The notes below the pieces were generated by a model. The model was not told where the DNA came from and did no database searches. It saw only the letters and a list, made by a program, of their open reading frames with translations. A program made the position numbers and the translations under genes. This document shows, in pieces, positions 1 to 62,565 of a stretch of DNA of 62,565 bases. Each line of letters begins with the position of its first letter. Positions within the stretch are counted from its first letter, which is position 1. This stretch comes from an uncultured Clostridia bacterium (GTDB lineage Bacteria; Bacillota; Clostridia; Christensenellales; Borkfalkiaceae), in the NCBI GenBank assembly GCA_944354535.1, contig CALVPY010000012.1, positions 1 to 62,565 on the forward strand. The letters are read 5' to 3'.

Positions 1-576
1 GAGCTTGAAAGCTCGGGCAAGGCGCTGCAGGCAGCGCTCGACGCGCTCGATGAGGCATACAGGGCGGCGGATGAGGCGCTTGCTTCCTCGGTCGAAGAAT
101 TGAAGTCGCAGCTCGACGAGGCGGTCTCCCGATTGGAGCAATTGCTTTCGGAAGGGGATGAGGCCAACGCGGCGGCGCTTGCCGATGCCGTGCGCGATCT
201 GAAAACGGCATATGAGGCGGCGGACGATCTGCTCGCAAGCGACATTGCAGAGCTTGAAAGCTCGGGCAAGGCGCTGCAGGCAGCGCTCGACGCGCTCGAT
301 GAGGCATACAGGGCGGCGGATGAGGCATTGGCTGCCTCGGTCGAAGAATTGAAGGGGCAGCTCGATGAGGCGGTCTCCCGGTTGGAGCAACTGCTCTCGG
401 AAGGGGACGAGGCCAACGCGGCGGCGCTTGCCGAGGCGGTGAAGGAACTGAAAACGGCATTTAAGGCGGCGGACGATCTGCTCGCAAGCGACATTGCAGA
501 GCTTGAAAGCTCCGGCGAAGCGCTGCAAGCAGCGCTCGACGCGCTTGATGAGGCATACAGGGCGGCGGATGAGGCG
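1..576 (+). repeat. In-frame tandem repeat, 249 bp (83 aa) unit
   Basis: The string beginning GAGCTTGAAAGCTC starts at 1, 250 and 499, giving an exact 249-bp period (83 codons). Two full units and about 78 bp of a third are visible, and the array must continue upstream. Units differ by scattered substitutions only, so the array is young or kept homogeneous by recombination and could vary in copy number between strains. Confidence 0.9.
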
Positions 577-774
577 GTCTTAAAGACGATCGGAGAGCTT
601 CAGACGGAGAATGACGGCCTGCGGGAGGAGCTCGGCGGCCAGGAGAAGGAGCTGAATACCCTGAACGCCGTGGTTTGGGTCACGCTTGCCGTGGCTGTGC
701 TCGCGGTCGGCGTCGGCGCGGCGGGCCTTGTGTTCGGGATCAAGGCGGGAAAGCGGGATAATTCCGCATCCTGA
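1..774 (+). CDS. Tandem-repeat coiled-coil protein with C-terminal membrane anchor (5' partial)
   Basis: The reading frame is open from base 1, so the N-terminus lies outside the window; an internal TTG at 100 is probably not the start. The visible 257 codons are almost pure heptad-like helix rich in Ala, Leu, Glu and Asp, built from an 83-residue unit present about 2.3 times. After the repeats comes a short coiled coil (about residues 195-218), one transmembrane helix (AVVWVTLAVAVLAVGVGAAG) and a basic tail (KAGKRDNSAS). This suggests a protein anchored at its C-terminus with a long helical stalk, either outside the cell or spanning the wall. No enzymatic motif is visible and I do not recognise the family. 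It is followed by a strong terminator and is convergent with lgt. Confidence 0.75.
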   Translation, partial: ELESSGKALQAALDALDEAYRAADEALASSVEELKSQLDEAVSRLEQLLSEGDEANAAALADAVRDLKTAYEAADDLLASDIAELESSGKALQAALDALDEAYRAADEALAASVEELKGQLDEAVSRLEQLLSEGDEANAAALAEAVKELKTAFKAADDLLASDIAELESSGEALQAALDALDEAYRAADEAVLKTIGELQTENDGLREELGGQEKELNTLNAVVWVTLAVAVLAVGVGAAGLVFGIKAGKRDNSAS

Positions 775-786
775 CTTCTCGTTAAA

Positions 787-828
787 GCGGCGGTGCGGGA
801 CGAAACGTCCCGCACCGCCGCTCTTTTT
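787..828 (+). terminator. Intrinsic terminator after the coiled-coil gene
   Basis: A 16-bp perfect GC-rich stem (787-802 with 806-821) with an AAA loop is followed by TCTTTTT. It lies 13 bp after the stop codon of the repeat protein. Confidence 0.85.
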
Positions 829-830
829 GG

Positions 831-882
831 GCAAGGGGGCGCCGCGCACCAATGTGCGCGGCGCCCCCTTGCCTCACTTTTT
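831..882. terminator. Second terminator hairpin between convergent genes
   Basis: A 19-bp perfect stem (831-849 with 854-872) closes a 4-nt loop and is followed by a T-rich run. It stands between the plus-strand repeat protein and minus-strand lgt, and probably stops read-through from either side. Confidence 0.75.
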
Positions 883-890
883 TAATGATT

Positions 891-1670
891 TTAGGTATCG
901 TTCGTTTGGTCGGATGCCCGATGTTTTCGGAACAGGGCGAAAAGATAGGGGGCCGCTATGACGAACACGCCCGCAATAAAGAGCACGATCGACCAGAATT
1001 GGGAAGGGGAGAGGCTCCCGATCCATTGCCCCCGGTCATCGCTGCGCAAAAATTCGATGCAGAAGCGGAACACGGCATACGCCGTAAGATAGACGCCGAG
1101 CCCCGATATTTTGGTTTTGAACAGGAGTATGCTGAGCACGATGAACAGGAGGAGCAGGAAGATGCTCTCAAACAGCTGCGTGGGGATCACCGTCTTGCCG
1201 ACTGCGGGCAGATAGATGCCGTACCATTCGGTGGTCTCCCGCCCGTAGCAGCAGCCCGCGAACAGACAGCCGATGCGTCCGATGCAGTGCGCAGCGGCGA
1301 TCGCGCACGCCGCGATGCCCGTGACTTTGAAAAAGTACTGCTTCGGGAGTTCTCCGCAGAAGATCTTTCCGACGGCAAAATATCCTGTAAGAAAGACAGC
1401 TGCACCGCAGATGAGCCCGCCGTAAAAGGTCATGCCGCGCCATTGAAAGACGCCCGTCTTGAGGAAGTGATAGACAGATTGGAACAAGATCGCGCCGCCC
1501 ATTCCTGCGGCGATCGCCGCAACGGCGGTGATATAGATGAGATTCTGAAGTTTTGTCGGGATCTTGAGGAGGTCGGAATAGATGCGCACTACGGCGAGCG
1601 CGAGCACGACTCCGATGAGCAGGCACCAGTCGTACAGCTCAAGACCTAAAAATGTAACGTCGGGGAACAT
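891..1670 (-). CDS. lgt: Prolipoprotein diacylglyceryl transferase
   Basis: Lgt transfers diacylglyceryl from phosphatidylglycerol to the lipobox cysteine of prolipoproteins in the cytoplasmic membrane. The 259-residue product has about seven hydrophobic segments, the Lgt signature block HCIGRIGCLFAGCCYG at mid-protein and the C-terminal RFCIEFLRSDDRG block. The Cys-rich form of the signature is the variant I associate with Clostridia. Length is normal for the family. It has its own promoter (TTGACA-17-TATACT), but no clear Shine-Dalgarno site precedes the ATG. Two lipoproteins further on (13,731 and 15,607) are natural substrates. Confidence 0.9.
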   Translation of the reverse strand: MFPDVTFLGLELYDWCLLIGVVLALAVVRIYSDLLKIPTKLQNLIYITAVAAIAAGMGGAILFQSVYHFLKTGVFQWRGMTFYGGLICGAAVFLTGYFAVGKIFCGELPKQYFFKVTGIAACAIAAAHCIGRIGCLFAGCCYGRETTEWYGIYLPAVGKTVIPTQLFESIFLLLLFIVLSILLFKTKISGLGVYLTAYAVFRFCIEFLRSDDRGQWIGSLSPSQFWSIVLFIAGVFVIAAPYLFALFRKHRASDQTNDT

Positions 1671-1700
1671 GATCTACCTGAGCGGAGGATTTTTATATGA

Positions 1701-1729
1701 AGTATATCACGCGCTGCTGAGATTGTCAA
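1701..1729 (-). promoter_or_regulatory. lgt promoter
   Basis: On the minus strand TTGACA (1729-1724) and TATACT (1706-1701) are separated by 17 bp, about 30 bp upstream of the lgt ATG. Confidence 0.75.
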
Positions 1730-1744
1730 GAACGCATCGGAAGT

Positions 1745-1950
1745 CATCTTGCGATTTGTGAGGAGTACGGCGTAAAAGACGATTCTTATGGACGCAGTAA
1801 TGGTGATCGCGGGACAGAAGTGAGGGAGCGAAGAAATACGCCTGAAGCGTCGAAACATGACGATCCTACTGTTATCTTGCGTATTGTAAGGACTTTCCAA
1901 GAAATTATCCTGCGTATTGTAAGGAATATGACAAATTTTATCTTGCGTTT
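1745..1950 (+). repeat. 33-bp-phased direct repeats upstream of the orphan ATPase
   Basis: A 21-bp element (TTATCTTGCGTATTGTAAGGA) occurs at 1872-1892 and, with one change, at 1905-1925. A third shortened copy starts at 1938, so the spacing is exactly 33 bp. A decayed copy (ATCTTGCGATTTGTGAGGA) lies at about 1746. The last copy supplies the -35 hexamer TTGCGT of the promoter for the gene at 1995. Phasing at about three helical turns suggests binding sites for one regulator, perhaps the product itself. The rest of 1731-1990 holds no gene I can support. Confidence 0.6.
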
Positions 1951-1971
1951 TATTTTCGGGCGTGCTATAAT
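1943..1971 (+). promoter_or_regulatory. Promoter of the ATPase gene at 1995
   Basis: TTGCGT (1943-1948) and TATAAT (1966-1971) are 17 bp apart. A good ribosome site (GGAGGTGG) follows before the ATG at 1995. The -35 lies inside the third phased repeat. Confidence 0.7.
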
Positions 1972-1994
1972 GTTGCTGTAACGGAGGTGGAAGC

Positions 1995-3353
1995 ATGTTG
2001 TTCAAAAGGAAAATTTACGATAAACTGATCGAGTGGAAGAAGGACGGAGCGGGGGAGAAGGCGCTGCTCATCGAGGGTGCGAGGCGGATCGGGAAATCCA
2101 CGATCGTCGAAGAGTTTGCGAAACGCGAATATAAAAGTTATTTGCTGATCGATTTCAACGACGCAAGCGATGTGGTGAAGGACGCTTTCAATAAGTATTT
2201 GGGCGACTTGGATACCTTTTTCATGCTGTTGACGACGGAATACAACGTCACATTGCATCCGAAAGGATCCCTTGTCATTTTTGATGAGATCCAGAAGTTT
2301 CCGAAGGCGCGGCAGTCGATCAAGAAGCTGGTGCAGGACGGGCGGTTCGATTATATCGAAACAGGCTCTCTGATCTCCATTCGCGAAAATGTAAAGGATA
2401 TCTCCATTCCGTCGGAGGAGCGGAAACTGAAAATGTATCCGATGGATTTTGAGGAGTTCTGCTTTGCGCTCGGCGAAGAAAAAATGATGGCGTATATCCG
2501 CAGGTGTTTTGAAGAGTTGAAGCCCCTGGAGGATGACCTGCACCATAAGGCGATGCTGCTGTTCAAACAGTATATGCTGGTGGGCGGGATGCCGAAAGTC
2601 GTGGAAAAATATGTATCGGGGAACAGAAGTTTTGCCGAAGCGGATCGGGAAAAGCGGGATATCCTCGCGCTGTACCGTGACGACATCGGGAAAGTGGACA
2701 GAACGTACAGGGCGAAAGTGTTGTCCGTATTCGATCAGATCCCCGCGTTCTTATCGCGGCATGAAAAGCGGGTACGTCTTTCCAATGTCGAGGCGGGATC
2801 GACGTATCCCTCGTATCAGGATACGTTCTTTTGGCTTGGCGATTCGATGATCGCTAACGAGTGCTTCAACTGTTCGGATCCGAACGTAGGGCTGTCGCTG
2901 AATGAGGAACGAACTGCGATCAAGTGTTACATGGGGGATACCGGGCTTTTGGTGAGCCATGCGTTCGATGAGAACGAACTTGCGGAAGAGGAACTCTACA
3001 AGCAGATCCTGCACGATAAACTTTCCATCAACGAGGGGATGTTGTTCGAGAACGCGATCGCGCAGTGCCTTGCGGCGAACGGACACAAATTGTTTTTTTA
3101 TACGCATTATGACGAAACAAAGCATCGCAACGATATGGAGATAGACTTTATTTTGTCGAACAACAGCAAGATGAAGCCAAAACTTTACCCCATCGAGGTA
3201 AAATCAGGGAAACGTTATACGACGGATTCGCTGGATCTGTTTTTGAGGAAATATCATCAGCGTATCGGCAGGGCGTATATTATCCACACGAAGAACCTGA
3301 CGGTAAACGGTGAGATCGTCTGTATTCCCTCTTATATGGCGATCCTTCTCTGA
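1995..3353 (+). CDS. AAA ATPase with C-terminal DUF4143-type nuclease-like domain
   Basis: This 452-residue protein belongs to the AAA_14/DUF4143 type of orphan ATPases. Walker A is GARRIGKST (about residues 29-37) and Walker B is LVIFDEIQ (about 93-100). A sensor-like ETGS follows at about 122. The C-terminal third contains DFILSNNS...PIEVKSG, which resembles a PD-(D/E)XK core (Asp, then Glu-x-Lys). The biological role of the family is unsettled; roles in defence or chromosome-associated regulation have been suggested. No partner gene is adjacent in the same operon. It marks the left side of the accessory island and is one of three such ATPases in this window (also 22,578 and 33,540). Confidence 0.8.
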   Translation: MLFKRKIYDKLIEWKKDGAGEKALLIEGARRIGKSTIVEEFAKREYKSYLLIDFNDASDVVKDAFNKYLGDLDTFFMLLTTEYNVTLHPKGSLVIFDEIQKFPKARQSIKKLVQDGRFDYIETGSLISIRENVKDISIPSEERKLKMYPMDFEEFCFALGEEKMMAYIRRCFEELKPLEDDLHHKAMLLFKQYMLVGGMPKVVEKYVSGNRSFAEADREKRDILALYRDDIGKVDRTYRAKVLSVFDQIPAFLSRHEKRVRLSNVEAGSTYPSYQDTFFWLGDSMIANECFNCSDPNVGLSLNEERTAIKCYMGDTGLLVSHAFDENELAEEELYKQILHDKLSINEGMLFENAIAQCLAANGHKLFFYTHYDETKHRNDMEIDFILSNNSKMKPKLYPIEVKSGKRYTTDSLDLFLRKYHQRIGRAYIIHTKNLTVNGEIVCIPSYMAILL

Positions 3354-3470
3354 TCGGCGTTCTCGCTTGAATAACTCCCCCGGTTTACCGGGGGAAGTAA
3401 AATATACTTTAGTGAAAAAAACTCTGTGTTATCATTAATGAAGGTTTGGCGACCGCATCAATAAAAACGC

Positions 3471-3499
3471 TTGACTTTTTATTAGAAATATGATATTAG
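3471..3499 (+). promoter_or_regulatory. Probable promoter of the nuclease-island operon
   Basis: TTGACT (3471-3476) and TATTAG (3494-3499) are 17 bp apart, 30 bp upstream of the ATG at 3530. The rest of 3354-3529 is AT-rich and holds only a small CCCCCGG/CCGGGGG hairpin (3377-3394) without a T-tract. Confidence 0.5.
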
Positions 3500-3529
3500 T
3501 ATTTATGAAACGTATATGAGAGGAACAGA

Positions 3530-3892
3530 ATGAATTTTGATGTAGAACTTTTTAACAAGACGTACCGAGGGACAAGATGGTTCTCGGAAGAGAGCAAATA
3601 TTTTACGGAATTTTTGCGAGATATTCAGAATGCGGAACTCATGTCGCATTTGAGATTCTGCAACGATTTTCTTCAAATTCCGCCAATTTACGCCTATGTA
3701 CGATATCGTCGCGATCTGTACACGGGATCGCTTGAAAAGAAAGAAAAACTTGCGCTCGGCGCATGTTTTGGATTTTTGTTTCAGTACGGCGAATATTCTG
3801 CGCTTTATGGATCAAACAGCGCGCACAGTGTTTGGGTGGGAGACAAAGTGACGGGAATCAAAAACGCAAGCTATTTTGATAAAAGGAAATAA
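3530..3892 (+). CDS. Unknown 120-residue protein, first gene of the AT-rich island
   Basis: I do not recognise this protein. It is soluble, rich in Phe, Tyr and Arg (for example RYRRDLYTGS at about residues 62-71), and has no signal peptide or membrane segment. The ribosome site AGAGGAAC lies just before the ATG. Only 4 bp separate its stop from the ATG of the next gene, so it is almost certainly cotranscribed with the nuclease-like protein and may act with it as a partner, antitoxin or sensor. Base composition is much more AT-rich than the flanking metabolic genes, which suggests transfer. Confidence 0.6.
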   Translation: MNFDVELFNKTYRGTRWFSEESKYFTEFLRDIQNAELMSHLRFCNDFLQIPPIYAYVRYRRDLYTGSLEKKEKLALGACFGFLFQYGEYSALYGSNSAHSVWVGDKVTGIKNASYFDKRK

Positions 3893-3896
3893 AAAG

Positions 3897-4730
3897 ATGG
3901 AAGAAACTCTTGAAACCATATTTACATCACGCATAGACGACATCGTAATGTCTCAAAAATTCGTTTATAAACAGTTGAACGACTATACAAGTGCAAAAAA
4001 TAGAGACAATGACCTTGAAAAATTTGCTATTATGAACGGTATTTGGCAGGAATATCTTGTCAGAAGTGTATGTAAATATGACATTAATTTCTTCGAAACG
4101 ATTCCCGCCATTGACAGAAGTAAAGATATTTTTAAAGTCAATCGTGACTATAAGCCAAAGAATCCCGAAAAATGTGCCGAAAGAAACCACTGCCATTGGT
4201 TTTGTAAAAATCAGCAAAACAAATTTCCTCAAATTATTTTATACGATCGTGAAGTGCCGATCAAACAAACAGGTGCGAATAAACGCGTTGGAAAAATCGA
4301 TCTCGTTGGTGCGGATAACGATGAAATGGTAATCATTGAATATAAAATCGCTAACAGTCCTGAACCGCTTCTGCGAGCAGTTGCAGAAATCGTGACATAC
4401 TTTCATCAGATCGGCGGAAAGAACGGCGCGACAACGTATTTGGAACAGTTTAACAAAACGTTTGGCTTGAACTGCAAAAAAGTCGGCATGGCTGTCGCAG
4501 TTCCTGAGATTATGTATAGGGCGGCACATCGCTATGCATTCGATCTTATCCAAAAGTATGAGATCCGCTGCTATTCCGTTGACGCAAGGTCTGACGATGA
4601 GCCTGAGACCATAGAGATCAAAAGAATTGACAACGAAGCTCTCAGAAACTATCGCGAAGAATCGGAAGACAATATGAAATTTGTCTACGATCATTCCGAC
4701 GATATTGTTGCACGCATTAAAAACGACTGA
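3897..4730 (+). CDS. PD-(D/E)XK nuclease-superfamily protein
   Basis: The 277-residue product shows a PD-(D/E)XK-like core: GKIDLVG followed 13 residues after the Asp by IIEYK (Asp at about 136, Glu-x-Lys at about 149-151). A helix with Arg and Gln (LLRAVAEIVTYFHQ) follows, as in many restriction-type nucleases. The N-terminal half is helical with a Cys/His cluster (CAERNHCHWFC, about 92-102) that could bind metal. I chose ATG 3897, which has AAAGGA ten bases upstream, over an upstream in-frame TTG at 3876 that would overlap the previous gene. It sits between an unknown protein and a nuclease-like fusion, so the predicted activity is DNA or RNA cleavage; the target is unknown. Confidence 0.65.
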   Translation: MEETLETIFTSRIDDIVMSQKFVYKQLNDYTSAKNRDNDLEKFAIMNGIWQEYLVRSVCKYDINFFETIPAIDRSKDIFKVNRDYKPKNPEKCAERNHCHWFCKNQQNKFPQIILYDREVPIKQTGANKRVGKIDLVGADNDEMVIIEYKIANSPEPLLRAVAEIVTYFHQIGGKNGATTYLEQFNKTFGLNCKKVGMAVAVPEIMYRAAHRYAFDLIQKYEIRCYSVDARSDDEPETIEIKRIDNEALRNYREESEDNMKFVYDHSDDIVARIKND

Positions 4731-4784
4731 ATGTCGGTTTTTATCGACTTATGATATGGATATACTTTATCGCAAGAGGTGTGT

Positions 4785-6662
4785 ATGATATATTTTGACA
4801 TGGAAAGTCATCTCGGTACGCTCTATAAAATCGAGGCAACTGCTTGGGAAAACGGCAAACCGAAAGACAAATTTTTCGCGGTTACAAACGCCGATGTGCC
4901 CGATGCTGTGAGACGCATTACGGGTATCACGCACGAACGATCTCTTATCGGCACGGATGAACGAGAAGCGGTGTTTGCGTTTTGGGATTTTTTGCAGCGC
5001 AATCATGCGGTGGCGCCGCAAAAGATTGTTGTGAACGGAAAGGAGTATCACAAACTTTCCTGTATCGGCTACGGCGTCGCACGGGAACTTCAAAAAATTT
5101 TCCTGCGATTCGGTATTCGTATCGGTTTCAACAACGTAGAGCGCGGCGATCTGTTTGAATATGCAAAAACATATTGTAATCATCTGCCGCTGAAAAGTTT
5201 TCGCCAAACCGTGGTGAACCGCTATTTTTCGATTCGGGAAACCGAGCTAAATTCGCTTCCTCTTTTGCATGCGGCTCTTATACGGGAAGCGACAAGACCA
5301 ATCACGGAAGAGGAATGCGAAATACTTGTGAGTCGGCTGACAAATCTTTCGGGAAAGGACGAAGATTTATTGCGCTCCTGCGAACGGATCGGGTTCGATT
5401 TGTACCGTATTCTCACGATAAGTGAAAAGCAATTTACCGATACGCTATCGTTTCTGTTTGAGAAAACGAAAACTCGCCCGTGCGCCGAGGACGATTGGCG
5501 TAGAATCGTTGCAAATATTGAAACAAGAGTTAAAAAATCCGACAGCGACAAAATGATGCAGCGGTTTGAAAATTCCCTCCCCGAACAGATACGGGAGATT
5601 TACCCGCTTGAATTGTCCTATAAAATTTTAGACGGCGAAGGAAGGATCGGGGCAAATTTGCTTGAAATCGGCTATCGTAAAACAAAATTGCTCGTTGAAT
5701 GCGGTTTGGAACTCGAACCCACGGAATCAGGCAAGGCAATACGCAAAATCGTTCTGAACTCTCGGTATGACGCTTGTCTGGTTTCGCATTGCCATGCCGA
5801 CCATGCAGGGCTGATCGATAAAATCGAAAAGAAGACAAAGGTTTATATCGGGCCTACCGCAAAGCGTATCCTGCAAATTACCGAAAAAAAGAGATATGGA
5901 AAAGTGCTGACGTTCAACGGAAAAATGAATATCGGCGGGATAACCGTTACGCCGTATTTGTGCGACCATTCGGCAATGGACAGTTATATGCTTCACTTTT
6001 CCGCAAACGGAAAGAGCATTTTATATACAGGGGACTTCCGCGGGCACGGCAGAAAGAGTTACTCCTCGCTTCTGTCTCGTCTTCCGCAAGTTGACATTCT
6101 CATTTGCGAACGAACCAATCCCGCCGATATAAAGGCATGGAGCGAAGCGAAGCTGCAGGAAAAGTTCGAAGAATTGATGCGGGGAAAACGCGATATTTAC
6201 GTATTGACCGGTACGATGAATGTAGACCGCATTGTAACGATTTATAAGGCAAGCCGTAAAACACGGCGGCCTATCCTGGTAGACGGCACTCAAGCACTGC
6301 GGCTCAATAAAATCGGCGGCAGCATACCGCACCCGCGGTCACATAAAGAAATCATAGTCGTTCGTCCCTCCGCTGCACGCATATTTTCAGGGATGCAGCC
6401 ATATACGATGCTGGTTCGGAGTTCTATGGCCGATGCACTGGCCAAATTGCTGGAAACACGCCCCGATTCAGCATTGATATATTCCATGTGGAGCGGCTAC
6501 CGCGAAAAAGAGGAGATAAAACGATTGCTCGAAATATTCGAACGGCGGAATTGTCCGATTTACACTTTGCATACGTCCGGACATGCCGACAGCGACGCAA
6601 TTCAAAAACTCATCGACACAGTTAAGCCGAAAGAGATAAAATATGTACACGGAGAAGTATAG
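4785..6662 (+). CDS. DEDDh exonuclease-like domain fused to an RNase J-like MBL/beta-CASP domain
   Basis: This 625-residue protein joins two nuclease folds. The N-terminus reads like a DnaQ/DEDDh exonuclease: FDMES (D5, E7), then RITGITHE (44-51), which matches the conserved TGIT block, and a later GDLFEYAK (D122). The usual second-motif Asp and the third-motif His/Asp pair are not evident. A linker of about 140 residues follows. The second half is a metallo-beta-lactamase with HCHADH (H335, H337, D339, H340), CDHSAMD, YTGDFR, an acidic motif (LICERTNP) and a C-terminal SGHA...VHGE, the beta-CASP/RNase J signature. It ends at that motif, without the C-terminal domain of RNase J. The ATG at 4785 is preferred over GTG 4779, which lies in the ribosome site. 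Likely cytosolic nucleic-acid processing; substrate unknown. Confidence 0.75.
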   Translation: MIYFDMESHLGTLYKIEATAWENGKPKDKFFAVTNADVPDAVRRITGITHERSLIGTDEREAVFAFWDFLQRNHAVAPQKIVVNGKEYHKLSCIGYGVARELQKIFLRFGIRIGFNNVERGDLFEYAKTYCNHLPLKSFRQTVVNRYFSIRETELNSLPLLHAALIREATRPITEEECEILVSRLTNLSGKDEDLLRSCERIGFDLYRILTISEKQFTDTLSFLFEKTKTRPCAEDDWRRIVANIETRVKKSDSDKMMQRFENSLPEQIREIYPLELSYKILDGEGRIGANLLEIGYRKTKLLVECGLELEPTESGKAIRKIVLNSRYDACLVSHCHADHAGLIDKIEKKTKVYIGPTAKRILQITEKKRYGKVLTFNGKMNIGGITVTPYLCDHSAMDSYMLHFSANGKSILYTGDFRGHGRKSYSSLLSRLPQVDILICERTNPADIKAWSEAKLQEKFEELMRGKRDIYVLTGTMNVDRIVTIYKASRKTRRPILVDGTQALRLNKIGGSIPHPRSHKEIIVVRPSAARIFSGMQPYTMLVRSSMADALAKLLETRPDSALIYSMWSGYREKEEIKRLLEIFERRNCPIYTLHTSGHADSDAIQKLIDTVKPKEIKYVHGEV

Positions 6663-6663
6663 G

Positions 6664-7017
6664 ATGATGATCAAAACGGGGATTTTTTGGTTTGTACGCG
6701 GCGAAATGATCGCGGACAGATACGATTATATCTTAGAAGAGCAAAAACAAAGCGATTTTATCGACTATCCGTATTCCCATTTTGATATGTGGGATAAATT
6801 GAGCAATAATCAGTTTCCATATGCGGATTTTGCGACATACCCGCGCGGCAGACTGTTATTCGACGTGAAGAACGGACAATATCTTTTATACCTTGATCGC
6901 TGTATTACGGACGTAGAGACAAAAAAGCTGATACAATTCTATGACCTTGAAAAAGATGGGTATATCCTTTCCCGCGACGAGCATTACAGCTGCGATATGT
7001 GCTGCCGAATTTCATAA
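6664..7017 (+). CDS. Unknown 117-residue protein downstream of the MBL fusion
   Basis: I do not recognise the family. It is a soluble, Tyr/Asp-rich protein ending in a Cys pair (DMCCRIS). An in-frame ATG at 6643 lies inside the upstream gene; the ATG at 6664 has GGAG nine bases upstream and begins immediately after the TAG of the fusion protein, so translation is probably coupled. Several conserved-looking aromatic and acidic positions (FVRGEM, PYSHFDMWD) would make it findable by profile search. It presumably works with the nuclease-like proteins of the same operon. Confidence 0.55.
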   Translation: MMIKTGIFWFVRGEMIADRYDYILEEQKQSDFIDYPYSHFDMWDKLSNNQFPYADFATYPRGRLLFDVKNGQYLLYLDRCITDVETKKLIQFYDLEKDGYILSRDEHYSCDMCCRIS

Positions 7018-7041
7018 TTTGATAAAACAGGAGAAAAACGG

Positions 7042-7248
7042 ATGGCTATCATACAAAAAAAGCTTGACGAAATCAAGGCTTATATTCAAACGAATCCGCA
7101 CGCCCGGGTCAGCATGAACGAAGACGTAGACCTGTTCACGGGTATCAAGAATAAAAAGTGCAAAAAAGGCAGCCGCGACATAGCGGCTGCCGGAGAAAAG
7201 CGATGCGCTGCGAAATTTCGGTACCCGTTGACGGGTGCGCCGGCATGA
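7042..7248 (+). CDS. Small protein whose 3' part runs into GC-rich hairpin sequence
   Basis: The ATG has a good ribosome site (CAGGAG, spacing about 8) and the first 41 codons (MAIIQKKLDEIKAYIQT... to KNKKCKK) look like a genuine AT-rich coding start. From about 7165 the composition changes sharply to GC-rich, and the last 27 codons are simply a translation of strong stem-loops. I read this as a gene truncated at the right boundary of the island and continuing by chance into the neighbouring sequence. It could instead be a real short protein. Function unknown. Confidence 0.35.
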   Translation: MAIIQKKLDEIKAYIQTNPHARVSMNEDVDLFTGIKNKKCKKGSRDIAAAGEKRCAAKFRYPLTGAPA

Positions 7249-7300
7249 TACCCTTATTTGGGTCTGTGCAAACCTTCGGTGGATGAGTATTGCTTTGAGA
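7161..7300 (-). ncRNA. Candidate structured RNA with minus-strand intrinsic terminator
   Basis: This stretch contains nested stems: 7168-7176 with 7183-7191 (9 bp perfect), 7223-7227 with 7232-7236, 7250-7253 with 7260-7263, and ACC/GGT near 7273-7281 enclosed by GCAA/TTGC. The 9-bp stem is followed on the minus strand by six T (plus-strand A run 7162-7167), the form of an intrinsic terminator, so a transcript would run leftwards and end at about 7161. I found no convincing minus-strand promoter. I cannot assign a family; it does not match the SRP, tmRNA or RNase P motifs I know. Confidence 0.35.
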
Positions 7301-7315
7301 TATTATGTCCTTAAG

Positions 7316-7378
7316 AACATTCCGCCGAATGTTATCTTATAAAAAATACTTTACATTTTGGTTGTGTACGGGTATAAT
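7316..7378 (+). promoter_or_regulatory. Promoter of the CPBP protease gene, with an upstream dyad
   Basis: TTTACA (7350-7355) and TATAAT (7373-7378) are 17 bp apart. The -10 ends only 7 bp before the ATG at 7386, so the mRNA may be leaderless. A perfect inverted repeat AACATTC-CGCC-GAATGTT (7316-7333) lies just upstream of the -35 and could be an operator. Confidence 0.6.
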
Positions 7379-7385
7379 GCGGACT

Positions 7386-8234
7386 ATGGAGAGGCTGATT
7401 TTTCTCAGAAAAGATCCGCTCACCGCGGCGGTGATCGTCTGTCTGTTTGCCGTCGGGCTCATCGGGCTTCCATATGAGAACGTGGGGGCGCTGCTTTCAA
7501 ACGACCCGCTCAAAGCTTCCCTGTCCGGGATGATCATCTGCCGGGCGGCGGGGCTTGCGGCAATGCTCTTTCTGCACCGCCTGATCGGGTTTTTCTCCGG
7601 CCTGCGGTTGCGGAAGGGCTCTTTTTGGGCGCTTTTGCCCGCGCTTTTGGTGGCCGTGAACAATGCGCCGCTCATCGCGCTCTTTTCGGGGAGCGCGGGG
7701 GTAACGGCGGGCGCAGAGCAGGTGATGTTGTTTGCGCTCGCGTGCGTCTTTGTGGCGTCCTTCGAGGAGCTGACCTTCCGCGGGATCGTCTTCCCGCTCC
7801 TGCTTTCTCACTTCGGCGCAGGGAAGCGTAAAAGGACAGCTGCCGTTCTTGCCTCTTCGCTGCTGTTCGGCCTCATGCACCTTGTCAACCTCGTCTCGGG
7901 GGGAGGGGTCGGAGAGACCTTTTTGCAGGCGGGTTACACCTTTCTGATCGGCGCGATGTTCGCCGTCGTGCTGCTTTGCAGGGGGGATCTTGCCGTGTGC
8001 ATCGTCCTGCATACCGTCTATAATTTCGGCGGGATGCTCGTTCCGACACTGGGATACGGATCGTTTTTCGATCTTTGGAGCATCCCCGCCATTGCCGTCA
8101 CGGCGCTCATCGGCGCCGCGGCGATCGTATTTTATCTCTTCGCGCTGCTGCGGCTCCCCGACGGCTGCGCAGAACGGCTGTATCGCCTCTCCGCAAGGCA
8201 GCGGTTCGTGCTGAACGGTGCGCTCACGGCGTGA
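7386..8234 (+). CDS. CPBP family intramembrane metalloprotease
   Basis: The 282-residue product is a multi-pass membrane protein with the three CPBP (Abi/Rce1-like) motifs: EELTFRG (Glu-Glu-x3-Arg), LLFGLMH (Phe-x3-His) and HTVYNFGG (His-x3-Asn), in the right order in the second half. Such proteins are membrane-embedded proteases; bacterial members are linked to bacteriocin immunity and peptide processing, but the substrate here is unknown. An in-frame start at 7305 would lie upstream of the promoter, so the ATG at 7386, directly after the -10, is preferred. No Shine-Dalgarno site is visible, consistent with leaderless translation. Confidence 0.85.
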   Translation: MERLIFLRKDPLTAAVIVCLFAVGLIGLPYENVGALLSNDPLKASLSGMIICRAAGLAAMLFLHRLIGFFSGLRLRKGSFWALLPALLVAVNNAPLIALFSGSAGVTAGAEQVMLFALACVFVASFEELTFRGIVFPLLLSHFGAGKRKRTAAVLASSLLFGLMHLVNLVSGGGVGETFLQAGYTFLIGAMFAVVLLCRGDLAVCIVLHTVYNFGGMLVPTLGYGSFFDLWSIPAIAVTALIGAAAIVFYLFALLRLPDGCAERLYRLSARQRFVLNGALTA

Positions 8235-8305
8235 GGTGCGGCAGGAAACCAAAAGATCTCGAATGATCGCTTGCAAATATTCCGTTCGGTTTTTCGCGGA
8301 AATCT

Positions 8306-8334
8306 TGACAGCAGCCTGCGCAGGCTTTATAATG
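8306..8334 (+). promoter_or_regulatory. Consensus promoter with a 14-bp palindrome in the spacer
   Basis: TTGACA (8306-8311) and TATAAT (8329-8334) are 17 bp apart. The spacer carries the perfect palindrome AGCCTGCGCAGGCT (8314-8327), placed to block RNA polymerase if a repressor binds. It drives the SGNH hydrolase at 8405. Confidence 0.8.
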
Positions 8335-8404
8335 AAGCCGTTCTCGGGGCGTAGCTGCGCTGCGGGCCGGGGATCGTTCGGAAGCTGAAAAGTGGAGGTG
8401 GCGT

Positions 8405-9523
8405 ATGAATGATTTGAAAGATTATGTCTGCGAGGAATATGTAAGGCCCTTCTGGAAGGGGGATACCGTGCTGGGGGAGAGCGCCTTTGTTTTGGAGAAT
8501 GCGCTCGGGGAACTCAGGCCGATCCGCCTTGCATTCCCCATCCGCAAGGTGATCTCGGTCCGAAGCGGAGACCTCCGCACGACGTATCGGGAGGGGGTCG
8601 ACTATCGGGTCAATACGTACGGGGAACTCGAGATCGTGCGGGAGGGGAACATCCCCCGCCTTGTATGGAGCGATTACCGCTTCCCCGAATTTGACGCTTC
8701 GCGCGACGATCGGATGGCTTCGGCGGACGCTTTGGGCGCCTGGCACACGGGCGATCTGTTTTCCGATCGGGAAGGGATGCGCGCCTGGCAGATCGCCGTC
8801 AGCTACACGCATACGGAGAGCGACATCTATGACGTCACGCAGGGGAAGAGCGAAAAATTCCCGCGCCTGTTGCAGCTGCTCGGGGAAAAACGACCCGTGA
8901 CCGTGGTGAGCTACGGCGACAGCATCACATACGGCTGGGCTGCGAGCGGGATGCAGGACATCCGCAAGCCGCCCTATTGTATGCCGTATGCGCAGATGAT
9001 CGCGGACGCCCTTTCTGCAAGATTCGGCGCACCGATCGAACACGTTAACTGCTCGGTGAGCGGGAAGTGTACCGATTGGGCGGAGCAGGATGAAAATCTT
9101 GCGGGCGTCATCGCGGCCAAGCCCGATCTCGTCCTCCTCGCGTTCGGCATGAACGACGGGGGCGGGTTCCGGCCGGAAGTCTTTTCGGCGCAGCTGCGCA
9201 GCATCATGCGCAAGATTCGCCTCGTATGCCCGCATACGGAATTTTTGCTCGTATCGCCCATTTTGCCCAACCCGTTGGTCGCTTTTACGGCGGGGTCGTC
9301 CATCCGCCGCTATCACGGGGAATATCCGCGTGCGCTGCTTGCCCTGGAGCAGGAGACGGAAGGGGCGGCCTGCGCGAACGTGACAGCCGTGCATGAGCTG
9401 CTCCTCGAACGCAAGAGCTTGCAGGATACGCTCTCCAACAACGTCAATCATCCCAACGACTTCATGCACCGCGTCTATGCGCAGGTCGCGCTCAAAACGC
9501 TTCTCGGCGATATGTTTGCCTGA
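8405..9523 (+). CDS. SGNH/GDSL-type hydrolase (probable carbohydrate esterase)
   Basis: The 372-residue protein has an N-terminal beta-rich region (about 1-160) followed by an SGNH hydrolase domain. Catalytic Ser is S173 in SYGDSITYG; the block III Asn is in FGMNDG (about 243-248); the Asp/His pair is D352 and H355 in NDFMH. The two-domain layout resembles carbohydrate esterase family 2 and related deacetylases, so removal of acetyl groups from sugars is a reasonable inference. There is no signal peptide, so it acts in the cytoplasm. A strong ribosome site (GGAGGTG) precedes the ATG. It stands alone between its own promoter and a terminator, next to the AraC regulator of the first CAZyme operon. 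Confidence 0.8.
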   Translation: MNDLKDYVCEEYVRPFWKGDTVLGESAFVLENALGELRPIRLAFPIRKVISVRSGDLRTTYREGVDYRVNTYGELEIVREGNIPRLVWSDYRFPEFDASRDDRMASADALGAWHTGDLFSDREGMRAWQIAVSYTHTESDIYDVTQGKSEKFPRLLQLLGEKRPVTVVSYGDSITYGWAASGMQDIRKPPYCMPYAQMIADALSARFGAPIEHVNCSVSGKCTDWAEQDENLAGVIAAKPDLVLLAFGMNDGGGFRPEVFSAQLRSIMRKIRLVCPHTEFLLVSPILPNPLVAFTAGSSIRRYHGEYPRALLALEQETEGAACANVTAVHELLLERKSLQDTLSNNVNHPNDFMHRVYAQVALKTLLGDMFA

Positions 9524-9540
9524 ACTTCAAACTACGGCTA

Positions 9541-9581
9541 TAAGCGGCGGGGGCTTCCTTTTGGGAAGCCCCCGCCGCTTA
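9541..9581. terminator. Bidirectional terminator between SGNH hydrolase and AraC gene
   Basis: An 18-bp perfect stem (9541-9558 with 9564-9581) with loop TTTTG lies between two convergent genes. T-rich ends on both strands make it usable in both directions. Confidence 0.8.
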
Positions 9582-9592
9582 TTTGACGCGCG

Positions 9593-10639
9593 TCAATAGT
9601 TGATGAGCGTCTTTGATTTGGAATCGAGGTTTTTCTTGTAGAAAGCGTGGGTGAAGGAGGTGTCGTCCAGGAGATAGTCCTCCTCGCTGATGCGGATCGC
9701 GATGGAGCTGTACTGCGGGTTGTCGTAGTCGAGCTCGTCGTTCTGAAAGGCCTTCCTGCACGCGTTGGGCGACATCCCGATCGTCTTATTGAATTCGTGT
9801 ACCATCTGCGCATAGGAGGGGAACCCGACCTGTTTTGCGATCTCGGTGACGGTCAGCCCCGTATCGCGCAGCATACGCAGACTCTTGGAAATGCGCAGTT
9901 CGTTGACCGTCTGCATGATCGTCTTGCCCGTGTGTGCCTTGAATTGGGTCGCAACATACGATTTGTGATAGCCGACTTCTCTTGCGATGTCGTCGAGGGA
10001 GATCTTCTGGTTGAGGTGATGTTTGATATAGAGCTGGATCTTCTTGATATAGTGCGCCCCGTATTGCTCGTACGCGACAAGGCTCTTTGAGATCTCCATG
10101 AACAGCATGAGGATGTGCCCGCGGAGGATGCAGGCGTCCTCGAGGTGCATATTCGTGTTCATGATCGCGTAGATGAGGTCGCGCAGGGAGCTGTCGATCT
10201 TGGAGAGGTTGGGGATGACGGTGTAGCCGTCGGGGGAAAAGGCAAGTTTTTTTAAGCTGGTGCGCTCGATCAGGGCGGCGTAGCTGATGGCAAACAGCGT
10301 ATTGATGCCGAAGGGCTCCTCCTTCTCATCGGCCTGCGGGATGAGCTCCACGTTGTAGATGACGACCTCCTCTTCCTCGATCTGCAGGCGGTGAAACAGA
10401 TAGGCGTCCAAAAAGATGAGCTCCCCCTGATGCACGGCGATCTTTTCGATCTTTTCCGCCTCCGCGTCGGATGCCGAGCGCATGATCTCGACGTTGAAGC
10501 TGCCCTTGGCGGAGTACATCATCTCGAAATAGGAGTGATTGTGCATCCCCATGTAGAAGGATGGCGTGAACTTTTTGATATAACACGACATGGGTTTGAG
10601 CTCGCGGTTGCCGATGTCTTTGAAACGGATCTCTTTCAT
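9593..10639 (-). CDS. AraC family transcriptional regulator
   Basis: The 348-residue protein has an N-terminal cupin-like sensing domain (with HNHSYFEMMY near residue 35, a typical sugar-sensing AraC feature) and a C-terminal double helix-turn-helix: ISLDDIAREVGYHKSYVA then LTVTEIAKQVGFPSYAQM. An extra tail of about 50 residues follows the HTH. It is divergent from the operon at 10,866 and likely controls it, and possibly the SGNH gene. The -10 box ends 6 bp before the ATG and no ribosome site is present, so the message is probably leaderless. Confidence 0.88.
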   Translation of the reverse strand: MKEIRFKDIGNRELKPMSCYIKKFTPSFYMGMHNHSYFEMMYSAKGSFNVEIMRSASDAEAEKIEKIAVHQGELIFLDAYLFHRLQIEEEEVVIYNVELIPQADEKEEPFGINTLFAISYAALIERTSLKKLAFSPDGYTVIPNLSKIDSSLRDLIYAIMNTNMHLEDACILRGHILMLFMEISKSLVAYEQYGAHYIKKIQLYIKHHLNQKISLDDIAREVGYHKSYVATQFKAHTGKTIMQTVNELRISKSLRMLRDTGLTVTEIAKQVGFPSYAQMVHEFNKTIGMSPNACRKAFQNDELDYDNPQYSSIAIRISEEDYLLDDTSFTHAFYKKNLDSKSKTLINY

Positions 10640-10645
10640 GTTCTT

Positions 10646-10674
10646 ATTTTAACACAAATGTTCCGATGAATCAA
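10646..10674 (-). promoter_or_regulatory. Promoter of the AraC gene (leaderless)
   Basis: On the minus strand TTGATT (10674-10669) and TAAAAT (10651-10646) are 17 bp apart. The ATG is at 10639, at the expected transcription start. Confidence 0.6.
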
Positions 10675-10759
10675 TGGCAAAAAGGCAAAAAAAGGGGCAA
10701 CTTCCACAAAAATATATAAGTCACAATGAAATAAATTTGGATAAATTCGCCAAAAGGGG

Positions 10760-10838
10760 TTGTCGAGCACGGGGGAGGGGTGCTATACTTGCGGTGCATC
10801 GGATGTTAGAAAATCAAAAAAAGTATGATTTTCTGACA
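10760..10838 (+). promoter_or_regulatory. Promoter and 5' leader of the first CAZyme operon
   Basis: TTGTCG (10760-10765) and TATACT (10784-10789) are 18 bp apart. The spacer contains the dyad AGCAC-N9-GTGCT (10766-10784). In the leader a 13-bp inverted repeat (10804-10816 with 10826-10838, one G-T pair) could stabilise the mRNA or bind a regulator. GGAGGAGG follows before the ATG at 10866. Confidence 0.6.
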
Positions 10839-10865
10839 TAAAATTAAAAAACGGAGGAGGAATTT

Positions 10866-13718
10866 ATGACAAAATTGCGTAAAAGAGTGTCGGCTGTTAC
10901 GCTTTCGGCGGCTTTGGCCGCGATGGCGGCAGGCTGCGTTGCAGGGTTCGTACCCCGCTTTGCAAACGCGGAAACAGACGCGGAAGCGGCAGAGCTCGCT
11001 CCGATCGCCAAGTATGAGTTCAAGGATGAAACCAACTTCGGCAAGGACAGCATGGGAAATTACGATATGTCCTACCGCAACTTATGGGTGGAAGGCGGCA
11101 CGGGGCCGCTCCTCGACAAGGGCACAATGATCGAAGGCGGCGGCGTGGAGTTCAACGGTGAATTCTGCGTTGCACAGGATCAGAACAACAACATTTTCTC
11201 CGATGTCACCGCCTTTACGCTTGCCTTTGAGCTCAAGACGTCCGCTAATGAGGAGTGGCAGCACTATCTCGGAGTTGCCGATCATACCCAAAATTATCTT
11301 GCCGTTGTCGGACGCGGCGGGAATGCCGGTTCTGCCGAAGCGAGCCAGGCGGCTCTGAATGCGTACGGAACGGGCGCGGGGACATATTGGGACAGCGCAT
11401 TTTTGAGCGATTCTTCCGCATGGGGCAAAGCAGAGACAGATTTCCAGAAAGTCATCATCAGCGCGCAGCCCGGCGGGCAGTTCAGGGTATTTATCAACGG
11501 AACAGAGTTTGTCAAGGACGGAAAACTCCCCGCAACGCTTGCGGAGGATTGGAGCCCCTACGATGCGTCGGTTCCGTTTTCGATCGGCGCACGTTATAAC
11601 GGCGCGGCAGACAGAACTTCCAAAGGTGCGGTCAAGAACGTGGTGTTCTATGACTTCGCAATGGATGCGGACTGCGCGGCGGCATACAACGCGAACGGCA
11701 AAGTGACCGCGGATGACGTGAAGGGCATGACGACCATCACCGGCCTTTCCGTCACGGACGAATCGTTCGGCGAAAACGCTCCCACCAAAGTCACCCTGTA
11801 TGCAGGGATGTCGGCGGAGGATATGCTCGCGCAGATGAATGAAGCCACTGCAACGGTCACGCTCTCCGACGGCTCGACGGCGACTGCGCCCGTCACCTGG
11901 ACGAGCATCACGCAAACGGACGGCACCTATTATGCGAACGGCACGGTAGATACCGTAAAAGTCGGCTATGCGAACGTGTACGGCAGCACCGTCAGCTTTG
12001 CGCTCGACGTTGCCAAGATCGAGAACATCGGCGAACCGCAGTTTGAAGGCGAGGTCACAAAGGGCGAACTTCTCGACAGCATGACGGAAGAGGAGATGCT
12101 CGCGCTCATCAACACAGCGACCGTTACCGTCACCCTCCCGGGCGGCGCGACCGAGGAAGTCACCGTCACATTCACGCGCATCGAGGGCAATATGGGCGTC
12201 TATACCGCCTGTGCGGACGTCCTTCTTAACGGCGCGGCGGTCGGTACCGTCCTCGTTCCCATCGATGTGACCGAGACCAACGAGGGCGATATGCAGGAGC
12301 TCTTGCCCGTCGCCAAGTACGAATTTGAGGATGCCTCCAACCCCGGCAAGGACAGCATGGGCAACTACGATCTCGGCCTCGTTGCAAAAGAGGGCGGTGA
12401 TACGAGCAATCCCTGGAAGACAGGTACGATCGAAAACGGCGTGATCTATTTGGACGGCACGGATATGCTTGCCTGCGCGGCGATGAACGACGTCGGCGAT
12501 AACCTGGATAACGGCTTTACGCTCAACTTCCAATACCGTCAGGACGGGGCTCAGCTCAACGCCTGGAATACGCCGGTCGGGTTCGGTTTTAACGATTGGA
12601 ATGTCAGCACAGTCTGCAGCTTCCGCGTGGAAGGCGGCTACAATCATCTGCGTGTCGCCGGGCACGGCGGCGTTGCGGAAGGGGACGGGAACACCTTCTA
12701 CGGCCCCGTTGTCGTGCAGGACGGCACGGACAGAATGCACAATGTGACGCTGAGCGTCCGCCCTGGTGAAAAATTCAACGTGTATGTGGACGGCGCGCTT
12801 GCTTATTCGACGGACTGCCCCGAAGGCTGGAACGTATCGCATTCCAACATGGCGTTCTCGATCGGCGGTGAGTGTGTCTGGGGCAACGGTTACAATTCCT
12901 TTAAGGGCTGGATCGACAACGTCAGTATCTACAACTTTGCGGTCAGCCTCGAACAGTCCAACGCATATTGGGAAAAGGGCAAACTGACGGTCGGCGATAT
13001 GGACGGCGAGATCATCACCTCTATCGCTTCGACGCCCAAGTTTGAAAACGACGAAGTGACGAACGGCAATCTGACCGACAGACTGAGCAACACGCAGGCA
13101 GTCCGCCGCGTCAATCCCGCCACGGTGGACGCCGTGTTTGAAAATGAAGAGACGATCGCGCTCAACGTCACCTGGCAGGGCTTGGAACAGGACAGCGACG
13201 GCAAGTGGTACATCGTGGGCGTCGTCGATCCGAGCAACATCGGTTATGCGACCCTTCTGACGACGGCACAGGAAGTGCGGCAGGAAGTCACGGTGGAGCG
13301 CGTGGCGCGTGCGGTCAGCGTGGCTTCGGGCGTCAAGAACGGCTCGGTCACGGCAGATAAAGAGGAGGCATACCTTGGCGATACGGTCACGTTTACCGTG
13401 ACGCCCGACGAAGGCTACGAAGTCGACAGCGTGACGGTCAACGGCGAAGCGCTTACGGCAAATGCCGACGGAACCTATACCTATACGGTGGAAGGCATCG
13501 AGGACATCGAAGTCTCCGCATCCTTCAAGGCTTCCTCGACCGAGGGCGGCGAAGGCGAAGGCGGCGAAGGCGACGGCGCCGCGGACGTCGGGTGCAACGG
13601 CGGCTGCAGCGGCGGGATCTCGAGCAGCCTTGGCATCGGCAGCGCGGTCGTCATTGCGGCATCTGCTGCGGCGGCGATCCTGTTCCTCAGAAGAAAAAAG
13701 GACGATAAGCACGAATAA
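10866..13718 (+). CDS. Surface-anchored protein with two LamG-like domains, Ig-like repeats and a Cys-Gly-rich membrane anchor
   Basis: The 950-residue protein starts with a signal peptide (cleavage near ANA-ET, residue 35). Two LamG/concanavalin-like regions (about 45-280 and 480-700) share the opening AKYEF...GKDSMGNYD. Beta-sandwich segments of bacterial Ig type separate and follow them (about 290-480 and 705-810). A basic repeat with GDTVTFTVTPDEGYEVDSV (about 838-856) precedes an acidic Gly/Glu linker, a CNGGCSGG motif, one membrane helix and a RRKKDDKHE tail. No sortase LPXTG motif is seen. It heads the sugar-uptake operon, so binding glycan at the cell surface is the likely role; an enzymatic LamG activity cannot be excluded. 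Confidence 0.8.
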   Translation: MTKLRKRVSAVTLSAALAAMAAGCVAGFVPRFANAETDAEAAELAPIAKYEFKDETNFGKDSMGNYDMSYRNLWVEGGTGPLLDKGTMIEGGGVEFNGEFCVAQDQNNNIFSDVTAFTLAFELKTSANEEWQHYLGVADHTQNYLAVVGRGGNAGSAEASQAALNAYGTGAGTYWDSAFLSDSSAWGKAETDFQKVIISAQPGGQFRVFINGTEFVKDGKLPATLAEDWSPYDASVPFSIGARYNGAADRTSKGAVKNVVFYDFAMDADCAAAYNANGKVTADDVKGMTTITGLSVTDESFGENAPTKVTLYAGMSAEDMLAQMNEATATVTLSDGSTATAPVTWTSITQTDGTYYANGTVDTVKVGYANVYGSTVSFALDVAKIENIGEPQFEGEVTKGELLDSMTEEEMLALINTATVTVTLPGGATEEVTVTFTRIEGNMGVYTACADVLLNGAAVGTVLVPIDVTETNEGDMQELLPVAKYEFEDASNPGKDSMGNYDLGLVAKEGGDTSNPWKTGTIENGVIYLDGTDMLACAAMNDVGDNLDNGFTLNFQYRQDGAQLNAWNTPVGFGFNDWNVSTVCSFRVEGGYNHLRVAGHGGVAEGDGNTFYGPVVVQDGTDRMHNVTLSVRPGEKFNVYVDGALAYSTDCPEGWNVSHSNMAFSIGGECVWGNGYNSFKGWIDNVSIYNFAVSLEQSNAYWEKGKLTVGDMDGEIITSIASTPKFENDEVTNGNLTDRLSNTQAVRRVNPATVDAVFENEETIALNVTWQGLEQDSDGKWYIVGVVDPSNIGYATLLTTAQEVRQEVTVERVARAVSVASGVKNGSVTADKEEAYLGDTVTFTVTPDEGYEVDSVTVNGEALTANADGTYTYTVEGIEDIEVSASFKASSTEGGEGEGGEGDGAADVGCNGGCSGGISSSLGIGSAVVIAASAAAAILFLRRKKDDKHE

Positions 13719-13730
13719 GGAGGGTTTCCA

Positions 13731-15536
13731 TTGAAACAGACGAAAAAGAAATGGCTTCAGATCGCGGGAGCCGTAAGTATGGCGGCGGCGCTTGCGATCC
13801 CGATGACGGCGTGCGGGCCTATGGCGCCCGACGACGATGCTCCCTACGAACCGCCCGAAGAATGGCACGAGGAAGTGGTGGACAACATCACGATGTTCTG
13901 CAACGACTGGGAACAGTTCAACAACGGCGCCGCCGTCAGGAGCCCCGTGTATAAGGAGCTCGTCAAAGCGGCGGGTACAGAGCTGAAAGCGAAATCGACG
14001 GGCAATGAGACGTACTATTCCCAGCTCGATCTGATGCGCGTGGAGCAGCAGCTTCCCGAGATGTTCATCATCGACGGACCGACCAATCCCGAACTGTACC
14101 GCGGCCTCATCCGCGACGGCGAGATCATTCCCATCACCTACTACGTCAACGAGAACACCAAGGATAAGTATCCCTATCTCTATGAGTATCTCGAGCAGTT
14201 CTCCTACATGAAGACCAATCTGTCCTATGCGAAGAACGAGATCTGGTTCATCCCCGTCAAGTGGACGAACGAGAAGTCGCTCTACGTCAGAAGAGACTGG
14301 ATCCGCAATCTCAACAACAAGATCGACGAGATCCTCGTGGGAGACGACGTGGTGTCCGATGCGTCGGAGGTGACGGACGAGCTGCGTGCGGAATACCGCT
14401 TCAGCGAGGAAGGCCCTGCCGATCTCGGGGAATTCTACCGCCTTGCCCGTGCGTTCACGCTGTACGATCCCGACGGGAACGGGCAGAAGGATACCTACGG
14501 CTATGTGACGGAAGAAAACCGCGACATGGATTCCTGGCTGCACGTCGCTTACGACAGCCCCTGGAAGATGTGGGTCGCGGACGAGGAAGGCAACTATCAC
14601 AATACGGCGACCTCGGACGGCTCCATGCTCGCGACGTCGCTGCTCAACAAGATGATCTCCGAAGGCTACATGAGCCGGGAAGTCGGCATCAATACGGTCG
14701 GCAACAAGCAGGACGACTTCGCGATGGGCAAAGCGGGCATGATGTACGCGCACAACTGGTACAACGTCATCAGCGCGAACATGATGAGCGCCGTCAGCGG
14801 GCTTTCGATCGAGGGCGCGCGCGACAGGATCCTCATCTGCGATCCTCCCGCAGGCGCCGACGGCAGCTTCGGCGGCCAGGGCAATGTGTATTACTACCGC
14901 GGGTGGTGCATCCGCGAGGGCATGAGCGTGGAGCGCCTCGAGGCCTGCCTCAACCTCATGGAATACCTGCACAGCCCCGAAGGCATCGAGCTCGTGACGT
15001 ACGGCGTGTACGGCGAGCATTGGGAATGGGTGAACGACGAGGTCGGCGGCGAGCGCGTGACGCTCTGCGAACCGGACGGGCAGGGCTTCGTGCAGGAGCT
15101 GCGCTGGACGGACTACGCGGCGTTTGCAAGCTACCTCACCTATACGCCGCCCGAAGCCAAGGCGCTCCTTACGAACGGCGACATCCTGGTCGAGCGCGAT
15201 TCCGCTTCTGCGGCGACGATGACCATCTCCGATTATCCCGACCTGTACACCGAATCGATGATCAAGTATCAGGCGGGTGCGTATGACTTCTTCGACGAGA
15301 CCGTCCTTACCATGATCACCAATTCTTCCCTGACGGCAGATTGGACGTTCGACGCAAAGACGTGGAAGACAGATTGGAAGGAGAAGATGTATTCCGTGAG
15401 CGACGCGATGCGCTCCGCCTGGGATGACTTTGCCGCCCAATATATGGATGTCTACTACGGCAGCCTCATGGAACAGGAGTACAACGAAGCGGTGAAGTCC
15501 GGGAATATGGTCAAAGTCGGTAAGATGCCCGATTGA
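13731..15536 (+). CDS. ABC transporter sugar-binding lipoprotein (CUT1 type)
   Basis: The 601-residue product begins with a lipoprotein signal (MKQTKKK... lipobox MTAC, Cys at about 28). The body resembles the large extracellular solute-binding proteins that pair with LplB/LplC-type permeases, and its length of about 550-600 residues fits that subgroup. The start is an unusual TTG at 13731, supported by AAGGAGG just upstream and by the complete signal peptide that follows. It should deliver oligosaccharide to the permeases at 17,313 and 18,349. A stable hairpin directly after the gene may protect its mRNA and raise its level over the permeases. Confidence 0.85.
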   Translation: MKQTKKKWLQIAGAVSMAAALAIPMTACGPMAPDDDAPYEPPEEWHEEVVDNITMFCNDWEQFNNGAAVRSPVYKELVKAAGTELKAKSTGNETYYSQLDLMRVEQQLPEMFIIDGPTNPELYRGLIRDGEIIPITYYVNENTKDKYPYLYEYLEQFSYMKTNLSYAKNEIWFIPVKWTNEKSLYVRRDWIRNLNNKIDEILVGDDVVSDASEVTDELRAEYRFSEEGPADLGEFYRLARAFTLYDPDGNGQKDTYGYVTEENRDMDSWLHVAYDSPWKMWVADEEGNYHNTATSDGSMLATSLLNKMISEGYMSREVGINTVGNKQDDFAMGKAGMMYAHNWYNVISANMMSAVSGLSIEGARDRILICDPPAGADGSFGGQGNVYYYRGWCIREGMSVERLEACLNLMEYLHSPEGIELVTYGVYGEHWEWVNDEVGGERVTLCEPDGQGFVQELRWTDYAAFASYLTYTPPEAKALLTNGDILVERDSASAATMTISDYPDLYTESMIKYQAGAYDFFDETVLTMITNSSLTADWTFDAKTWKTDWKEKMYSVSDAMRSAWDDFAAQYMDVYYGSLMEQEYNEAVKSGNMVKVGKMPD

Positions 15537-15553
15537 TCGAAAGTATGCAGCGG

Positions 15554-15578
15554 GAGCCGGGATCTGTTCCCGGCTCCG
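15554..15578 (+). promoter_or_regulatory. Intercistronic hairpin after the binding-protein gene
   Basis: A 10-bp perfect stem GGAGCCGGGA/TCCCGGCTCC with loop TCTGT is not followed by a T-run, so it is more likely a 3' mRNA stabiliser than a full terminator. Such elements commonly follow binding-protein genes in transport operons. Confidence 0.55.
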
Positions 15579-15606
15579 ATAATAAAACAAAAGACAGGAG
15601 GTCAGC

Positions 15607-17292
15607 ATGAAAAAACTTTTGGCGTGTATCTGTTCGGCGGTCTTGCTGCTTGGCGCAGCCGCAGGCTGTACTCCCGCAGAGAAAGAGCCCGGAGACGACG
15701 GAGGGGATAAAGTGATCGACAGAACAAAGCTTGCACAGATCTCGCCTACCGTTTATGATGTCGATGAGATCGTCACGGCAGAGGAGACGGAAGCCGGCGA
15801 CGTTCAGAGCTGGCAGGCGCAGGTGTTTACGTCCAACGGCGGCAACAACGATGATCCCACACCGAACGCGGTCATCCACAGCCCCTGGCATACGCTTGAG
15901 ATCAACGGCACGCAGGTGCCCGTCTATACGGCGCGCTGCGGCAAGAGCTCCCATTCGTTCGCCTGGGTGGACGTCGTCGATCATCAGGACGATTTCATCC
16001 TCGAAGTCAAGCTCACCATGCACAGGACGTATGCGCAGTGTGTCGTGCTGCCCGAAAGCAGAGAGGTAAACGCCTCCGTCGACGGGAAAAATATCACGTC
16101 CTACATCAGGGCGTACGGGTCTTTCACCTATACCTTTGCGACAAATGAAAACGCGAAAGTGACCGACCCTACGATGACGCCTCTCACCATCATGGTCACA
16201 AAAGAGGAAAAGCTCGAAGTCCCCGTGGGATACGACGTACAGTACATCGAACCCGGCTATCACGAAAACAACGAGCTTGAATTTACCGAAGAGTATATGT
16301 ATTACGTCTTCCGTCCCGGCCTGCACGAGATCTGCAGCATCAACGTGCCTGCAAACAGCGTGCTATGGCTGGAAAAGGGCGCGTATCTCAAGTGCAGCGA
16401 CCGCCTGCTCGACCCCGACAACCCGAACGGCGGCTACAATACGCAGACGGCGATCCATATGCAGGACTGCGAAAACCCGCAGGTGCGCGGGCGCGGCCTG
16501 CTCGATATGGGCGAGGTGCTCGGCGGCGACGGCAAGTATAAGCACGTCGTCAATGCAACTCGCTGTCAGAGCCCCGTCGTTACAGGGCTTACCATCATCA
16601 ATGCCAACACCTGGACGATGTGTTTCTACAATAACGACGATGCGCTCATGGAATACAACCTCCTGCTCGCTTACAGGACATACAGCGACGGGCTCATGAT
16701 GAGCGAATGCCGCGACAGCGTCGGAAGATACAACTTCGTGCGCACGGGTGACGACGCGATCGAGTTCAAGGGCACGGGCTGGGGCGGCGCGGCCGTCGGC
16801 AGCAACTGCGTCTATGAATACAACGACTGCTGGACGGACAAGGGCAGCGGCTACTGCCTGACCTGGGAATCGGCGTGCGATATGGAGAACATGACCTTCC
16901 GCAACAATTCTCTCGGGTTCGCCCAGCCCACCTGGAGCAGCGGCAACAACGCGCTCGACTGCCGCCTCGGCACGGATGCGGAGTCGCGCTGGGGGGACGT
17001 CGTATTTCGGGATATCGAGATCTATCATGTGATCTCGCCCAACGTCATCATCACGCAGATGTCGGGCGTCGGCGCCATCCTTGATAATATCCTGTTTGAA
17101 AACATCACGGTAAAATCTACCGAGCTCGGCGTGTTCGCCTATACCATGACCCTCAGCGGGGGCGGCTCTATCTCCAATATCCAAATCAAAAATTATAACT
17201 TCTGCGGAAGGCTCATCACCGCCGAAGATATCGAAGATCCCGCCGTCATCAATATTGAGGGCGTGCTTGAACCCGACCTGACGATTTCCTGA
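15607..17292 (+). CDS. Beta-helix glycosidase-like lipoprotein (GH49/GH28-like)
   Basis: The 561-residue protein has a lipoprotein signal (lipobox AAGC, Cys about 21). After an N-terminal beta-sandwich-like region (about 45-215) comes a right-handed parallel beta-helix with repeated N-rich rungs and the motif VRTGDDAIEFKG (about 379-390). The paired Asp of the TGDD motif is typical of GH28 polygalacturonases and GH49 dextranase-type enzymes. I favour GH49-like because of the N-terminal domain, but cannot prove it. It would be tethered outside the membrane and cut or bind the polymer before uptake. It lies between the binding protein and the permeases of one transporter, which ties its substrate to that system. 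Confidence 0.65.
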   Translation: MKKLLACICSAVLLLGAAAGCTPAEKEPGDDGGDKVIDRTKLAQISPTVYDVDEIVTAEETEAGDVQSWQAQVFTSNGGNNDDPTPNAVIHSPWHTLEINGTQVPVYTARCGKSSHSFAWVDVVDHQDDFILEVKLTMHRTYAQCVVLPESREVNASVDGKNITSYIRAYGSFTYTFATNENAKVTDPTMTPLTIMVTKEEKLEVPVGYDVQYIEPGYHENNELEFTEEYMYYVFRPGLHEICSINVPANSVLWLEKGAYLKCSDRLLDPDNPNGGYNTQTAIHMQDCENPQVRGRGLLDMGEVLGGDGKYKHVVNATRCQSPVVTGLTIINANTWTMCFYNNDDALMEYNLLLAYRTYSDGLMMSECRDSVGRYNFVRTGDDAIEFKGTGWGGAAVGSNCVYEYNDCWTDKGSGYCLTWESACDMENMTFRNNSLGFAQPTWSSGNNALDCRLGTDAESRWGDVVFRDIEIYHVISPNVIITQMSGVGAILDNILFENITVKSTELGVFAYTMTLSGGGSISNIQIKNYNFCGRLITAEDIEDPAVINIEGVLEPDLTIS

Positions 17293-17312
17293 TGCAAAAA
17301 GGAGGACAAAGC

Positions 17313-18338
17313 ATGGAACGGAACGCAGAACATACGCAGCCTGCGGTATACGGATCTGCTCAAACTGCACTTCCTGCAAGCGAAGAGAAGGCGGGGAAGC
17401 GTCCCCCGTGGAAGAAGAGAGATCTGTGGCGGCGCATCGTCCGCAGCCGCCACATCTATCTCATGCTGCTTCCCGTCATACTCTTTTATATCATCTATTG
17501 CTATGTGCCGATGTACGGCGTCGTGCTCGCCTGGAAGGAGTGGCGCCCCAAGTACGGCATATGGGGCAGCCCCTGGATCGGCTGGGAAAACTTTGAAACG
17601 CTCTTTGCGCAGCAGCAGCTCACGCGCGCGATCAAAAATACCGTCGTCATCAGCCTGCTCAAACTGCTCATCTGTTTCCCGCTGCCCATCCTGTTTGCGC
17701 TGCTGCTCAATGAGATCACGGGAAGGCGGTTCAAGAAGGTCATCCAGACGTTCATGTATCTGCCCAACTTCATCTCCTGGGTCATTCTGGGCGGCATCGT
17801 CAAGACGCTGCTCTCCATGGACGACGGCCTCATCAACAACATCATCGCCGCGTGCGGAGGGGAGAGGGTGTCGTTTCTGACAAATCCCGATGCTTTCTAT
17901 TGGGTCCTCATCCTGTCGGAGATATGGAAGGGGACGGGCTGGGGGACGATCATCTACACGGCGGCGATCTCGGGGATCGATCCCACGCTCTATGAAGCCG
18001 CCAAGATGGACGGCTGTACGCGGGGCGGGTGCATCTTCCGCATCACCTTCCCCATGATCCTGCCCGTATGCACGGTCATGTTCATCATGCAGCTGAGCAA
18101 CATCATGAACGCGGGGTTCGACGCCGTTTATAACCTCTACAACAGAAATGTCTTTGAGACGGCGGATATCCTTGACACCTATGTCTACCGGCTGTTTACG
18201 GAGAGTTCGGGCGGGAACGGATATGCGCTGTCCACGGCAGTCAACTTCTTCAAATCGGCGATCAATTTCTGTTTCCTGATCGCGGGGAACATCATCACGA
18301 AGCGGATCAACGGTTACAGTATGTTTACGATCGACTGA
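17313..18338 (+). CDS. Sugar ABC transporter permease, LplB type
   Basis: The 341-residue permease has six or so membrane helices and the cytoplasmic EAA loop (LYEAAKMDGCTRGGCIFRITFP), which docks the ATPase. An ATG at 17292 overlaps the previous stop, but the ATG at 17313 has GGAGG at 17301-17305 and gives the better start. It forms a heterodimer with the next gene product. No ATPase gene is in the operon, as usual for CUT1 systems that share a common MsiK-type ATPase. Confidence 0.88.
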   Translation: MERNAEHTQPAVYGSAQTALPASEEKAGKRPPWKKRDLWRRIVRSRHIYLMLLPVILFYIIYCYVPMYGVVLAWKEWRPKYGIWGSPWIGWENFETLFAQQQLTRAIKNTVVISLLKLLICFPLPILFALLLNEITGRRFKKVIQTFMYLPNFISWVILGGIVKTLLSMDDGLINNIIAACGGERVSFLTNPDAFYWVLILSEIWKGTGWGTIIYTAAISGIDPTLYEAAKMDGCTRGGCIFRITFPMILPVCTVMFIMQLSNIMNAGFDAVYNLYNRNVFETADILDTYVYRLFTESSGGNGYALSTAVNFFKSAINFCFLIAGNIITKRINGYSMFTID

Positions 18339-18348
18339 GGAGGGCTCT

Positions 18349-19284
18349 ATGAATAAAGCTGAAAATCCCGAATACTGCGCCAAGATCGTTGACGGGAAGG
18401 TGACCTACGTCAAAAAACACAGGATGACGCCGTTTGATATTGTGCTCTATGTGTTTTTCGGGCTATTCGGACTATTGTGCATCTTTCCCGTCGTCTACCT
18501 GTTTCTTCTGAGCTTTGCTTCGAAGGCGGACTATCTGCAGGCGGGCACGACGACCGTCATCGTCCTTCCCTTCCACTTCAATTTTGAAAACTACAAAGTC
18601 ACGCTCTATCAGGACAACATCCTGCGGGCGTTCGCCATCTCCCTCTTCGTGACGGTGGTCTATGTGATCTATTCGCTCGTGCTTACGTCGCTGGGTGCCT
18701 ATGCGTTCACGAAAAAGAATGTTCCCGGGCTCAAGATCTTCTTCTATCTCATCGTATTCACGATGTTCTTCGGCGGCGGGCTCGTGCCGCTCTATCTCAC
18801 CATCGGCGATACGGTGGGGACGGACAATCTCGTGAGCCTCATCGTTCCGTTCGGCATCAATACGTTCAACATGATCATCCTGCGCAACTTCTTCAATCAG
18901 GTGCCCGAGGACATCATCGATTCCTGCCGCCTTGACGGCGCGGGAGAGTGGCGCATCCTCTTTTATTTCGTGATCCCGCTCTCCAAGGCGGGCATCGCGA
19001 CGATCATGCTGTACTATCTGGTGGCGAAGTGGGACGACTGGTATTGGCCTTCCATCCTGCTCGCCAACAGCAAGGAGCTTTCCCCGCTTGCGCTGAAGAT
19101 CCGCGAAGGGCTCAACAATGCCCGCGGCGAAGGGCAGGGCGGCGGCTGGGATCCTACGCGCGTCTTTGAGCAGGGGTCCAATGCTGCGATGATGATCATC
19201 GGGCTCGTTCCCATCATGGCGATCTATCCCTTCCTTCAGAAGTACTTTTCAAAGGGCGTCATGGTGGGCGCGATCAAGAGCTGA
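18349..19284 (+). CDS. Sugar ABC transporter permease, LplC/YtcP type
   Basis: The 311-residue product is the second permease half. It has about six membrane helices and an EAA-like loop (IIDSCRLDGAGEWRILFYFVIP) at about residues 190-210. A good ribosome site (GAGGAGGG) precedes the ATG, 10 bp after the first permease. The C-terminus KGVMVGAIKS is typical of this subfamily. Confidence 0.88.
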   Translation: MNKAENPEYCAKIVDGKVTYVKKHRMTPFDIVLYVFFGLFGLLCIFPVVYLFLLSFASKADYLQAGTTTVIVLPFHFNFENYKVTLYQDNILRAFAISLFVTVVYVIYSLVLTSLGAYAFTKKNVPGLKIFFYLIVFTMFFGGGLVPLYLTIGDTVGTDNLVSLIVPFGINTFNMIILRNFFNQVPEDIIDSCRLDGAGEWRILFYFVIPLSKAGIATIMLYYLVAKWDDWYWPSILLANSKELSPLALKIREGLNNARGEGQGGGWDPTRVFEQGSNAAMMIIGLVPIMAIYPFLQKYFSKGVMVGAIKS

Positions 19285-19293
19285 AAAAAGATC

Positions 19294-19310
19294 TGCCGCA
19301 TCCTGCGGCA
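19294..19310 (+). other. Small intercistronic hairpin
   Basis: TGCCGCA-TCC-TGCGGCA forms a 7-bp stem between the permease and GH36 genes. It is followed by A, not T, so a role in mRNA processing or stability is more likely than termination. Confidence 0.4.
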
Positions 19311-19321
19311 CAAAAAGGGTT

Positions 19322-21448
19322 ATGGTCACGATCGACAAAAAATTATTTTCGTTCGGAGATATGGTCGCGGTCTTTGCCACGATCGAAGGTGTAACGCAGT
19401 TTCTGCTCGTTCCCAAGGGGGATGAGGATGCGCTCGTCGATGAAAAGCTGGCGGGGGTCAGCCCGCTCGGCTGCAGGATCGACAACGAGCCCATGATGCA
19501 TATCGCCCTTTCGGGCGACGGATTTGCGCGCGATTTTACCTCGGGTACGACGCTGCGCAATTCGGATACCGCGTTTTCGCTCCGCCTTGTCTCGCAGGAG
19601 CTGTCCGAGACGGAGGAGGCAGTCACCCTTGTCTCCCGCTTTGAAAACGGGAAGGGGCTCATCGCAAGGCAGCATCTGCGCCTCGTACGCGGGCAGCGCG
19701 CGATAGAAGTTTATAACGAACTCGAAAACACGGGCGAAACGGTCACGGTGGAGGCATTCCCCGCCTTCGATCTTTCCTGCATTTCCCCGTTCAGCCGCTT
19801 TCACGATCCGAGCAAGCTCGTCTTGCATAAGCTCCTGAGCAATTGGAGCGGAGAGGGGAAACTGTATTCCGTCACGACCGACCGCCTCGCGTTCGAACCG
19901 TCGTGGTCGGGGCTGGGCATCCGCACGGAAAAATGGAGCCAGACGGGCACTATGCCCGCACGCGGTCAGCTTCCCTTCGTTGCGCTCGAAGATCTCTCGC
20001 GCGGCATCTGCTGGGCGGCCGCCATGGAAGCGCCTGCCTCGTGGGTCATCGAAACGGTGTTCCGCAACGGAAATCTTTCCGTCGGCGGCGGCATGGGGGA
20101 CTATCTCTCGGCGCATTGGCGCAAAGTCCTCCGCACGGGGGAGACGCTCTGCACCGACAAGGCCTTTTTGACCGTGGTACGCGGCGGGCTCAACCGGGCG
20201 TGCGACCGCCTTGTCAAGGCGTATGACGATCCGCAGGACTGCAAGCCTTCGGAATACGATCTGCCCATCCTGTACAACGAGTACTGTTATTCGTGGGCAG
20301 ATCCTCATCTCGATAAACTGAGAAAGATGATCCCCGTGGCAAAGCGGCTCGGGTGCAGGTATTTCGTCATGGACGACGGGTGGTTCCGCGATACATACGG
20401 CTCTGCTACGCGCGTCATCGGCGATTGGGACTGCGACGAGACGGTATTTCCCGAAGGGATGCGGAAGTTCAGCGAGGAGCTGCGCGCGTCGGGGATGGCA
20501 CTTGGCCTGTGGTTCGAGTTCGAGGGCGTGAGCACGCAGAGCAAGATCTTTTGCGAACATCCCGAATATATGCTCACCTATGACGGGAAGATCATCGATC
20601 ACCGCGGCAGGGCGTTCTTAGACTTCCGCAAGCCCGAAGTACACGAATACCTCCGGAAAAAGGTGATCGGAACGCTGATAGAAAACAAGATCGGCTATAT
20701 GAAGGTCGACTACAACGAGAACGTCGGTCTGGGTGCGGACGGCGCGGAGAGCTACGGTGAGGCTCTGCGCTGCCATATGCAGAGCGTGCTGCAGTTTTAC
20801 GCGGAGATCAAGCGCGAGCTGCCCGATCTCGTCCTGGAGATCTGTTCCTCGGGCGGGATGCGGCATGAGCCGAAGTTCCTCCGCCTTGCAGATATGGTCT
20901 CCTTCTCGGATGCGCACGAGAATGCGGGAGGGGTGAACGTGGCGTGCAATCTCCACCGCTTTATCCCGCCCCGTAAACTGCAGATCTGGGCGACCATCCG
21001 CGATGATGATACGGAAGAGGACGTCTGCTTCACCGCGGCAAAGGCGATGCTCGGCCGCTATTGCCTTTCGGGCGATCTTGCAGGGCGTTCGGAGGCGGTC
21101 ACTTCCGCTTTGGAGCGGGCGTCTGGCTTTTACCGCTCCGTTGTTCCCATCATCCGCGACGGCGTCACGACGGTGATCGAAGACAGTGAGATCGGCTCCT
21201 ATCTCAACGGCCGCGGCCGCACCTGGCTGATCAGGGAATCGTCGGACGGGCGCGAGAAGCTCGTCTATGCCTATGCGATCGAAGCGCCCTGCGCGAAGTT
21301 TGAGATCGAAGTGCGCGACTTCTGTGTCAAAGACCACTTCCATGCGCCTGCCGATCTTATTTTGGCGCACGGTGTTCTGAAGTTTACTGCGGGCTCCTGC
21401 CCCCGTTGGGGCTGCGTGGTCCGGTTGGAACGAAAGGGAGGTGTCTGA
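19322..21448 (+). CDS. Alpha-galactosidase, GH36
   Basis: The 708-residue enzyme hydrolyses terminal alpha-galactosides. It has an N-terminal beta-supersandwich, then a TIM barrel with FVMDDGWF, the nucleophile block YMKVDYNEN (D463), the LEICSSGGMR block and the acid/base Asp in VSFSDAHEN (D530), followed by a C-terminal beta domain. There is no signal peptide, so it acts on imported oligosaccharides. Position after the permeases supports raffinose-like, galactomannan or galactose-decorated substrates. An alpha-N-acetylgalactosaminidase specificity is also possible within this clan. Confidence 0.9.
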   Translation: MVTIDKKLFSFGDMVAVFATIEGVTQFLLVPKGDEDALVDEKLAGVSPLGCRIDNEPMMHIALSGDGFARDFTSGTTLRNSDTAFSLRLVSQELSETEEAVTLVSRFENGKGLIARQHLRLVRGQRAIEVYNELENTGETVTVEAFPAFDLSCISPFSRFHDPSKLVLHKLLSNWSGEGKLYSVTTDRLAFEPSWSGLGIRTEKWSQTGTMPARGQLPFVALEDLSRGICWAAAMEAPASWVIETVFRNGNLSVGGGMGDYLSAHWRKVLRTGETLCTDKAFLTVVRGGLNRACDRLVKAYDDPQDCKPSEYDLPILYNEYCYSWADPHLDKLRKMIPVAKRLGCRYFVMDDGWFRDTYGSATRVIGDWDCDETVFPEGMRKFSEELRASGMALGLWFEFEGVSTQSKIFCEHPEYMLTYDGKIIDHRGRAFLDFRKPEVHEYLRKKVIGTLIENKIGYMKVDYNENVGLGADGAESYGEALRCHMQSVLQFYAEIKRELPDLVLEICSSGGMRHEPKFLRLADMVSFSDAHENAGGVNVACNLHRFIPPRKLQIWATIRDDDTEEDVCFTAAKAMLGRYCLSGDLAGRSEAVTSALERASGFYRSVVPIIRDGVTTVIEDSEIGSYLNGRGRTWLIRESSDGREKLVYAYAIEAPCAKFEIEVRDFCVKDHFHAPADLILAHGVLKFTAGSCPRWGCVVRLERKGGV

Positions 21449-21451
21449 GCC

Positions 21452-22279
21452 ATGCGTGCCGAAGAGATCAGGATCCGCGATCCGTTCATTTATTTGGAGG
21501 ACGGCGTCTATTATCTTCTGGGAACGACGGGGAATGACTGCTGGAATCAGGGCAGCAACTTTTCCCTGTACACCTCCCGCGATCTCACGAATTTCGAGTT
21601 TTCGGGCCTTTTGGTCGAAAAGGGCGTTCTGGACGGCTATAAACAGCTCTGGGCGCCCGAGCTCCATAAATTTCGGGGAAAGTACTATCTCATCGTTTCC
21701 CTTTTTCGGCCGGACAGGCGGCGGGGGAGCATGATCCTTGCTGCCGACAGCGTGCGCGGGCCCTTCGTTCCGCTCACGGGAGAGTATATCACGCCGCAGG
21801 GCTGGCTGTGCCTCGATGCGACGCTGTTTGTCTCAAACGGCAAGCCCTATCTGTATTTTTCCAATGAGTGGGTGGACCCTATTACGGCGGACGGGGACGG
21901 CTCGCTGTATGTCGCCGCGCTTTCGGACGATCTGAAGACGCTTGCCTCGCGCCCGAAAAAGATCGTGAGCGGAAAATACTGCGGGTTTTCCCGCGAGGTG
22001 CGTTCGGGAGAGGCGGCGGGCTACGTCGCAGAGGGGCCGTTTGCGGTCGAAGAGGACGGAAAGATCGCCCTCTATTGGTCAACTTTTTCGAAAGACGGCT
22101 ACTGCGTTGCCAAGAGCACCGCGGCCGACGTATTCGGCGAATATACCTTTGAGAGAATGATCTTCGAGCGCGACGGCGGCCATGCCATGGCGTTTACCGA
22201 TCTCAACGGCAGGAGAAAGATCGTGCTCCATCAGCCGAATACCTCCCCCGACGAGCGCATGAAGGTGTTTGAGCTCTAA
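21452..22279 (+). CDS. Glycoside hydrolase family 43 enzyme
   Basis: The 275-residue protein is a single five-bladed beta-propeller GH43 domain. The three catalytic acids are visible: D10 in RIRDPF (base), D122 in CLDATLF (pKa modulator) and E194 in VAEGPF (acid). GH43 enzymes usually release arabinose or xylose. It lacks a signal peptide. Its ribosome site GGAGGTG lies inside the end of the GH36 gene, 3 bp separate the two genes, and it is the last gene of the operon. Confidence 0.88.
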   Translation: MRAEEIRIRDPFIYLEDGVYYLLGTTGNDCWNQGSNFSLYTSRDLTNFEFSGLLVEKGVLDGYKQLWAPELHKFRGKYYLIVSLFRPDRRRGSMILAADSVRGPFVPLTGEYITPQGWLCLDATLFVSNGKPYLYFSNEWVDPITADGDGSLYVAALSDDLKTLASRPKKIVSGKYCGFSREVRSGEAAGYVAEGPFAVEEDGKIALYWSTFSKDGYCVAKSTAADVFGEYTFERMIFERDGGHAMAFTDLNGRRKIVLHQPNTSPDERMKVFEL

Positions 22280-22327
22280 GACGATCGTTTCAGACACAAG
22301 ACAAAGAGAATGAGCAGGGCATGAAAA

Positions 22328-22358
22328 AAAGTGTATGGGCAACTGGCTCATACACTTT
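22328..22358. terminator. Hairpin ending the CAZyme operon and a minus-strand remnant
   Basis: A 10-bp stem AAAGTGTATG/CATACACTTT (22328-22337 with 22349-22358) has an 11-nt loop. The plus-strand A run just to its left gives a strong T-tract on the minus strand, so it is best as a minus-strand terminator; it may also stop the plus-strand operon. Confidence 0.6.
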
Positions 22359-22362
22359 ATCG

Positions 22363-22510
22363 TTATCTTTTGAGTTTGTGGCGTAGGACGGTGGCTATGT
22401 CGACCTTATAGACAATATCTGTCACGCGTCCTTTGTTGTGACTCCGGGATGCAAGACGACGATTACACAGCGCTTGTTTTATGAGTCTGCCTGAAAAAGA
22501 TATTGGAAAT
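22363..22510 (-). pseudogene. Possible C-terminal gene remnant
   Basis: On the minus strand a stop-free stretch ends in ...DIVYKVDIATVLRHKLKR and a TAA (22365-22363), directly followed by a minus-strand terminator. It has no start and is cut off at the promoter of the next gene, so it looks like the 3' end of a lost gene. I do not recognise the family, and chance is possible. Confidence 0.25.
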
Positions 22511-22512
22511 AC

Positions 22513-22555
22513 TTGATTTTCTTTTTGTTTTTGGCTATAATAATATCAGATATTA
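22513..22555 (+). promoter_or_regulatory. Promoter of the second orphan ATPase, with a palindrome at the start site
   Basis: TTGATT (22513-22518) and TATAAT (22536-22541) are 17 bp apart. The palindrome TAATATC-A-GATATTA (22541-22555) covers the expected transcription start and looks like an operator. Confidence 0.65.
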
Positions 22556-22577
22556 AAATAGTCAAATAGGCGGTAAT

Positions 22578-23801
22578 ATGTACAGGAAAAGGCATGCAGA
22601 ATCTGCGGTGAAAAAACTTTCAGAAATGTTCGGAGCGGTTCTTGTCGCGGGCCCGAGGCAGGTCGGGAAAACGACGATGCTGAGGGCGCTGACGAAGAAC
22701 ATTTGTTATGTGACGCTTGATGATATGATCGTGCGGACTGCCGCGCAGGAACAAAGCGGAACATTTTTCAAGGATAATCCTCCGCCCATTTTCGTGGATG
22801 AAATTCAAAAGGCGCCCGTTCTCTTTGAACAGATCAAATTGTATATTGATCGCGACCGCAAGAAAGGACAGTTTTATATGTGCGGTTCGCAGCAGCTCAG
22901 GATGATGAAAGGCGTTTCGGAATCGCTTTCGGGCAGGATCGGGCTGCTGACATTGCTCGGATATTCTTTGAGGGAAATATACGGGGTTGATTTCGACCTT
23001 CCGTTCCTTCCGACGGAAGAGTATTTTGCGAAAAGAAGAGCCAGCCTTAAAAACATGGAATACGCTGATGTCTGGAAAATCATTCATCGCGGAAGTATGC
23101 CGGAACTTTGCGAAAATCCGGAATATGATTGGCAGATGTTCTATGGAGCATATCTGCGCACGTATATCGAAAGAGACGTCTGCGATTTGGCTGAGATTGG
23201 TGACAGTATAAAATTTTCAAAGTTTATGATAGCCGTTGCTGCGATGTCCGGAAACCTTTTGAACAAGGCGTCACTTGCGAGAGACTTGGGGATATCTGAA
23301 CCTACGGCGGAAAGATGGCTCAGCATTCTTGTAGCGTCAAACATTGTTTATCTGTTGCAGCCATATTCTAACAACATGACGAAGCGAGCAATCAAAACGC
23401 CAAAGGTTTATTTTCTCGATACTGGACTTGCCGCTTATCTGACCAAATGGAATACGCCCGATGTCCTGAAAAACGGAGCTATGGCCGGCGCATTCTTTGA
23501 AAGTTTCGTTATTTCGGAAATCATAAAGAGTTATTATAACAGAGGGATCCTTGAGCCGCCGATATATTTCTATCGCGATAAAGAGATGAACGAAATCGAC
23601 CTTATTATAGAGGAGGGAGGAAAACTTTATCCCATTGAAATAAAAAAGCACGCTGATCCTGCGCGGAGAGATATTGAGGCATTTGACCTGCTTGACAAAA
23701 TCGGCGGGGCCAAGCGCGGCAGCGGCGGCGTAATTTGTTTATACGATAACCTCATAACGCTGAAAGGGGAGGATCGTGTCATTCCTGTTCAATATCTATA
23801 A
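22578..23801 (+). CDS. AAA_14/DUF4143 family ATPase
   Basis: The 407-residue protein is a compact member of the same broad class as the gene at 1995. Walker A is AGPRQVGKTT (about residues 24-33), Walker B is PPIFVDEIQ (about 73-81), and a CGSQQ sensor-like motif follows at about 101. A winged-helix-like segment (about 228-255) precedes the DUF4143 region, which ends in EIDLIIEEGGKLYPIEIKK, a nuclease-like Asp...Glu-x-Lys core. It stands alone between its own promoter and a terminator. Role unproven. Confidence 0.82.
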   Translation: MYRKRHAESAVKKLSEMFGAVLVAGPRQVGKTTMLRALTKNICYVTLDDMIVRTAAQEQSGTFFKDNPPPIFVDEIQKAPVLFEQIKLYIDRDRKKGQFYMCGSQQLRMMKGVSESLSGRIGLLTLLGYSLREIYGVDFDLPFLPTEEYFAKRRASLKNMEYADVWKIIHRGSMPELCENPEYDWQMFYGAYLRTYIERDVCDLAEIGDSIKFSKFMIAVAAMSGNLLNKASLARDLGISEPTAERWLSILVASNIVYLLQPYSNNMTKRAIKTPKVYFLDTGLAAYLTKWNTPDVLKNGAMAGAFFESFVISEIIKSYYNRGILEPPIYFYRDKEMNEIDLIIEEGGKLYPIEIKKHADPARRDIEAFDLLDKIGGAKRGSGGVICLYDNLITLKGEDRVIPVQYL

Positions 23802-23806
23802 TATCA

Positions 23807-23832
23807 AAGCCTGCGGAAATTTCCTCAGGCTT
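23807..23832 (+). terminator. Terminator-like hairpin after the ATPase gene
   Basis: AAGCCTG/CAGGCTT plus an inner GGAA/TTCC form a hairpin 5 bp after the stop codon, followed by an AT-rich but not pure T tail. Confidence 0.5.
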
Positions 23833-23944
23833 ATATTATGTCCAACAGCCTGCACTTGCTGATATTTGACAAAGGAATTATCCGTACAGCATCAGACTCG
23901 AATATCGAGAGCGGTCGGGTCGGAAAGTAATTTCCAAAGATATG

Positions 23945-23983
23945 AAAAAAGTTGGGATGCAGGGATGCATTCCAACTTTTTTT
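23945..23983. terminator. Bidirectional terminator between ATPase and the aryl-CoA operon
   Basis: An 11-bp stem (23951-23961 with 23966-23976) with loop GGGA is flanked by A6 and T7, so it can terminate transcripts from both sides. It lies about 40 bp after the stop of the minus-strand acyl-CoA synthetase gene. Confidence 0.75.
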
Positions 23984-24022
23984 GGTGCGGGTTATCGTGT
24001 TCCTTTTTAGAGGACGGAAGGA

Positions 24023-25663
24023 TCACGAGCGGTTCTGCTCGTCGACGATGTTATCGGCATGATACATTTTGCGAAGCAAGGGCTTTTCGATCTTGCCCGT
24101 GGCGTTCCGCGGCACTTTTGCAAAGATGATGCGGCGGGGGCGCTTGTAGCGGGGGAGCTCCTTGCAGAACTCGTTGATCTCCTCCTCCGTGCAGGTGACG
24201 CCCGAGGGCGTTTCCACGATGGCGCAGGCGATCTCGCCGAGGCGCGCGTCGGGAAGCCCGATGACGGCGACGTCCTTGATGAGAGGGCACTTGCTCATGA
24301 AGTTCTCGATCTCGACGGGATACAAATTCTCGCCGCCCATGACGATGACGTCCTTTTTTCTGTCGACAAGATAGTAAAAACCGTCCTCGTCCTGCCGCGC
24401 CATGTCGCCCGTTAAGAGCCATTCGCCGCGCATGACTTCCTTCGTCGCTTCCTCGTTGCGGTAGTAGCAGCGCATGATGCCGGGGCCCTTCAGGGAAAGT
24501 TCGCCCACTTCTCCGGGCTCCACTTCGGTGACGCCATCCTCTTTGACGATGCGCGCCTGCCAGCCGTAACCGGGGATGCCGATGGCGCCCACCTTTTGCA
24601 GGTTCCCGATGCCGAGATGCACGGCGCCCGGGCCGATGGACTCCGAAAGGCCGTAGTTGGTATCATAGTCCTGCCCCGGGAAGTAGGCCTGCCAGCGCTT
24701 GATGAGGCTCTGCGGCACGGGCTGCGCGCCGATGTGCATGAGGCGGAATTGGCGGATATTGTAGTTGTTGAGTTTGAGTTCGCCCGAGTCGAGCTTTTCG
24801 AGGATATCCTGCGCCCACGGGACGAGCAGCCAGACGATGGTGCAGCGCTCGTTGGAGATGGCTTCCAGAATGGTCTCGGGCGTGGTGCCGCGCAGGAGCA
24901 CCGCCTTGCTTGCGGACATTAAACTTCCCATCCAGTGCATCTTCGCGCCCGTGTGGTAGAGGGGCGGGATGAGCAGGAACACGTCGTCGCGCGTCTGGCG
25001 GTGGTGGATGTATTCCACCTGCGCCGCGTGCATGAGCGAACGGTGCGCATGCAGGATGGCTTTTGGAAAGCCCGTCGTGCCGCTCGAAAAGTAGATGGCG
25101 GCGTCGTCCTCGTCGGCGATCTCGACCTCCGGCTTGACGGAGGAATAGTTGTTGACTTGCAGGTCATAACTTTCCGAAAAGGTGGGGATGGTCGTCCCGC
25201 CCACGTAAAAGAGGATGCGGCAGGTCGTAAGGCTGTCTGCGATCTCCTCGACGCGGCCGATGAATTCGGGCCCGAAGAGGAGGATGTTGACTTCGGCAAG
25301 ATCGACGCAGTATTTGATCTCCTCCGCCGTATAGCGGAAGTTGAGGGGTACGGCAACGCCGCCCGCCTTTAAGATGCCGAAGTAGATGGGGAGCCATTCG
25401 AGGCAGTTCATGAGGAGGACGCCGACTTTGTCTCCCTTCTTGATGCCGCGCTCTTTCAGCAGGTTGGCGACGCGGTTCGCCTTTTCGTCAAAGACGCCCC
25501 AGGAGATCTCGCGGCGGTAGTGGCAGACGGGATTGCTCTCGACGAGGGCATATTCCCGCCAGGTGCGGCGGCGTTTTTCCTGGATCTCGGGGTTGAGCTC
25601 CACGAGCGCCACGTCGTTGGGGTAGACGGAGGCGTTTCTTTCTAACAGTTGGGTGATGGGCAT
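24023..25663 (-). CDS. AMP-forming acyl-CoA synthetase
   Basis: The 546-residue enzyme activates a carboxylic acid via acyl-AMP to acyl-CoA. The adenylate-forming signatures are present: YFSSGTTGFPKA (about 190-201), a YGLSES motif near 340, TGDMARQDEDGFYYLVDRKKD (Asp and Arg of the hinge) and the C-terminal NATGKIEK with catalytic Lys. It is the last gene of a minus-strand operon after paaK (9 bp gap). The context with indolepyruvate oxidoreductase suggests an aryl-acetate or medium-chain substrate. A fatty acid substrate is possible. Confidence 0.85.
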   Translation of the reverse strand: MPITQLLERNASVYPNDVALVELNPEIQEKRRRTWREYALVESNPVCHYRREISWGVFDEKANRVANLLKERGIKKGDKVGVLLMNCLEWLPIYFGILKAGGVAVPLNFRYTAEEIKYCVDLAEVNILLFGPEFIGRVEEIADSLTTCRILFYVGGTTIPTFSESYDLQVNNYSSVKPEVEIADEDDAAIYFSSGTTGFPKAILHAHRSLMHAAQVEYIHHRQTRDDVFLLIPPLYHTGAKMHWMGSLMSASKAVLLRGTTPETILEAISNERCTIVWLLVPWAQDILEKLDSGELKLNNYNIRQFRLMHIGAQPVPQSLIKRWQAYFPGQDYDTNYGLSESIGPGAVHLGIGNLQKVGAIGIPGYGWQARIVKEDGVTEVEPGEVGELSLKGPGIMRCYYRNEEATKEVMRGEWLLTGDMARQDEDGFYYLVDRKKDVIVMGGENLYPVEIENFMSKCPLIKDVAVIGLPDARLGEIACAIVETPSGVTCTEEEINEFCKELPRYKRPRRIIFAKVPRNATGKIEKPLLRKMYHADNIVDEQNRS

Positions 25664-25672
25664 ACGTTGACC

Positions 25673-26971
25673 TCAGTAGAGCTTGCGCTTATCGACGACG
25701 CGCACCGCCTTGCCTTCGCTCCGCGCGATGGACTTGGGCTCGACGAGACGGACGTTCGCCGTGATGCCGAGCATGGAGCGGAGGGCAGAGACGAGCTTTC
25801 TTTCCGCCGCCTTGACGGTATCGAGATCGCTGCCCATATCGGGCTTTCTCTCGACGTTGACGTCGAGCGTATCGGTATTGTTGACGCGGTCGACGAAGAT
25901 CTGATAGTTGGCTTCGTAGCCGTTGTTCAAAAGTACCGTCTCGATCTGCGAAGGGAAGACGTTGACGCCGCGGATGATGAGCATATCGTCGCTGCGGCCC
26001 AAAGGCTTACTCATCTTGACGAGCGTTCTGCCGCAGGAGCAGGGCTTTCTTGAGAGCACGCAGATATCCTTGGTGCGGTAGCGAAGGAGGGGGAAGGCTT
26101 CCTTATCGAGCGAGGTGAAAACGAGCTCGCCCTTGCTCCCTTCGGGGAGCACTTCGCCCGTCTCGGGGTCGATGATCTCGGGATAGAAGTGATCTTCGCA
26201 GATGTGCATGCCCGTCTGCTCTTCGCATTCGAAGGAGACGCCGGGGCCGGAGATCTCGGTAAGGCCGTAGATGTCGTACGCCTTGATGCCGAGCTTTCTT
26301 TCGAGCTCCTGCCGCATCTCCTGCGTCCAAGCCTCTGCGCCGAAGATGCCCGCGCGCAGCTTGATCTGATCGCGAAGGCCCTTCTCTTCGATTGCTTCTG
26401 CAAGATAGAGAGCGTAGGAAGGGGTGCAGCAGAGGAAGGTCGCCTGAAGATCGACCATGAACTGCACCTGTCTGTCGGTATTGCCCGAAGAGGTGGGGAT
26501 GGTGAGGCAGCCCACCTTGTGCGAGCCGCCGTTGAGCCCGGGGCCGCCCGTAAACAGCCCGTAGCCGTAGCTCACCTGCACGACGTCCTTATTTGTTCCG
26601 CCCGCGGCGACGATGGCGCGCGCACAGCATTCCTCCCAAATGTCGAGGTCTTCCTGCGTGTAGAAGGCGACGACGCGTTTGCCTGTCGTGCCCGACGTCG
26701 ACTGGATGCGGACGCAGCGCTCCAGGGGAGTCGCAAGCAGCCCGTAGGGGTACGCTTCGCGCAGATCGTCCTTCGTGAGGAAGGGGAGCAGGCGGATGTC
26801 GTCGAGGCTCCTGATGTCGTCGGGCGTCACTCCCTTTTCTTCCATCTTTTTGCGGTAGTAGGGCACGTTGTCGTAGACGTGCTTCACCTGTTTTAAGAAC
26901 TTTTCGTTCTGGAGCGCGCGCATTTCGTCGCGCGACATGGTCTCTTCATGGGGCTGATAGTATGTGTGCAT
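25673..26971 (-). CDS. paaK: Phenylacetate-CoA ligase
   Basis: The 432-residue enzyme forms phenylacetyl-CoA (or an indoleacetyl/aryl equivalent) from acid, ATP and CoA. It shows the PaaK hallmarks: the N-terminal NVPYYRKK block, QSTSGTTGKR (P-loop, about 91-100), YGLTEISGPGVSFEC, a Cys-rich CSCGRT motif, and SDDMLIIRGVNVFPSQIE. Length is typical. A clear AAGGAGAG ribosome site lies upstream. It follows iorB, and iorAB-paaK clusters are common in anaerobes that oxidise aromatic amino acids. Confidence 0.93.
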   Translation of the reverse strand: MHTYYQPHEETMSRDEMRALQNEKFLKQVKHVYDNVPYYRKKMEEKGVTPDDIRSLDDIRLLPFLTKDDLREAYPYGLLATPLERCVRIQSTSGTTGKRVVAFYTQEDLDIWEECCARAIVAAGGTNKDVVQVSYGYGLFTGGPGLNGGSHKVGCLTIPTSSGNTDRQVQFMVDLQATFLCCTPSYALYLAEAIEEKGLRDQIKLRAGIFGAEAWTQEMRQELERKLGIKAYDIYGLTEISGPGVSFECEEQTGMHICEDHFYPEIIDPETGEVLPEGSKGELVFTSLDKEAFPLLRYRTKDICVLSRKPCSCGRTLVKMSKPLGRSDDMLIIRGVNVFPSQIETVLLNNGYEANYQIFVDRVNNTDTLDVNVERKPDMGSDLDTVKAAERKLVSALRSMLGITANVRLVEPKSIARSEGKAVRVVDKRKLY

Positions 26972-27008
26972 CGGAAATTCTCTCCTTTTTCCCTTATCGT
27001 TTGTTTGT

Positions 27009-27590
27009 TCAGGCGGTTTCGGATGCTCTGCCGAGTTCGAACGCTTTCAGATTGAGCTCGACGAATTTTTGGGGCACGCATTCGCGGATAGCTTGCTTCC
27101 AATCTTCGGGGTCGTAATCGAAGTAAGAGGAAAGCCTCCCTAAAAGCACGATATTGACCGCCTTTTCGCTGCCCGCCTCGCGCGCGAGGGAGAGGCAGTC
27201 GAAGGCGTCGATCTTGACGCCCAAAGAGGCGATCTTTTCCGCCAGGTTTTCGGGATATTGCGCCGCGCCCGTGATGACGGGCATGGGGTCAATGCGCTGC
27301 GTGTTGGTGACGATGACGCCGCCCTCTTTGAGGTATTCCGTCCAGCGGGCGGCCTCCAGAAGCTCGAAGGAGACGATGACGTCCGCTTCGCCCTTGTCGA
27401 TGACGGGGGAGAAGACCTTATCGCCGTAGCGCACATAGGTGACGACGCTGCCGCCGCGCTGGCTCATGCCGTGCACTTCGGAAACTTTGACGTCATAGCC
27501 GTATTTGAGGAGCAGATGCCCCAAAAGCTTGCTGGCGAGCAGCGAACCCTGTCCGCCCACGCCCACGATCATGATATTTTTCGTCTGCAT
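27009..27590 (-). CDS. iorB: Indolepyruvate:ferredoxin oxidoreductase, beta subunit
   Basis: The 193-residue protein is the gamma-type domain subunit: VGVGGQGSLLASKLLG at the N-terminus and SEVHGMSQRGGSV at about 37-49 are characteristic. With IorA it oxidatively decarboxylates aryl pyruvates (from Trp, Phe, Tyr transamination) to aryl-acetyl-CoA, reducing ferredoxin. It lies 10 bp after iorA with an AAGGAGG ribosome site. Confidence 0.93.
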   Translation of the reverse strand: MQTKNIMIVGVGGQGSLLASKLLGHLLLKYGYDVKVSEVHGMSQRGGSVVTYVRYGDKVFSPVIDKGEADVIVSFELLEAARWTEYLKEGGVIVTNTQRIDPMPVITGAAQYPENLAEKIASLGVKIDAFDCLSLAREAGSEKAVNIVLLGRLSSYFDYDPEDWKQAIRECVPQKFVELNLKAFELGRASETA

Positions 27591-27600
27591 GGTATCCTCC

Positions 27601-29331
27601 TTACTTCACGATGGCGGAGAACTTGCAAAGTTCCTCGCACACGCCGCAGCCGACGCACTGGGTGCTGTCGATGACGCACTTTCCCTCCCGCATGCTGATG
27701 GCGGGGCAGCCGAGCTTCATGCACGCCTTGCAGCTTCTGCACTTGTCCGCCTCCACATGAAGGGGCGGGGCGTGCTTGACGTATTTCAAAAGCGCGCAGG
27801 GGCGGCGGCTGATGATGACGGACGCTTCCTCTGCCTGAAGCTCTTCGAGGAGCACCTTTTCCGTTGCCGCAAGGTCGTAAGGGTCGACGACGCGCACGCG
27901 CTGAAAGCCCATCGCGCGGCAGAGCGCTTCGAGATCGATCTTGCCCGCGGGGTCGCCCTTGATGTTGTAGCCCGTGGTGGGGTTCTGCTGATGGCCCGTC
28001 ATGCCCGTGATGGAGTTATCGAGGATGATGACGGTGGAGACGCTCTGATTGTAGGCGATGTTGGCAAGGCCGGTCATGCCAGAGTGCATGAACGTGCTGT
28101 CGCCGATGACGGCGACCGTCTTTTTCTCGCTCTCCTTGCCGAGTGCCTTGTTGAAGCCGTGGATGCCCGAAAGCGACGCGCCCATGCAGGTGGAGATGTC
28201 GAGGGCACAGAGGGGAGCCGTCGCGCCCAGCGTGTAGCAGCCGATGTCGCCGAACACGGTGAGCTTGTGCTTACTAAGGAGATAGAACATCCCCCTGTGC
28301 GGGCAGCCCGCGCACATGACGGGCGGGCGGGGCGGCACGGCGTCTGCAAGTTTCTTGCCCTCCGGAACGGGGCGGCCGAAGGCGGCGGCGACAAGATTCT
28401 GCGAATATTCGTCCTCCAAGGGGAGAATATCTTTGCCGATGACCGTGAGCCCGAGCTGCTTGCAGTAATTCTCGATGACGGGATCGAGCTCTTCGATGAC
28501 GGCGAGCGACTTCACTTCGGAGGCGAACTTTTTGATGAGCTTTTCGGGCAGGGGATGCACCATGCCGAGCTTCAAGACGCTGACGCTGTCGCCGAAGACT
28601 TCCTTCGTGTACTGATAGGACGTGGAAGAGGTGATGATGCCGAGCTCCTTGCCGCCCCATTCGATGCGGTTGAGGGGGGTGGTCTCCGCATACTCTTCGA
28701 GCGCCTTCATGCGCTTTTCAACGTCGTAGTGCCGCTTCTTTGCATTGGCGGGCATCATGACGTTCTTCTGGATATTCTTTACGTATGGCTTTACAGGCCG
28801 CTCTTCGCGTTCGCCCGTCTCGACGACGCTCTGCGAGTGCGCGACGCGCGTGCACATCTTGATGATGACGGGCGTATCGAACTGTTCGGAAATCTCATAG
28901 GCGGCCTTGGCAAAGGCGAGGGCCTCGCTGCTGTCCGAAGGTTCGAGCATGGGGAGCTTGGCGGCCTCCGCATAGTGGCGGGAATCCTGTTCGTTCTGCG
29001 AGGAATGCATGCCCGCGTCGTCTGCAACGCAGATGACCATGCCCGCATTCACGCCCGTATAGGCGATTGTGAAGAGGGGATCGGCAGCGACGTTGAGCCC
29101 GACGTGCTTCATGCCGCAGAAGCTCCGCTTCCCCGCCATCGAGGCGCCGAACGCCGTCTCCATGGCGACCTTTTCGTTGGGCGCCCATTCGCAGTAGATG
29201 GCGTCGTACTTCGCTGCTTCCTCGGTCACTTCCGTGCTCGGAGTGCCGGGATAGGAGGAGGCGACGCAGCAGCCTGCTTCATAGAGGCCGCGCGCGAACG
29301 CCGCATTGCCCAGCATCAGTTGTTTGCTCAT
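27601..29331 (-). CDS. iorA: Indolepyruvate:ferredoxin oxidoreductase, alpha subunit
   Basis: The 576-residue subunit has an N-terminal pyrimidine-binding domain (SSYPGTPSTEV), a central region ending in MCAGCPHRG, the thiamine diphosphate motif GDSTFMHSG...ILDN, and a C-terminal pair of 4Fe-4S motifs (CRSCKACMKLGCP and CVGCGVCEELC). The start at 29331 is preferred, since GAAGGAGAG lies just upstream; a longer frame to 29388 adds a poor N-terminus. It works with IorB. Confidence 0.94.
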   Translation of the reverse strand: MSKQLMLGNAAFARGLYEAGCCVASSYPGTPSTEVTEEAAKYDAIYCEWAPNEKVAMETAFGASMAGKRSFCGMKHVGLNVAADPLFTIAYTGVNAGMVICVADDAGMHSSQNEQDSRHYAEAAKLPMLEPSDSSEALAFAKAAYEISEQFDTPVIIKMCTRVAHSQSVVETGEREERPVKPYVKNIQKNVMMPANAKKRHYDVEKRMKALEEYAETTPLNRIEWGGKELGIITSSTSYQYTKEVFGDSVSVLKLGMVHPLPEKLIKKFASEVKSLAVIEELDPVIENYCKQLGLTVIGKDILPLEDEYSQNLVAAAFGRPVPEGKKLADAVPPRPPVMCAGCPHRGMFYLLSKHKLTVFGDIGCYTLGATAPLCALDISTCMGASLSGIHGFNKALGKESEKKTVAVIGDSTFMHSGMTGLANIAYNQSVSTVIILDNSITGMTGHQQNPTTGYNIKGDPAGKIDLEALCRAMGFQRVRVVDPYDLAATEKVLLEELQAEEASVIISRRPCALLKYVKHAPPLHVEADKCRSCKACMKLGCPAISMREGKCVIDSTQCVGCGVCEELCKFSAIVK

Positions 29332-29392
29332 GATTTTCTCTCCTTCATAGATCGACGCGCTCCAGCGGTTTTCGCCGCACAAGCGCAAAATG

Positions 29393-30247
29393 TTACAGGT
29401 TCAGTAGTTTTTTGGCGTTTCCGCCTAAAATAAGCGCCTTTTCCTCGTCCGGAAGGGAACTCGAGCGGATGAGCCCGATCTGCTCTTTGTGTTCGGTCCA
29501 CGGGCTGTCCGTGCCGAAGAGCACGCGCTCTGCGCCGAGCTCTTTGACGAGCTCTTCAAATTTTTGCTTTGAGAGCTGTTTGACGCGGCTCTCTTTGGGG
29601 AAATCTTCCTGATAGGCGATACTGCCGATCGAGAAGGCAGTATCGAAGAGGAGCTCGGTATCTTGGAGCCAATCTTTGACTTCCTCCCAAAGCTGCCAGC
29701 CGCCCATGTGGGCGACGATGAGCTTTTTCGGCCTGACGGCTTCGTACAAGATGCGCGTCTGGCGGGGGGAAGCCCATTCGCCCGGGATGCCGATGTCGAT
29801 GCCGCCGTGCACGAGGGTGATGAGCCCGAGTTCTTCCGCATAGCCGACGATGCGCTGATAGCGGATGTCGTCGAATGCGACTTCCTGATAGGCGGGGTGG
29901 AGTTTGATGCCCTTGAGCCCGAGCTTTTGGATGCGTTTGAGCTCTTCCTTATAATTTGGCGTATCGGGGTGCATCCCGCCGAAGGAAAAGACGTGCGTCT
30001 TGTCGGTATGCTCGTTGACTTCCGCGGCGGCACGGTTGATCTTCTCCGTCTTCAAAGGGTTGGTGACGACGGGCTGCACGACGGCGAGCGAGACGCCCGC
30101 CTCCCGGATGGCTTCGGAAAGGCCTTTCACGGTGCCGTCCGTAAAGGAGTGCGTGTGGCTGCGCCCCTCGAGCGAGCAGATCGTCTGTTTGGCGATCGGA
30201 TCGGGAAAAGTATGCGTATGGATGTCGATGATATCGTAGTTTTGCAT
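29393..30247 (-). CDS. Amidohydrolase family metal-dependent hydrolase (ACMSD-like)
   Basis: The 284-residue TIM-barrel protein has the amidohydrolase_2 metal ligands: IDIHTHTF (H11, H13), LVHGGIDIG, VAHMGGW and FGTDSPW, in order. Families of this type include decarboxylases such as ACMSD and hydrolases of aromatic or lactone compounds. It is the first gene of the operon with iorAB, paaK and an acyl-CoA synthetase, which suggests an aromatic substrate. The exact reaction cannot be read from the sequence. Confidence 0.75.
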   Translation of the reverse strand: MQNYDIIDIHTHTFPDPIAKQTICSLEGRSHTHSFTDGTVKGLSEAIREAGVSLAVVQPVVTNPLKTEKINRAAAEVNEHTDKTHVFSFGGMHPDTPNYKEELKRIQKLGLKGIKLHPAYQEVAFDDIRYQRIVGYAEELGLITLVHGGIDIGIPGEWASPRQTRILYEAVRPKKLIVAHMGGWQLWEEVKDWLQDTELLFDTAFSIGSIAYQEDFPKESRVKQLSKQKFEELVKELGAERVLFGTDSPWTEHKEQIGLIRSSSLPDEEKALILGGNAKKLLNL

Positions 30248-30361
30248 GAGTTCTCTTTCGTGTTTTCCTTAAAGTATATCACATTTCTTCACAAAGGGGA
30301 AATGTTTGAGCGGCACTTCCGCAAATTCGGACAAATTTTTTAGAAATTTCCTGTAATTCAT

Positions 30362-30390
30362 TTGTAATTTTATGCGGAATATGGTAATAT
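30362..30390 (+). promoter_or_regulatory. Possible promoter of the symporter gene
   Basis: TTGTAA (30362-30367) and TAATAT (30385-30390) are 17 bp apart, about 30 bp upstream of the ATG at 30423. The -10 is imperfect. A minus-strand TATACT (30278-30273) could serve the divergent amidohydrolase. Confidence 0.4.
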
Positions 30391-30422
30391 CAATGGGAAA
30401 ATTTGCAAGTTAAGGTGAGAAT

Positions 30423-32000
30423 ATGCAAATTATTTTATATCTTGTGATGCTTGTCATCTTCTTCGGCGTGATGATCGCCATCGGATTTGTCTGCCGCAGA
30501 AAGTCGAGGACGTCGCAGGGCTTCATGCTGGGCGGCAGGAGCGTGGGCCCGTGGCTCACGGCGTTTGCCTACGGCACGAGCTACTTTTCTGCCGTCGTCT
30601 TCGTCGGATATGCGGGGCAGTTCGGCTGGAAGTTCGGCGTCTCGTCGACGTGGATCGGCCTCGGCAACGCGCTTTTAGGCTCCCTCCTTGCGTGGGTGGT
30701 GCTGGGAAGAAGGACGCGCGTCATGACGCAGCACCTCCACAGCTCCACGATGAGCGATTTCTTTGCAAAGCGCTATTTTTCGCCCGCGCTCAAGATCGCG
30801 GCGGCCGTCATCATCTTTATCTTCCTCATCCCCTATACGGCGTCCCTCTATAACGGGCTTTCCCGCCTCTTTGAAATGGCGTTCCACATCGACTTTTGGA
30901 TCTGCATCGTCATCATGGCGGTCTTGACCGCGGTGTACGTCGTCGCGGGCGGCTATACGGCGACCGCCATCAACGATTTCATCCAGGGCATCATCATGCT
31001 CGTGGGCATCATTGCGGTCGTCGCGGCGGTCATCGTGAACGGCGGCGGCTGGGAACAGATCTTTACCGACCTTTCTCAAGTTCCCGCCGATAACGGTTCC
31101 GAACAGCTCGGCGTCTTCACGTCCTTCTTCGGCCCGGATATCCTCTCTCTTCTCTCCGTCGTCATTTTAACGTCGCTCGGCACCTGGGGACTTCCGCAGA
31201 TGGTGCAGAAGTTCTACGCCATTAAGGATGAGCAGGCGATCAAGAAGGGGACGCTCATCTCCACGCTGTTCGCGCTCGTCGTGTCGGGCGGGTGCTACTT
31301 CCTCGGCGGCTTTTCCCGCCTCTATCCCGAAGCGTTTGCTTCGGGCAGCTACGATGCGATCATCCCCGCGATGGTCTCCGAACTTTCGCCCTTCCTCATC
31401 GGGCTCGTCATCATCCTCGTGCTGTCTGCCTCGATGTCGACGCTCTCCTCGCTTGCGATGGCATCTTCTGCAAGCCTTACGATCGACCTCATCTCGCCCG
31501 CCGCAAGGAGCAGGAATAAACCTTTGACGGACGGGCAGGAAGTGCTCATCATGCGCATCCTCATCGTCGTCTTTGTGGCGATCTCCGCCGTCATCGCCAT
31601 CGTGCAGTACTACGGCAATTTCAGCTTTATCGCGCAGATGATGGGCGTCTCGTGGGGCGCGCTCGCGGGCGCCTTCCTCGCGCCCTTCCTCTACGGATTG
31701 TATTGGAAGAAGACGACGAAGGCTTCCGTGTGGTTCAGCTTCTCGTTCGGCGTCGGCGTGATGGTCTTGTATCTTATTTACGACCTGGCGCTCAGCAGCT
31801 ATTTCTCGCTGCCCGCCTTCCTCGATTCTTCGCTTACGCTCGGCTCGTTGGTGATGCTGCTGAATTTGCTGTTCGTGCCGCTCATCAGCCTGTTCACCAA
31901 AAAACCGGACGCGGACAAGGTGGACGAGATCTTCTCCTGCTACGATAGGACGATCACAGTGCATATGACGACCGCCCTCGACGAAGCGGAGAAGAAGTAA
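30423..32000 (+). CDS. Sodium:solute symporter (SSS/PutP family)
   Basis: The 525-residue protein has about 13 membrane helices and the SSS features: FMLGGRSVGPWLTAFAYGTSYFSAV near the N-terminus, GGYTATAINDFIQG in the fifth/sixth helix region, and SASMSTLSSLAMASS in the eighth/ninth. It imports a small organic solute with sodium; proline, pantothenate and carboxylates are all known for the family. Its divergent position next to the aryl-pyruvate operon suggests an aromatic acid or amino acid, but this is inference. A strong terminator follows. Confidence 0.88.
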   Translation: MQIILYLVMLVIFFGVMIAIGFVCRRKSRTSQGFMLGGRSVGPWLTAFAYGTSYFSAVVFVGYAGQFGWKFGVSSTWIGLGNALLGSLLAWVVLGRRTRVMTQHLHSSTMSDFFAKRYFSPALKIAAAVIIFIFLIPYTASLYNGLSRLFEMAFHIDFWICIVIMAVLTAVYVVAGGYTATAINDFIQGIIMLVGIIAVVAAVIVNGGGWEQIFTDLSQVPADNGSEQLGVFTSFFGPDILSLLSVVILTSLGTWGLPQMVQKFYAIKDEQAIKKGTLISTLFALVVSGGCYFLGGFSRLYPEAFASGSYDAIIPAMVSELSPFLIGLVIILVLSASMSTLSSLAMASSASLTIDLISPAARSRNKPLTDGQEVLIMRILIVVFVAISAVIAIVQYYGNFSFIAQMMGVSWGALAGAFLAPFLYGLYWKKTTKASVWFSFSFGVGVMVLYLIYDLALSSYFSLPAFLDSSLTLGSLVMLLNLLFVPLISLFTKKPDADKVDEIFSCYDRTITVHMTTALDEAEKK

Positions 32001-32033
32001 CGAAGATTTCTTATTTTATGTTCTTTTCGAAAG

Positions 32034-32064
32034 AAAAGTCCATCCCGTATTGGGATGGGCTTTT
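32034..32064 (+). terminator. Terminator after the symporter gene
   Basis: A 13-bp stem with one G-T pair (32034-32046 with 32052-32064) has loop GTATT and ends in TTTT; the A-rich left arm makes it partly symmetric. Confidence 0.75.
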
Positions 32065-32137
32065 CACATGCAAAGGATGGGTAAAGATCGCTGCCGCTTC
32101 ACACGGGCAGAGCCGACGAAGGGTGGTGCCGGGAAAT

Positions 32138-32557
32138 TTAATCGTCCGCAAGTTTGCGTAAAAAATCTTTCGGCGTGAGGACGGGCACGGTCGATTTCAC
32201 GAAATCCCGGATATTGCGTGTGACGATGCAATCGACTTCCGTCCGTGCCGCCGTTTCGATCATGACGGCGTCTTCAAAATCGGAAACGGGGGAGGGGATG
32301 GCTCTTCGGCAGTCGATCCCTGCGGTATCGGCGACTTCAAATAGGGTAAAAAGCTTGTTGAGGACTTCCCGAGAGGATCTGTCGTTGTGTGTATAGCGGT
32401 GCATGAGATAGTAAATATCCGTGGAAGCTTTTGCCGTGATACACCCCACAAACAAGTCGCTTGCCGCGGCCAAAAACAGATCTTGCGCGTCCTTGCAGAA
32501 TGGTTCCCTATTTTGAAGTGCGTCTACAATGACACAAGTATCCAGAAGTGCTCTCAT
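32138..32557 (-). CDS. PIN-domain toxin (VapC type)
   Basis: The 139-residue protein is a PIN-fold ribonuclease. The first acidic residue is D6 in MRALLDTCVI; DFEDAVMIETA and DCIVTRNIRDF near the C-terminus carry the other conserved acids. VapC toxins cleave tRNA or rRNA. Its start overlaps the stop of the upstream antitoxin gene by 4 bp, the standard translational coupling of type II toxin-antitoxin pairs. Confidence 0.85.
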   Translation of the reverse strand: MRALLDTCVIVDALQNREPFCKDAQDLFLAAASDLFVGCITAKASTDIYYLMHRYTHNDRSSREVLNKLFTLFEVADTAGIDCRRAIPSPVSDFEDAVMIETAARTEVDCIVTRNIRDFVKSTVPVLTPKDFLRKLADD

Positions 32558-32769
32558 ATTTTCCCAAGCCTCTCGTCGCGCGCTTCCTCTTCGGTGACGT
32601 CGTCGGGCAGAATGCCAAACAGAGATTTTGCGATGTCGACACGTTCGCGGAACGGGTTGGTGAGTTTAGAGATCACTTTGCCGTTTCGCGTGATATAGAC
32701 GTCTTCCGTGGCAGAAAGGATCAGATACTTGCTTAAATTGGATTTGAGTTCGGTAGCGGTGATCGACAT
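32554..32769 (-). CDS. Phd/YefM-type antitoxin
   Basis: The 71-residue protein has the Phd/YefM N-terminal DNA-binding fold (MSITATELKSNLSKYL...VYITRNGKVISKL) and a short acidic C-terminal tail that should wrap the PIN toxin. It precedes the toxin gene and has a strong ribosome site (CAGGAGG). A palindrome at its promoter fits autoregulation. Confidence 0.85.
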   Translation of the reverse strand: MSITATELKSNLSKYLILSATEDVYITRNGKVISKLTNPFRERVDIAKSLFGILPDDVTEEEARDERLGKI

Positions 32770-32798
32770 GAGATTTACCTCCTGCTCTTCGTACTATT

Positions 32799-32840
32799 AT
32801 TATAGCAGAAATGTACGATTTTGTCAATATAAATCGTACA
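32799..32840 (-). promoter_or_regulatory. Consensus promoter and operator of the toxin-antitoxin pair
   Basis: On the minus strand TTGACA (32827-32822) and TATAAT (32804-32799) are 17 bp apart. A 10-bp perfect inverted repeat TGTACGATTT (32812-32821) / AAATCGTACA (32831-32840) flanks the -35, the expected site for the Phd-like protein. Confidence 0.8.
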
Positions 32841-32900
32841 TTTTAGAAAGATAAATGGTGTTGGAAGCGTGTGTTTTGTCGACAAAAAGACGCCTAAAAT

Positions 32901-33350
32901 TTATCCGGCGGTTTGGCGGTGTTTGACGGCGCGGTCCATAAGCTCGGTAAAGAGCAGCACGAGGAGCTGTTCGATGGCAAAGTAGAAGAGTCCCGCAAGG
33001 AAGAGGCACAATGCGCCTTTGAGACAGAGCGTCTTCTGCGGAGGCAGGGCGATTTCCTGTTCCTCCGTGCCGTTTTGTTCGGCGGTCTTCTTCCAAAGGG
33101 GGAGGGAGAGGAACATGATGAGCGTGAGAACGAACTGCACGACGGAGATCGCAAGATGCCGGAAAAGAGCGCCGAGACGATGGTGGAAAGAGAGATGATG
33201 AGGCTGATGACGCCCGCGGAAGAGAGAAGCGCCCAGCTCCGTGTGCATGACGGGCCTGGCGGAACCGAACAGGGAATCGGGCAGTCCGAGAGAGATGAAT
33301 GCGAGATAGATGACGGCAATAAAAAGGCTTGCCATGTGGGGTTTGCTCAT
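32901..33350 (-). pseudogene. Decayed MFS transporter
   Basis: Pieces of one major-facilitator protein are found in two frames. An N-terminus (MASLFIAVIYLAFISLGLPD) is followed, after a frame change, by SSAGVISLIISLSTIVSALFSGI, and then, back in the first frame, by VVQFVLTLIMFLSLPLWKK and a last hydrophobic helix. About 140 residues of a protein normally near 400 remain, so frameshifts and a large internal deletion have inactivated it. The region 32841-33460 holds nothing else I can support. Confidence 0.6.
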
Positions 33351-33469
33351 TGCGTGTAAGGCCGTGCTTATATTTTTACGGCCGACAGCGCAATGATAGC
33401 AGAAAACGGCAAGCCTATCACAAATGTGCCGTTTGCCGTATGCCCGGAAGAAAATTGTGCTTTTTTTGC

Positions 33470-33514
33470 TTGACAAGGAATGTTGAGTTTGATACAATGA
33501 ATCTGATTTCATTG
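33470..33514 (+). promoter_or_regulatory. Promoter of the third orphan ATPase, with dyad over the -10
   Basis: TTGACA (33470-33475) and TACAAT (33493-33498) are 17 bp apart. The inverted repeat CAATGAA-N6-TTCATTG (33495-33514) overlaps the -10 and start site. Confidence 0.7.
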
Positions 33515-33539
33515 AAAAATAATTCATTATGGGTGAATC

Positions 33540-34904
33540 ATGTTTATAGGCAGACAACAGGAATTAATGGCTATTCGGGATGTTTTGAAAAAGAAGAGCG
33601 GAAGCGTGCTTGTCTACGGAAAGAGAAAGGTGGGGAAAACGACGCTTATTCTGCAAGCGTTGAAAGAAAGTTCGGATAAAATCGTTTATTATGAGTGCCT
33701 GAAAGCATCGATACAAGAAAATATAGACGGCTTTATTTCCGCCCTCGTTGCAGCACGGGTGATTCCGGTCAAGATGGGATTTGCTTCTTTTCAGGACGTT
33801 TTCCAGTACCTTAACACCCTGAGCGAAACGCTGAATATCGTGATCGATGAGTATCCGTATCTGAAACAGTTTGCAAAAGGTGAGACGATCGATTCCGTTT
33901 TTCAGAACATTATCGATCATCGGATTGGAAATATTCGGTTAGTCTTATCAGGATCCCACGTTGGAATGATGAGGGATCTGCTGGAAGAGAAGAATGCGCT
34001 TTACGGAAGATTTTCCGTCGTGATCCGCCTCGGAGAATTGAATTACAGAGAAGCATCAAGTTTTTATCCGGAAAAGTCGGAATACGATAAAGCCGCTTTT
34101 TTTGCCGTGTTCGGCGGTTCTCCCTTTGTCAATGAGCAGCTTGATGCAAATATGGATTTGAAAGAAAACCTGGTGCAGACATTGCTGAATCCGTTAAGTT
34201 CGGTATATTCTTATGCGGAAAATATACTTGTATCAGATCTTGCGGGGGGCATGAATGCCGAACGGATCTTTTCGGCGATCGGCAACGGAAAAAAGAAATA
34301 TGGAGAAATTGAAAGTAAGTTAGGTTTTTCCAATAACGGGTTGCTCAGCAAGCAACTTAAAAATCTGCTTGCAATGGATATGATCGCAAAGGTTTATCCG
34401 ATCAACAGAGGAAACGACAACAAGAAGGTCACGTATGAGTTGACGGATAATCTGATGCGTTTCCGGTATACCTATGTATATCATAATAAGGGGGCTCTCC
34501 GAATGTTAGGCGCTGAGGCGTTTTATGAGAATTATATCGCTCCCACTTTGACGACGTTTGTTGCGCATCGGTTTGAAGAGATCGCTCGCACATATTTTTC
34601 ACTTCAAGTCAAGGAAGGCAAGCGGAAGGGTATTTTGAATATCGGGACATATTATTATGACGATCCCGTCCGAAAAACGAACGGAGAATTTGACGTTGCA
34701 TTGCAAAAACAGAGCAGCTATGAACTTTACGAAGTGAAATATTTAACGTCTCCGTTGACCGAAAAGGCGATGCGGGAAGAGGAACTTCGGGTCAAAGCGA
34801 TACAGGGGATGGATATTGTCCGAATGGGTTTTGTTTCGATCAGCGGTTTTGAAACAAGGCCATCGGAATTTGAGTGCATTGATGGTCAGGCACTATATGA
34901 ATAA
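33540..34904 (+). CDS. ATPase_2/DUF234-type ATPase
   Basis: The 454-residue protein resembles the archaeal-type ATPase family. The N-terminus is FIGRQQEL, Walker A is YGKRKVGKTT (about residues 26-35), and a Walker B-like NIVIDEYPYL lies at about 98-107, followed by LVLSGSH. A winged-helix segment (about 246-300) and a C-terminal DUF234-like region with GEFDVALQ...YELYEVKYL give a nuclease-like Asp...Glu-x-Lys core. It stands alone between promoter and terminator. Function in the family is not established; a regulatory or defence role is inferred. Confidence 0.82.
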   Translation: MFIGRQQELMAIRDVLKKKSGSVLVYGKRKVGKTTLILQALKESSDKIVYYECLKASIQENIDGFISALVAARVIPVKMGFASFQDVFQYLNTLSETLNIVIDEYPYLKQFAKGETIDSVFQNIIDHRIGNIRLVLSGSHVGMMRDLLEEKNALYGRFSVVIRLGELNYREASSFYPEKSEYDKAAFFAVFGGSPFVNEQLDANMDLKENLVQTLLNPLSSVYSYAENILVSDLAGGMNAERIFSAIGNGKKKYGEIESKLGFSNNGLLSKQLKNLLAMDMIAKVYPINRGNDNKKVTYELTDNLMRFRYTYVYHNKGALRMLGAEAFYENYIAPTLTTFVAHRFEEIARTYFSLQVKEGKRKGILNIGTYYYDDPVRKTNGEFDVALQKQSSYELYEVKYLTSPLTEKAMREEELRVKAIQGMDIVRMGFVSISGFETRPSEFECIDGQALYE

Positions 34905-34941
34905 GTGCGATCTGATCATCTTATTGTGTATAGAAATACGG

Positions 34942-34974
34942 GACGCCCGGTTATTGGTACCGGGCGTCTTTTTT
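34942..34974 (+). terminator. Terminator after the third ATPase
   Basis: A 10-bp perfect stem GACGCCCGGT/ACCGGGCGTC with a 7-nt loop is followed by T6. Confidence 0.85.
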
Positions 34975-35012
34975 ATGTTCAAAAACCGCATATTTGGTTT
35001 GTGATGCTTATT

Positions 35013-35585
35013 TCACACCACATTGACGAGGATGCCGAGGCCGCCCGAAAGCAGGATGAGGAGGATGGGCGAAAACTGCCTCTTTTTGAACACCCGCCAT
35101 AGAACAGCGACGGCGGCGATGATGAGGAAAATGAGAAGGGCGCGCCGGTCGAAGGAGAAGGGGGCTCCCACCGACGTGAAGCCGAAAATTCGGGTCACGA
35201 ACATCGTGAGGGCGGTCGCAAGAATGAGCCCGACGATGGTGGGGCGGATGCCCGAAAGCACGCTTTGAACGCCCGCGTACTTCAGAAGGTTTTTGATGAG
35301 CGCCGCGATGATGAGGATGATGACAAAGGAAGGGAGGATGACGCCCAGCGTCGCGGTGAGCGCTCCCAAAAAACCCGCCTGCGAGGAGCCGATGAAGGTC
35401 GCCATATTGACGGCGAGCGGCCCCGGCGTCGATTCCGCGACGGCGATGAAATTGAGGAACTCCTCTTCCGTCAGCCAGGCGTTTTCAAGCACCGTTTCGC
35501 GGATGAGCGAGATCATGCCGTATCCGCCCCCGAAGGACACTGCGCCGATCTTCAGAAAGGTGAGAAAGAGGGTGAGATAGATCAT
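35013..35585 (-). CDS. Chromate-transporter family protein, half-size
   Basis: The 190-residue membrane protein has the CHR signature FGGGYGMISLI...ESTPGPLAVNMATFIG. Short CHR proteins act as pairs. The ATG at 35585 overlaps the stop of the upstream half-gene by 4 bp, so the two are translationally coupled. Substrate may be chromate/sulfate-like anions, but many gut members have unknown physiological substrate. A longer upstream open frame is out of register with the family and is not used. Confidence 0.85.
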   Translation of the reverse strand: MIYLTLFLTFLKIGAVSFGGGYGMISLIRETVLENAWLTEEEFLNFIAVAESTPGPLAVNMATFIGSSQAGFLGALTATLGVILPSFVIILIIAALIKNLLKYAGVQSVLSGIRPTIVGLILATALTMFVTRIFGFTSVGAPFSFDRRALLIFLIIAAVAVLWRVFKKRQFSPILLILLSGGLGILVNVV

Positions 35586-36196
35586 TGTTTTCCCTCCGCA
35601 TCGGGCTTTTGTTCCGAGCTCTTTTTGCGGCGGGCGCAGAAATAGGAGAAAAGATACAAAAGGAGCGCGAGCCCCGCCGTGATGAGGATATACCACACCG
35701 AAGAAAAGGCGATGGAAAGCACGCTCAGCGCGACCATGACGGCGATGACGACGCTCGTTACAACGATGTTCCACACCGTCTTTTCGAGTTTTAGAAGCAT
35801 CTTCACGCCCGCGCTCAAAATGAGGAAGATGACGCATACCCGGATGCCGTCGAAGGCATAGGCGACGTACTTTAAAGAGAGGAAGGCGTCGAAAAAGAGC
35901 GAGATGAGAAAGATGATCGAAAAGGAAGGGAGTGCGACGGCGACGGTCGCCGAAAGAGAGCCCCAAAACCCCGCCAATTTATAGCCGACGTAGGTCGCCG
36001 CGTTGATGGCGACGGGCCCGGGCGTCGACTCCGCGATGGCGACGACATTGAGAAACTCGTCGCTTTCAAGCCATTTGCGCCTGGAGACGAGTTCGTTTTC
36101 GAGAAGGCCGATCATCGCATACCCTCCCCCGAAGGTGAAGAGCCCGATCTTGAACATGACGAGAAAGAGTTTGAGGCAGGTCTTGAATTTCTGCAT
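35582..36196 (-). CDS. Chromate-transporter family protein, half-size partner
   Basis: The 204-residue membrane protein has the same CHR motifs (FGGGYAMIGLL, ESTPGPVAINAATYVG) and a Lys/Glu-rich cytoplasmic tail. It is the first gene of the pair and is transcribed from a promoter overlapping that of the divergent LysR gene, which should control it. Confidence 0.85.
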   Translation of the reverse strand: MQKFKTCLKLFLVMFKIGLFTFGGGYAMIGLLENELVSRRKWLESDEFLNVVAIAESTPGPVAINAATYVGYKLAGFWGSLSATVAVALPSFSIIFLISLFFDAFLSLKYVAYAFDGIRVCVIFLILSAGVKMLLKLEKTVWNIVVTSVVIAVMVALSVLSIAFSSVWYILITAGLALLLYLFSYFCARRKKSSEQKPDAEGKQ

Positions 36197-36219
36197 GGCG
36201 CGCTCCGCTGTTTTTTTGT

Positions 36220-36258
36220 ATTATACCCCTTGACATGAAATAAGTAAAATACTATAAT
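36220..36258. promoter_or_regulatory. Overlapping divergent promoters (chromate pair and LysR gene)
   Basis: Plus strand: TTGACA (36230-36235) and TATAAT (36253-36258), spacing 17. Minus strand: TTTACT (36248-36243) and TATAAT (36225-36220), spacing 17. The two promoters interleave, so only one polymerase can bind at a time, the usual arrangement for LysR autoregulation with divergent activation. Confidence 0.75.
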
Positions 36259-36283
36259 CAAATAAAAATCATAGGAGAAGGCT

Positions 36284-37150
36284 ATGACGATCCGGCATTT
36301 GAAGACATTTTGCGCGGTGTGCGAGGAGGGCGGCATCACGCGGGCGGCGGAAAAGCTGTGCGTGGCGCAGCCTTCCGTGAGCCAGACCATCGGTGAGCTC
36401 GAACGCTACTATGGCGTCAGCCTCTTCGACCGCGTGGGAAGGCGGCTCGTCTTGACGCCCGAGGGCGAGCGGCTGCGCGTCAAGGCGCAGGAGGCGATCG
36501 CAAGTTTTTCGGAATTTGAAGAGGCGGCGCAGGATACGAAAGCGCGGCACATCATCCGCATCGGGTCTTCCGTGACGGCGGGGCAGATGGTGCTCCCGCG
36601 CCTTATCGCCGCGATCGAAGCTACGCTCGATCACGCCGAATGCCGCGCCATTGCCGACAGCGCGGCGGCGGTCGAACAGCTCGTCGAGGAAGGTTCGCTC
36701 GATTTCGCCCTCGTGGAGGGGAGCGTTTCGCGCGCCCTTGCGGCGGAGGCATTTTCCTCCGACCGCCTTTTGGCCGTTTGCAGCGCGGAGAGGAAAATAA
36801 AGAGCCCGCTCTCTCCTTCGGAGCTCGTTTTTCTTCCGCTGCTGCTGCGGCGGAGAGGGAGCGCTTCGCGCGATCTTCTCGATGAGCGGCTTTCGGCGCT
36901 CGGGCTCAAAGCGCAGCCCAAGCTCTCCTCTTCGAGCAACTCCGTCCTGCTTGCCGCCGCGCGTGAGGGGCTGGGCGTCGCCGTACTGCCCGAAGCGCTC
37001 GTTTGGGGCGATCTTGCGGCAGGACGCTTGAAGGAAGTGAAGATACAGGGGCTCGATCTTTCCCGCCGCTGGTTCGCGGTGCGGCGGCAGGATAAGAAGT
37101 TCACTCCCGTACAACAGCAGGCTTATGAGCTGCTGTTTGCGCTAAAATGA
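36284..37150 (+). CDS. LysR family transcriptional regulator
   Basis: The 288-residue protein has the N-terminal winged HTH (MTIRHLKTFCAVCEEGGITRAAEKLCVAQPSVSQTIGELE type, about 1-60) and a periplasmic-binding-like effector domain ending in a typical LysR C-terminus. It is divergent from the chromate-type transporter pair and most likely regulates it in response to an anion or metabolite. Confidence 0.9.
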   Translation: MTIRHLKTFCAVCEEGGITRAAEKLCVAQPSVSQTIGELERYYGVSLFDRVGRRLVLTPEGERLRVKAQEAIASFSEFEEAAQDTKARHIIRIGSSVTAGQMVLPRLIAAIEATLDHAECRAIADSAAAVEQLVEEGSLDFALVEGSVSRALAAEAFSSDRLLAVCSAERKIKSPLSPSELVFLPLLLRRRGSASRDLLDERLSALGLKAQPKLSSSSNSVLLAAAREGLGVAVLPEALVWGDLAAGRLKEVKIQGLDLSRRWFAVRRQDKKFTPVQQQAYELLFALK

Positions 37151-37178
37151 AAACGATCGTGCAAAAAACAGGACAATG

Positions 37179-37192
37179 ATGCAAGACTTTGC
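37179..37192 (+). promoter_or_regulatory. Candidate operator upstream of the GH31 gene
   Basis: ATGCAAGACTTTGC here matches ATGCAATACTTTTGC at 43053-43067, in the AraC/GPH-symporter intergenic region, apart from one substitution and one extra T. I see no clear consensus promoter between 37151 and 37232, only a weak TAAAAT at 37206. Confidence 0.35.
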
Positions 37193-37232
37193 TGAAAATA
37201 TGTGCTAAAATAAGGAAAAAGGAGGATATGAT

Positions 37233-39164
37233 ATGCTGACGAAGTACTGTTTTGGAGCACACGCGGAGACGGGCGCCGTCATGGCTGCCGTAAAAGAAGG
37301 GGAAGCCCTTCCCTATTTTTCGGCTGTCAAAGAGGGAACGGGCACGCGCTTTTGCTGCCCTTTGGGAAAGGACGATGTGGTTTTCGGCCTCGGCGAGACG
37401 ATGCGCGGCATCGACAAGCGGGGCGGGCGGTATGTTTCCTTCAACACCGATAACCCGCACCACGCGGACGATATGCCCTCACTGTACGGCTCGCATAACT
37501 TCTTCATCGTGGACGGAGAAGTTTGCTTCGGCGCTTTTTTCGATACGCCTGCGCGCATCATCTTTGAAATCGACTATGAGGGCAGCGGGAAGATCGATAT
37601 TTTAGCCGAGCAGGGCGTTACCGTCTATCTCGTCGAAGGGGAGAGCGCGAACGACATCGCGCGGCAGTTTCTTGCCGCCATCGGCAGGAGCTATCTCCCC
37701 CCCTTATGGGCGTTCGGCTTCGGGCAGAGCCGCTGGGGCTACAAGACGGAGAAGGACATCCGCCGCATCGCCGCCCGCTACAAAAAGGCGGGCCTTCCGC
37801 TCGAGTATATCTGCCTCGATATCGACTACATGGACCGCTATATCGACTTCACGGTCAACAAAAAGCGCTTTCCCGATATGAAGGGGCTCGTCAACGAGAT
37901 GAAGGAGCAAGGCGTGCGGCTCGTGCCCATCGTCGACGCGGGCATCAAAATAGAGCCCGGTAACCCCGTCTATGAAGAGGGAGTCAAAGAGGGGTACTTC
38001 TGCAAAAATCTGGAAGGGAAGGACTTTCAAGCCGCTGTGTGGCCGGGACTGACGCACTTCCCCGATTTCTTGCAGGCGAAGGCGCGCGAGTGGTTCGGGC
38101 GGCAGTATCAATTCTATACCGACCTCGGGTTCGAAGGGTTCTGGAACGACATGAACGAGCCCGCCATCTTTTACAGCGAATACAACACGAGCCGCTTGGG
38201 CGATAAGTCGTGCGGCGATCCGCTCTATCGGGGCGGCGCGCGTCTTTCCGACTACAAGTGTTTTACGCACGTTGTGGACGGAAAGACGGTCTCCCATTGG
38301 GATGTGCATAACCTCTTCGGCGCGAAAATGACCGAGGCTTCCTCGGAAGGGCTTGCAAAGCTCTTGGATAAGCGCTTTTTGCTCTTTTCGCGCTCTTCCT
38401 ATATCGGGGCGCACCGCTTCGGCGGCATCTGGACGGGCGATAACAGTTCGACTTTCCATATGCTCCGCCGCAATGTGACGATGATGCCGGGGCTCAATAT
38501 GTGCGGCTTTTTATTCAGCGGTGCGGATACGGGCGGCTTCGGCGGCAACTGTTCGCGCGAGCTCCTTCTGCGCTGGCTCGCATTCTCCGTGTTCACGCCC
38601 CTCATGCGCGACCATACGACCATCTTCACCCGCCACCAGGAGTGCTTCCGCTACCGCGGCAAGCGCGATTTTCGGAGCATTCTTTCCCTTCGCTATCGGC
38701 TGCTCCCGTACATTTATTCGGAGTTCATGAAGGCGGCGCTTTCGTCCGATCTCTATATCCGTCCGCTCGCCTTTGCTTACCCGAAGAACGCGCGGGCGCG
38801 GCACATCGAGGACGAACTGCTCGTCGGCGACAGCCTGCTCGCAGCGCCCGTCCTCGAAAAGGGCGCAAAGGGGAGGAAGGTGTATCTTCCCGAGGAGATG
38901 ACGCAAGTCCGCTGGAACGGGAAGGAGTTTGTAACGCGCGAAGTGCCTCAGGGCGAGCGGTTTGTAACCGTTCCGCTCGAGGAAGTCGTCTTCTATATCC
39001 GAAAGGGCAAGTGCATCCCCGTCGGGAAGGGCGGCATGAACACGAAGGAGATCGATCTTTCCGACGTGACGCTCCTCGGCGGCGGGAAGGAGTACACGCA
39101 GTATCTCGACGACGGCTTCACGCGCGAATGCACCGCAAAGAACCTGCGTGTTCTTAGCGAATAG
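37233..39164 (+). CDS. GH31 alpha-glucosidase/alpha-xylosidase-type enzyme
   Basis: The 643-residue enzyme is a GH31 glycosidase. Visible motifs are WAFGFGQSRWGY, LDIDYMD, the nucleophile in GFWNDMNEPA (D306) and the acid/base in GIWTGDNSS (D403). The motif order and C-terminal beta domain are standard and the length is on the short side. It lacks a signal peptide. Known family activities are alpha-glucosidase, alpha-xylosidase and sulfoquinovosidase; specificity cannot be fixed here. It starts the second CAZyme cluster. Confidence 0.88.
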   Translation: MLTKYCFGAHAETGAVMAAVKEGEALPYFSAVKEGTGTRFCCPLGKDDVVFGLGETMRGIDKRGGRYVSFNTDNPHHADDMPSLYGSHNFFIVDGEVCFGAFFDTPARIIFEIDYEGSGKIDILAEQGVTVYLVEGESANDIARQFLAAIGRSYLPPLWAFGFGQSRWGYKTEKDIRRIAARYKKAGLPLEYICLDIDYMDRYIDFTVNKKRFPDMKGLVNEMKEQGVRLVPIVDAGIKIEPGNPVYEEGVKEGYFCKNLEGKDFQAAVWPGLTHFPDFLQAKAREWFGRQYQFYTDLGFEGFWNDMNEPAIFYSEYNTSRLGDKSCGDPLYRGGARLSDYKCFTHVVDGKTVSHWDVHNLFGAKMTEASSEGLAKLLDKRFLLFSRSSYIGAHRFGGIWTGDNSSTFHMLRRNVTMMPGLNMCGFLFSGADTGGFGGNCSRELLLRWLAFSVFTPLMRDHTTIFTRHQECFRYRGKRDFRSILSLRYRLLPYIYSEFMKAALSSDLYIRPLAFAYPKNARARHIEDELLVGDSLLAAPVLEKGAKGRKVYLPEEMTQVRWNGKEFVTREVPQGERFVTVPLEEVVFYIRKGKCIPVGKGGMNTKEIDLSDVTLLGGGKEYTQYLDDGFTRECTAKNLRVLSE

Positions 39165-39229
39165 ATGCCTTGCGGAGCGAATAAGCGCCGTGCGGGAAGG
39201 AAAACGCAAAGAAAAATCAAGGAGGGAAT

Positions 39230-40204
39230 ATGATGATCGAATTCAATTCGCCGCTTTATTCTGAATTTACGGGGGAGCTTGAGGGGCTCGTGCGCTATCT
39301 GGACTACGGCAACGAAAAGCTTGCCCGCCGCGAACGGGAGCTCACCTTGCAGCACTTCCACAAAATGCATCCCTGCTGCCCGCCCGAAGTCATGCGGGAA
39401 GGGCTCAACTTTGTGACGGAACGGAGCAAAGCAGGGCGCGTTGTCTATCCTCTTTATGAGCTTTCCGAATGCCGCGACGAGGAACGCAAAAAGGAGGTGC
39501 GCCTCTTTGCCTTTTCTTCCGAAGAGAGCACAAAAAAGCCCGCCGTCATCGTCTGCGCGGGCGGCGGGTACGGATATGTGTGCAATGTCGTCGAGGGCTT
39601 CCCCGTCGCCATGCGCTTTGCAAGGCTTGGTTATCCCGTCTTTGTGCTCAACTACCGCGTGGGGCGCGCGCCCGCCGTTCCCATGGCGACGAAAGACCTT
39701 GAGCGCGCCGTTCGGTTCGTTTTGGAACGCGGAGCCTCCTTCGGGGGGAACGGGGAGTATGTTTTATGTGGCTTTTCGGCGGGCGGAAATCTCATCACGC
39801 AGTGGGGAACGGATAATTTGGGCTATGCCGCCCATCGGATGCAGCCGCCCAAAGCCCTGCTTGCGATCTACCCCGCTATTTCGGGCGAGGCGCTCTTTTC
39901 CGATCTCCGCCACCGCGGCTTTCTGAAAACAATGTTCGGGGAAAATTTCGGCGAGAAGACGAAGAAGGAATACGACGTTCCTTCGCATTGCGGCACTTTT
40001 CCGCCCACCTATATGGCGGTGGGGAAGCACGATCTCCTCATCTCCAAAAAACCGCTCGAAGCGTTCTCAAAATTTCTCAAAGAGAAGGGGATCGCCGCTC
40101 AGCTCGATATCTTCCCGCGCGCACCGCACGGGTTCGGCGACGGTTCCGCAACGGGCGCAGAGGGCTGGATCGGCCGCGCCGACGCCTTTCTTGCAAAACT
40201 TTGA
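39230..40204 (+). CDS. Alpha/beta-hydrolase, probable carbohydrate esterase
   Basis: The 324-residue protein has an oxyanion-hole motif VCAGGGYGY, nucleophile elbow GFSAGG, a late Asp (VGKHDLLIS region) and His in APHGFGDG, the layout of BD-FAE/acetyl-xylan-type esterases of the hormone-sensitive lipase clan. No signal peptide is present, so it would deacylate imported sugars. ATG 39233 is an alternative start with slightly better spacing from GGAGG. Confidence 0.8.
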   Translation: MMIEFNSPLYSEFTGELEGLVRYLDYGNEKLARRERELTLQHFHKMHPCCPPEVMREGLNFVTERSKAGRVVYPLYELSECRDEERKKEVRLFAFSSEESTKKPAVIVCAGGGYGYVCNVVEGFPVAMRFARLGYPVFVLNYRVGRAPAVPMATKDLERAVRFVLERGASFGGNGEYVLCGFSAGGNLITQWGTDNLGYAAHRMQPPKALLAIYPAISGEALFSDLRHRGFLKTMFGENFGEKTKKEYDVPSHCGTFPPTYMAVGKHDLLISKKPLEAFSKFLKEKGIAAQLDIFPRAPHGFGDGSATGAEGWIGRADAFLAKL

Positions 40205-40261
40205 CGGTTTGCCCGCCAACGCGATACATGATTTTGCCGAACAAAAGACAAGGAGGCGTTC

Positions 40262-41722
40262 ATGAAACAACAGGCATTCAATCCGTTTTTGCCGCTCGAT
40301 ACTTATATCCCCGACGGGGAGCCGCACGTCTTTGGCGGCAGGGTGTATTTATACGGCTCGCACGACAAAGAGGGCGGCAATACCTTCTGCATGCTCGGCT
40401 ATGAGGTATGGTCGGCGCCCGTGGATGATCTCGGGAATTGGACTTCTTCGGGGATCGTCTTTTCGCCGAAAGATACGCCCTACTATTGTGAGGAGCGGCC
40501 CTACCTCTATGCGCCCGACTGCGTGCGGGGAAATGACGGAAGATATTATCTCTATTGCTGCCCCGCGGGCGACAAGGGGAAGGGGGGATATGACGGGCCC
40601 ATCCTCGTCGCGGTCAGCGATGCGCCCGACGGGAAATTTACCTATCTCGGCGAAGTGAAGCATCCCGACGGAACGCCCTTTCAGGACTGCGTGCTCTTCG
40701 ATCCCGCCGTGATCAACGACGGCGGCGTCATCCGCCTCTACGGCGGCACGGGGCTGTGGGGCGGGATGCAGATCACGCGACGCAACCGTTTTGTGATGGC
40801 AAAGATCGCTTCCGCCGTCTATCACCGCCCGCCCGAAGTGTTCGGGGGCGACAACGACCCGCTCGGGCCCTTCATGCTCGTCCTCGACGACGACATGATG
40901 ACGGTGCGCTCCTGTACGCCGCATATCCTGCCCGTTCCTTCCAAAGACAACGGCTTTTTGGGTCATGCGTTCTTTGAGGGGGCGTCCATCCGTAAGATCG
41001 GCGATACCTATTACTTCCTCTATTCCTCTGAGCGCAATCATGAGCTCTGCTATGCAACGAGCAAATATCCCGACCGCGGCTTTGTCTTCGGCGGGACGGT
41101 CGTTTCCAACGGCGATGTGGGATTTTTGGGCAGAAAGCAGAAGGATCGCCTCAATCATACGGGTACGACGCACGGCGGCATCGAAAAGATCGGCGGGAAG
41201 TGGTATGTTTTCTATCACCGCCAGTCGCACGGGAGCGACTATTCCCGTCAGGCGTGCGCCGAGCCCATCGAGATCTCGAAGGACGGGAGCATTCCACAGG
41301 TCCCGATCTCGAGTTGCGGGCTCAACGGCGGGCCGCTCAGAGGGGAAGGAGAGTATCCCGCCGTCATCTGCTGCCATCTGACCAACGGAAAAATGCCGCA
41401 CGGCGGAAACCGCATCTTCAAGGGGCTCCCCATGGTGGCGGACGACGGCAGCGAACGCTTTTTAACGAACCTTACGCGCGGCGTTCTGGTGCGCTATCTT
41501 TCCTTTGATCTTTTAGGGACGCGATCCATTGTTCTGAAAGCGCGCGGAAGGGGGCGCATCCGCGTTTCGGACGGAAAGAAGACGTTCTGTACGCTCGAAT
41601 GTTCAAGCAAGTGTTGGGAACGTGTGCGCGGCTCGATCGCGGGCGGGGAAGAAAACTCGGCGCTCGAATTTCATGTCGAGCGCGGCTCATTGGAACTTTT
41701 GAGTTTCACTTTGGAAAAATAA
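40262..41722 (+). CDS. Glycoside hydrolase family 43 enzyme with C-terminal beta domain
   Basis: The 486-residue protein starts with a GH43 propeller (PDGEPHVFGGRVYLYGSHD, APDCVRGNDGRYYLYC, FDPAVINDGG) and ends with an extra beta-sandwich of about 130 residues. It is a clear paralogue of the product of the gene at 52,767, with the same first 60 residues in outline. GH43 enzymes of this layout act as beta-xylosidases or arabinofuranosidases. It is cytoplasmic (no signal). The ribosome site AAGGAGG precedes the ATG. Confidence 0.85.
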   Translation: MKQQAFNPFLPLDTYIPDGEPHVFGGRVYLYGSHDKEGGNTFCMLGYEVWSAPVDDLGNWTSSGIVFSPKDTPYYCEERPYLYAPDCVRGNDGRYYLYCCPAGDKGKGGYDGPILVAVSDAPDGKFTYLGEVKHPDGTPFQDCVLFDPAVINDGGVIRLYGGTGLWGGMQITRRNRFVMAKIASAVYHRPPEVFGGDNDPLGPFMLVLDDDMMTVRSCTPHILPVPSKDNGFLGHAFFEGASIRKIGDTYYFLYSSERNHELCYATSKYPDRGFVFGGTVVSNGDVGFLGRKQKDRLNHTGTTHGGIEKIGGKWYVFYHRQSHGSDYSRQACAEPIEISKDGSIPQVPISSCGLNGGPLRGEGEYPAVICCHLTNGKMPHGGNRIFKGLPMVADDGSERFLTNLTRGVLVRYLSFDLLGTRSIVLKARGRGRIRVSDGKKTFCTLECSSKCWERVRGSIAGGEENSALEFHVERGSLELLSFTLEK

Positions 41723-41792
41723 GGGATCTTGCCGGATGCGACAGGTGCATTGTTTGCCATCGATATTGTAAAATCGTCCTTTGGGAAAGAAG

Positions 41793-41814
41793 ATGAGCGA
41801 CTGCGGTCGCTCAT
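41793..41814. terminator. Hairpin between convergent GH43 and AraC genes
   Basis: ATGAGCGAC/GTCGCTCAT form a 9-bp stem with loop TGCG, overlapping the last codons of the AraC gene and followed by TCTTTA on the plus strand. It probably limits read-through in both directions. Confidence 0.5.
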
Positions 41815-43007
41815 TCTTTATGGTGTTTTTTTCGGTATTCGAGGGGCGTGACGCCGAACTCCTTCTTGAACAGGTTCTGAAAGTAGGATTGGCTGGAAAA
41901 GAAGAAAAAGTTGGAAATTTCCGAAAGGGGACGGTCGGAATAGGCCAAAAGCAGCTTTGCCTCCTGCAGCTTTGCTTTGACGATGTATTTTCCGATCGTC
42001 TCGCCCGTCTCCTTTTTGAACTGATCCATGAAATAAGAGCGGCTCTTGCCGACGGCGTCGAGCACGTCGGGAACGCCGATGGGCTGGTTGGTGTGTGTCT
42101 TGATAAATTGCAGCGCTTTATAAACGTCCTCCGAATAGGCGGCGGGGTGTTTGAGTTCTGCAACGCGCCTTGTAAAGTCCATGAGGGAAGAATAGCGAAG
42201 GTTGTTGACTTCGCTCACCGTCGTACAGCGCTCGCATTCCTGCGTATAGAGGTCGATGAGACGATAGGTCTGCTCGATATCGAGGTTCCCGCGGATGGCG
42301 CCCACTTTGCCGACCATGCTGATCCAGCCGTTGAAGATGTTTTTGGACTGCCGGAGCGTGTCGTCGGCAAGTTTTCCTTCAAAGAGCACCTGCTTCCCCG
42401 CGATCTCCTGCAAAAACGCTTTGAGGCCCGTCTCATCGCCCGCCGAGACAAAGGCAAGCAGCTGCTGCTCGATGGCGTAGGTGCCGTGCGTAAACTCTTC
42501 TTCCCGCAAAATGGCGTCGGTATGCTTTTCGCCCATCTCCTGACGGATGGCGGGGGCGAAGTTTTCAAAGTAGCGCAGGATGGAGATCTCCTCACCGTTG
42601 AAGAGAAAATCAAGGAGCGCCAGAAAGTTCAAAAAGACGTTGAGCGAGCGGCGGGGAAGGGAGAGGAGGAACTGCTTCAGAGCGTCCTTCTGCTCCCATA
42701 AAAGCCCGTAGTCGTGGATGAGGGCGTCGAACACCGCATCATCGAGCGGTTTGTTGACAAAGGGCCCCGTGACGACGAGGAGCTTGTTCTCCCTCAGCCG
42801 CACGGCGCCGTACAGTCCCGCAACGCCGCTGACGAGAGAGACGTTCTCGTCTCCCGCGCGGCGGGAGATCGCCTCGAAGACGGGTGCAAAGCCCGGAAAG
42901 GAGGAGAAGATGCGCAGAGTCTCCCCGTCTTCGCCGAAGACGGCGATGGGGCGGGCATGGGTGGCGTGCAGCAGTTCACAGGTTTTGAAAACAGCGTGTT
43001 CATTCAT
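41811..43007 (-). CDS. AraC family regulator of the second CAZyme cluster
   Basis: The 398-residue protein has a large N-terminal sensing region (about 1-290) unlike the cupin type at 9,593, and a C-terminal AraC HTH pair (GVPDVLDAVGKSRSYFMDQF and RPLSEISNFFFFSSQSYFQNLFKKEFGVTPLEYR). It is divergent from the GPH symporter and sits in the middle of the cluster, so it probably activates it. The effector should be a sugar from the imported substrate. Confidence 0.85.
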   Translation of the reverse strand: MNEHAVFKTCELLHATHARPIAVFGEDGETLRIFSSFPGFAPVFEAISRRAGDENVSLVSGVAGLYGAVRLRENKLLVVTGPFVNKPLDDAVFDALIHDYGLLWEQKDALKQFLLSLPRRSLNVFLNFLALLDFLFNGEEISILRYFENFAPAIRQEMGEKHTDAILREEEFTHGTYAIEQQLLAFVSAGDETGLKAFLQEIAGKQVLFEGKLADDTLRQSKNIFNGWISMVGKVGAIRGNLDIEQTYRLIDLYTQECERCTTVSEVNNLRYSSLMDFTRRVAELKHPAAYSEDVYKALQFIKTHTNQPIGVPDVLDAVGKSRSYFMDQFKKETGETIGKYIVKAKLQEAKLLLAYSDRPLSEISNFFFFSSQSYFQNLFKKEFGVTPLEYRKKHHKE

Positions 43008-43029
43008 TTCAGATTTCCTCTCATGGACA

Positions 43030-43067
43030 ATTTTACAATATTAAGGAGCAAAATGCAATACTTTTGC
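43030..43067 (-). promoter_or_regulatory. AraC promoter overlapping a candidate operator
   Basis: On the minus strand TTGCAT (43058-43053) and TAAAAT (43035-43030) are 17 bp apart. The motif ATGCAATACTTTTGC (43053-43067), similar to 37179-37192, overlaps the -35, and GCAAAA...TTTTGC makes a dyad. The plus-strand promoter for the symporter is not clear. Confidence 0.5.
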
Positions 43068-43144
43068 GACAAAAAGTTGTAGAATGATCTCGGAAAAAGA
43101 AAATTCCGCGCAAATACCCTCAAACGCGCGGGAAAGGGAAAACT

Positions 43145-44905
43145 ATGAAAGAGATCAATCTGCTTAGTAAGGGCATCTTCAATTCCAAGCTGCTCGACTC
43201 GCGCGTAAGGACACGCGCCGTTACGCGCAAGGAAAAGATCTTCGGGCACCTCATCGGGCCTTTGGGGATGATCTTCATCGTCAACACCATTGCAGGTCTC
43301 GTCGAGAAATTCTTCATGCAGATGGTGGGGCTTACCTATCCCGCGGGGCCGGACGGCTCCGCCAACCCGCTCGCACAGGCGATGGGGGATGAATATCAGC
43401 TCGTCGTCATGATTGCGCGCATCCTCATGGTGGGCGTCGGCATCCTCAACGGCTGGCTGCTCTCGCACACCAAGTGCAAGCAAGGCAGAATGCGCCCGTG
43501 GTATCTCATTTTCAGCTTTCTGACGATCATCATCGGCGTTCTCATTTTCCTTTTCTCGCCCAATCTCTTCGGTGAGGCATATTGGGTGTACTTCTTCATC
43601 CTGCTGGCGTGCTATCATACGATCGGAACGACTTACTTCTTTACCTATCGCGACAGCATCGTCTCCCTCATCACGCACGATCCCAAGGAGAAGATGGAGC
43701 TCTCCTTCATGCGCAAGCTGTGTTGGACGCTCATCTCGGGCATCATCATCGGCTTCATCGTCGGCACGGTGCTCATTCCCTTCTGGCTGCAGAACGACAT
43801 CACGGGTTATGCCATTCTCCTCATTGCCATGTCCGTCTGCGCCGTTCCGCTCCTTCTCATGGAGTACTACTACACGAAGGAGCGCGTCATCGAGGACGCC
43901 GACGCGGAATCGGAGAGCGGCAACTCCAACCGTGTCCCATTGAAAGAGCAGCTCAAGGCGATGTTCACCGACCGCTTCTATGTCATCCTCATCGTTCTCA
44001 TGACGATGCAGGGGCTCATCGATAACTTCAAGGGCGGCAACGTGCAGTATTATTATGTGCAGTACCTTCTGGGCGGCGCGACGCATCCCGAGATGCAGAT
44101 GCTCTACTCCATTGCAACGGGCGTTCCCGTCGGCATCGGCATCTTTGCCATCTGGCCGCTCGCGAAGAAATTCGGCATCAAGAACGTCACGGTCGTGGGC
44201 TATGCGATCGCGCTTGTTTCAAGCATCGTTGGCTGGATCTTTGCCGATAACATGGTCGTTGCCCTTGCTGCGGGCTTCTTCCGCAATATCGGTTGGATGC
44301 CCAACTCGTATATTTTCATCACTCTTTTGTATTATGCCTATGACGACATCGACTTCCGTTCGCACATCCGCGTCGAAGGGCTCCTCGGCGTCGGCATCGT
44401 GACGGCGCTTCAGAACCTCATCTATGCTCCCGTCGCGGGTGGGTATGAGTCTCTTCTCCTCAACAAGGGTTTTGTCGACAATCTCGAAGTCATGCCCGAT
44501 CCTCCCGAAGCGGTCAAAGAGTTCATGTCGATGAGCTTCTATCTCTTCGATATCATCCTGGGCGCGGCGATGGTCATCCTTCTGCCCTTCGTCAATGTGG
44601 AAAAGAAGATGCCGAAGATCAACGAAGAGCTCTTGCGGCGCAAGAAAGAAGCCGTGCTTGCCAAGGGCGGAGTGTGGCTCGAGCCCGAGGAGCAGGACCG
44701 AATCGAGCGCGAGCAGGCGGCGAAAGAGCACGAAGAAAACCGCATTGCAGACCTTCGTGAACTGTGCGCGAAGAAGGGGCTGGATTTCGAGACGGAGAAT
44801 AACAAATACCTTGCCGCCGAGGCGGAAAAACAGCGAAAGCGGGAAGAAAAAGAGGCCAAAAAGAAAGCCAAACAAGAGGCAAGAGCCGCGAAAAAGAAAA
44901 AATAA
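43145..44905 (+). CDS. GPH-family glycoside:cation symporter with charged C-terminal tail
   Basis: The 586-residue protein has about 12 membrane helices of the MFS_2/MelB type and imports glycosides with sodium or protons. The last 95 or so residues (about 490-586) are not membrane but a highly charged Glu/Lys/Arg coiled-coil-like tail ending in AAKKKK, which is longer than usual for the family. It precedes the GH2 gene by 9 bp and is the only importer in the cluster, so it sets the substrate size to small oligosaccharides or glycosides. Confidence 0.85.
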   Translation: MKEINLLSKGIFNSKLLDSRVRTRAVTRKEKIFGHLIGPLGMIFIVNTIAGLVEKFFMQMVGLTYPAGPDGSANPLAQAMGDEYQLVVMIARILMVGVGILNGWLLSHTKCKQGRMRPWYLIFSFLTIIIGVLIFLFSPNLFGEAYWVYFFILLACYHTIGTTYFFTYRDSIVSLITHDPKEKMELSFMRKLCWTLISGIIIGFIVGTVLIPFWLQNDITGYAILLIAMSVCAVPLLLMEYYYTKERVIEDADAESESGNSNRVPLKEQLKAMFTDRFYVILIVLMTMQGLIDNFKGGNVQYYYVQYLLGGATHPEMQMLYSIATGVPVGIGIFAIWPLAKKFGIKNVTVVGYAIALVSSIVGWIFADNMVVALAAGFFRNIGWMPNSYIFITLLYYAYDDIDFRSHIRVEGLLGVGIVTALQNLIYAPVAGGYESLLLNKGFVDNLEVMPDPPEAVKEFMSMSFYLFDIILGAAMVILLPFVNVEKKMPKINEELLRRKKEAVLAKGGVWLEPEEQDRIEREQAAKEHEENRIADLRELCAKKGLDFETENNKYLAAEAEKQRKREEKEAKKKAKQEARAAKKKK

Positions 44906-44914
44906 AGGTGCAAG

Positions 44915-47239
44915 ATGATCGTAAAATTAGACCGTGGCTGGGAATTTTGCAAAGAGGGGATGGCGTTTTCCCCCGTCTCCCTTCCGCATGACGCGATGCT
45001 CGCGGAGCGGCGCTCGCCGACCTCTTTGAGCGGAGAAGCGGGGGCGTTCTTCCCGGGCGGGAAATACCGCTACCAAAGAAAGCTCACATTTTCCCCCGAG
45101 GAGCTCGAAAAGAATATTTCGCTCCTCTTTGAAGGCGTCTACCGCAATGCGGAAGTCTTTCTGAACGGCACCAAAGTGGGGGCGCACAAGTACGGTTATT
45201 CGGAATTTACCGTCTCTTTGAACGGGGCGGCAAGGGCGGGGGAGAACAGCCTCGAAGTCACCGTCGATAATTCCCTCATCCCCAACTGCCGCTGGTATTC
45301 GGGCGCGGGCATCTATCGCCCCGTGTGGCTCATTGTCTCCGCAAAGGATGCCCCCAAAACTTTGCGGGTCACAACGCGTTCGCTCTCTCCCGCCGTCATT
45401 TCGGTGACGGCGGACGAGGGGGCGGAGGTGGAAATTTACGACGGAAAAACGCTCATAACAAAGGGCGGCGCAGGGGAATTTACCATTCCGAACGCCAAAC
45501 TTTGGTCGGCGGAAACGCCGCACCTCTATACGGCGGTCGCAAGGCGCGGGGGAGAGAAGATCGAAACGACGTTCGGCATCCGCACCATCGCCTGGAACGC
45601 AAAGAAAGGCTTTCTCATCAACGGAAAACGTACCCTCCTTCGCGGCGGGTGTATTCATCACGACAACGGCGTTTTGGGTGCGTGCAGCTATCCCGACGCC
45701 GAAGAGCGCCGTGTGCGTATCCTCAAAGAACAAGGTTTCAACGCGCTGCGCATTTCGCACAACCCCGCCTCGCGCGCTCTCCTCGATGCGTGCGATAAGC
45801 TCGGCATGTACGTCGTGGACGAGTGCTTCGACGGCTGGTATATCCCCAAGAACTATCACGACTATTCGCGCGATTTCTTTGAAGGGTATAAGGACGATCT
45901 CCGCGCGATGGTCGAAAAGGACTTCGATCACCCTTGCGTGGTGATGTATTCCGTCGGGAACGAGGTAACGGAGACGGCTTCCCCTAAGGGCGTAAAACTC
46001 TGCGGCGAAATGCGCGATCTTCTGCATTCGCTCGATCCGACCCGCCCCGTGACGTGCGGCATCAACGTGCTTTTGGACGTCTATATCAAAAAGGGGATGG
46101 GCATCTACCGCGACAAGGGGGAGTACCGCCGCGAGCCGCTCCCCGAAGGCAAGACCTACCGCGAAAAGCGCGCGGGTTCGGCTTTTTTCAACTTTTGGGC
46201 TGCAAAATTGGGCGGGCTCATGTTCAGGATGAGCAAGGGCAAGACGGCAGACAAGATCGTGGATGCCGTCATGCCTTCTCTCGATATCATCGGTTACAAC
46301 TACGCTGCCTCCCGCTACGATATCGACGTCAGGCGTCATCCCGATAAGATGATCGTGGGCTCGGAGACGATGGCGGGCGATCTTCCCTATAATTGGACGC
46401 GCGTCAGACAGTATCCGCAGGTCATCGGCGACTTCGTCTGGGCGGCGTGGGATTATTTGGGCGAGGCGTGCATGGGCTGGAACTACCCTTCCTATAAAGG
46501 TCTTCCGCTCCTTGCCGAGCAGGGCATGGTCGATATCACGGGCGATCCTTTGGCACAGATGGCGTTCATGCAAGTTGTTTGGGGGATGAGGAAGACACCC
46601 TATCTTGCCGTCCGCCCCGCCAACCACAGCGGCGAAACGCCTGTAAAGGGCGCGTGGCAGTTCACGAACGCCATCGCAAGCTGGAATTGGCAGGGGTATG
46701 AAGGCAAAAAGACGGTCGCAGAAGTGTATTCTTCTGCCTACGCCGTGCGCTTTCTTTTGAACGGCAAAAAGATCGGCGAAAAACGCGTCAAAAAATATAA
46801 GGCGCTCTTTAACGTCAGGTACGCGCCGGGGACGCTTGTTGCCGTCGCCCTCGATGAGAGCGGCCGCGAAGTGGGAAGGAGCGAGCTCAAAACGGGCAGC
46901 CGCGAGACCTTCCTTCGTGTTAAAACGGACAAGACGGCGCTTCGTGCGAACGGCGAAGACCTGTGCTTTGCCGAAATTGAGTTCGTCGACAGCCGCGGGC
47001 AGCGCAATCCCTACATCGAACAGACTGTTGAGCTCTCTCTCACGGGCGGCGGCGCGGAGCTTTTGGGCTTCGGAAGCGCCCTCAATAAGACGAACGAGGG
47101 CTTTTTGACGAGAAGGCACAACTCTTACCGCGGCAGGGCTCTTGCCGTGTTCCGCGCGGGGCACGAGGCGGGCAGGCTCACCGTCACCGTCACTTCGGCG
47201 GGCGTTGTGTCGCAGACCTTCCACATCGATATCAGATAA
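44915..47239 (+). CDS. GH2 beta-galactosidase/beta-glycosidase
   Basis: The 774-residue enzyme has the GH2 order: sugar-binding jelly roll, Ig-like domain, TIM barrel and C-terminal Ig-like domains. Acid/base is E350 in YSVGNEVT and the nucleophile is E484 in VGSETMAG. RGGCIHHDNG and RISHNP are conserved barrel motifs. Beta-galactosidase is most likely; beta-glucuronidase or mannosidase cannot be excluded. No signal peptide. It is in operon with the symporter. Confidence 0.88.
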   Translation: MIVKLDRGWEFCKEGMAFSPVSLPHDAMLAERRSPTSLSGEAGAFFPGGKYRYQRKLTFSPEELEKNISLLFEGVYRNAEVFLNGTKVGAHKYGYSEFTVSLNGAARAGENSLEVTVDNSLIPNCRWYSGAGIYRPVWLIVSAKDAPKTLRVTTRSLSPAVISVTADEGAEVEIYDGKTLITKGGAGEFTIPNAKLWSAETPHLYTAVARRGGEKIETTFGIRTIAWNAKKGFLINGKRTLLRGGCIHHDNGVLGACSYPDAEERRVRILKEQGFNALRISHNPASRALLDACDKLGMYVVDECFDGWYIPKNYHDYSRDFFEGYKDDLRAMVEKDFDHPCVVMYSVGNEVTETASPKGVKLCGEMRDLLHSLDPTRPVTCGINVLLDVYIKKGMGIYRDKGEYRREPLPEGKTYREKRAGSAFFNFWAAKLGGLMFRMSKGKTADKIVDAVMPSLDIIGYNYAASRYDIDVRRHPDKMIVGSETMAGDLPYNWTRVRQYPQVIGDFVWAAWDYLGEACMGWNYPSYKGLPLLAEQGMVDITGDPLAQMAFMQVVWGMRKTPYLAVRPANHSGETPVKGAWQFTNAIASWNWQGYEGKKTVAEVYSSAYAVRFLLNGKKIGEKRVKKYKALFNVRYAPGTLVAVALDESGREVGRSELKTGSRETFLRVKTDKTALRANGEDLCFAEIEFVDSRGQRNPYIEQTVELSLTGGGAELLGFGSALNKTNEGFLTRRHNSYRGRALAVFRAGHEAGRLTVTVTSAGVVSQTFHIDIR

Positions 47240-47251
47240 GGAGAAAAAGAG

Positions 47252-48955
47252 ATGAAACTTCTTTGTAACCCTTTGGAGATCGCCTACAAATACCAGCACC
47301 CTTTGCACGGCAAGTACGCCTATAAGGAAGCGGCTGACCCTACGCTCGTCAGGTTTAACGGGAAATATCTGCTGTTTACTTCCAAGTGCGGCGGGTTCTA
47401 TTATTCGGACGACCTCATAAAATGGGAGTTCCACGAGGACAGAACTTTGGAGATCCACGGCTATGCGCCGGATGTTTCGGTGCGCGGCGAATGGCTGTAT
47501 TTCTGTGCTTCCGCCTATACAAAGAAGTGCAAGATCTTACGCTCCAAAGACCCGTTTAAGGGCTTTGAGCTCGTCAACGCACCCTTCGCTTTCTGGGACC
47601 CGCACCTCTACTTCGAGGGGGAGAAGGCGTACCTCTATTGGGGGTGCTCCTCCAAAGAACCCATTCACGGCGTGGAGATGGACGTGGAAAAGATGACCCC
47701 GAAGGGGAAGCGGTTCGATCTCGTTTCCGCCGACCCTGCGCATCACGGCATCGACGATAAGTCGGTATATGAAGATAAGCGCACCCTCTGGCAGAAATAT
47801 ATCGCACTTTTTACGGGCAGCGGCACCTTTGTGGAAGGCGCATATCTCAACAAGATAAACAATAAGTATTATTTCCAATACGCGACGCCCGGAACGGAGT
47901 TCCCCACTTACGGTGACGCCGTGCTCGTGGGTGACAGTCCGAAGGGGCCTTTTACATGGCAGAAGCATAACCCGTATTCGCTCTGCCCCGGCGGCTTTAC
48001 GCAGGGTGCGGGGCACGGCAGCACGTTTGAAGATGAATTCGGCAACCTTTGGCACGCGGCTTCCGTGTGCGTGGGAGTCAATCATAATTTCGAGCGGCGC
48101 CTTGGGCTTTGGCCGGCAGGGGTGGATGGCGACGGCATTCTCTTTTGCAATCAATATTTTGCAGATTATCCGAAGGAGATTCCGGAAAGGAAGTTTGACC
48201 CCATAAGCATAAAGCCTGCTTATATGTTGCTCTCTTACAAGAAGAAAGTAACGGCTTCTTCATTCCGCGCGGGAATGCCGCCCGAAAACGCTGTCGATGA
48301 AAGCATGAAGACGATGTGGCAGGCGGAGAGCGAAAAAAAGGGCGAGTGGCTGTGCGTAGATTTGGGGGCGGAGAAGGACGTGCGCTGCGTGCAGGTCAAC
48401 TTTGGCGATTTTGAAGTTCCCAAAAAGAAAGCGCCGAGGAAGGAATACGGCGGCACCATCTCGCAGGAGCGCTTTATCGATACGGAACAGCCCGACTATG
48501 TTTATACCCTCGAAGTAAGTTTAGACGGAAAAACATGGCAGCCTTACGCGGGCGGAACGACCAAACTTCCCCATAAATTGTGGGCAGAAAAGGCGCGGGC
48601 AAGGTATGTACGTATTACCTTTGAAAGCGCACCCTTCGGGCAGAAGTTTACCTTGTGCGGGCTGCGCGTGTTCGGCTTTGGCGGCGGCGCGCTGCCCGAA
48701 CAAACAAAGGGAATGACTGCAAAACGGCTCTCGCCCACGCGCGCAAAGTTTTCGTGGGCGGCGCAGAAAGACGCGACGGGGTATTGTATCCGCCTCGGCA
48801 TCGCGCCCGACAAGCTCTATACGAGCGTCCTTTTGTACGACGAGAACGAGTACACGGTGACCTTCCTCGATGCGGGCACGCAGTACTTTTACGCCGTCGA
48901 TGCCTTTAACGAAAACGGCATCACGCAAGGGGAAGTCAAGCAAATGGAGGGGTAA
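47252..48955 (+). CDS. GH43-like propeller with F5/8 type C (discoidin) and FN3-like domains
   Basis: The 567-residue protein starts with a beta-propeller of GH43 type (DPTLVRFNGKYLLFTS, APDVSVRGEWLYF, WDPHLYFEGEKAYLY, FVEGAYLNK). From about residue 330 it has an F5/8 type C domain (SSFRAGMPPENAVDESMKTMW; EWLCVDLGAEKDVRCVQV; ARYVRITF) and then an FN3-like domain of about 85 residues. Discoidin domains usually sit on secreted glycan-binding enzymes, yet there is no signal peptide here. Which arabinose or galactose linkage it cuts is unknown. Confidence 0.75.
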   Translation: MKLLCNPLEIAYKYQHPLHGKYAYKEAADPTLVRFNGKYLLFTSKCGGFYYSDDLIKWEFHEDRTLEIHGYAPDVSVRGEWLYFCASAYTKKCKILRSKDPFKGFELVNAPFAFWDPHLYFEGEKAYLYWGCSSKEPIHGVEMDVEKMTPKGKRFDLVSADPAHHGIDDKSVYEDKRTLWQKYIALFTGSGTFVEGAYLNKINNKYYFQYATPGTEFPTYGDAVLVGDSPKGPFTWQKHNPYSLCPGGFTQGAGHGSTFEDEFGNLWHAASVCVGVNHNFERRLGLWPAGVDGDGILFCNQYFADYPKEIPERKFDPISIKPAYMLLSYKKKVTASSFRAGMPPENAVDESMKTMWQAESEKKGEWLCVDLGAEKDVRCVQVNFGDFEVPKKKAPRKEYGGTISQERFIDTEQPDYVYTLEVSLDGKTWQPYAGGTTKLPHKLWAEKARARYVRITFESAPFGQKFTLCGLRVFGFGGGALPEQTKGMTAKRLSPTRAKFSWAAQKDATGYCIRLGIAPDKLYTSVLLYDENEYTVTFLDAGTQYFYAVDAFNENGITQGEVKQMEG

Positions 48956-48958
48956 ACG

Positions 48959-51460
48959 ATGCTCCAAATTGATGAGATCAAAATAAACGGTTTGAAGGAA
49001 GGGTGCGTCACGGACAGCGACGCGCCCCGCCTTGCTTTTTCTTTGAAGAGCGACAAACAGGGCACAGAGCTTGCAAGCGCCATCGTGCGCGTCGGCGGCA
49101 AAGATTTTACGACAAAAGAACAGTGCGGCGTTGCCCTCAAAGAGCTTGCATTGCGTCCCTTTCATCGGTACGAAGTATCGGTTGTCGCCACAGATAATTT
49201 CGGTAACCGTGCGGAGGGTAAGTCATTTTTCTGTACGGGTCGCCGCGAACTTCCGTGGACGGCGAAGTGGATCACCAACGCTTCCTACACCTTCCCCAAG
49301 AACGCCTCGCCCGCGCCCTTCACCTTCCGTAAGTCATTTTCGGCGAAGAAAATAAAGCGCGCTCTTCTGACGGCGACGGCGCTCGGCATTTATGAATTGG
49401 AGCTCAACGGCAAAAAGGTGGGGGAGCAGTATTTCGCCCCCGGCTTTACGAGCTACAAACATATCCTGCAATATGACCTCTACGATGTGACGTCGCTTTT
49501 GAAAGAACAGAACGAGCTTGTCGCCGTGGTCGGTGGCGGCTGGGCTGTGGGGCGGTTCACCTATTCGAGCAAGAGCCGCATCACCTGCGACAGGCAGGCG
49601 TTTTTAGCCGAACTTTTCCTTGAATACGAGGACGGCTCGAAGGGGAAGATCGTCACCGACGAGAGCTGGCAGCAGACGATGGAAGGGAACTTTCGCTTCG
49701 GCGACTTCTACGACGGCGAAGTGTACGACGCGACCATTGATCTGAACAAAGCCAAATGGCGGGCAGCGGATATTTATAAGCCTAAATTCAAGCCGCAAAT
49801 TGCGGCGCGCTATGGCTGCCGCGTCACTGCGCACGAGCGGCTTAAGCCCCTCTCGCACTTTCCCGCAAGGAACGGGGAAGAGGAAATTTACGACTTCGGT
49901 CAGAACTTTGCGGGCGTCGTTTCCTTGCGTATCAAGGGCAAAGCGGGGCAAAAAGTAACAGTGCGCCATGCGGAAATATTGACAGACGGAGACCTCAACG
50001 TCAAGTCCCTGCGCACGGCAAAGGCGACCCTTGTTTATACTTGTAAAGAGGGGGAGCAGGCGTATTCCCCGCGCCTCACCTACATGGGCTTCCGCTATAT
50101 CGGCATCGAGGGCATTGCACCCGAGGATGTGGAAGTTTGTGCCCTTGTCCTGCATTCCGACTTTGAGGAGACGGGCAGTTTTGAATGCTCTAACCCGCTC
50201 CTCAACCAACTGCAAAGCAATATCCGCTGGAGCGGAAGATCCAATTTTGTTGATATTCCCACCGACTGCCCGCAGCGGGACGAGCGTATGGGCTGGACGG
50301 GGGACATCTCTGTCTTTGCAAAGACGGCGTGCTATAGCTTCGACCTTGCTGCATTCCTCGATAAGTGGCTTTATGACGTGCGTGCAGAGCAAGGGCATGG
50401 CGGCGGACTGCCGCTCGTCGTGCCCAAGCAGGGCATCGCGGCGCCCACCGTCGCAACAGCCTGCTGGGCAGACTGCATCGTCCTCGTGCCGTGGGCGGAA
50501 TATCTGGCGCGCGGAGATAAAGAGCTTCTTCGCACCATGTATCCCGCCATGAAAAAGTATCTGAAAGCGGTCAAGTTTTGGGCGTCTTTGTCGGGCCCCG
50601 GCAAATACCGCAGGCATATTTGGAAGTGGCTCTTTCAGTTCGGCGATTGGTGCGCGCCCGAGGGCGGTATCTTCGACTGGATGAAGCGCGGGCGCGAGAT
50701 CGCCACGGCGTACTATGCAAATTCCTGCCGCATCGTTTCGGAAATTGCCCGCATTTTAGGGAAGAGCGAGGACGCGAAATATTACGCTTCGCTCTCCGAA
50801 AAGATCGGGGAAGCCTTCCGCCATGTGTTTACGGACGGGAAGGGGACGCTCAAAAAGGAGTTTCAGACGGGCTATGTGCTGCCCCTTGCCTTCGGCATTG
50901 CAGAGGGCGCAGAGCGCGAAACGATGGCGGAACATCTCGACCGTCTCGTGCGGGAACGGGGGTATCACCTCAGCACGGGCTTTACGGGAACGCCGCACAT
51001 TCTCTTTGCCCTTGCGGACGGCGGAAAGGCGGAAACGGCATACAAACTCTTATTGCAGGATACCGCACCCTCGTGGCTTGCCTGCATCAAAGAGGGCGCG
51101 ACAACGACGTGGGAAGAGTGGACGATCGATCCCGCCAAGGAGGGCAACATCCCTTCCTACAACCACTATGCCTACGGTGCGGTAGGCGACTTTTTATACC
51201 GCCGTGTGGCGGGGATAGAGCCGACGGAAGGCGGCTACAAGAGCTTTTCCGTTAGACCCGTTTTGGGCGGCGGGCTCACTTATGCAAAGGCGAGCGTAAA
51301 GACGCCCTACGGTACGGCTGCAAGCGAATGGCATTTGGATGGCGGCAAATTTACTCTCAAAGTCACCGTGCCCGTCTCCTGCACCTGCCGCGTGACGATG
51401 CCGAGCGGAAAACAAGTTACGCTCAAAAGCGGCGAATATGAAATGGAGGAAGCAGTATGA
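48959..51460 (+). CDS. GH78 alpha-L-rhamnosidase
   Basis: The 833-residue enzyme has the N-terminal beta domains of bacterial rhamnosidases (SYKHILQYDLYDVT motif), an (alpha/alpha)6 barrel with DIPTDCPQRDERMGWTGD, where E442 is the expected general acid, and a C-terminal domain with EGATTTWEEW. It removes terminal alpha-L-rhamnose from pectin fragments or plant glycosides. No signal peptide. Its stop overlaps the GH1 start by 4 bp. Confidence 0.92.
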   Translation: MLQIDEIKINGLKEGCVTDSDAPRLAFSLKSDKQGTELASAIVRVGGKDFTTKEQCGVALKELALRPFHRYEVSVVATDNFGNRAEGKSFFCTGRRELPWTAKWITNASYTFPKNASPAPFTFRKSFSAKKIKRALLTATALGIYELELNGKKVGEQYFAPGFTSYKHILQYDLYDVTSLLKEQNELVAVVGGGWAVGRFTYSSKSRITCDRQAFLAELFLEYEDGSKGKIVTDESWQQTMEGNFRFGDFYDGEVYDATIDLNKAKWRAADIYKPKFKPQIAARYGCRVTAHERLKPLSHFPARNGEEEIYDFGQNFAGVVSLRIKGKAGQKVTVRHAEILTDGDLNVKSLRTAKATLVYTCKEGEQAYSPRLTYMGFRYIGIEGIAPEDVEVCALVLHSDFEETGSFECSNPLLNQLQSNIRWSGRSNFVDIPTDCPQRDERMGWTGDISVFAKTACYSFDLAAFLDKWLYDVRAEQGHGGGLPLVVPKQGIAAPTVATACWADCIVLVPWAEYLARGDKELLRTMYPAMKKYLKAVKFWASLSGPGKYRRHIWKWLFQFGDWCAPEGGIFDWMKRGREIATAYYANSCRIVSEIARILGKSEDAKYYASLSEKIGEAFRHVFTDGKGTLKKEFQTGYVLPLAFGIAEGAERETMAEHLDRLVRERGYHLSTGFTGTPHILFALADGGKAETAYKLLLQDTAPSWLACIKEGATTTWEEWTIDPAKEGNIPSYNHYAYGAVGDFLYRRVAGIEPTEGGYKSFSVRPVLGGGLTYAKASVKTPYGTAASEWHLDGGKFTLKVTVPVSCTCRVTMPSGKQVTLKSGEYEMEEAV

Positions 51461-52770
51461 AATTTCCAGAAAACTTCTTATGGGGCGCGGCGACGGCGGC
51501 TGCACAAGTAGAGGGCAGCTATTTAGAAGGGGGCAGAACGCCTTCCATTTGGGACAACGCCCCCGCGGATAAGATCAAGAACGGCGAAAACTGCCATGTC
51601 GCCTGCGACTTTTACCATCGTTGGCGGGAGGATGTCGCCCTCATGAAGGAAATGGGATTCAAGAGCTATCGCTTCTCCGTCTCCTGGCCGCGCGTCATGC
51701 CCAAAGAGGGCAAAGTCAACGAGGAAGGACTAAAGTTCTATTCCGACCTCGTGGACGAACTCATAAAAAACGGCATCGAGCCGCTCGTGACCTTATATCA
51801 TTGGGATATGCCCGCATGGGTGGACGCTTATGGCGGCTGGGAGGATGGGCGCATCACGGCGTTCTTCCTCGATTATACAAAGGCGGTCGTTCAAAAACTT
51901 TCCGACCGCGTCACCTATTGGATCACCTTCAACGAGCCCTCGTGTTTTCTCATGAACGGCTATATGCAGGGGGTGCATGCGCCCTTCAAGCGGCACTATT
52001 TGGCGCTTCCCAAGTTCACCAAAATTTTCATGCGGACGAATGCGGAGACGGTCAAACTCATCCGCAAACTTGCCCAAAAACCGCCCAAGATCGGGCTCTC
52101 CTTTGCGACGGGCGCATTTATCCCAAAGGATGAAAACGACCCCGTCTCCGTCGAAGAAGCGCGCAAAAAGACCTTTTATAAGGGCATGGGCACCATGAAC
52201 AACCGCTGGTGGATGGATCCAATTTTGCTCGGTAAACCCGCCTCCGCCTACGGCATTTACCGCAATGGCGGAAAGAAAGTCAAAGAGTTCAAGTGCGATT
52301 TCGACTTCATCGGCATCAACCACTACGAGGCGTACAACTATTCCTTCTTCGGCGGCGATAAGGGCGTTGACAGGGGCAAACTACGCCAAAATTCTTTGGG
52401 TTGGGTGATAGACGAGCGCTCCCTCTATTGGACGGTAAAATTTATCTACGAGCGCTATCGTCTGCCCGTCATGATCACGGAAAACGGCGTCTCTTTGGAC
52501 GATAAGCCGAACGAGAGGGGCGAAGTCGTCGACACGGAGCGCTGCCGCGCCCTCGAAGGGTTTTTGAAAAATCTTGCCCGCGCTATTGAGAACGGCATCC
52601 CCGTTCTCGGCTATCAGCACTGGTCGCTGATGGACAACTTCGAGTGGGCGGAAGGATACGGACCCCGCTTCGGGCTCATCTATGTGGACTACAAAACGGG
52701 CAAGCGCACCCTCAAAAAATCGGCTTATGTATATAAAGATATTATAAGTACAAACGGTGAGAATATATGA
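51457..52770 (+). CDS. GH1 beta-glucosidase/beta-galactosidase
   Basis: The 437-residue enzyme is a single GH1 barrel. NFLWGAATAAAQVEG is the N-terminal signature, E160 in TFNEP is the acid/base and E342 in ITENG is the nucleophile. It hydrolyses small beta-glucosides or galactosides in the cytoplasm; the lack of obvious phosphate-site evidence and the presence of a symporter instead of a PTS favour non-phosphorylated substrates. It overlaps both neighbours by 4 bp (ATGA), so translation is coupled. Confidence 0.92.
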   Translation: MKFPENFLWGAATAAAQVEGSYLEGGRTPSIWDNAPADKIKNGENCHVACDFYHRWREDVALMKEMGFKSYRFSVSWPRVMPKEGKVNEEGLKFYSDLVDELIKNGIEPLVTLYHWDMPAWVDAYGGWEDGRITAFFLDYTKAVVQKLSDRVTYWITFNEPSCFLMNGYMQGVHAPFKRHYLALPKFTKIFMRTNAETVKLIRKLAQKPPKIGLSFATGAFIPKDENDPVSVEEARKKTFYKGMGTMNNRWWMDPILLGKPASAYGIYRNGGKKVKEFKCDFDFIGINHYEAYNYSFFGGDKGVDRGKLRQNSLGWVIDERSLYWTVKFIYERYRLPVMITENGVSLDDKPNERGEVVDTERCRALEGFLKNLARAIENGIPVLGYQHWSLMDNFEWAEGYGPRFGLIYVDYKTGKRTLKKSAYVYKDIISTNGENI

Positions 52771-54206
52771 ATCCCTTGTTCCCCTTAAATGAATATGTGC
52801 CGGACGGCGAACCGCACGTCTTCGGCGATCGGGTGTATCTCTACGGCAGTCACGACGAGGAAGGCGGCACGCGCTTCTGCACGTGCGACTATACCGTGTG
52901 GAGCGCGCCCGTCAATGATTTGACGGATTGGACTTGCCACGGCGTCACTTACAAAAAGAGCCAAGACCTAAGGAGCAGAGAGGGCAAGCTCGTCGATTTT
53001 TATGCGCCCGACTGCGTGCGGGGAAATGACGGAAAGTATTATCTCTATTATTTTGCGGCAGGGCCGAATACGTCTGCGTTCGGGCCGATGGCGGTCGCCG
53101 TTTCCGACCGCCCCGAAGGGCCGTTTGAGTATCTTTCGGATATCAAGTATCAGGACGGCACGCCCGTTCTCAAATACCTCACCAACGACCCTGCGGTCAT
53201 CAACGATCGCGGCAAAATTTATCTTTACTACGGCTGGGGCTTTATCAAAGATTTCCGAAACCCAGTTCTAAAACCGCTTTACAATTTTGTCCTTTCCAAA
53301 CTTTGCAACCGCTCGCTTGCCGACATCAAAAAGACGAAGCCGAGCATTCTCTCCTGCGCCGTCGCGGAGCTTGAAGACGATATGTGTACGGTGAAGGGGG
53401 AGCCCAAAGCCGTTTTGGATAGTCTGACAACGGCAAAGCGGGGAACGCCTCTCTATGCGCATCCCTTCTACGAGGCACCCTCCATCCGCAAATTCGGGGA
53501 TTGGTACTATCTCATTTATTCGTCGGGCAAGAACAACGAACTTGCCTATGCGATGAGCAAGTACCCCGACCACGGGTTTGAATATAAAGGCGTGCTCATT
53601 TCCAATTCCGATCTGGGTTACAAGGGCAATCAAAAGCCGAAGATGTCCGCAGGCACCATCCACGGCAGCGTGGAGAAGATAAACGGCAAGTATTACGTCT
53701 TCTATCACCGCTGCACCAACGATACCGATTTTTCCCGTCAGGCGTGCGCCGAGCCCATCCAAATGAATGCGGACGGCACCTTTTCGCAAGTCGAAGTCAC
53801 CACGCAGGGAGTGAGTGTCCTCCTTGCTTCAAGCGGGAAGTATCCTGCCGCGCTGTGCTGCAACCTCTATAACGCAAAGCGGAAAGACAGGAAAGGCAAG
53901 CGTGCCATCATCACGGCAAAGAACGGCGAAAGCTATCTGACGCGCATCTCGGACAGTACCGTCATCGGCTATAAGTATTTTGATTTCCGCTCGCCCAAAG
54001 AAATATCCGTCACCGTGCGCGGCGGAGCGGGGGCGATGCTCGTCAGAACTTCGGAAGAAGGCGAGCCCATCGGCATCATCCGGGTGGGGGCGAGCGAGCT
54101 TTGGAATACTTTTTCGGCGCCGCTTGAAAATGTGGCGGGCATAAAACCGCTCTTGCTTGTGTGGCAGGGCGAGCCCATTGAATTTCTGCAGTTTGAACTG
54201 AGGTGA
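52767..54206 (+). CDS. Glycoside hydrolase family 43 enzyme, paralogue of the gene at 40,262
   Basis: The 479-residue protein repeats the layout of the 40,262 product: PDGEPHVFGDRVYLYGSHD at the N-terminus, APDCVRGNDGKYYLYY, NDPAVINDRG, and a C-terminal beta-sandwich. It is cytoplasmic. Two related GH43 enzymes in one cluster suggest different linkages or branch sugars of one polymer. The start overlaps the end of the GH1 gene by 4 bp. Confidence 0.87.
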   Translation: MNPLFPLNEYVPDGEPHVFGDRVYLYGSHDEEGGTRFCTCDYTVWSAPVNDLTDWTCHGVTYKKSQDLRSREGKLVDFYAPDCVRGNDGKYYLYYFAAGPNTSAFGPMAVAVSDRPEGPFEYLSDIKYQDGTPVLKYLTNDPAVINDRGKIYLYYGWGFIKDFRNPVLKPLYNFVLSKLCNRSLADIKKTKPSILSCAVAELEDDMCTVKGEPKAVLDSLTTAKRGTPLYAHPFYEAPSIRKFGDWYYLIYSSGKNNELAYAMSKYPDHGFEYKGVLISNSDLGYKGNQKPKMSAGTIHGSVEKINGKYYVFYHRCTNDTDFSRQACAEPIQMNADGTFSQVEVTTQGVSVLLASSGKYPAALCCNLYNAKRKDRKGKRAIITAKNGESYLTRISDSTVIGYKYFDFRSPKEISVTVRGGAGAMLVRTSEEGEPIGIIRVGASELWNTFSAPLENVAGIKPLLLVWQGEPIEFLQFELR

Positions 54207-54208
54207 GT

Positions 54209-56701
54209 ATGCCAAGATTTTTCACGATGCTTGCAAAGCACTATGATCCTGCCAATGTCGACAAGGGAATGTTTTCGATGTTTGCGCCTGTCCCGCATTC
54301 CGTTCCGGTCATTGCAACGAGCGAGGTCGATCCAAACAGCGGCATTGTGACGGTGGACGGCAAGCCCGTCTCGAAAGGCAAGTGTATTAAGTTTGAGTTT
54401 TCGCCTCTTCCATTTTACTTTGTACCCGTGGGAGAGGTGGCGCGCGAATTCGGAAAGACTTATACAGTCCGCCTCACGGGTTTCCGCAGTAAAAAGGGAA
54501 AAAAGTTCGCGCCCTGTACTTTCCGCTTGACGACCGATGCGCGTGGCAAAGACAACGGCAAGCATAAAGAGAACGAAGCTGCTGCCAAAGAAGTTTCCGA
54601 CGAGGGCATCGTGCTCCTTAAAAACGACGGCACGCTCCCTCTTGCGGCGGGGGAGAGTGTGTCGCTTTTGGGCGCTTATCAGGATTTCCGCATCTCCGCC
54701 GTCGGCGCAAGCCTCATCAAGCCGCGCTGGCAGTTTACTTTGGAAGAGGCGCTCGTGCAGTGTGCCTCGTTCAAACTTTCGGAAAATGCAGATACGGCGC
54801 TGTATATCATCTCGCGCCGTTCGGGTGAAAATCAGGACAATAAGCCCGTTGCCGGGGAGTATTACCTCACCGAAAGGGAAAAAGCGGAGCTCTCGTCGAC
54901 GGTAAAAATTTACAAACGCGTTATTCTCATTCTCAATACGGGCTATCCCGTGGAGATGAAGTTTATCTCTTCTTTGTCGCTTTCAGCAATCATTTGGACG
55001 GGCTTTTGCGGGCAGCGGGGCACGGAGAGCCTTGCCGATATTCTGTGCGGCAGGGTGAACCCTTCCGGCAGGCTTGTCGATACATGGTCGAATGACTATT
55101 ACGATATGCCCGCTGCGGACAACTTTGTCAATCAGGACGAAAACACACCCGTCTATTCGGATGACGGAAAAAAACAGGGCGTTCGCGTCTTTTACGAGGA
55201 AGAGCAGTTCGTCGGCTACCGCTACTTTGATACCTTCCGAAAGCCCGCAGCGTTTGAGTTCGGGCACGGACTTTCCTATACAAAGTTTTCCGTTTCGGAA
55301 AAGGCGGCATGGGAGAGCGGGGGATTGAAGATCTCCGCGTGCATCGAAAACGTGGGAACGCGTGCAGGAAAATACGCCTTCCTCGTCTATGTCGCTTCGC
55401 CCGCGGGGCGGCTCAAAAAGCCCGTTCGCGCCTTTGCAGGATTTGAAAAGACAAAACTGCTCGCTCCCGGGGAGAAAGAGACGCTCACAATAGAAATTCC
55501 CGCCAAAGATTTTGCCGTCTACGACGACAAGGCGCGCGCCTTTGTCCTCGAAGCAGGGGAATATACCGTCTTCGCGGGCGGATGTGTCGGCGAGGCAGAA
55601 AAGATCGGCTCGTTCATGCTCGCGCAGGATGAGGTCGTCGAAAAGACGTGTTCCGTCCTTGCGCCCGTCGAAGAGGTGAAGGGTATTTCCGAGGATGGAA
55701 GCGTTTCGGAGCGCACGCACATGGTACCGCGCTCTAAGGTTTTCCCCGTGCGGGCTGCCTATCAAAAACCCGCTTTTGCAGAACTTCCTGCCCATCGCGG
55801 CGCACGCATCCTGTTTTCCGATGTCAAGGCGCACCTCGGAAAACTCGACGATTTCGTCTCTCAATTTTCCTTAAAGGAACTCGTCGATTTCACCGTCTGC
55901 AACGGCTCCTGTTGGAGACCGAAACAGAGCGGCGCAGCGGGAAAGCTCGCCCATTCCGAAAAGTACGGCGTCCCGACCTACTATATGAGCGACGGAAATT
56001 GCGGGGTCAATCTCAATCGCCGCACCACGGGCTTCCCTTCCTCCAACGTGCTTGCTGGCGCCTTCAATAAGCAGCTTGCCTACAAAGTGGGGGAAGTGCT
56101 TGCGAAGGAGTCGAAAGAGTACGGCATCGCCATCAACTTGGGTCCCGGAGGCAACCTGCATCGCAACCTTCTCTGCGGAAGGCACCCCGAATATTTTTCC
56201 GAAGACCCTATTTTAGCGGGCACGCTCATGGCCTTCCAGGCGCGCGGGCAGGAAGAAAACGGCGTGCGTGCGACGTATAAACACTTTTTGTGCAACAACA
56301 TGGAGCTGGAGCGCAAGTCCTGCCACAGTATCCTTTCGGAGCGCACTTTGCGCGAGCTGTATCTGCGCGTGTTCGATAAAGCGTTTTCGCTCTACAAACC
56401 CTCGTGTGTGATGACGAGCTATAATCCCGTCAACGGCATCTATCCGAGTGAGAGCGCGCCGCTTTTGCACGATCTGTTGCGAAAGCGCTGGGGCTTTGAG
56501 GGCTTTGTGATGACCGACTGGGGCGCCTGCGATACGGCGGACGCCGTGCGTTCGGTGAATGCGGGAACCAACCTCCTGACGCCGGGGGATAAAAAACTGT
56601 TCAAAAAGATTTATTCCGCCGCAAAACGGGGCGAGATCTCCAAAGGCACATTGCAGGAGAGTGTGAAGCAGATCATAAAAGTATTGCTGCAATGCGAGTG
56701 A
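54209..56701 (+). CDS. GH3 beta-glycosidase with swapped domain order
   Basis: The 830-residue enzyme carries the GH3 domains in reverse. The alpha/beta-sandwich (C-terminal type) domain comes first (AAAKEVSDEGIVLLKNDGTLPL at about 130; GHGLSYTKF at about 355), then an FN3-like domain, and the TIM-barrel catalytic domain is last, with the nucleophile D770 in FVMTDWGA. This order is known from some Ruminococcus and Butyrivibrio beta-glucosidases. I start at ATG 54209; an upstream GTG at 54203 overlaps the previous gene. Glucosidase or xylosidase activity is likely. Confidence 0.88.
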   Translation: MPRFFTMLAKHYDPANVDKGMFSMFAPVPHSVPVIATSEVDPNSGIVTVDGKPVSKGKCIKFEFSPLPFYFVPVGEVAREFGKTYTVRLTGFRSKKGKKFAPCTFRLTTDARGKDNGKHKENEAAAKEVSDEGIVLLKNDGTLPLAAGESVSLLGAYQDFRISAVGASLIKPRWQFTLEEALVQCASFKLSENADTALYIISRRSGENQDNKPVAGEYYLTEREKAELSSTVKIYKRVILILNTGYPVEMKFISSLSLSAIIWTGFCGQRGTESLADILCGRVNPSGRLVDTWSNDYYDMPAADNFVNQDENTPVYSDDGKKQGVRVFYEEEQFVGYRYFDTFRKPAAFEFGHGLSYTKFSVSEKAAWESGGLKISACIENVGTRAGKYAFLVYVASPAGRLKKPVRAFAGFEKTKLLAPGEKETLTIEIPAKDFAVYDDKARAFVLEAGEYTVFAGGCVGEAEKIGSFMLAQDEVVEKTCSVLAPVEEVKGISEDGSVSERTHMVPRSKVFPVRAAYQKPAFAELPAHRGARILFSDVKAHLGKLDDFVSQFSLKELVDFTVCNGSCWRPKQSGAAGKLAHSEKYGVPTYYMSDGNCGVNLNRRTTGFPSSNVLAGAFNKQLAYKVGEVLAKESKEYGIAINLGPGGNLHRNLLCGRHPEYFSEDPILAGTLMAFQARGQEENGVRATYKHFLCNNMELERKSCHSILSERTLRELYLRVFDKAFSLYKPSCVMTSYNPVNGIYPSESAPLLHDLLRKRWGFEGFVMTDWGACDTADAVRSVNAGTNLLTPGDKKLFKKIYSAAKRGEISKGTLQESVKQIIKVLLQCE

Positions 56702-56709
56702 GGTAACGT

Positions 56710-58254
56710 ATGAATATTTTTATTGACAAGAACGCAAAGACGGTGCCGACGAACTTTTCCTGGCAGTTCGGGGTGGGGAACGACCATGCCTTTCAGATGC
56801 ACCGCACCGACGTATGCGGACATGTCAAGCTGGCGCACGACGAGCTGGGTTTCAAATATCTGCGCTTTCACGGCATTTTCGACGACGATATGCTCTGCGT
56901 GCAGCGGCTTTCCGACTATAAGCCCTTCCGCGCCGTGCCGCATTCCAAGGAGATCGAGGAAGTCAACTTTTTGCAGGCCGCAAGGGTGTACGACAACGTC
57001 CTATCTTGCGGCATGAAACCCTTTGTGGAGCTTTCCTTCATGCCCTCGGCGCTCGCGAGCGGCAAAAAGACGGGCATTCGCTATCTCAACAACATCACAC
57101 GGCCCAAATCGCTTGCCCGGTGGTGCGAATTTGTGACCGCGTTTTTGAAATTTCTTCTCCGCCGCTACGGCAAAGAGGAAGTGGAGAGCTGGTACTTCGA
57201 AGTCTGGAACGAGCCCGACCTCGGTATCTTTTTCAGGGGGAAACAGCAAGATTACTTTCGCCTGTACGAGACAACGGCGCGCGCCGTCAAGAAGGCGGAC
57301 GAAAACTTGCGCGTGGGCGGGCCGTCTTCCTCTGCCTGTTTGTGGCTCACAGATTTTAAGGCATTCTGTGAGAAGAATAACGTCCCTTGCGACTTTCTCT
57401 CCACACATCATTACCCCGGCGACGCCTTCGGCAACAGCTTTTCCATGAAGGACGCCTTTCAAATGATGCGTATCGCAAAGAATGCCGCGAAGGATAAGAT
57501 CGGGCTTTCTTCCGCCATGCAAAACTTGTTTTTCCGTCCCGAAGTGTATAAAACCTGGCGCAAAGGCGTGCTTTCCGAACTCGATGAGCGCGCAAAACAG
57601 CAGGCGGGGAATAAGCCGCTCTTTATGACGGAGTGGAACTCGATGGCAGTGTTCGCCTCGCCCGTGCATGACGAAAAGTTTGCGGCGGCGTTCATCGTCA
57701 AAACGGTTTTAGATTCTGCTCATCTTATGGACGGCTATATGTTCTGGTGCTGTTCGGATATCTACGAGGAGCAGTTCATGCTCGGAAAACCCTTCCACGG
57801 CGGCTTCGGGCTCGTCAACAACGAGGGCATTCCCAAGCCAAACTTCTGGGCGTTCAAACTGCTTTCAAAGTTATACCCGCAGAGGCTCGCTCTGTCCGAG
57901 CAGAAAGGGGATGTCGAATACGCCGCTTTTACCGACGGCAAAAACGTGCAGGTGCTTTTGTATGCGCAGGATATGGACTATTTCAAACGCGATACGCACG
58001 AAGTGACGATCTCTTTGAATGTTCCCGTCCGCCGTGTTCTTGCCGAGCGTATCGACGATATGCATTGCAACCCCAAGGCGGAATGGCAGAAGCTCGGCTC
58101 GCCCGACCTTCTGACGCGGGAGGAAGTTGCTGCCATCAAGGAGAATACGAGACTTTCGGAAGAAGAACTCGATTTTACGACAAGCGAAGGCAGGACAAAT
58201 ATGCATCTTGCGCTTTCGACCAACGATGTCGTGCTCCTGACCTTGTACGCCTGA
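56710..58254 (+). CDS. GH39 beta-xylosidase-like enzyme
   Basis: The 514-residue enzyme has a TIM barrel with acid/base E168 in FEVWNEPD and nucleophile E308 in FMTEWNSM, the GH39 pattern, and a C-terminal beta domain. Known activities are beta-xylosidase and alpha-L-iduronidase; the first fits the cluster. It is cytoplasmic. It lies 8 bp after GH3 and is the last gene of the cluster; no clear terminator was seen in 58255-58370. Confidence 0.87.
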   Translation: MNIFIDKNAKTVPTNFSWQFGVGNDHAFQMHRTDVCGHVKLAHDELGFKYLRFHGIFDDDMLCVQRLSDYKPFRAVPHSKEIEEVNFLQAARVYDNVLSCGMKPFVELSFMPSALASGKKTGIRYLNNITRPKSLARWCEFVTAFLKFLLRRYGKEEVESWYFEVWNEPDLGIFFRGKQQDYFRLYETTARAVKKADENLRVGGPSSSACLWLTDFKAFCEKNNVPCDFLSTHHYPGDAFGNSFSMKDAFQMMRIAKNAAKDKIGLSSAMQNLFFRPEVYKTWRKGVLSELDERAKQQAGNKPLFMTEWNSMAVFASPVHDEKFAAAFIVKTVLDSAHLMDGYMFWCCSDIYEEQFMLGKPFHGGFGLVNNEGIPKPNFWAFKLLSKLYPQRLALSEQKGDVEYAAFTDGKNVQVLLYAQDMDYFKRDTHEVTISLNVPVRRVLAERIDDMHCNPKAEWQKLGSPDLLTREEVAAIKENTRLSEEELDFTTSEGRTNMHLALSTNDVVLLTLYA

Positions 58255-58375
58255 ATGCGGGTCGTGCCTGCCGGAATTTCATGATCGGTGCACACGGCTG
58301 AGGTCGCAGAAAGGCTGTTTTTGAAGCGATCGGAGAAATCATGCCGTCCTTTTTTCGGCGAATTTTGCAAGGCGT

Positions 58376-58405
58376 TTGACATTTTGCACTTTCTCGTGCT
58401 ATAAT
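58376..58405 (+). promoter_or_regulatory. Promoter of the metF-metH operon (leaderless)
   Basis: TTGACA (58376-58381) and TATAAT (58400-58405) are 18 bp apart, and the metF ATG begins 6 bp after the -10. There is no room for a riboswitch or a ribosome site. Confidence 0.8.
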
Positions 58406-58411
58406 CGGGGC

Positions 58412-59281
58412 ATGAAGATCTACGAATTGTTAAACAAAAAGCGCACGCTCTCCTTCGAAGTGTTCCCGCCCAAGCGCGCGGACGTCGGCACGAAGGGGGT
58501 GTTTGCGACCATCGACGCGTTGAAAGAGCTCTCGCCCGACTATATCAGCGTCACATACGGGGCGAGCGGCAGCAACAGCCGCAACGCCGCCGAGATCGCG
58601 GGGTATATCAAAAAGAGCGGGATAGAGCCCTTAGCCCACCTCACGGGCGGGCCCTCTTCCCCTGAGGATATCGACCGCACGGCGGAGGAGTTTTTGTCGC
58701 TCGGCGTCGAGAACGTGTTGGCGCTCCGCGGGGATAAGCCCGTCGACTACGAAGCGGAGTACTGCAAGTACTTCCCGCATGCGACCGACCTCATGGAATA
58801 TCTGAAAAAATATCCCTTTGCGCTCGCGGGCGCGGCGTATCCCGAAGGGCATCCCGAGTGCGATACCCTCTATAAGGACCTTGCCGCCCTCAAACGCAAG
58901 CAGGACTGCGGCGCGAAGTTCTTCGTCACCCAGCTCTTTTACGACAATTCGTATTACTACCGCCTCGTCAACGAGGCGAAGAAGATCGGCGTCACCGTGC
59001 CCATCATCCCGGGCATCATGCCCCTTCTGAAGGTGCAGAACATCAGGCGCGTCAAGGAGATGTGCGGCAGCGCCGTGCCCCTCGAATTCAGAAACATGAT
59101 CGAGGTGTACTCCGACCGCCCCGCCGTCATGGAGGAGATCGGGCTCAATTACGCCGTCTATCAGATCATCGACCTCATCGCAAAGGGCGCGCCCGGCATC
59201 CACCTCTATATCATGAACAACGCGGGGGCGGCGCACGCCATCTATTCCCGCCTCGAAAGGGTGTTCCGTGAATTATTCTGA
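58412..59281 (+). CDS. metF: 5,10-methylenetetrahydrofolate reductase
   Basis: The 289-residue protein is a MetF barrel: RTLSFEVFPPKR at the N-terminus, YISVTYGASGS, LALRGDKP (about 111-118) and GAKFFVTQLFYDN are conserved folate and flavin site motifs. It makes 5-methyl-THF for MetH. The ATG at 58412 is at the expected transcription start; the upstream in-frame TTG (58376) lies inside the promoter. It overlaps the next gene by 14 bp. Confidence 0.93.
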   Translation: MKIYELLNKKRTLSFEVFPPKRADVGTKGVFATIDALKELSPDYISVTYGASGSNSRNAAEIAGYIKKSGIEPLAHLTGGPSSPEDIDRTAEEFLSLGVENVLALRGDKPVDYEAEYCKYFPHATDLMEYLKKYPFALAGAAYPEGHPECDTLYKDLAALKRKQDCGAKFFVTQLFYDNSYYYRLVNEAKKIGVTVPIIPGIMPLLKVQNIRRVKEMCGSAVPLEFRNMIEVYSDRPAVMEEIGLNYAVYQIIDLIAKGAPGIHLYIMNNAGAAHAIYSRLERVFRELF

Positions 59282-59873
59282 TCTGAATGCGCTCATCCTC
59301 ACCTATCTCGGCTTTCACGGCATGGGAAACGGGGAGACGGAGGTGCTCATTTCGGAAGTGCTGCCGCGCATCGAGCAGGCGGCACGCTTCCGCCGCAGCG
59401 AGGGGCGCTTTACGGCGCTCCCCTTGTTTTTGCAGAAGGAGCCCTATTTGAGCTTTCTTTCGGGGTGTTCTTCCGTCGTTCTCGAAGCCGTGACGCTGGG
59501 CGGGGAGGTCGATCTTCTCATCCGCAGGATCTCCAAAGAGGACATGGCGGCGGGCGTCGTCGCCGATGCCTGTGCGAGCGCGCTTTTAGAAACGCTTGCC
59601 GACGAGGCGGAAGAGCCTTTGGGGAAAGAGCGCACCTATCGCTTCTGCCCGGGCTACGGCGGGAGCGACATTTCGGACGTCAAATATATATTAGAAGCGG
59701 TGCGGGGAGACCGCATCGGCATCACGATGCAGCAAAGCGGTCTCATGCTGCCGCAAAAGACGATGGCGGGCTTTGTCGGCATCGGAAAGACGGCGCAAAA
59801 GTCGTGCGCAGGCTGTATTCTGGGCGAACACTGCGCCTATCGGAAGGAGGGAAGGGTATGTTACGCAAAGTAG
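59268..59873 (+). CDS. Vitamin B12-dependent methionine synthase activation-domain protein
   Basis: The 201-residue protein resembles the C-terminal AdoMet-binding reactivation domain of MetH as a separate polypeptide: ERTYRFCPGYGGSDISD and RIGITMQQSGLMLPQKTMAGFVGIG are the hallmark blocks, with two Cys-containing motifs at the C-terminus. It should restore oxidised cob(II)alamin on the short MetH encoded next. It begins with GTG inside the end of metF and overlaps metH by 16 bp. Confidence 0.88.
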   Translation: MNYSDLNALILTYLGFHGMGNGETEVLISEVLPRIEQAARFRRSEGRFTALPLFLQKEPYLSFLSGCSSVVLEAVTLGGEVDLLIRRISKEDMAAGVVADACASALLETLADEAEEPLGKERTYRFCPGYGGSDISDVKYILEAVRGDRIGITMQQSGLMLPQKTMAGFVGIGKTAQKSCAGCILGEHCAYRKEGRVCYAK

Positions 59874-62206
59874 TGGTCATCGACGGGGGATTCGGCAGCG
59901 AACTCGAACGCCGCGGCGTGCTTGCCGCTGTTCCCGAAGATCTCAACCTCACAGACGGGGAGACCGTCCGTTCTATCCACCGCGCCTATGCGACGGCGGA
60001 CATCATCACGACCAATTCCTTCGGGCTCAACCGCATCAAGTACCGCGGGAAGTTTCAGATCAAAGAGGTCGCCGAAGCGGCAGTAAGCAACGCGCGGGCG
60101 GCGGGCAAACAGGTCTTTTTCGACATCGGCCCCACGGGCGGCATGATGCAGCCCCTCGGTACGCTCACCTTCGAGGAAGCGTTCGAAGCGTTCTCCGAGA
60201 TCGCCGCATGCACGAAGGAGCTCGTCGACGGGTATATCGTCGAAACTTTTTCCGATCTTTTAGAGCTCAAAGCGTGCATTCTGGCGCTCAAAGAGCAGAC
60301 GAATAAGCCCATCTTCGCCACGATGACCTTTGATAAAACGTGCCGCACGCTGAACGGCACCACGCCCGAGATCTGCGCGGCGCTCCTTGAAAATCTGGGC
60401 GTTTCCGCGCTCGGCGTCAACTGCTCGTTGGGGCCTCAGGACTTGAAGCCCGTCGTCGAGCGCTTTTTGCCCGTCTCTCATCTTCCCGTCATCGTGCAGC
60501 CCAACCGCGGCATCCCGACGTTCGAGGACGGAAAGACCGTCTATTCTCTGAGCGTCGAGGACTTCATGGCGCCCATGGAGGAGTTCATCAAAATGGGCGT
60601 TTCCGTCGTCGGCGGCTGCTGCGGCACGACGCCCGAATTTACCGCGCGGCTTGCGAAATTTTCAGGGAGAGAAGTCGAACAGCCCGAACCCGCATTTGAG
60701 ACCGTCGTCACGTCTTCGACGCGCCGCGTCGTTTTGAAGGGGGCGCGCATCTGCGGGGAGCGGCTCAACCCCACGGGCAAAAAGAAGCTCAAAGAGGCGC
60801 TCTTGAAGGGGGATATGGACTATCTTGCGCGTGAGGCGATCGCCCAGGAGGAGGCGGGGGCGGAACTGCTCGATCTCAACGTCGGCGTTCCCGGGCTCGA
60901 CGAGCCCGCCGTCATGGAGCGTGCCGCGGCGGCAGTTGCGGAAGCGACCGATCTTCCTTTGCAGATCGATTCCTCCGACCCCGAAGCCATCGAAGCGGGC
61001 ATCCGGAAATACAGCGGCGTGCCGCTCGTCAACAGCGTCAACGGCGAGGGCATGGTGATGGACGCCGTTTTTCCTCTCGTCAAAAAGTACGGCGCCGTTG
61101 TTTTGGGGCTCACGATGGATCGGAAGGGCGTGCCGCGGACGGCGGAGGAACGCCTTGCAATTGCCGAGCGAATCATTTCCCGTGCCGAAGAGTACGGCAT
61201 CCCCCGCCACAGGGTGATGATCGATACCCTCGTTTTAACGGCGTCCGCCGAACAGCCCCTCGTCAAAGAGACGTTAAAGGCGCTCACCCTGGTAAAGAGT
61301 TTGGGCGTTCAGACGGCGCTCGGCGTTTCCAACGTCTCCTTCGGGCTTCCCGACCGCCCGCGCCTCAACCGCGCCTTTCTTGCGGCGGCTTTGCAGGCGG
61401 GGCTTACGATGCCCATCATGAACCCTATGGACGGCGAGATGACGGGCACGGTGTATGCCTTCCGCGTGCTCTCGGGCGAGGACGTGGGGGCGGAGGACTA
61501 TATTTCGCGCTATGCGGGCGCTGTTTCTGCCGCCCCCACAGCGGCTCCCGCCCCCGCGATCGGCACGAACGCTTCGGCTGCCGCTTCGCTTTCCGAGGCA
61601 GTCCGCCGCGGAAGGAGAGGGGAGGCACGCGCCCTCACCGAAGAAGAACTCCAAGAAAAAGCGCCGATGGACGTCGTGAACGGCATCCTCATCCCCGCGC
61701 TCGAGGAGGTAGGGCGGCTGTACGATCAGGGCACGCTCTATCTTCCGCAGCTCATCGCGGCGGCGGAGGCCGCAAAGGAGGCGTTTGCGGTGCTCGGAGA
61801 GAGGTTCGAACGCAAGGGTGCGGGGCGCGGCAAAGTGGTGCTCGCGACCGTCAAGGGCGACGTCCACGATATCGGCAAGAACATCTGTAAGGTGGTGCTT
61901 GAATCGTACGGCTTCGAGGTCATCGACCTCGGCAAGGACGTGCCCATTGAGCGCGTCGTCGAAATGGTGCTAAGAGAACGGCCGCTCTGCGTGGGGCTTT
62001 CGGCGCTCATGACGACGACGGTACCCAATATGCGCTCGACCATCGAAGCGCTCCGCTCGGCAGGCTGCAAAACACCCGTCTTTGCGGGCGGCGCGGTGCT
62101 CAACAAAGAGATCGCAAAGGAGATCGGCGCAGATTATTACACCGCCAACGCCTTAGAGCTCGTCAAGACCATCGAACGCGAACTCCTGCGCGAGGAGCAT
62201 AAATAA
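59858..62206 (+). CDS. metH: Cobalamin-dependent methionine synthase without reactivation domain
   Basis: The 782-residue enzyme transfers methyl from 5-methyl-THF to homocysteine. Domains in order: homocysteine-binding barrel with zinc ligands C189 and C254/C255 (GVNCSLG, GGCCGTTP); pterin-binding barrel (LNPTGKKKL, DLNVGVPG); Ala/Pro-rich linker (about 545-570); cobalamin cap; and B12-binding domain with GDVHDIGKN (H670 is the cobalt ligand). The AdoMet domain is missing and is supplied by the preceding gene. ATG 59858 has GGAAGGAGGG upstream. Confidence 0.94.
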   Translation: MLRKVVVIDGGFGSELERRGVLAAVPEDLNLTDGETVRSIHRAYATADIITTNSFGLNRIKYRGKFQIKEVAEAAVSNARAAGKQVFFDIGPTGGMMQPLGTLTFEEAFEAFSEIAACTKELVDGYIVETFSDLLELKACILALKEQTNKPIFATMTFDKTCRTLNGTTPEICAALLENLGVSALGVNCSLGPQDLKPVVERFLPVSHLPVIVQPNRGIPTFEDGKTVYSLSVEDFMAPMEEFIKMGVSVVGGCCGTTPEFTARLAKFSGREVEQPEPAFETVVTSSTRRVVLKGARICGERLNPTGKKKLKEALLKGDMDYLAREAIAQEEAGAELLDLNVGVPGLDEPAVMERAAAAVAEATDLPLQIDSSDPEAIEAGIRKYSGVPLVNSVNGEGMVMDAVFPLVKKYGAVVLGLTMDRKGVPRTAEERLAIAERIISRAEEYGIPRHRVMIDTLVLTASAEQPLVKETLKALTLVKSLGVQTALGVSNVSFGLPDRPRLNRAFLAAALQAGLTMPIMNPMDGEMTGTVYAFRVLSGEDVGAEDYISRYAGAVSAAPTAAPAPAIGTNASAAASLSEAVRRGRRGEARALTEEELQEKAPMDVVNGILIPALEEVGRLYDQGTLYLPQLIAAAEAAKEAFAVLGERFERKGAGRGKVVLATVKGDVHDIGKNICKVVLESYGFEVIDLGKDVPIERVVEMVLRERPLCVGLSALMTTTVPNMRSTIEALRSAGCKTPVFAGGAVLNKEIAKEIGADYYTANALELVKTIERELLREEHK

Positions 62207-62243
62207 CGGCGAAAACGCAAAAAAGAGAGATGTCATTTTGATA

Positions 62244-62565
62244 TGCACCCCAAAAGTTGGACAGACTTTTGGAGGTGCATAATTTTATGAAAAAAAAGGG
62301 AAGTAAGCAGACAAAGTACTCGCCGGAGTTCAAAATTTCTGTTATAATGGATATGCGCGAGAACCATTTAGGATATTGTGAAACGGTGCGAAAATACGGT
62401 TTGAGTTCTACTCAAAGCGGAGGAGCAATAAATACATTGCACAGGTGGGAGCGCATATACTTGGAGGAAGGAGCGGCAGGACTCATGAAAGAACGTCGCG
62501 GAAGGAAAAGTACAGGCAGACCGAGGAAACAACCATTAGATAAGTCTGTGGAAGAAGATTTAATA
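62244..62565 (+). mobile_element. Left end of an IS3-family (IS150-like) insertion sequence, cut by window edge
   Basis: Starting at about 62244 the sequence reads TGCACCCCAAAAGTTGGACA, the type of end found in IS150-group elements. It forms an imperfect inverted repeat with 62265-62279. An OrfA-like gene follows. The element lies 37 bp after metH; the right end and target repeats are outside the window. Confidence 0.7.
62287..62565 (+). CDS. IS3-family transposase OrfA (3' partial)
   Basis: The first 93 codons are visible and open to the window edge. The product begins MKKKGSKQTKYSPEFKISVI, continues with a helix-turn-helix (about residues 25-55, ending LHRWERIYLEEG) and a basic segment KERRGRKSTGRPRK, the usual OrfA pattern of IS150-like elements. 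OrfA binds the IS ends; the catalytic OrfB must lie downstream. GGAGGTG precedes the ATG. Confidence 0.8.
   Translation, partial: MKKKGSKQTKYSPEFKISVIMDMRENHLGYCETVRKYGLSSTQSGGAINTLHRWERIYLEEGAAGLMKERRGRKSTGRPRKQPLDKSVEEDLI

What the first reader, a model, noticed from the sequence alone, without database searches (positions are those of the whole stretch)
3400..7160. AT-rich island with stacked nuclease-like proteins: candidate undescribed defence or nucleic-acid-processing module
Seen: five tightly packed same-strand genes, markedly more AT-rich than the flanks, encode an unknown 120-aa protein, a PD-(D/E)XK-like protein, a DEDDh-MBL/beta-CASP fusion, an unknown 117-aa protein and a small truncated one. 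Known: PD-(D/E)XK, DEDDh and beta-CASP folds are nucleases, and such mixtures typify defence islands. Inference: the four intact genes form one system. It matches no named system that I can recall.
Basis: partly seen in the sequence, partly recalled or inferred. Interest (0 to 1): 0.78.

Follow-up and report, generated by a model that had tools for sequence, protein, structure and literature searches.

The report
Mobile two-nuclease module, probably defence
A small mobile cluster of bacterial genes pairs two different nuclease types, recurs from gut Clostridia to plasmids of unrelated bacteria, matches no catalogued system that we could test, and is probably an unrecognised defence against phages or plasmids, though no experiment has yet shown this.

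Summary
In detail: an AT-rich run of five same-strand genes (43.0% GC against 56.0% outside the insert), and they belong together. Of 34 loci with this RNase J-like MBL/beta-CASP protein, 29 have a PD-(D/E)XK gene within 2.5 kb on the same strand, 21 p117 and 15 p120. Fusions join p117 to MBL (8 loci), p117 to PD-(D/E)XK (2) and PD-(D/E)XK to MBL (1). Relatives lie on alpha- and betaproteobacterial plasmids. The module is patchy; three relatives have the flanking genes head to head without it. It is not RNase J, type VII CRISPR or a PADLOC 2.0 system. The MBL N-terminus descends from a DEDDh exonuclease (hhalign 94%) but lacks Exo II/III residues. Four other loci carry shrunken DNA polymerase III alpha pieces; one of these, a Butyrivibrio plasmid, also has a p117-DnaA fusion. 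The PD-(D/E)XK N-half is hypervariable. Best reading: a mobile anti-phage/anti-plasmid nuclease module, perhaps with replisome-derived decoys. Function is inferred; the family tally of flanking proteins shows no clear defence island.

The parts
1742..7340 (.). Inserted segment between lgt (prolipoprotein transferase-like, 891-1670 -; name from recall) and an Rce1/CAAX protease gene (7305-8234 +; nucleotide match to relatives starts at 7341)
   Evidence: L119, L120 and L121 have lgt and rce1 head to head without it; junctions approximate, by eye
1995..3353 (+). AAA ATPase/DUF4143 gene, PADLOC candidate PDC-S01; in the same insert, not seen beside L031-L033, so probably a separate passenger
   Evidence: Pfam AAA_14 1.6e-23, DUF4143 1.6e-16; PDC-S01 3.7e-108; tblastn of it to L001-L039 found only this genome
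3461..3529 (+). Left edge of the conserved module; sigma-70-like TTGACT-17-TATTAG seen by eye, similar in L031-L033 and L038
   Evidence: Nucleotide homology starts at 3459-3463; printed; the strict promoter scan did not list it
3530..3892 (+). p120: unknown 120-aa protein with invariant GACFG and TGIK motifs
   Evidence: 13-sequence alignment; beside the MBL in 9 of the 10 genus genomes that have it; no Pfam match, no convincing PDB match
3897..4730 (+). PD-(D/E)XK nuclease: D135, E148-x-K150 invariant; N-half (1-130) hypervariable, C-half conserved
4785..6662 (+). MBL/beta-CASP nuclease of RNase J type; residues 1-77 degenerate DEDDh-derived, then a helical part, then the catalytic part from about 277
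   Evidence: Pfam, motif residues invariant, model pLDDT 80 with best PDB match 2az4 then RNase J, hhalign
6664..7017 (+). p117: small alpha/beta protein; invariant FW, H39, W43, PRGR, D78, D105-x-HY; fused to the MBL or the PD-(D/E)XK protein in other loci
7042..7248 (+). p68: truncated remnant of the gene that is 287 aa in L032; possibly FtsK-like, since L042 has an FtsK_SpoIIIE match in the same place
   Evidence: the 287-aa gene itself has no Pfam match

Best explanation
A mobile interference module against phages or plasmids built round two nucleases. Shown by sequence: a PD-(D/E)XK protein and an RNase J-like MBL/beta-CASP protein with intact catalytic motifs are kept together, sometimes fused, with two small partners (p117, p120) and in some loci a shrunken or broken replisome-derived domain. 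Inferred: the fast-changing N-half of the PD-(D/E)XK protein recognises the invader's nucleic acid or protein, its C-half cuts DNA, and the beta-CASP protein cuts RNA (His at motif C), stopping the invader's replication or killing the infected cell; p117 and p120 couple sensing to cutting; the replisome-derived domains tether the complex to a fork or mimic host replication proteins.
For: PD-(D/E)XK beside the MBL in 29 of 34 loci; away from an MBL, one marginal hit (E 9e-4) in the 1.05 Mb examined. Independent: the Cereibacter PD-(D/E)XK protein hits 5 of 72,556 plasmid records and all 5 carry the MBL. Fusions. Catalytic residues invariant. Patchy: 26 of 251 family genomes at E 1e-10, of which 6 match through RNase J proper, so 20; p120 in 10 of 103 genus genomes. 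Empty sites in 3 of 4 loci opened. N-half 31-57% against C-half 88-90% identity among window, L030 and L049. Decayed copies: L038 internal deletion, split genes in L036 and L057. Motif C His = RNA type (PMC3095777, passage). Restriction genes near the R. phaseoli and Butyrivibrio plasmid copies.
Against: No functional data. 123 flanking proteins scanned (of 138 picked, from 17 loci) gave 24 PADLOC families at 1e-10, mostly single generic hits; the tally does not show which gene matched. p117 also occurs apart: 14 p117 hits are not within 2.5 kb of an MBL (one of them, in L060, is 6.6 kb away), and in the class search 7 genomes besides this one had p117, none with an MBL seen nearby. No module in viral contigs by three scans. 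Five of 34 loci show no PD-(D/E)XK partner by HMM. The HMMs were built from many of the same loci, so those match by construction. The Butyrivibrio array of replication-type genes also fits a replication role.
Confidence: 0.56

Rival explanations
1. A module that serves the mobile element itself: replication, transfer or exclusion of rivals, with polymerase-, DnaA- and FtsK-type parts.
For: Shrunken DNA polymerase III alpha genes; on the Butyrivibrio plasmid a DnaX-like, two DnaE-like and a p117-DnaA gene follow the pair on the same strand; DEDDh-derived domain; FtsK-like neighbour in L042; serine recombinase genes beside L032, L040 and L041; plasmid copies.
Against: No replication, transfer or recombinase gene is shared by all loci; the five shrunken DnaE copies match only the first half of the palm profile, so they are unlikely to polymerise; many copies are on contigs that look chromosomal.
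Confidence: 0.18
2. An addiction (toxin-antitoxin-like) element: the nucleases poison the cell and p117 and/or p120 restrain them, which keeps the element in the genome.
For: Small partners; the module is mobile; p117 relatives lie alone beside toxin-antitoxin genes on Acinetobacter plasmids and in an array with a CPCC protein in this genome.
Against: p117 is fused to a nuclease in 10 loci, unlike most antitoxins (recalled); L035, L044, L056, L057, L059, L060, L088 and L137 have the nuclease pair with neither small partner within 2.5 kb.
Confidence: 0.14
3. A lineage-specific RNA-processing paralogue of RNase J with ordinary metabolic duties.
For: Fold and motifs of RNase J; this incomplete assembly shows no RNase J over cut-off.
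Against: RNase J is over cut-off in 23 of 26 genus genomes, and G111, G123 and G117 have both; 6 of 6 RNase J loci lack all four partners within flanks of about 1-1.5 kb; patchy and inserted.
Confidence: 0.07
4. Unrelated genes that happen to lie together in an AT-rich island.
For: The AAA/DUF4143 gene in the same insert is indeed not linked to the rest.
Against: Recurrence and fusions.
Confidence: 0.01

Closest known systems
RNase J / beta-CASP ribonucleases (NCBIfam TIGR00649, NF047419)
   Same: MBL plus beta-CASP fold, motifs 2-4 and A-C, His at motif C
   Different: 42-43 bits against a cut-off of 400; three relatives 50-66 bits, six real RNase J 564-579 bits; accessory and mobile; lives with PD-(D/E)XK, p117 and p120
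Enterococcus faecalis EF2904 (PDB 2az4), function unknown
   Same: Best sequence-profile and structure match of the MBL part (1.7e-30; 4e-20)
   Different: 17-18% identity in the structural alignment; its gene neighbours were not examined
Type VII CRISPR-Cas (Cas14 beta-CASP)
   Same: A beta-CASP RNase recruited as effector; acts on RNA (PMC10910872, passages)
   Different: 33 bits against a cut-off of 800; no array in 1700-7400; no Cas5/Cas7 match among 6 proteins of the cluster
Trypsin-MBL nuclease-protease pairs of Hachiman, AVAST, Lamassu and DRT
   Same: An MBL nuclease as a reusable part in bacterial immunity (PMC12799240, passages)
   Different: That MBL is ComEC-like and cut DNA but not RNA; here it is beta-CASP, and no trypsin-like protease matched in the cluster
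PDC-S01 (PADLOC candidate, AAA/DUF4143)
   Same: Lies in the same insert
   Different: Not found beside the module in L002-L039

Membership tests
RNase J (TIGR00649) | Score over the curated cut-off of 400 bits | tested here: not met
   42-43 bits; positive controls 564-579 bits
beta-CASP metallo-beta-lactamase superfamily | HxHxDH, motif 3 His, motif 4 Asp, motif A Glu, motif B His, motif C His | tested here: met
   H335 H337 D339 H340 H395 D417 E442 H600 H622 invariant in 24 sequences; fold match
PD-(D/E)XK nuclease superfamily | D...(D/E)xK motif | tested here: met
   D135, E148, K150 invariant in 14 sequences; second family D196, E213, K215 in 10
PD-(D/E)XK nuclease superfamily | Structural match of the fold | tested here: inconclusive
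   Model of the L030 fusion, pLDDT 82; several top PDB hits are known (recalled) to hold this fold, but the best E is 1.1e-3; viral hits include named PD-(D/E)XK proteins
DEDDh exonuclease | Common ancestry of the N-terminal domain | tested here: met
   hhalign 94.3%, E 9.9e-8 over 76 columns against 15 genus sequences; Pfam and PDB sequence searches gave nothing relevant
DEDDh exonuclease | All four acidic residues and the His (Exo I-III) | tested here: not met
   D5 and E7 invariant; no Asp or His at the Exo II and III places (residue assignment by eye, motif rules recalled)
Type VII CRISPR-Cas | Cas14 equivalog score | tested here: not met
   33.4 bits, cut-off 800
Type VII CRISPR-Cas | CRISPR array and Cas5/Cas7 | tested here: not met
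   No array-like repeats in 1700-7400; no such PADLOC match among 6 proteins
Any PADLOC-DB 2.0 defence system | Match of the module proteins to its models | tested here: not met
   Best E 0.0066 for p120 (PDC-M33C) and 0.0075 for PD-(D/E)XK (Cas4); none for MBL or p117; 10 relatives none at 0.1
Anti-phage defence system | Protection against phage or plasmid | not testable with these tools
   needs a bench test

The most novel reading that the evidence does not exclude
An immune nuclease complex that carries pieces of the replication machinery as bait. In 7 of 34 loci a broken DEDDh (DnaQ/PolC-like) domain is fused to the MBL protein; in 4 others shrunken DnaE palm/finger pieces are fused to it (L149), beside it (L054, L055) or, on a Butyrivibrio plasmid, in a same-strand run downstream with a DnaX-like gene and a p117-DnaA fusion (L060). 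All five shrunken DnaE copies match only the first half of the palm profile. They would act as decoys or replisome tethers that trigger the two nucleases when a phage attacks or hijacks replication, as integrated decoys do in plant immune receptors (recalled).
Probability: 0.24. Interest if true: 0.87.

Novelty: new variant of a known kind. Interest (0 to 1): 0.68.

Why it matters
If it is a defence system, it adds a two-nuclease (predicted DNA plus RNA) design with exchangeable parts that spans Clostridia and Proteobacteria and is missing from the catalogues tested. It gives partners and a predicted role to relatives of a beta-CASP protein known from an unassigned crystal structure (2az4). 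The replisome-derived parts would be a directly testable case of bacterial decoys.

Tried and rejected
Rejected: chance clustering; RNase J identity; type VII CRISPR; a PADLOC 2.0 system; an Rfam RNA in 1600-7400 (none). No lead: PDB profile searches with p117, p120 and PD-(D/E)XK; viral contigs for p120 and p117 (none) and for the MBL (14 hits, partial matches to the MBL domain, without partners apart from one marginal PD-(D/E)XK hit in L134); phylum search with the second PD-(D/E)XK family (0 of 348; the tool notes that an empty answer without a positive control shows nothing). L122 (G111) looked at first like an empty site, but lgt and rce1 are tail to tail there, so I count 3 of the 4 loci opened (of 35 genomes with an rce1 match). 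In the neighbour scan 15 of 138 picked proteins were left out (8 over 1000 aa, 7 others of 110-329 aa by hand). The 34 loci leave out L038 (remnant), L021-L026 and L080 (RNase J), duplicate contigs, and the distant plasmid hits that I did not open (37 records matched, 20 listed). L039 has a full-length DnaE-type gene 1.1 kb downstream; I did not count it as a shrunken piece.

My simple ORF caller takes the longest frame and makes some false antisense or over-long ORFs; counts rest on HMM hits. Splits and fusions come from draft assemblies and could in part be assembly errors.

Literature: six answered searches on MBL/beta-CASP/RNase J and defence, one on EF2904/2AZ4 and one on polymerase decoys. 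No listed paper described this gene set in its title or abstract start; one search matched 136 papers and listed 15. Subscription papers and preprints are not held. Papers were seen as search listings (titles and abstract starts) or, for PMC12799240, PMC3095777, PMC11090510 and PMC10910872, as passages.

Changed after re-checking: searches were added; gap sizes, the RNase J labels and the count of polymerase pieces were mended; odds of the defence reading went from 0.58 to 0.56, of the element-service rival from 0.14 to 0.18, of the addiction rival from 0.15 to 0.14, of the RNase J rival from 0.08 to 0.07, and of the decoy reading from 0.20 to 0.24; interest from 0.66 to 0.68.
Full report
Observation. 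GC over 3461-7102 is 43.0%, the window outside 1742-7340 is 56.0%; 258 sliding windows of the same length downstream have a mean of 55.7% and a minimum of 48.1%. The AT-rich island is not chance.

What the proteins are. The MBL protein matches Lactamase_B and RMMBL in Pfam; its PDB matches are EF2904 (2az4) and RNase J. H335, H337, D339, H340, H395, D417, E442, H600 and H622 are invariant in 24 sequences. A His at motif C marks RNA-acting beta-CASP enzymes, Val the DNA-acting ones (PMC3095777, passage), so RNA is the predicted substrate. The 277-aa protein has invariant D135, E148 and K150. A second, distinct PD-(D/E)XK family, here called PDX2, takes the same slot elsewhere, with invariant D196, E213 and K215 in 10 sequences. 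p120 and p117 have no Pfam match, no PADLOC match at E 0.001 and no convincing PDB match. In the model of the L030 fusion the p117 part is a compact alpha/beta domain with block pLDDT of 83-97. One phage protein of 136 aa matches part of that model at E 1.6e-5; the listing does not say which part, and its length suggests p117.

The DEDDh claim. Pfam and PDB sequence searches give nothing relevant for the N-terminal domain. A profile of six relatives aligned to 15 real DEDDh domains from the genus at 94.3% probability over 76 columns; five decoy profiles gave at most 0.5%. D5 and E7 of Exo I are invariant, but the residues of Exo II and III are missing by my reading. It is a DEDDh descendant that has probably lost exonuclease activity.

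The genes belong together. I took 34 loci of the MBL, without duplicate contigs: 32 found by searches with the MBL and two (L149, L150) by p120. Within 2.5 kb on the same strand, 29 of 34 have PDX or PDX2, 21 have p117 and 15 have p120 (L030 has p120 just outside that limit). The five without a PD-(D/E)XK hit are L039, L045, L052, L087 and L150; L039 and L052 have one by eye. In the 1.05 Mb examined, PDX occurs once away from an MBL (E 9e-4) and PDX2 never. The HMMs were built from many of these loci, so part of this is by construction. An independent check is the plasmid collection: the Cereibacter PDX2 protein hits 5 of 72,556 records, and all 5 carry the MBL close by. Starting instead from p120, 10 of 103 genus genomes have it and 9 of these 10 have the MBL beside it; G066 does not. 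As controls, six loci whose MBL is RNase J proper (564-579 bits, cut-off 400) have none of the four partners within flanks of about 1 to 1.5 kb.

Fusions. p117 is fused to the N-terminus of the MBL in L036, L043, L046, L047, L048, L051, L149 and L150, and to PDX in L030 and L049; PDX2 and MBL form one 703-aa frame in L044. On the Rhizobium phaseoli plasmid the order is p117, MBL, PDX2.

Replisome-derived pieces. L149 carries an 819-aa p117-MBL-DnaE fusion: its C-terminus matches DNA_pol3_alpha (2.1e-33) and DNA_pol3_finger (7.9e-12) and a Pol III alpha chain at 1.4e-28, but only at chain positions 385-501, 640-705 and (weakly) 815-843, so it is internally shrunken. L055 and L054 have separate copies beside the module (4.1e-16 and 2.3e-5). 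On the Butyrivibrio plasmid the PDX-MBL pair is followed on the same strand by two genes of unknown function, a DnaX-like gene, a 480-aa DnaE piece, an AAA/M41 gene, a 332-aa DnaE piece and a DnaA ATPase domain with p117 at its N-terminus. All five shrunken DnaE copies match only the first half of the 260-position palm profile (ends at 121-143), while a full-length DnaE-type gene near L039 matches 1-260. An HMM scan of all 34 loci found the DEDDh-derived domain in 7 and these shrunken pieces in 4 others. The MBL of L046 ends in what looks like a remnant of the same tail.

Mobility and decay. L119, L120 and L121 have lgt and the rce1-type gene head to head without the 5.6-kb insert. In G111 the module lies on another contig than lgt and rce1. 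Nucleotide similarity between L031-L033 and the window starts at 3459-3463 and ends by about 7102. L038 keeps only the two ends, with an internal deletion. PDX2 in L036 and the MBL in L057 are split.

Hypervariable part. Among the window, L030 and L049 the C-half of PDX is 88-90% identical while the N-half is 31-57% identical; L040 and L030 have MBLs 603/625 identical but PDX N-halves 47/130 identical. Such a pattern is expected of a recognition part under an arms race or exchanged by recombination; that is inference.

Is it housekeeping? The first family search matched 26 of 251 genomes; six of those matches are RNase J proper, leaving 20. RNase J is over cut-off in 23 of 26 genus genomes; G111, G123 and G117 have both. 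This genome shows no RNase J over cut-off, but it is a 92.8% complete assembly.

Is it defence? The Rhizobium phaseoli copy lies next to restriction-modification genes and the Butyrivibrio copy is 6-7 kb from an McrC gene. Against that, 123 flanking proteins from 17 loci gave 24 PADLOC families at 1e-10, mostly single generic hits, and the tally cannot show whether any system is complete. In the class search p117 matched 8 of 291 genomes including this one, and the other seven have no MBL nearby. Defence is therefore inferred from composition, mobility, decay and variability. I give it 0.56.

Verdict. A real, recurring, mobile two-nuclease module that is absent from the libraries tested, with an unexpected set of replisome-derived parts. 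Function remains to be shown.

Noticed in passing
window 1744-1937: Three diverged copies of a 33-nt repeat (TTATCTTGCGTATTGTAAGGA...) upstream of the AAA/DUF4143 gene.
   Followed up: no
L072 2743-4056 (this genome, contig C7): A second p117-like domain fused to a CPCC domain, in an array of small genes that looks like one for immunity proteins.
   Followed up: partly
L073, L074, L079, L081, L084: Stand-alone p117 relatives; DUF1643 genes lie near those of L081 and L084 as annotated, and of L079 by eye.
   Followed up: no
L060 10483-16624: Butyrivibrio plasmid run of DnaX-like, DnaE-like, AAA/M41, DnaE-like and p117-DnaA genes downstream of the nuclease pair.
   Followed up: partly
L040 12279-13517, L041 8344-9576, L032 11325-12221: Serine recombinase genes beside three module copies; they look truncated at the catalytic N-terminus by eye.
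   Followed up: partly
window 62239-62281 and L042 12358-12400: An identical 43-bp stretch with the look of an IS or MITE end, inside the FtsK-like frame of L042.
   Followed up: no
window 1-774: Protein with long, nearly identical tandem segments.
   Followed up: no
L059, L087: Metallophosphoesterase-type genes follow the MBL on Cereibacter and Prevotella plasmids, perhaps an alternative partner.
   Followed up: no
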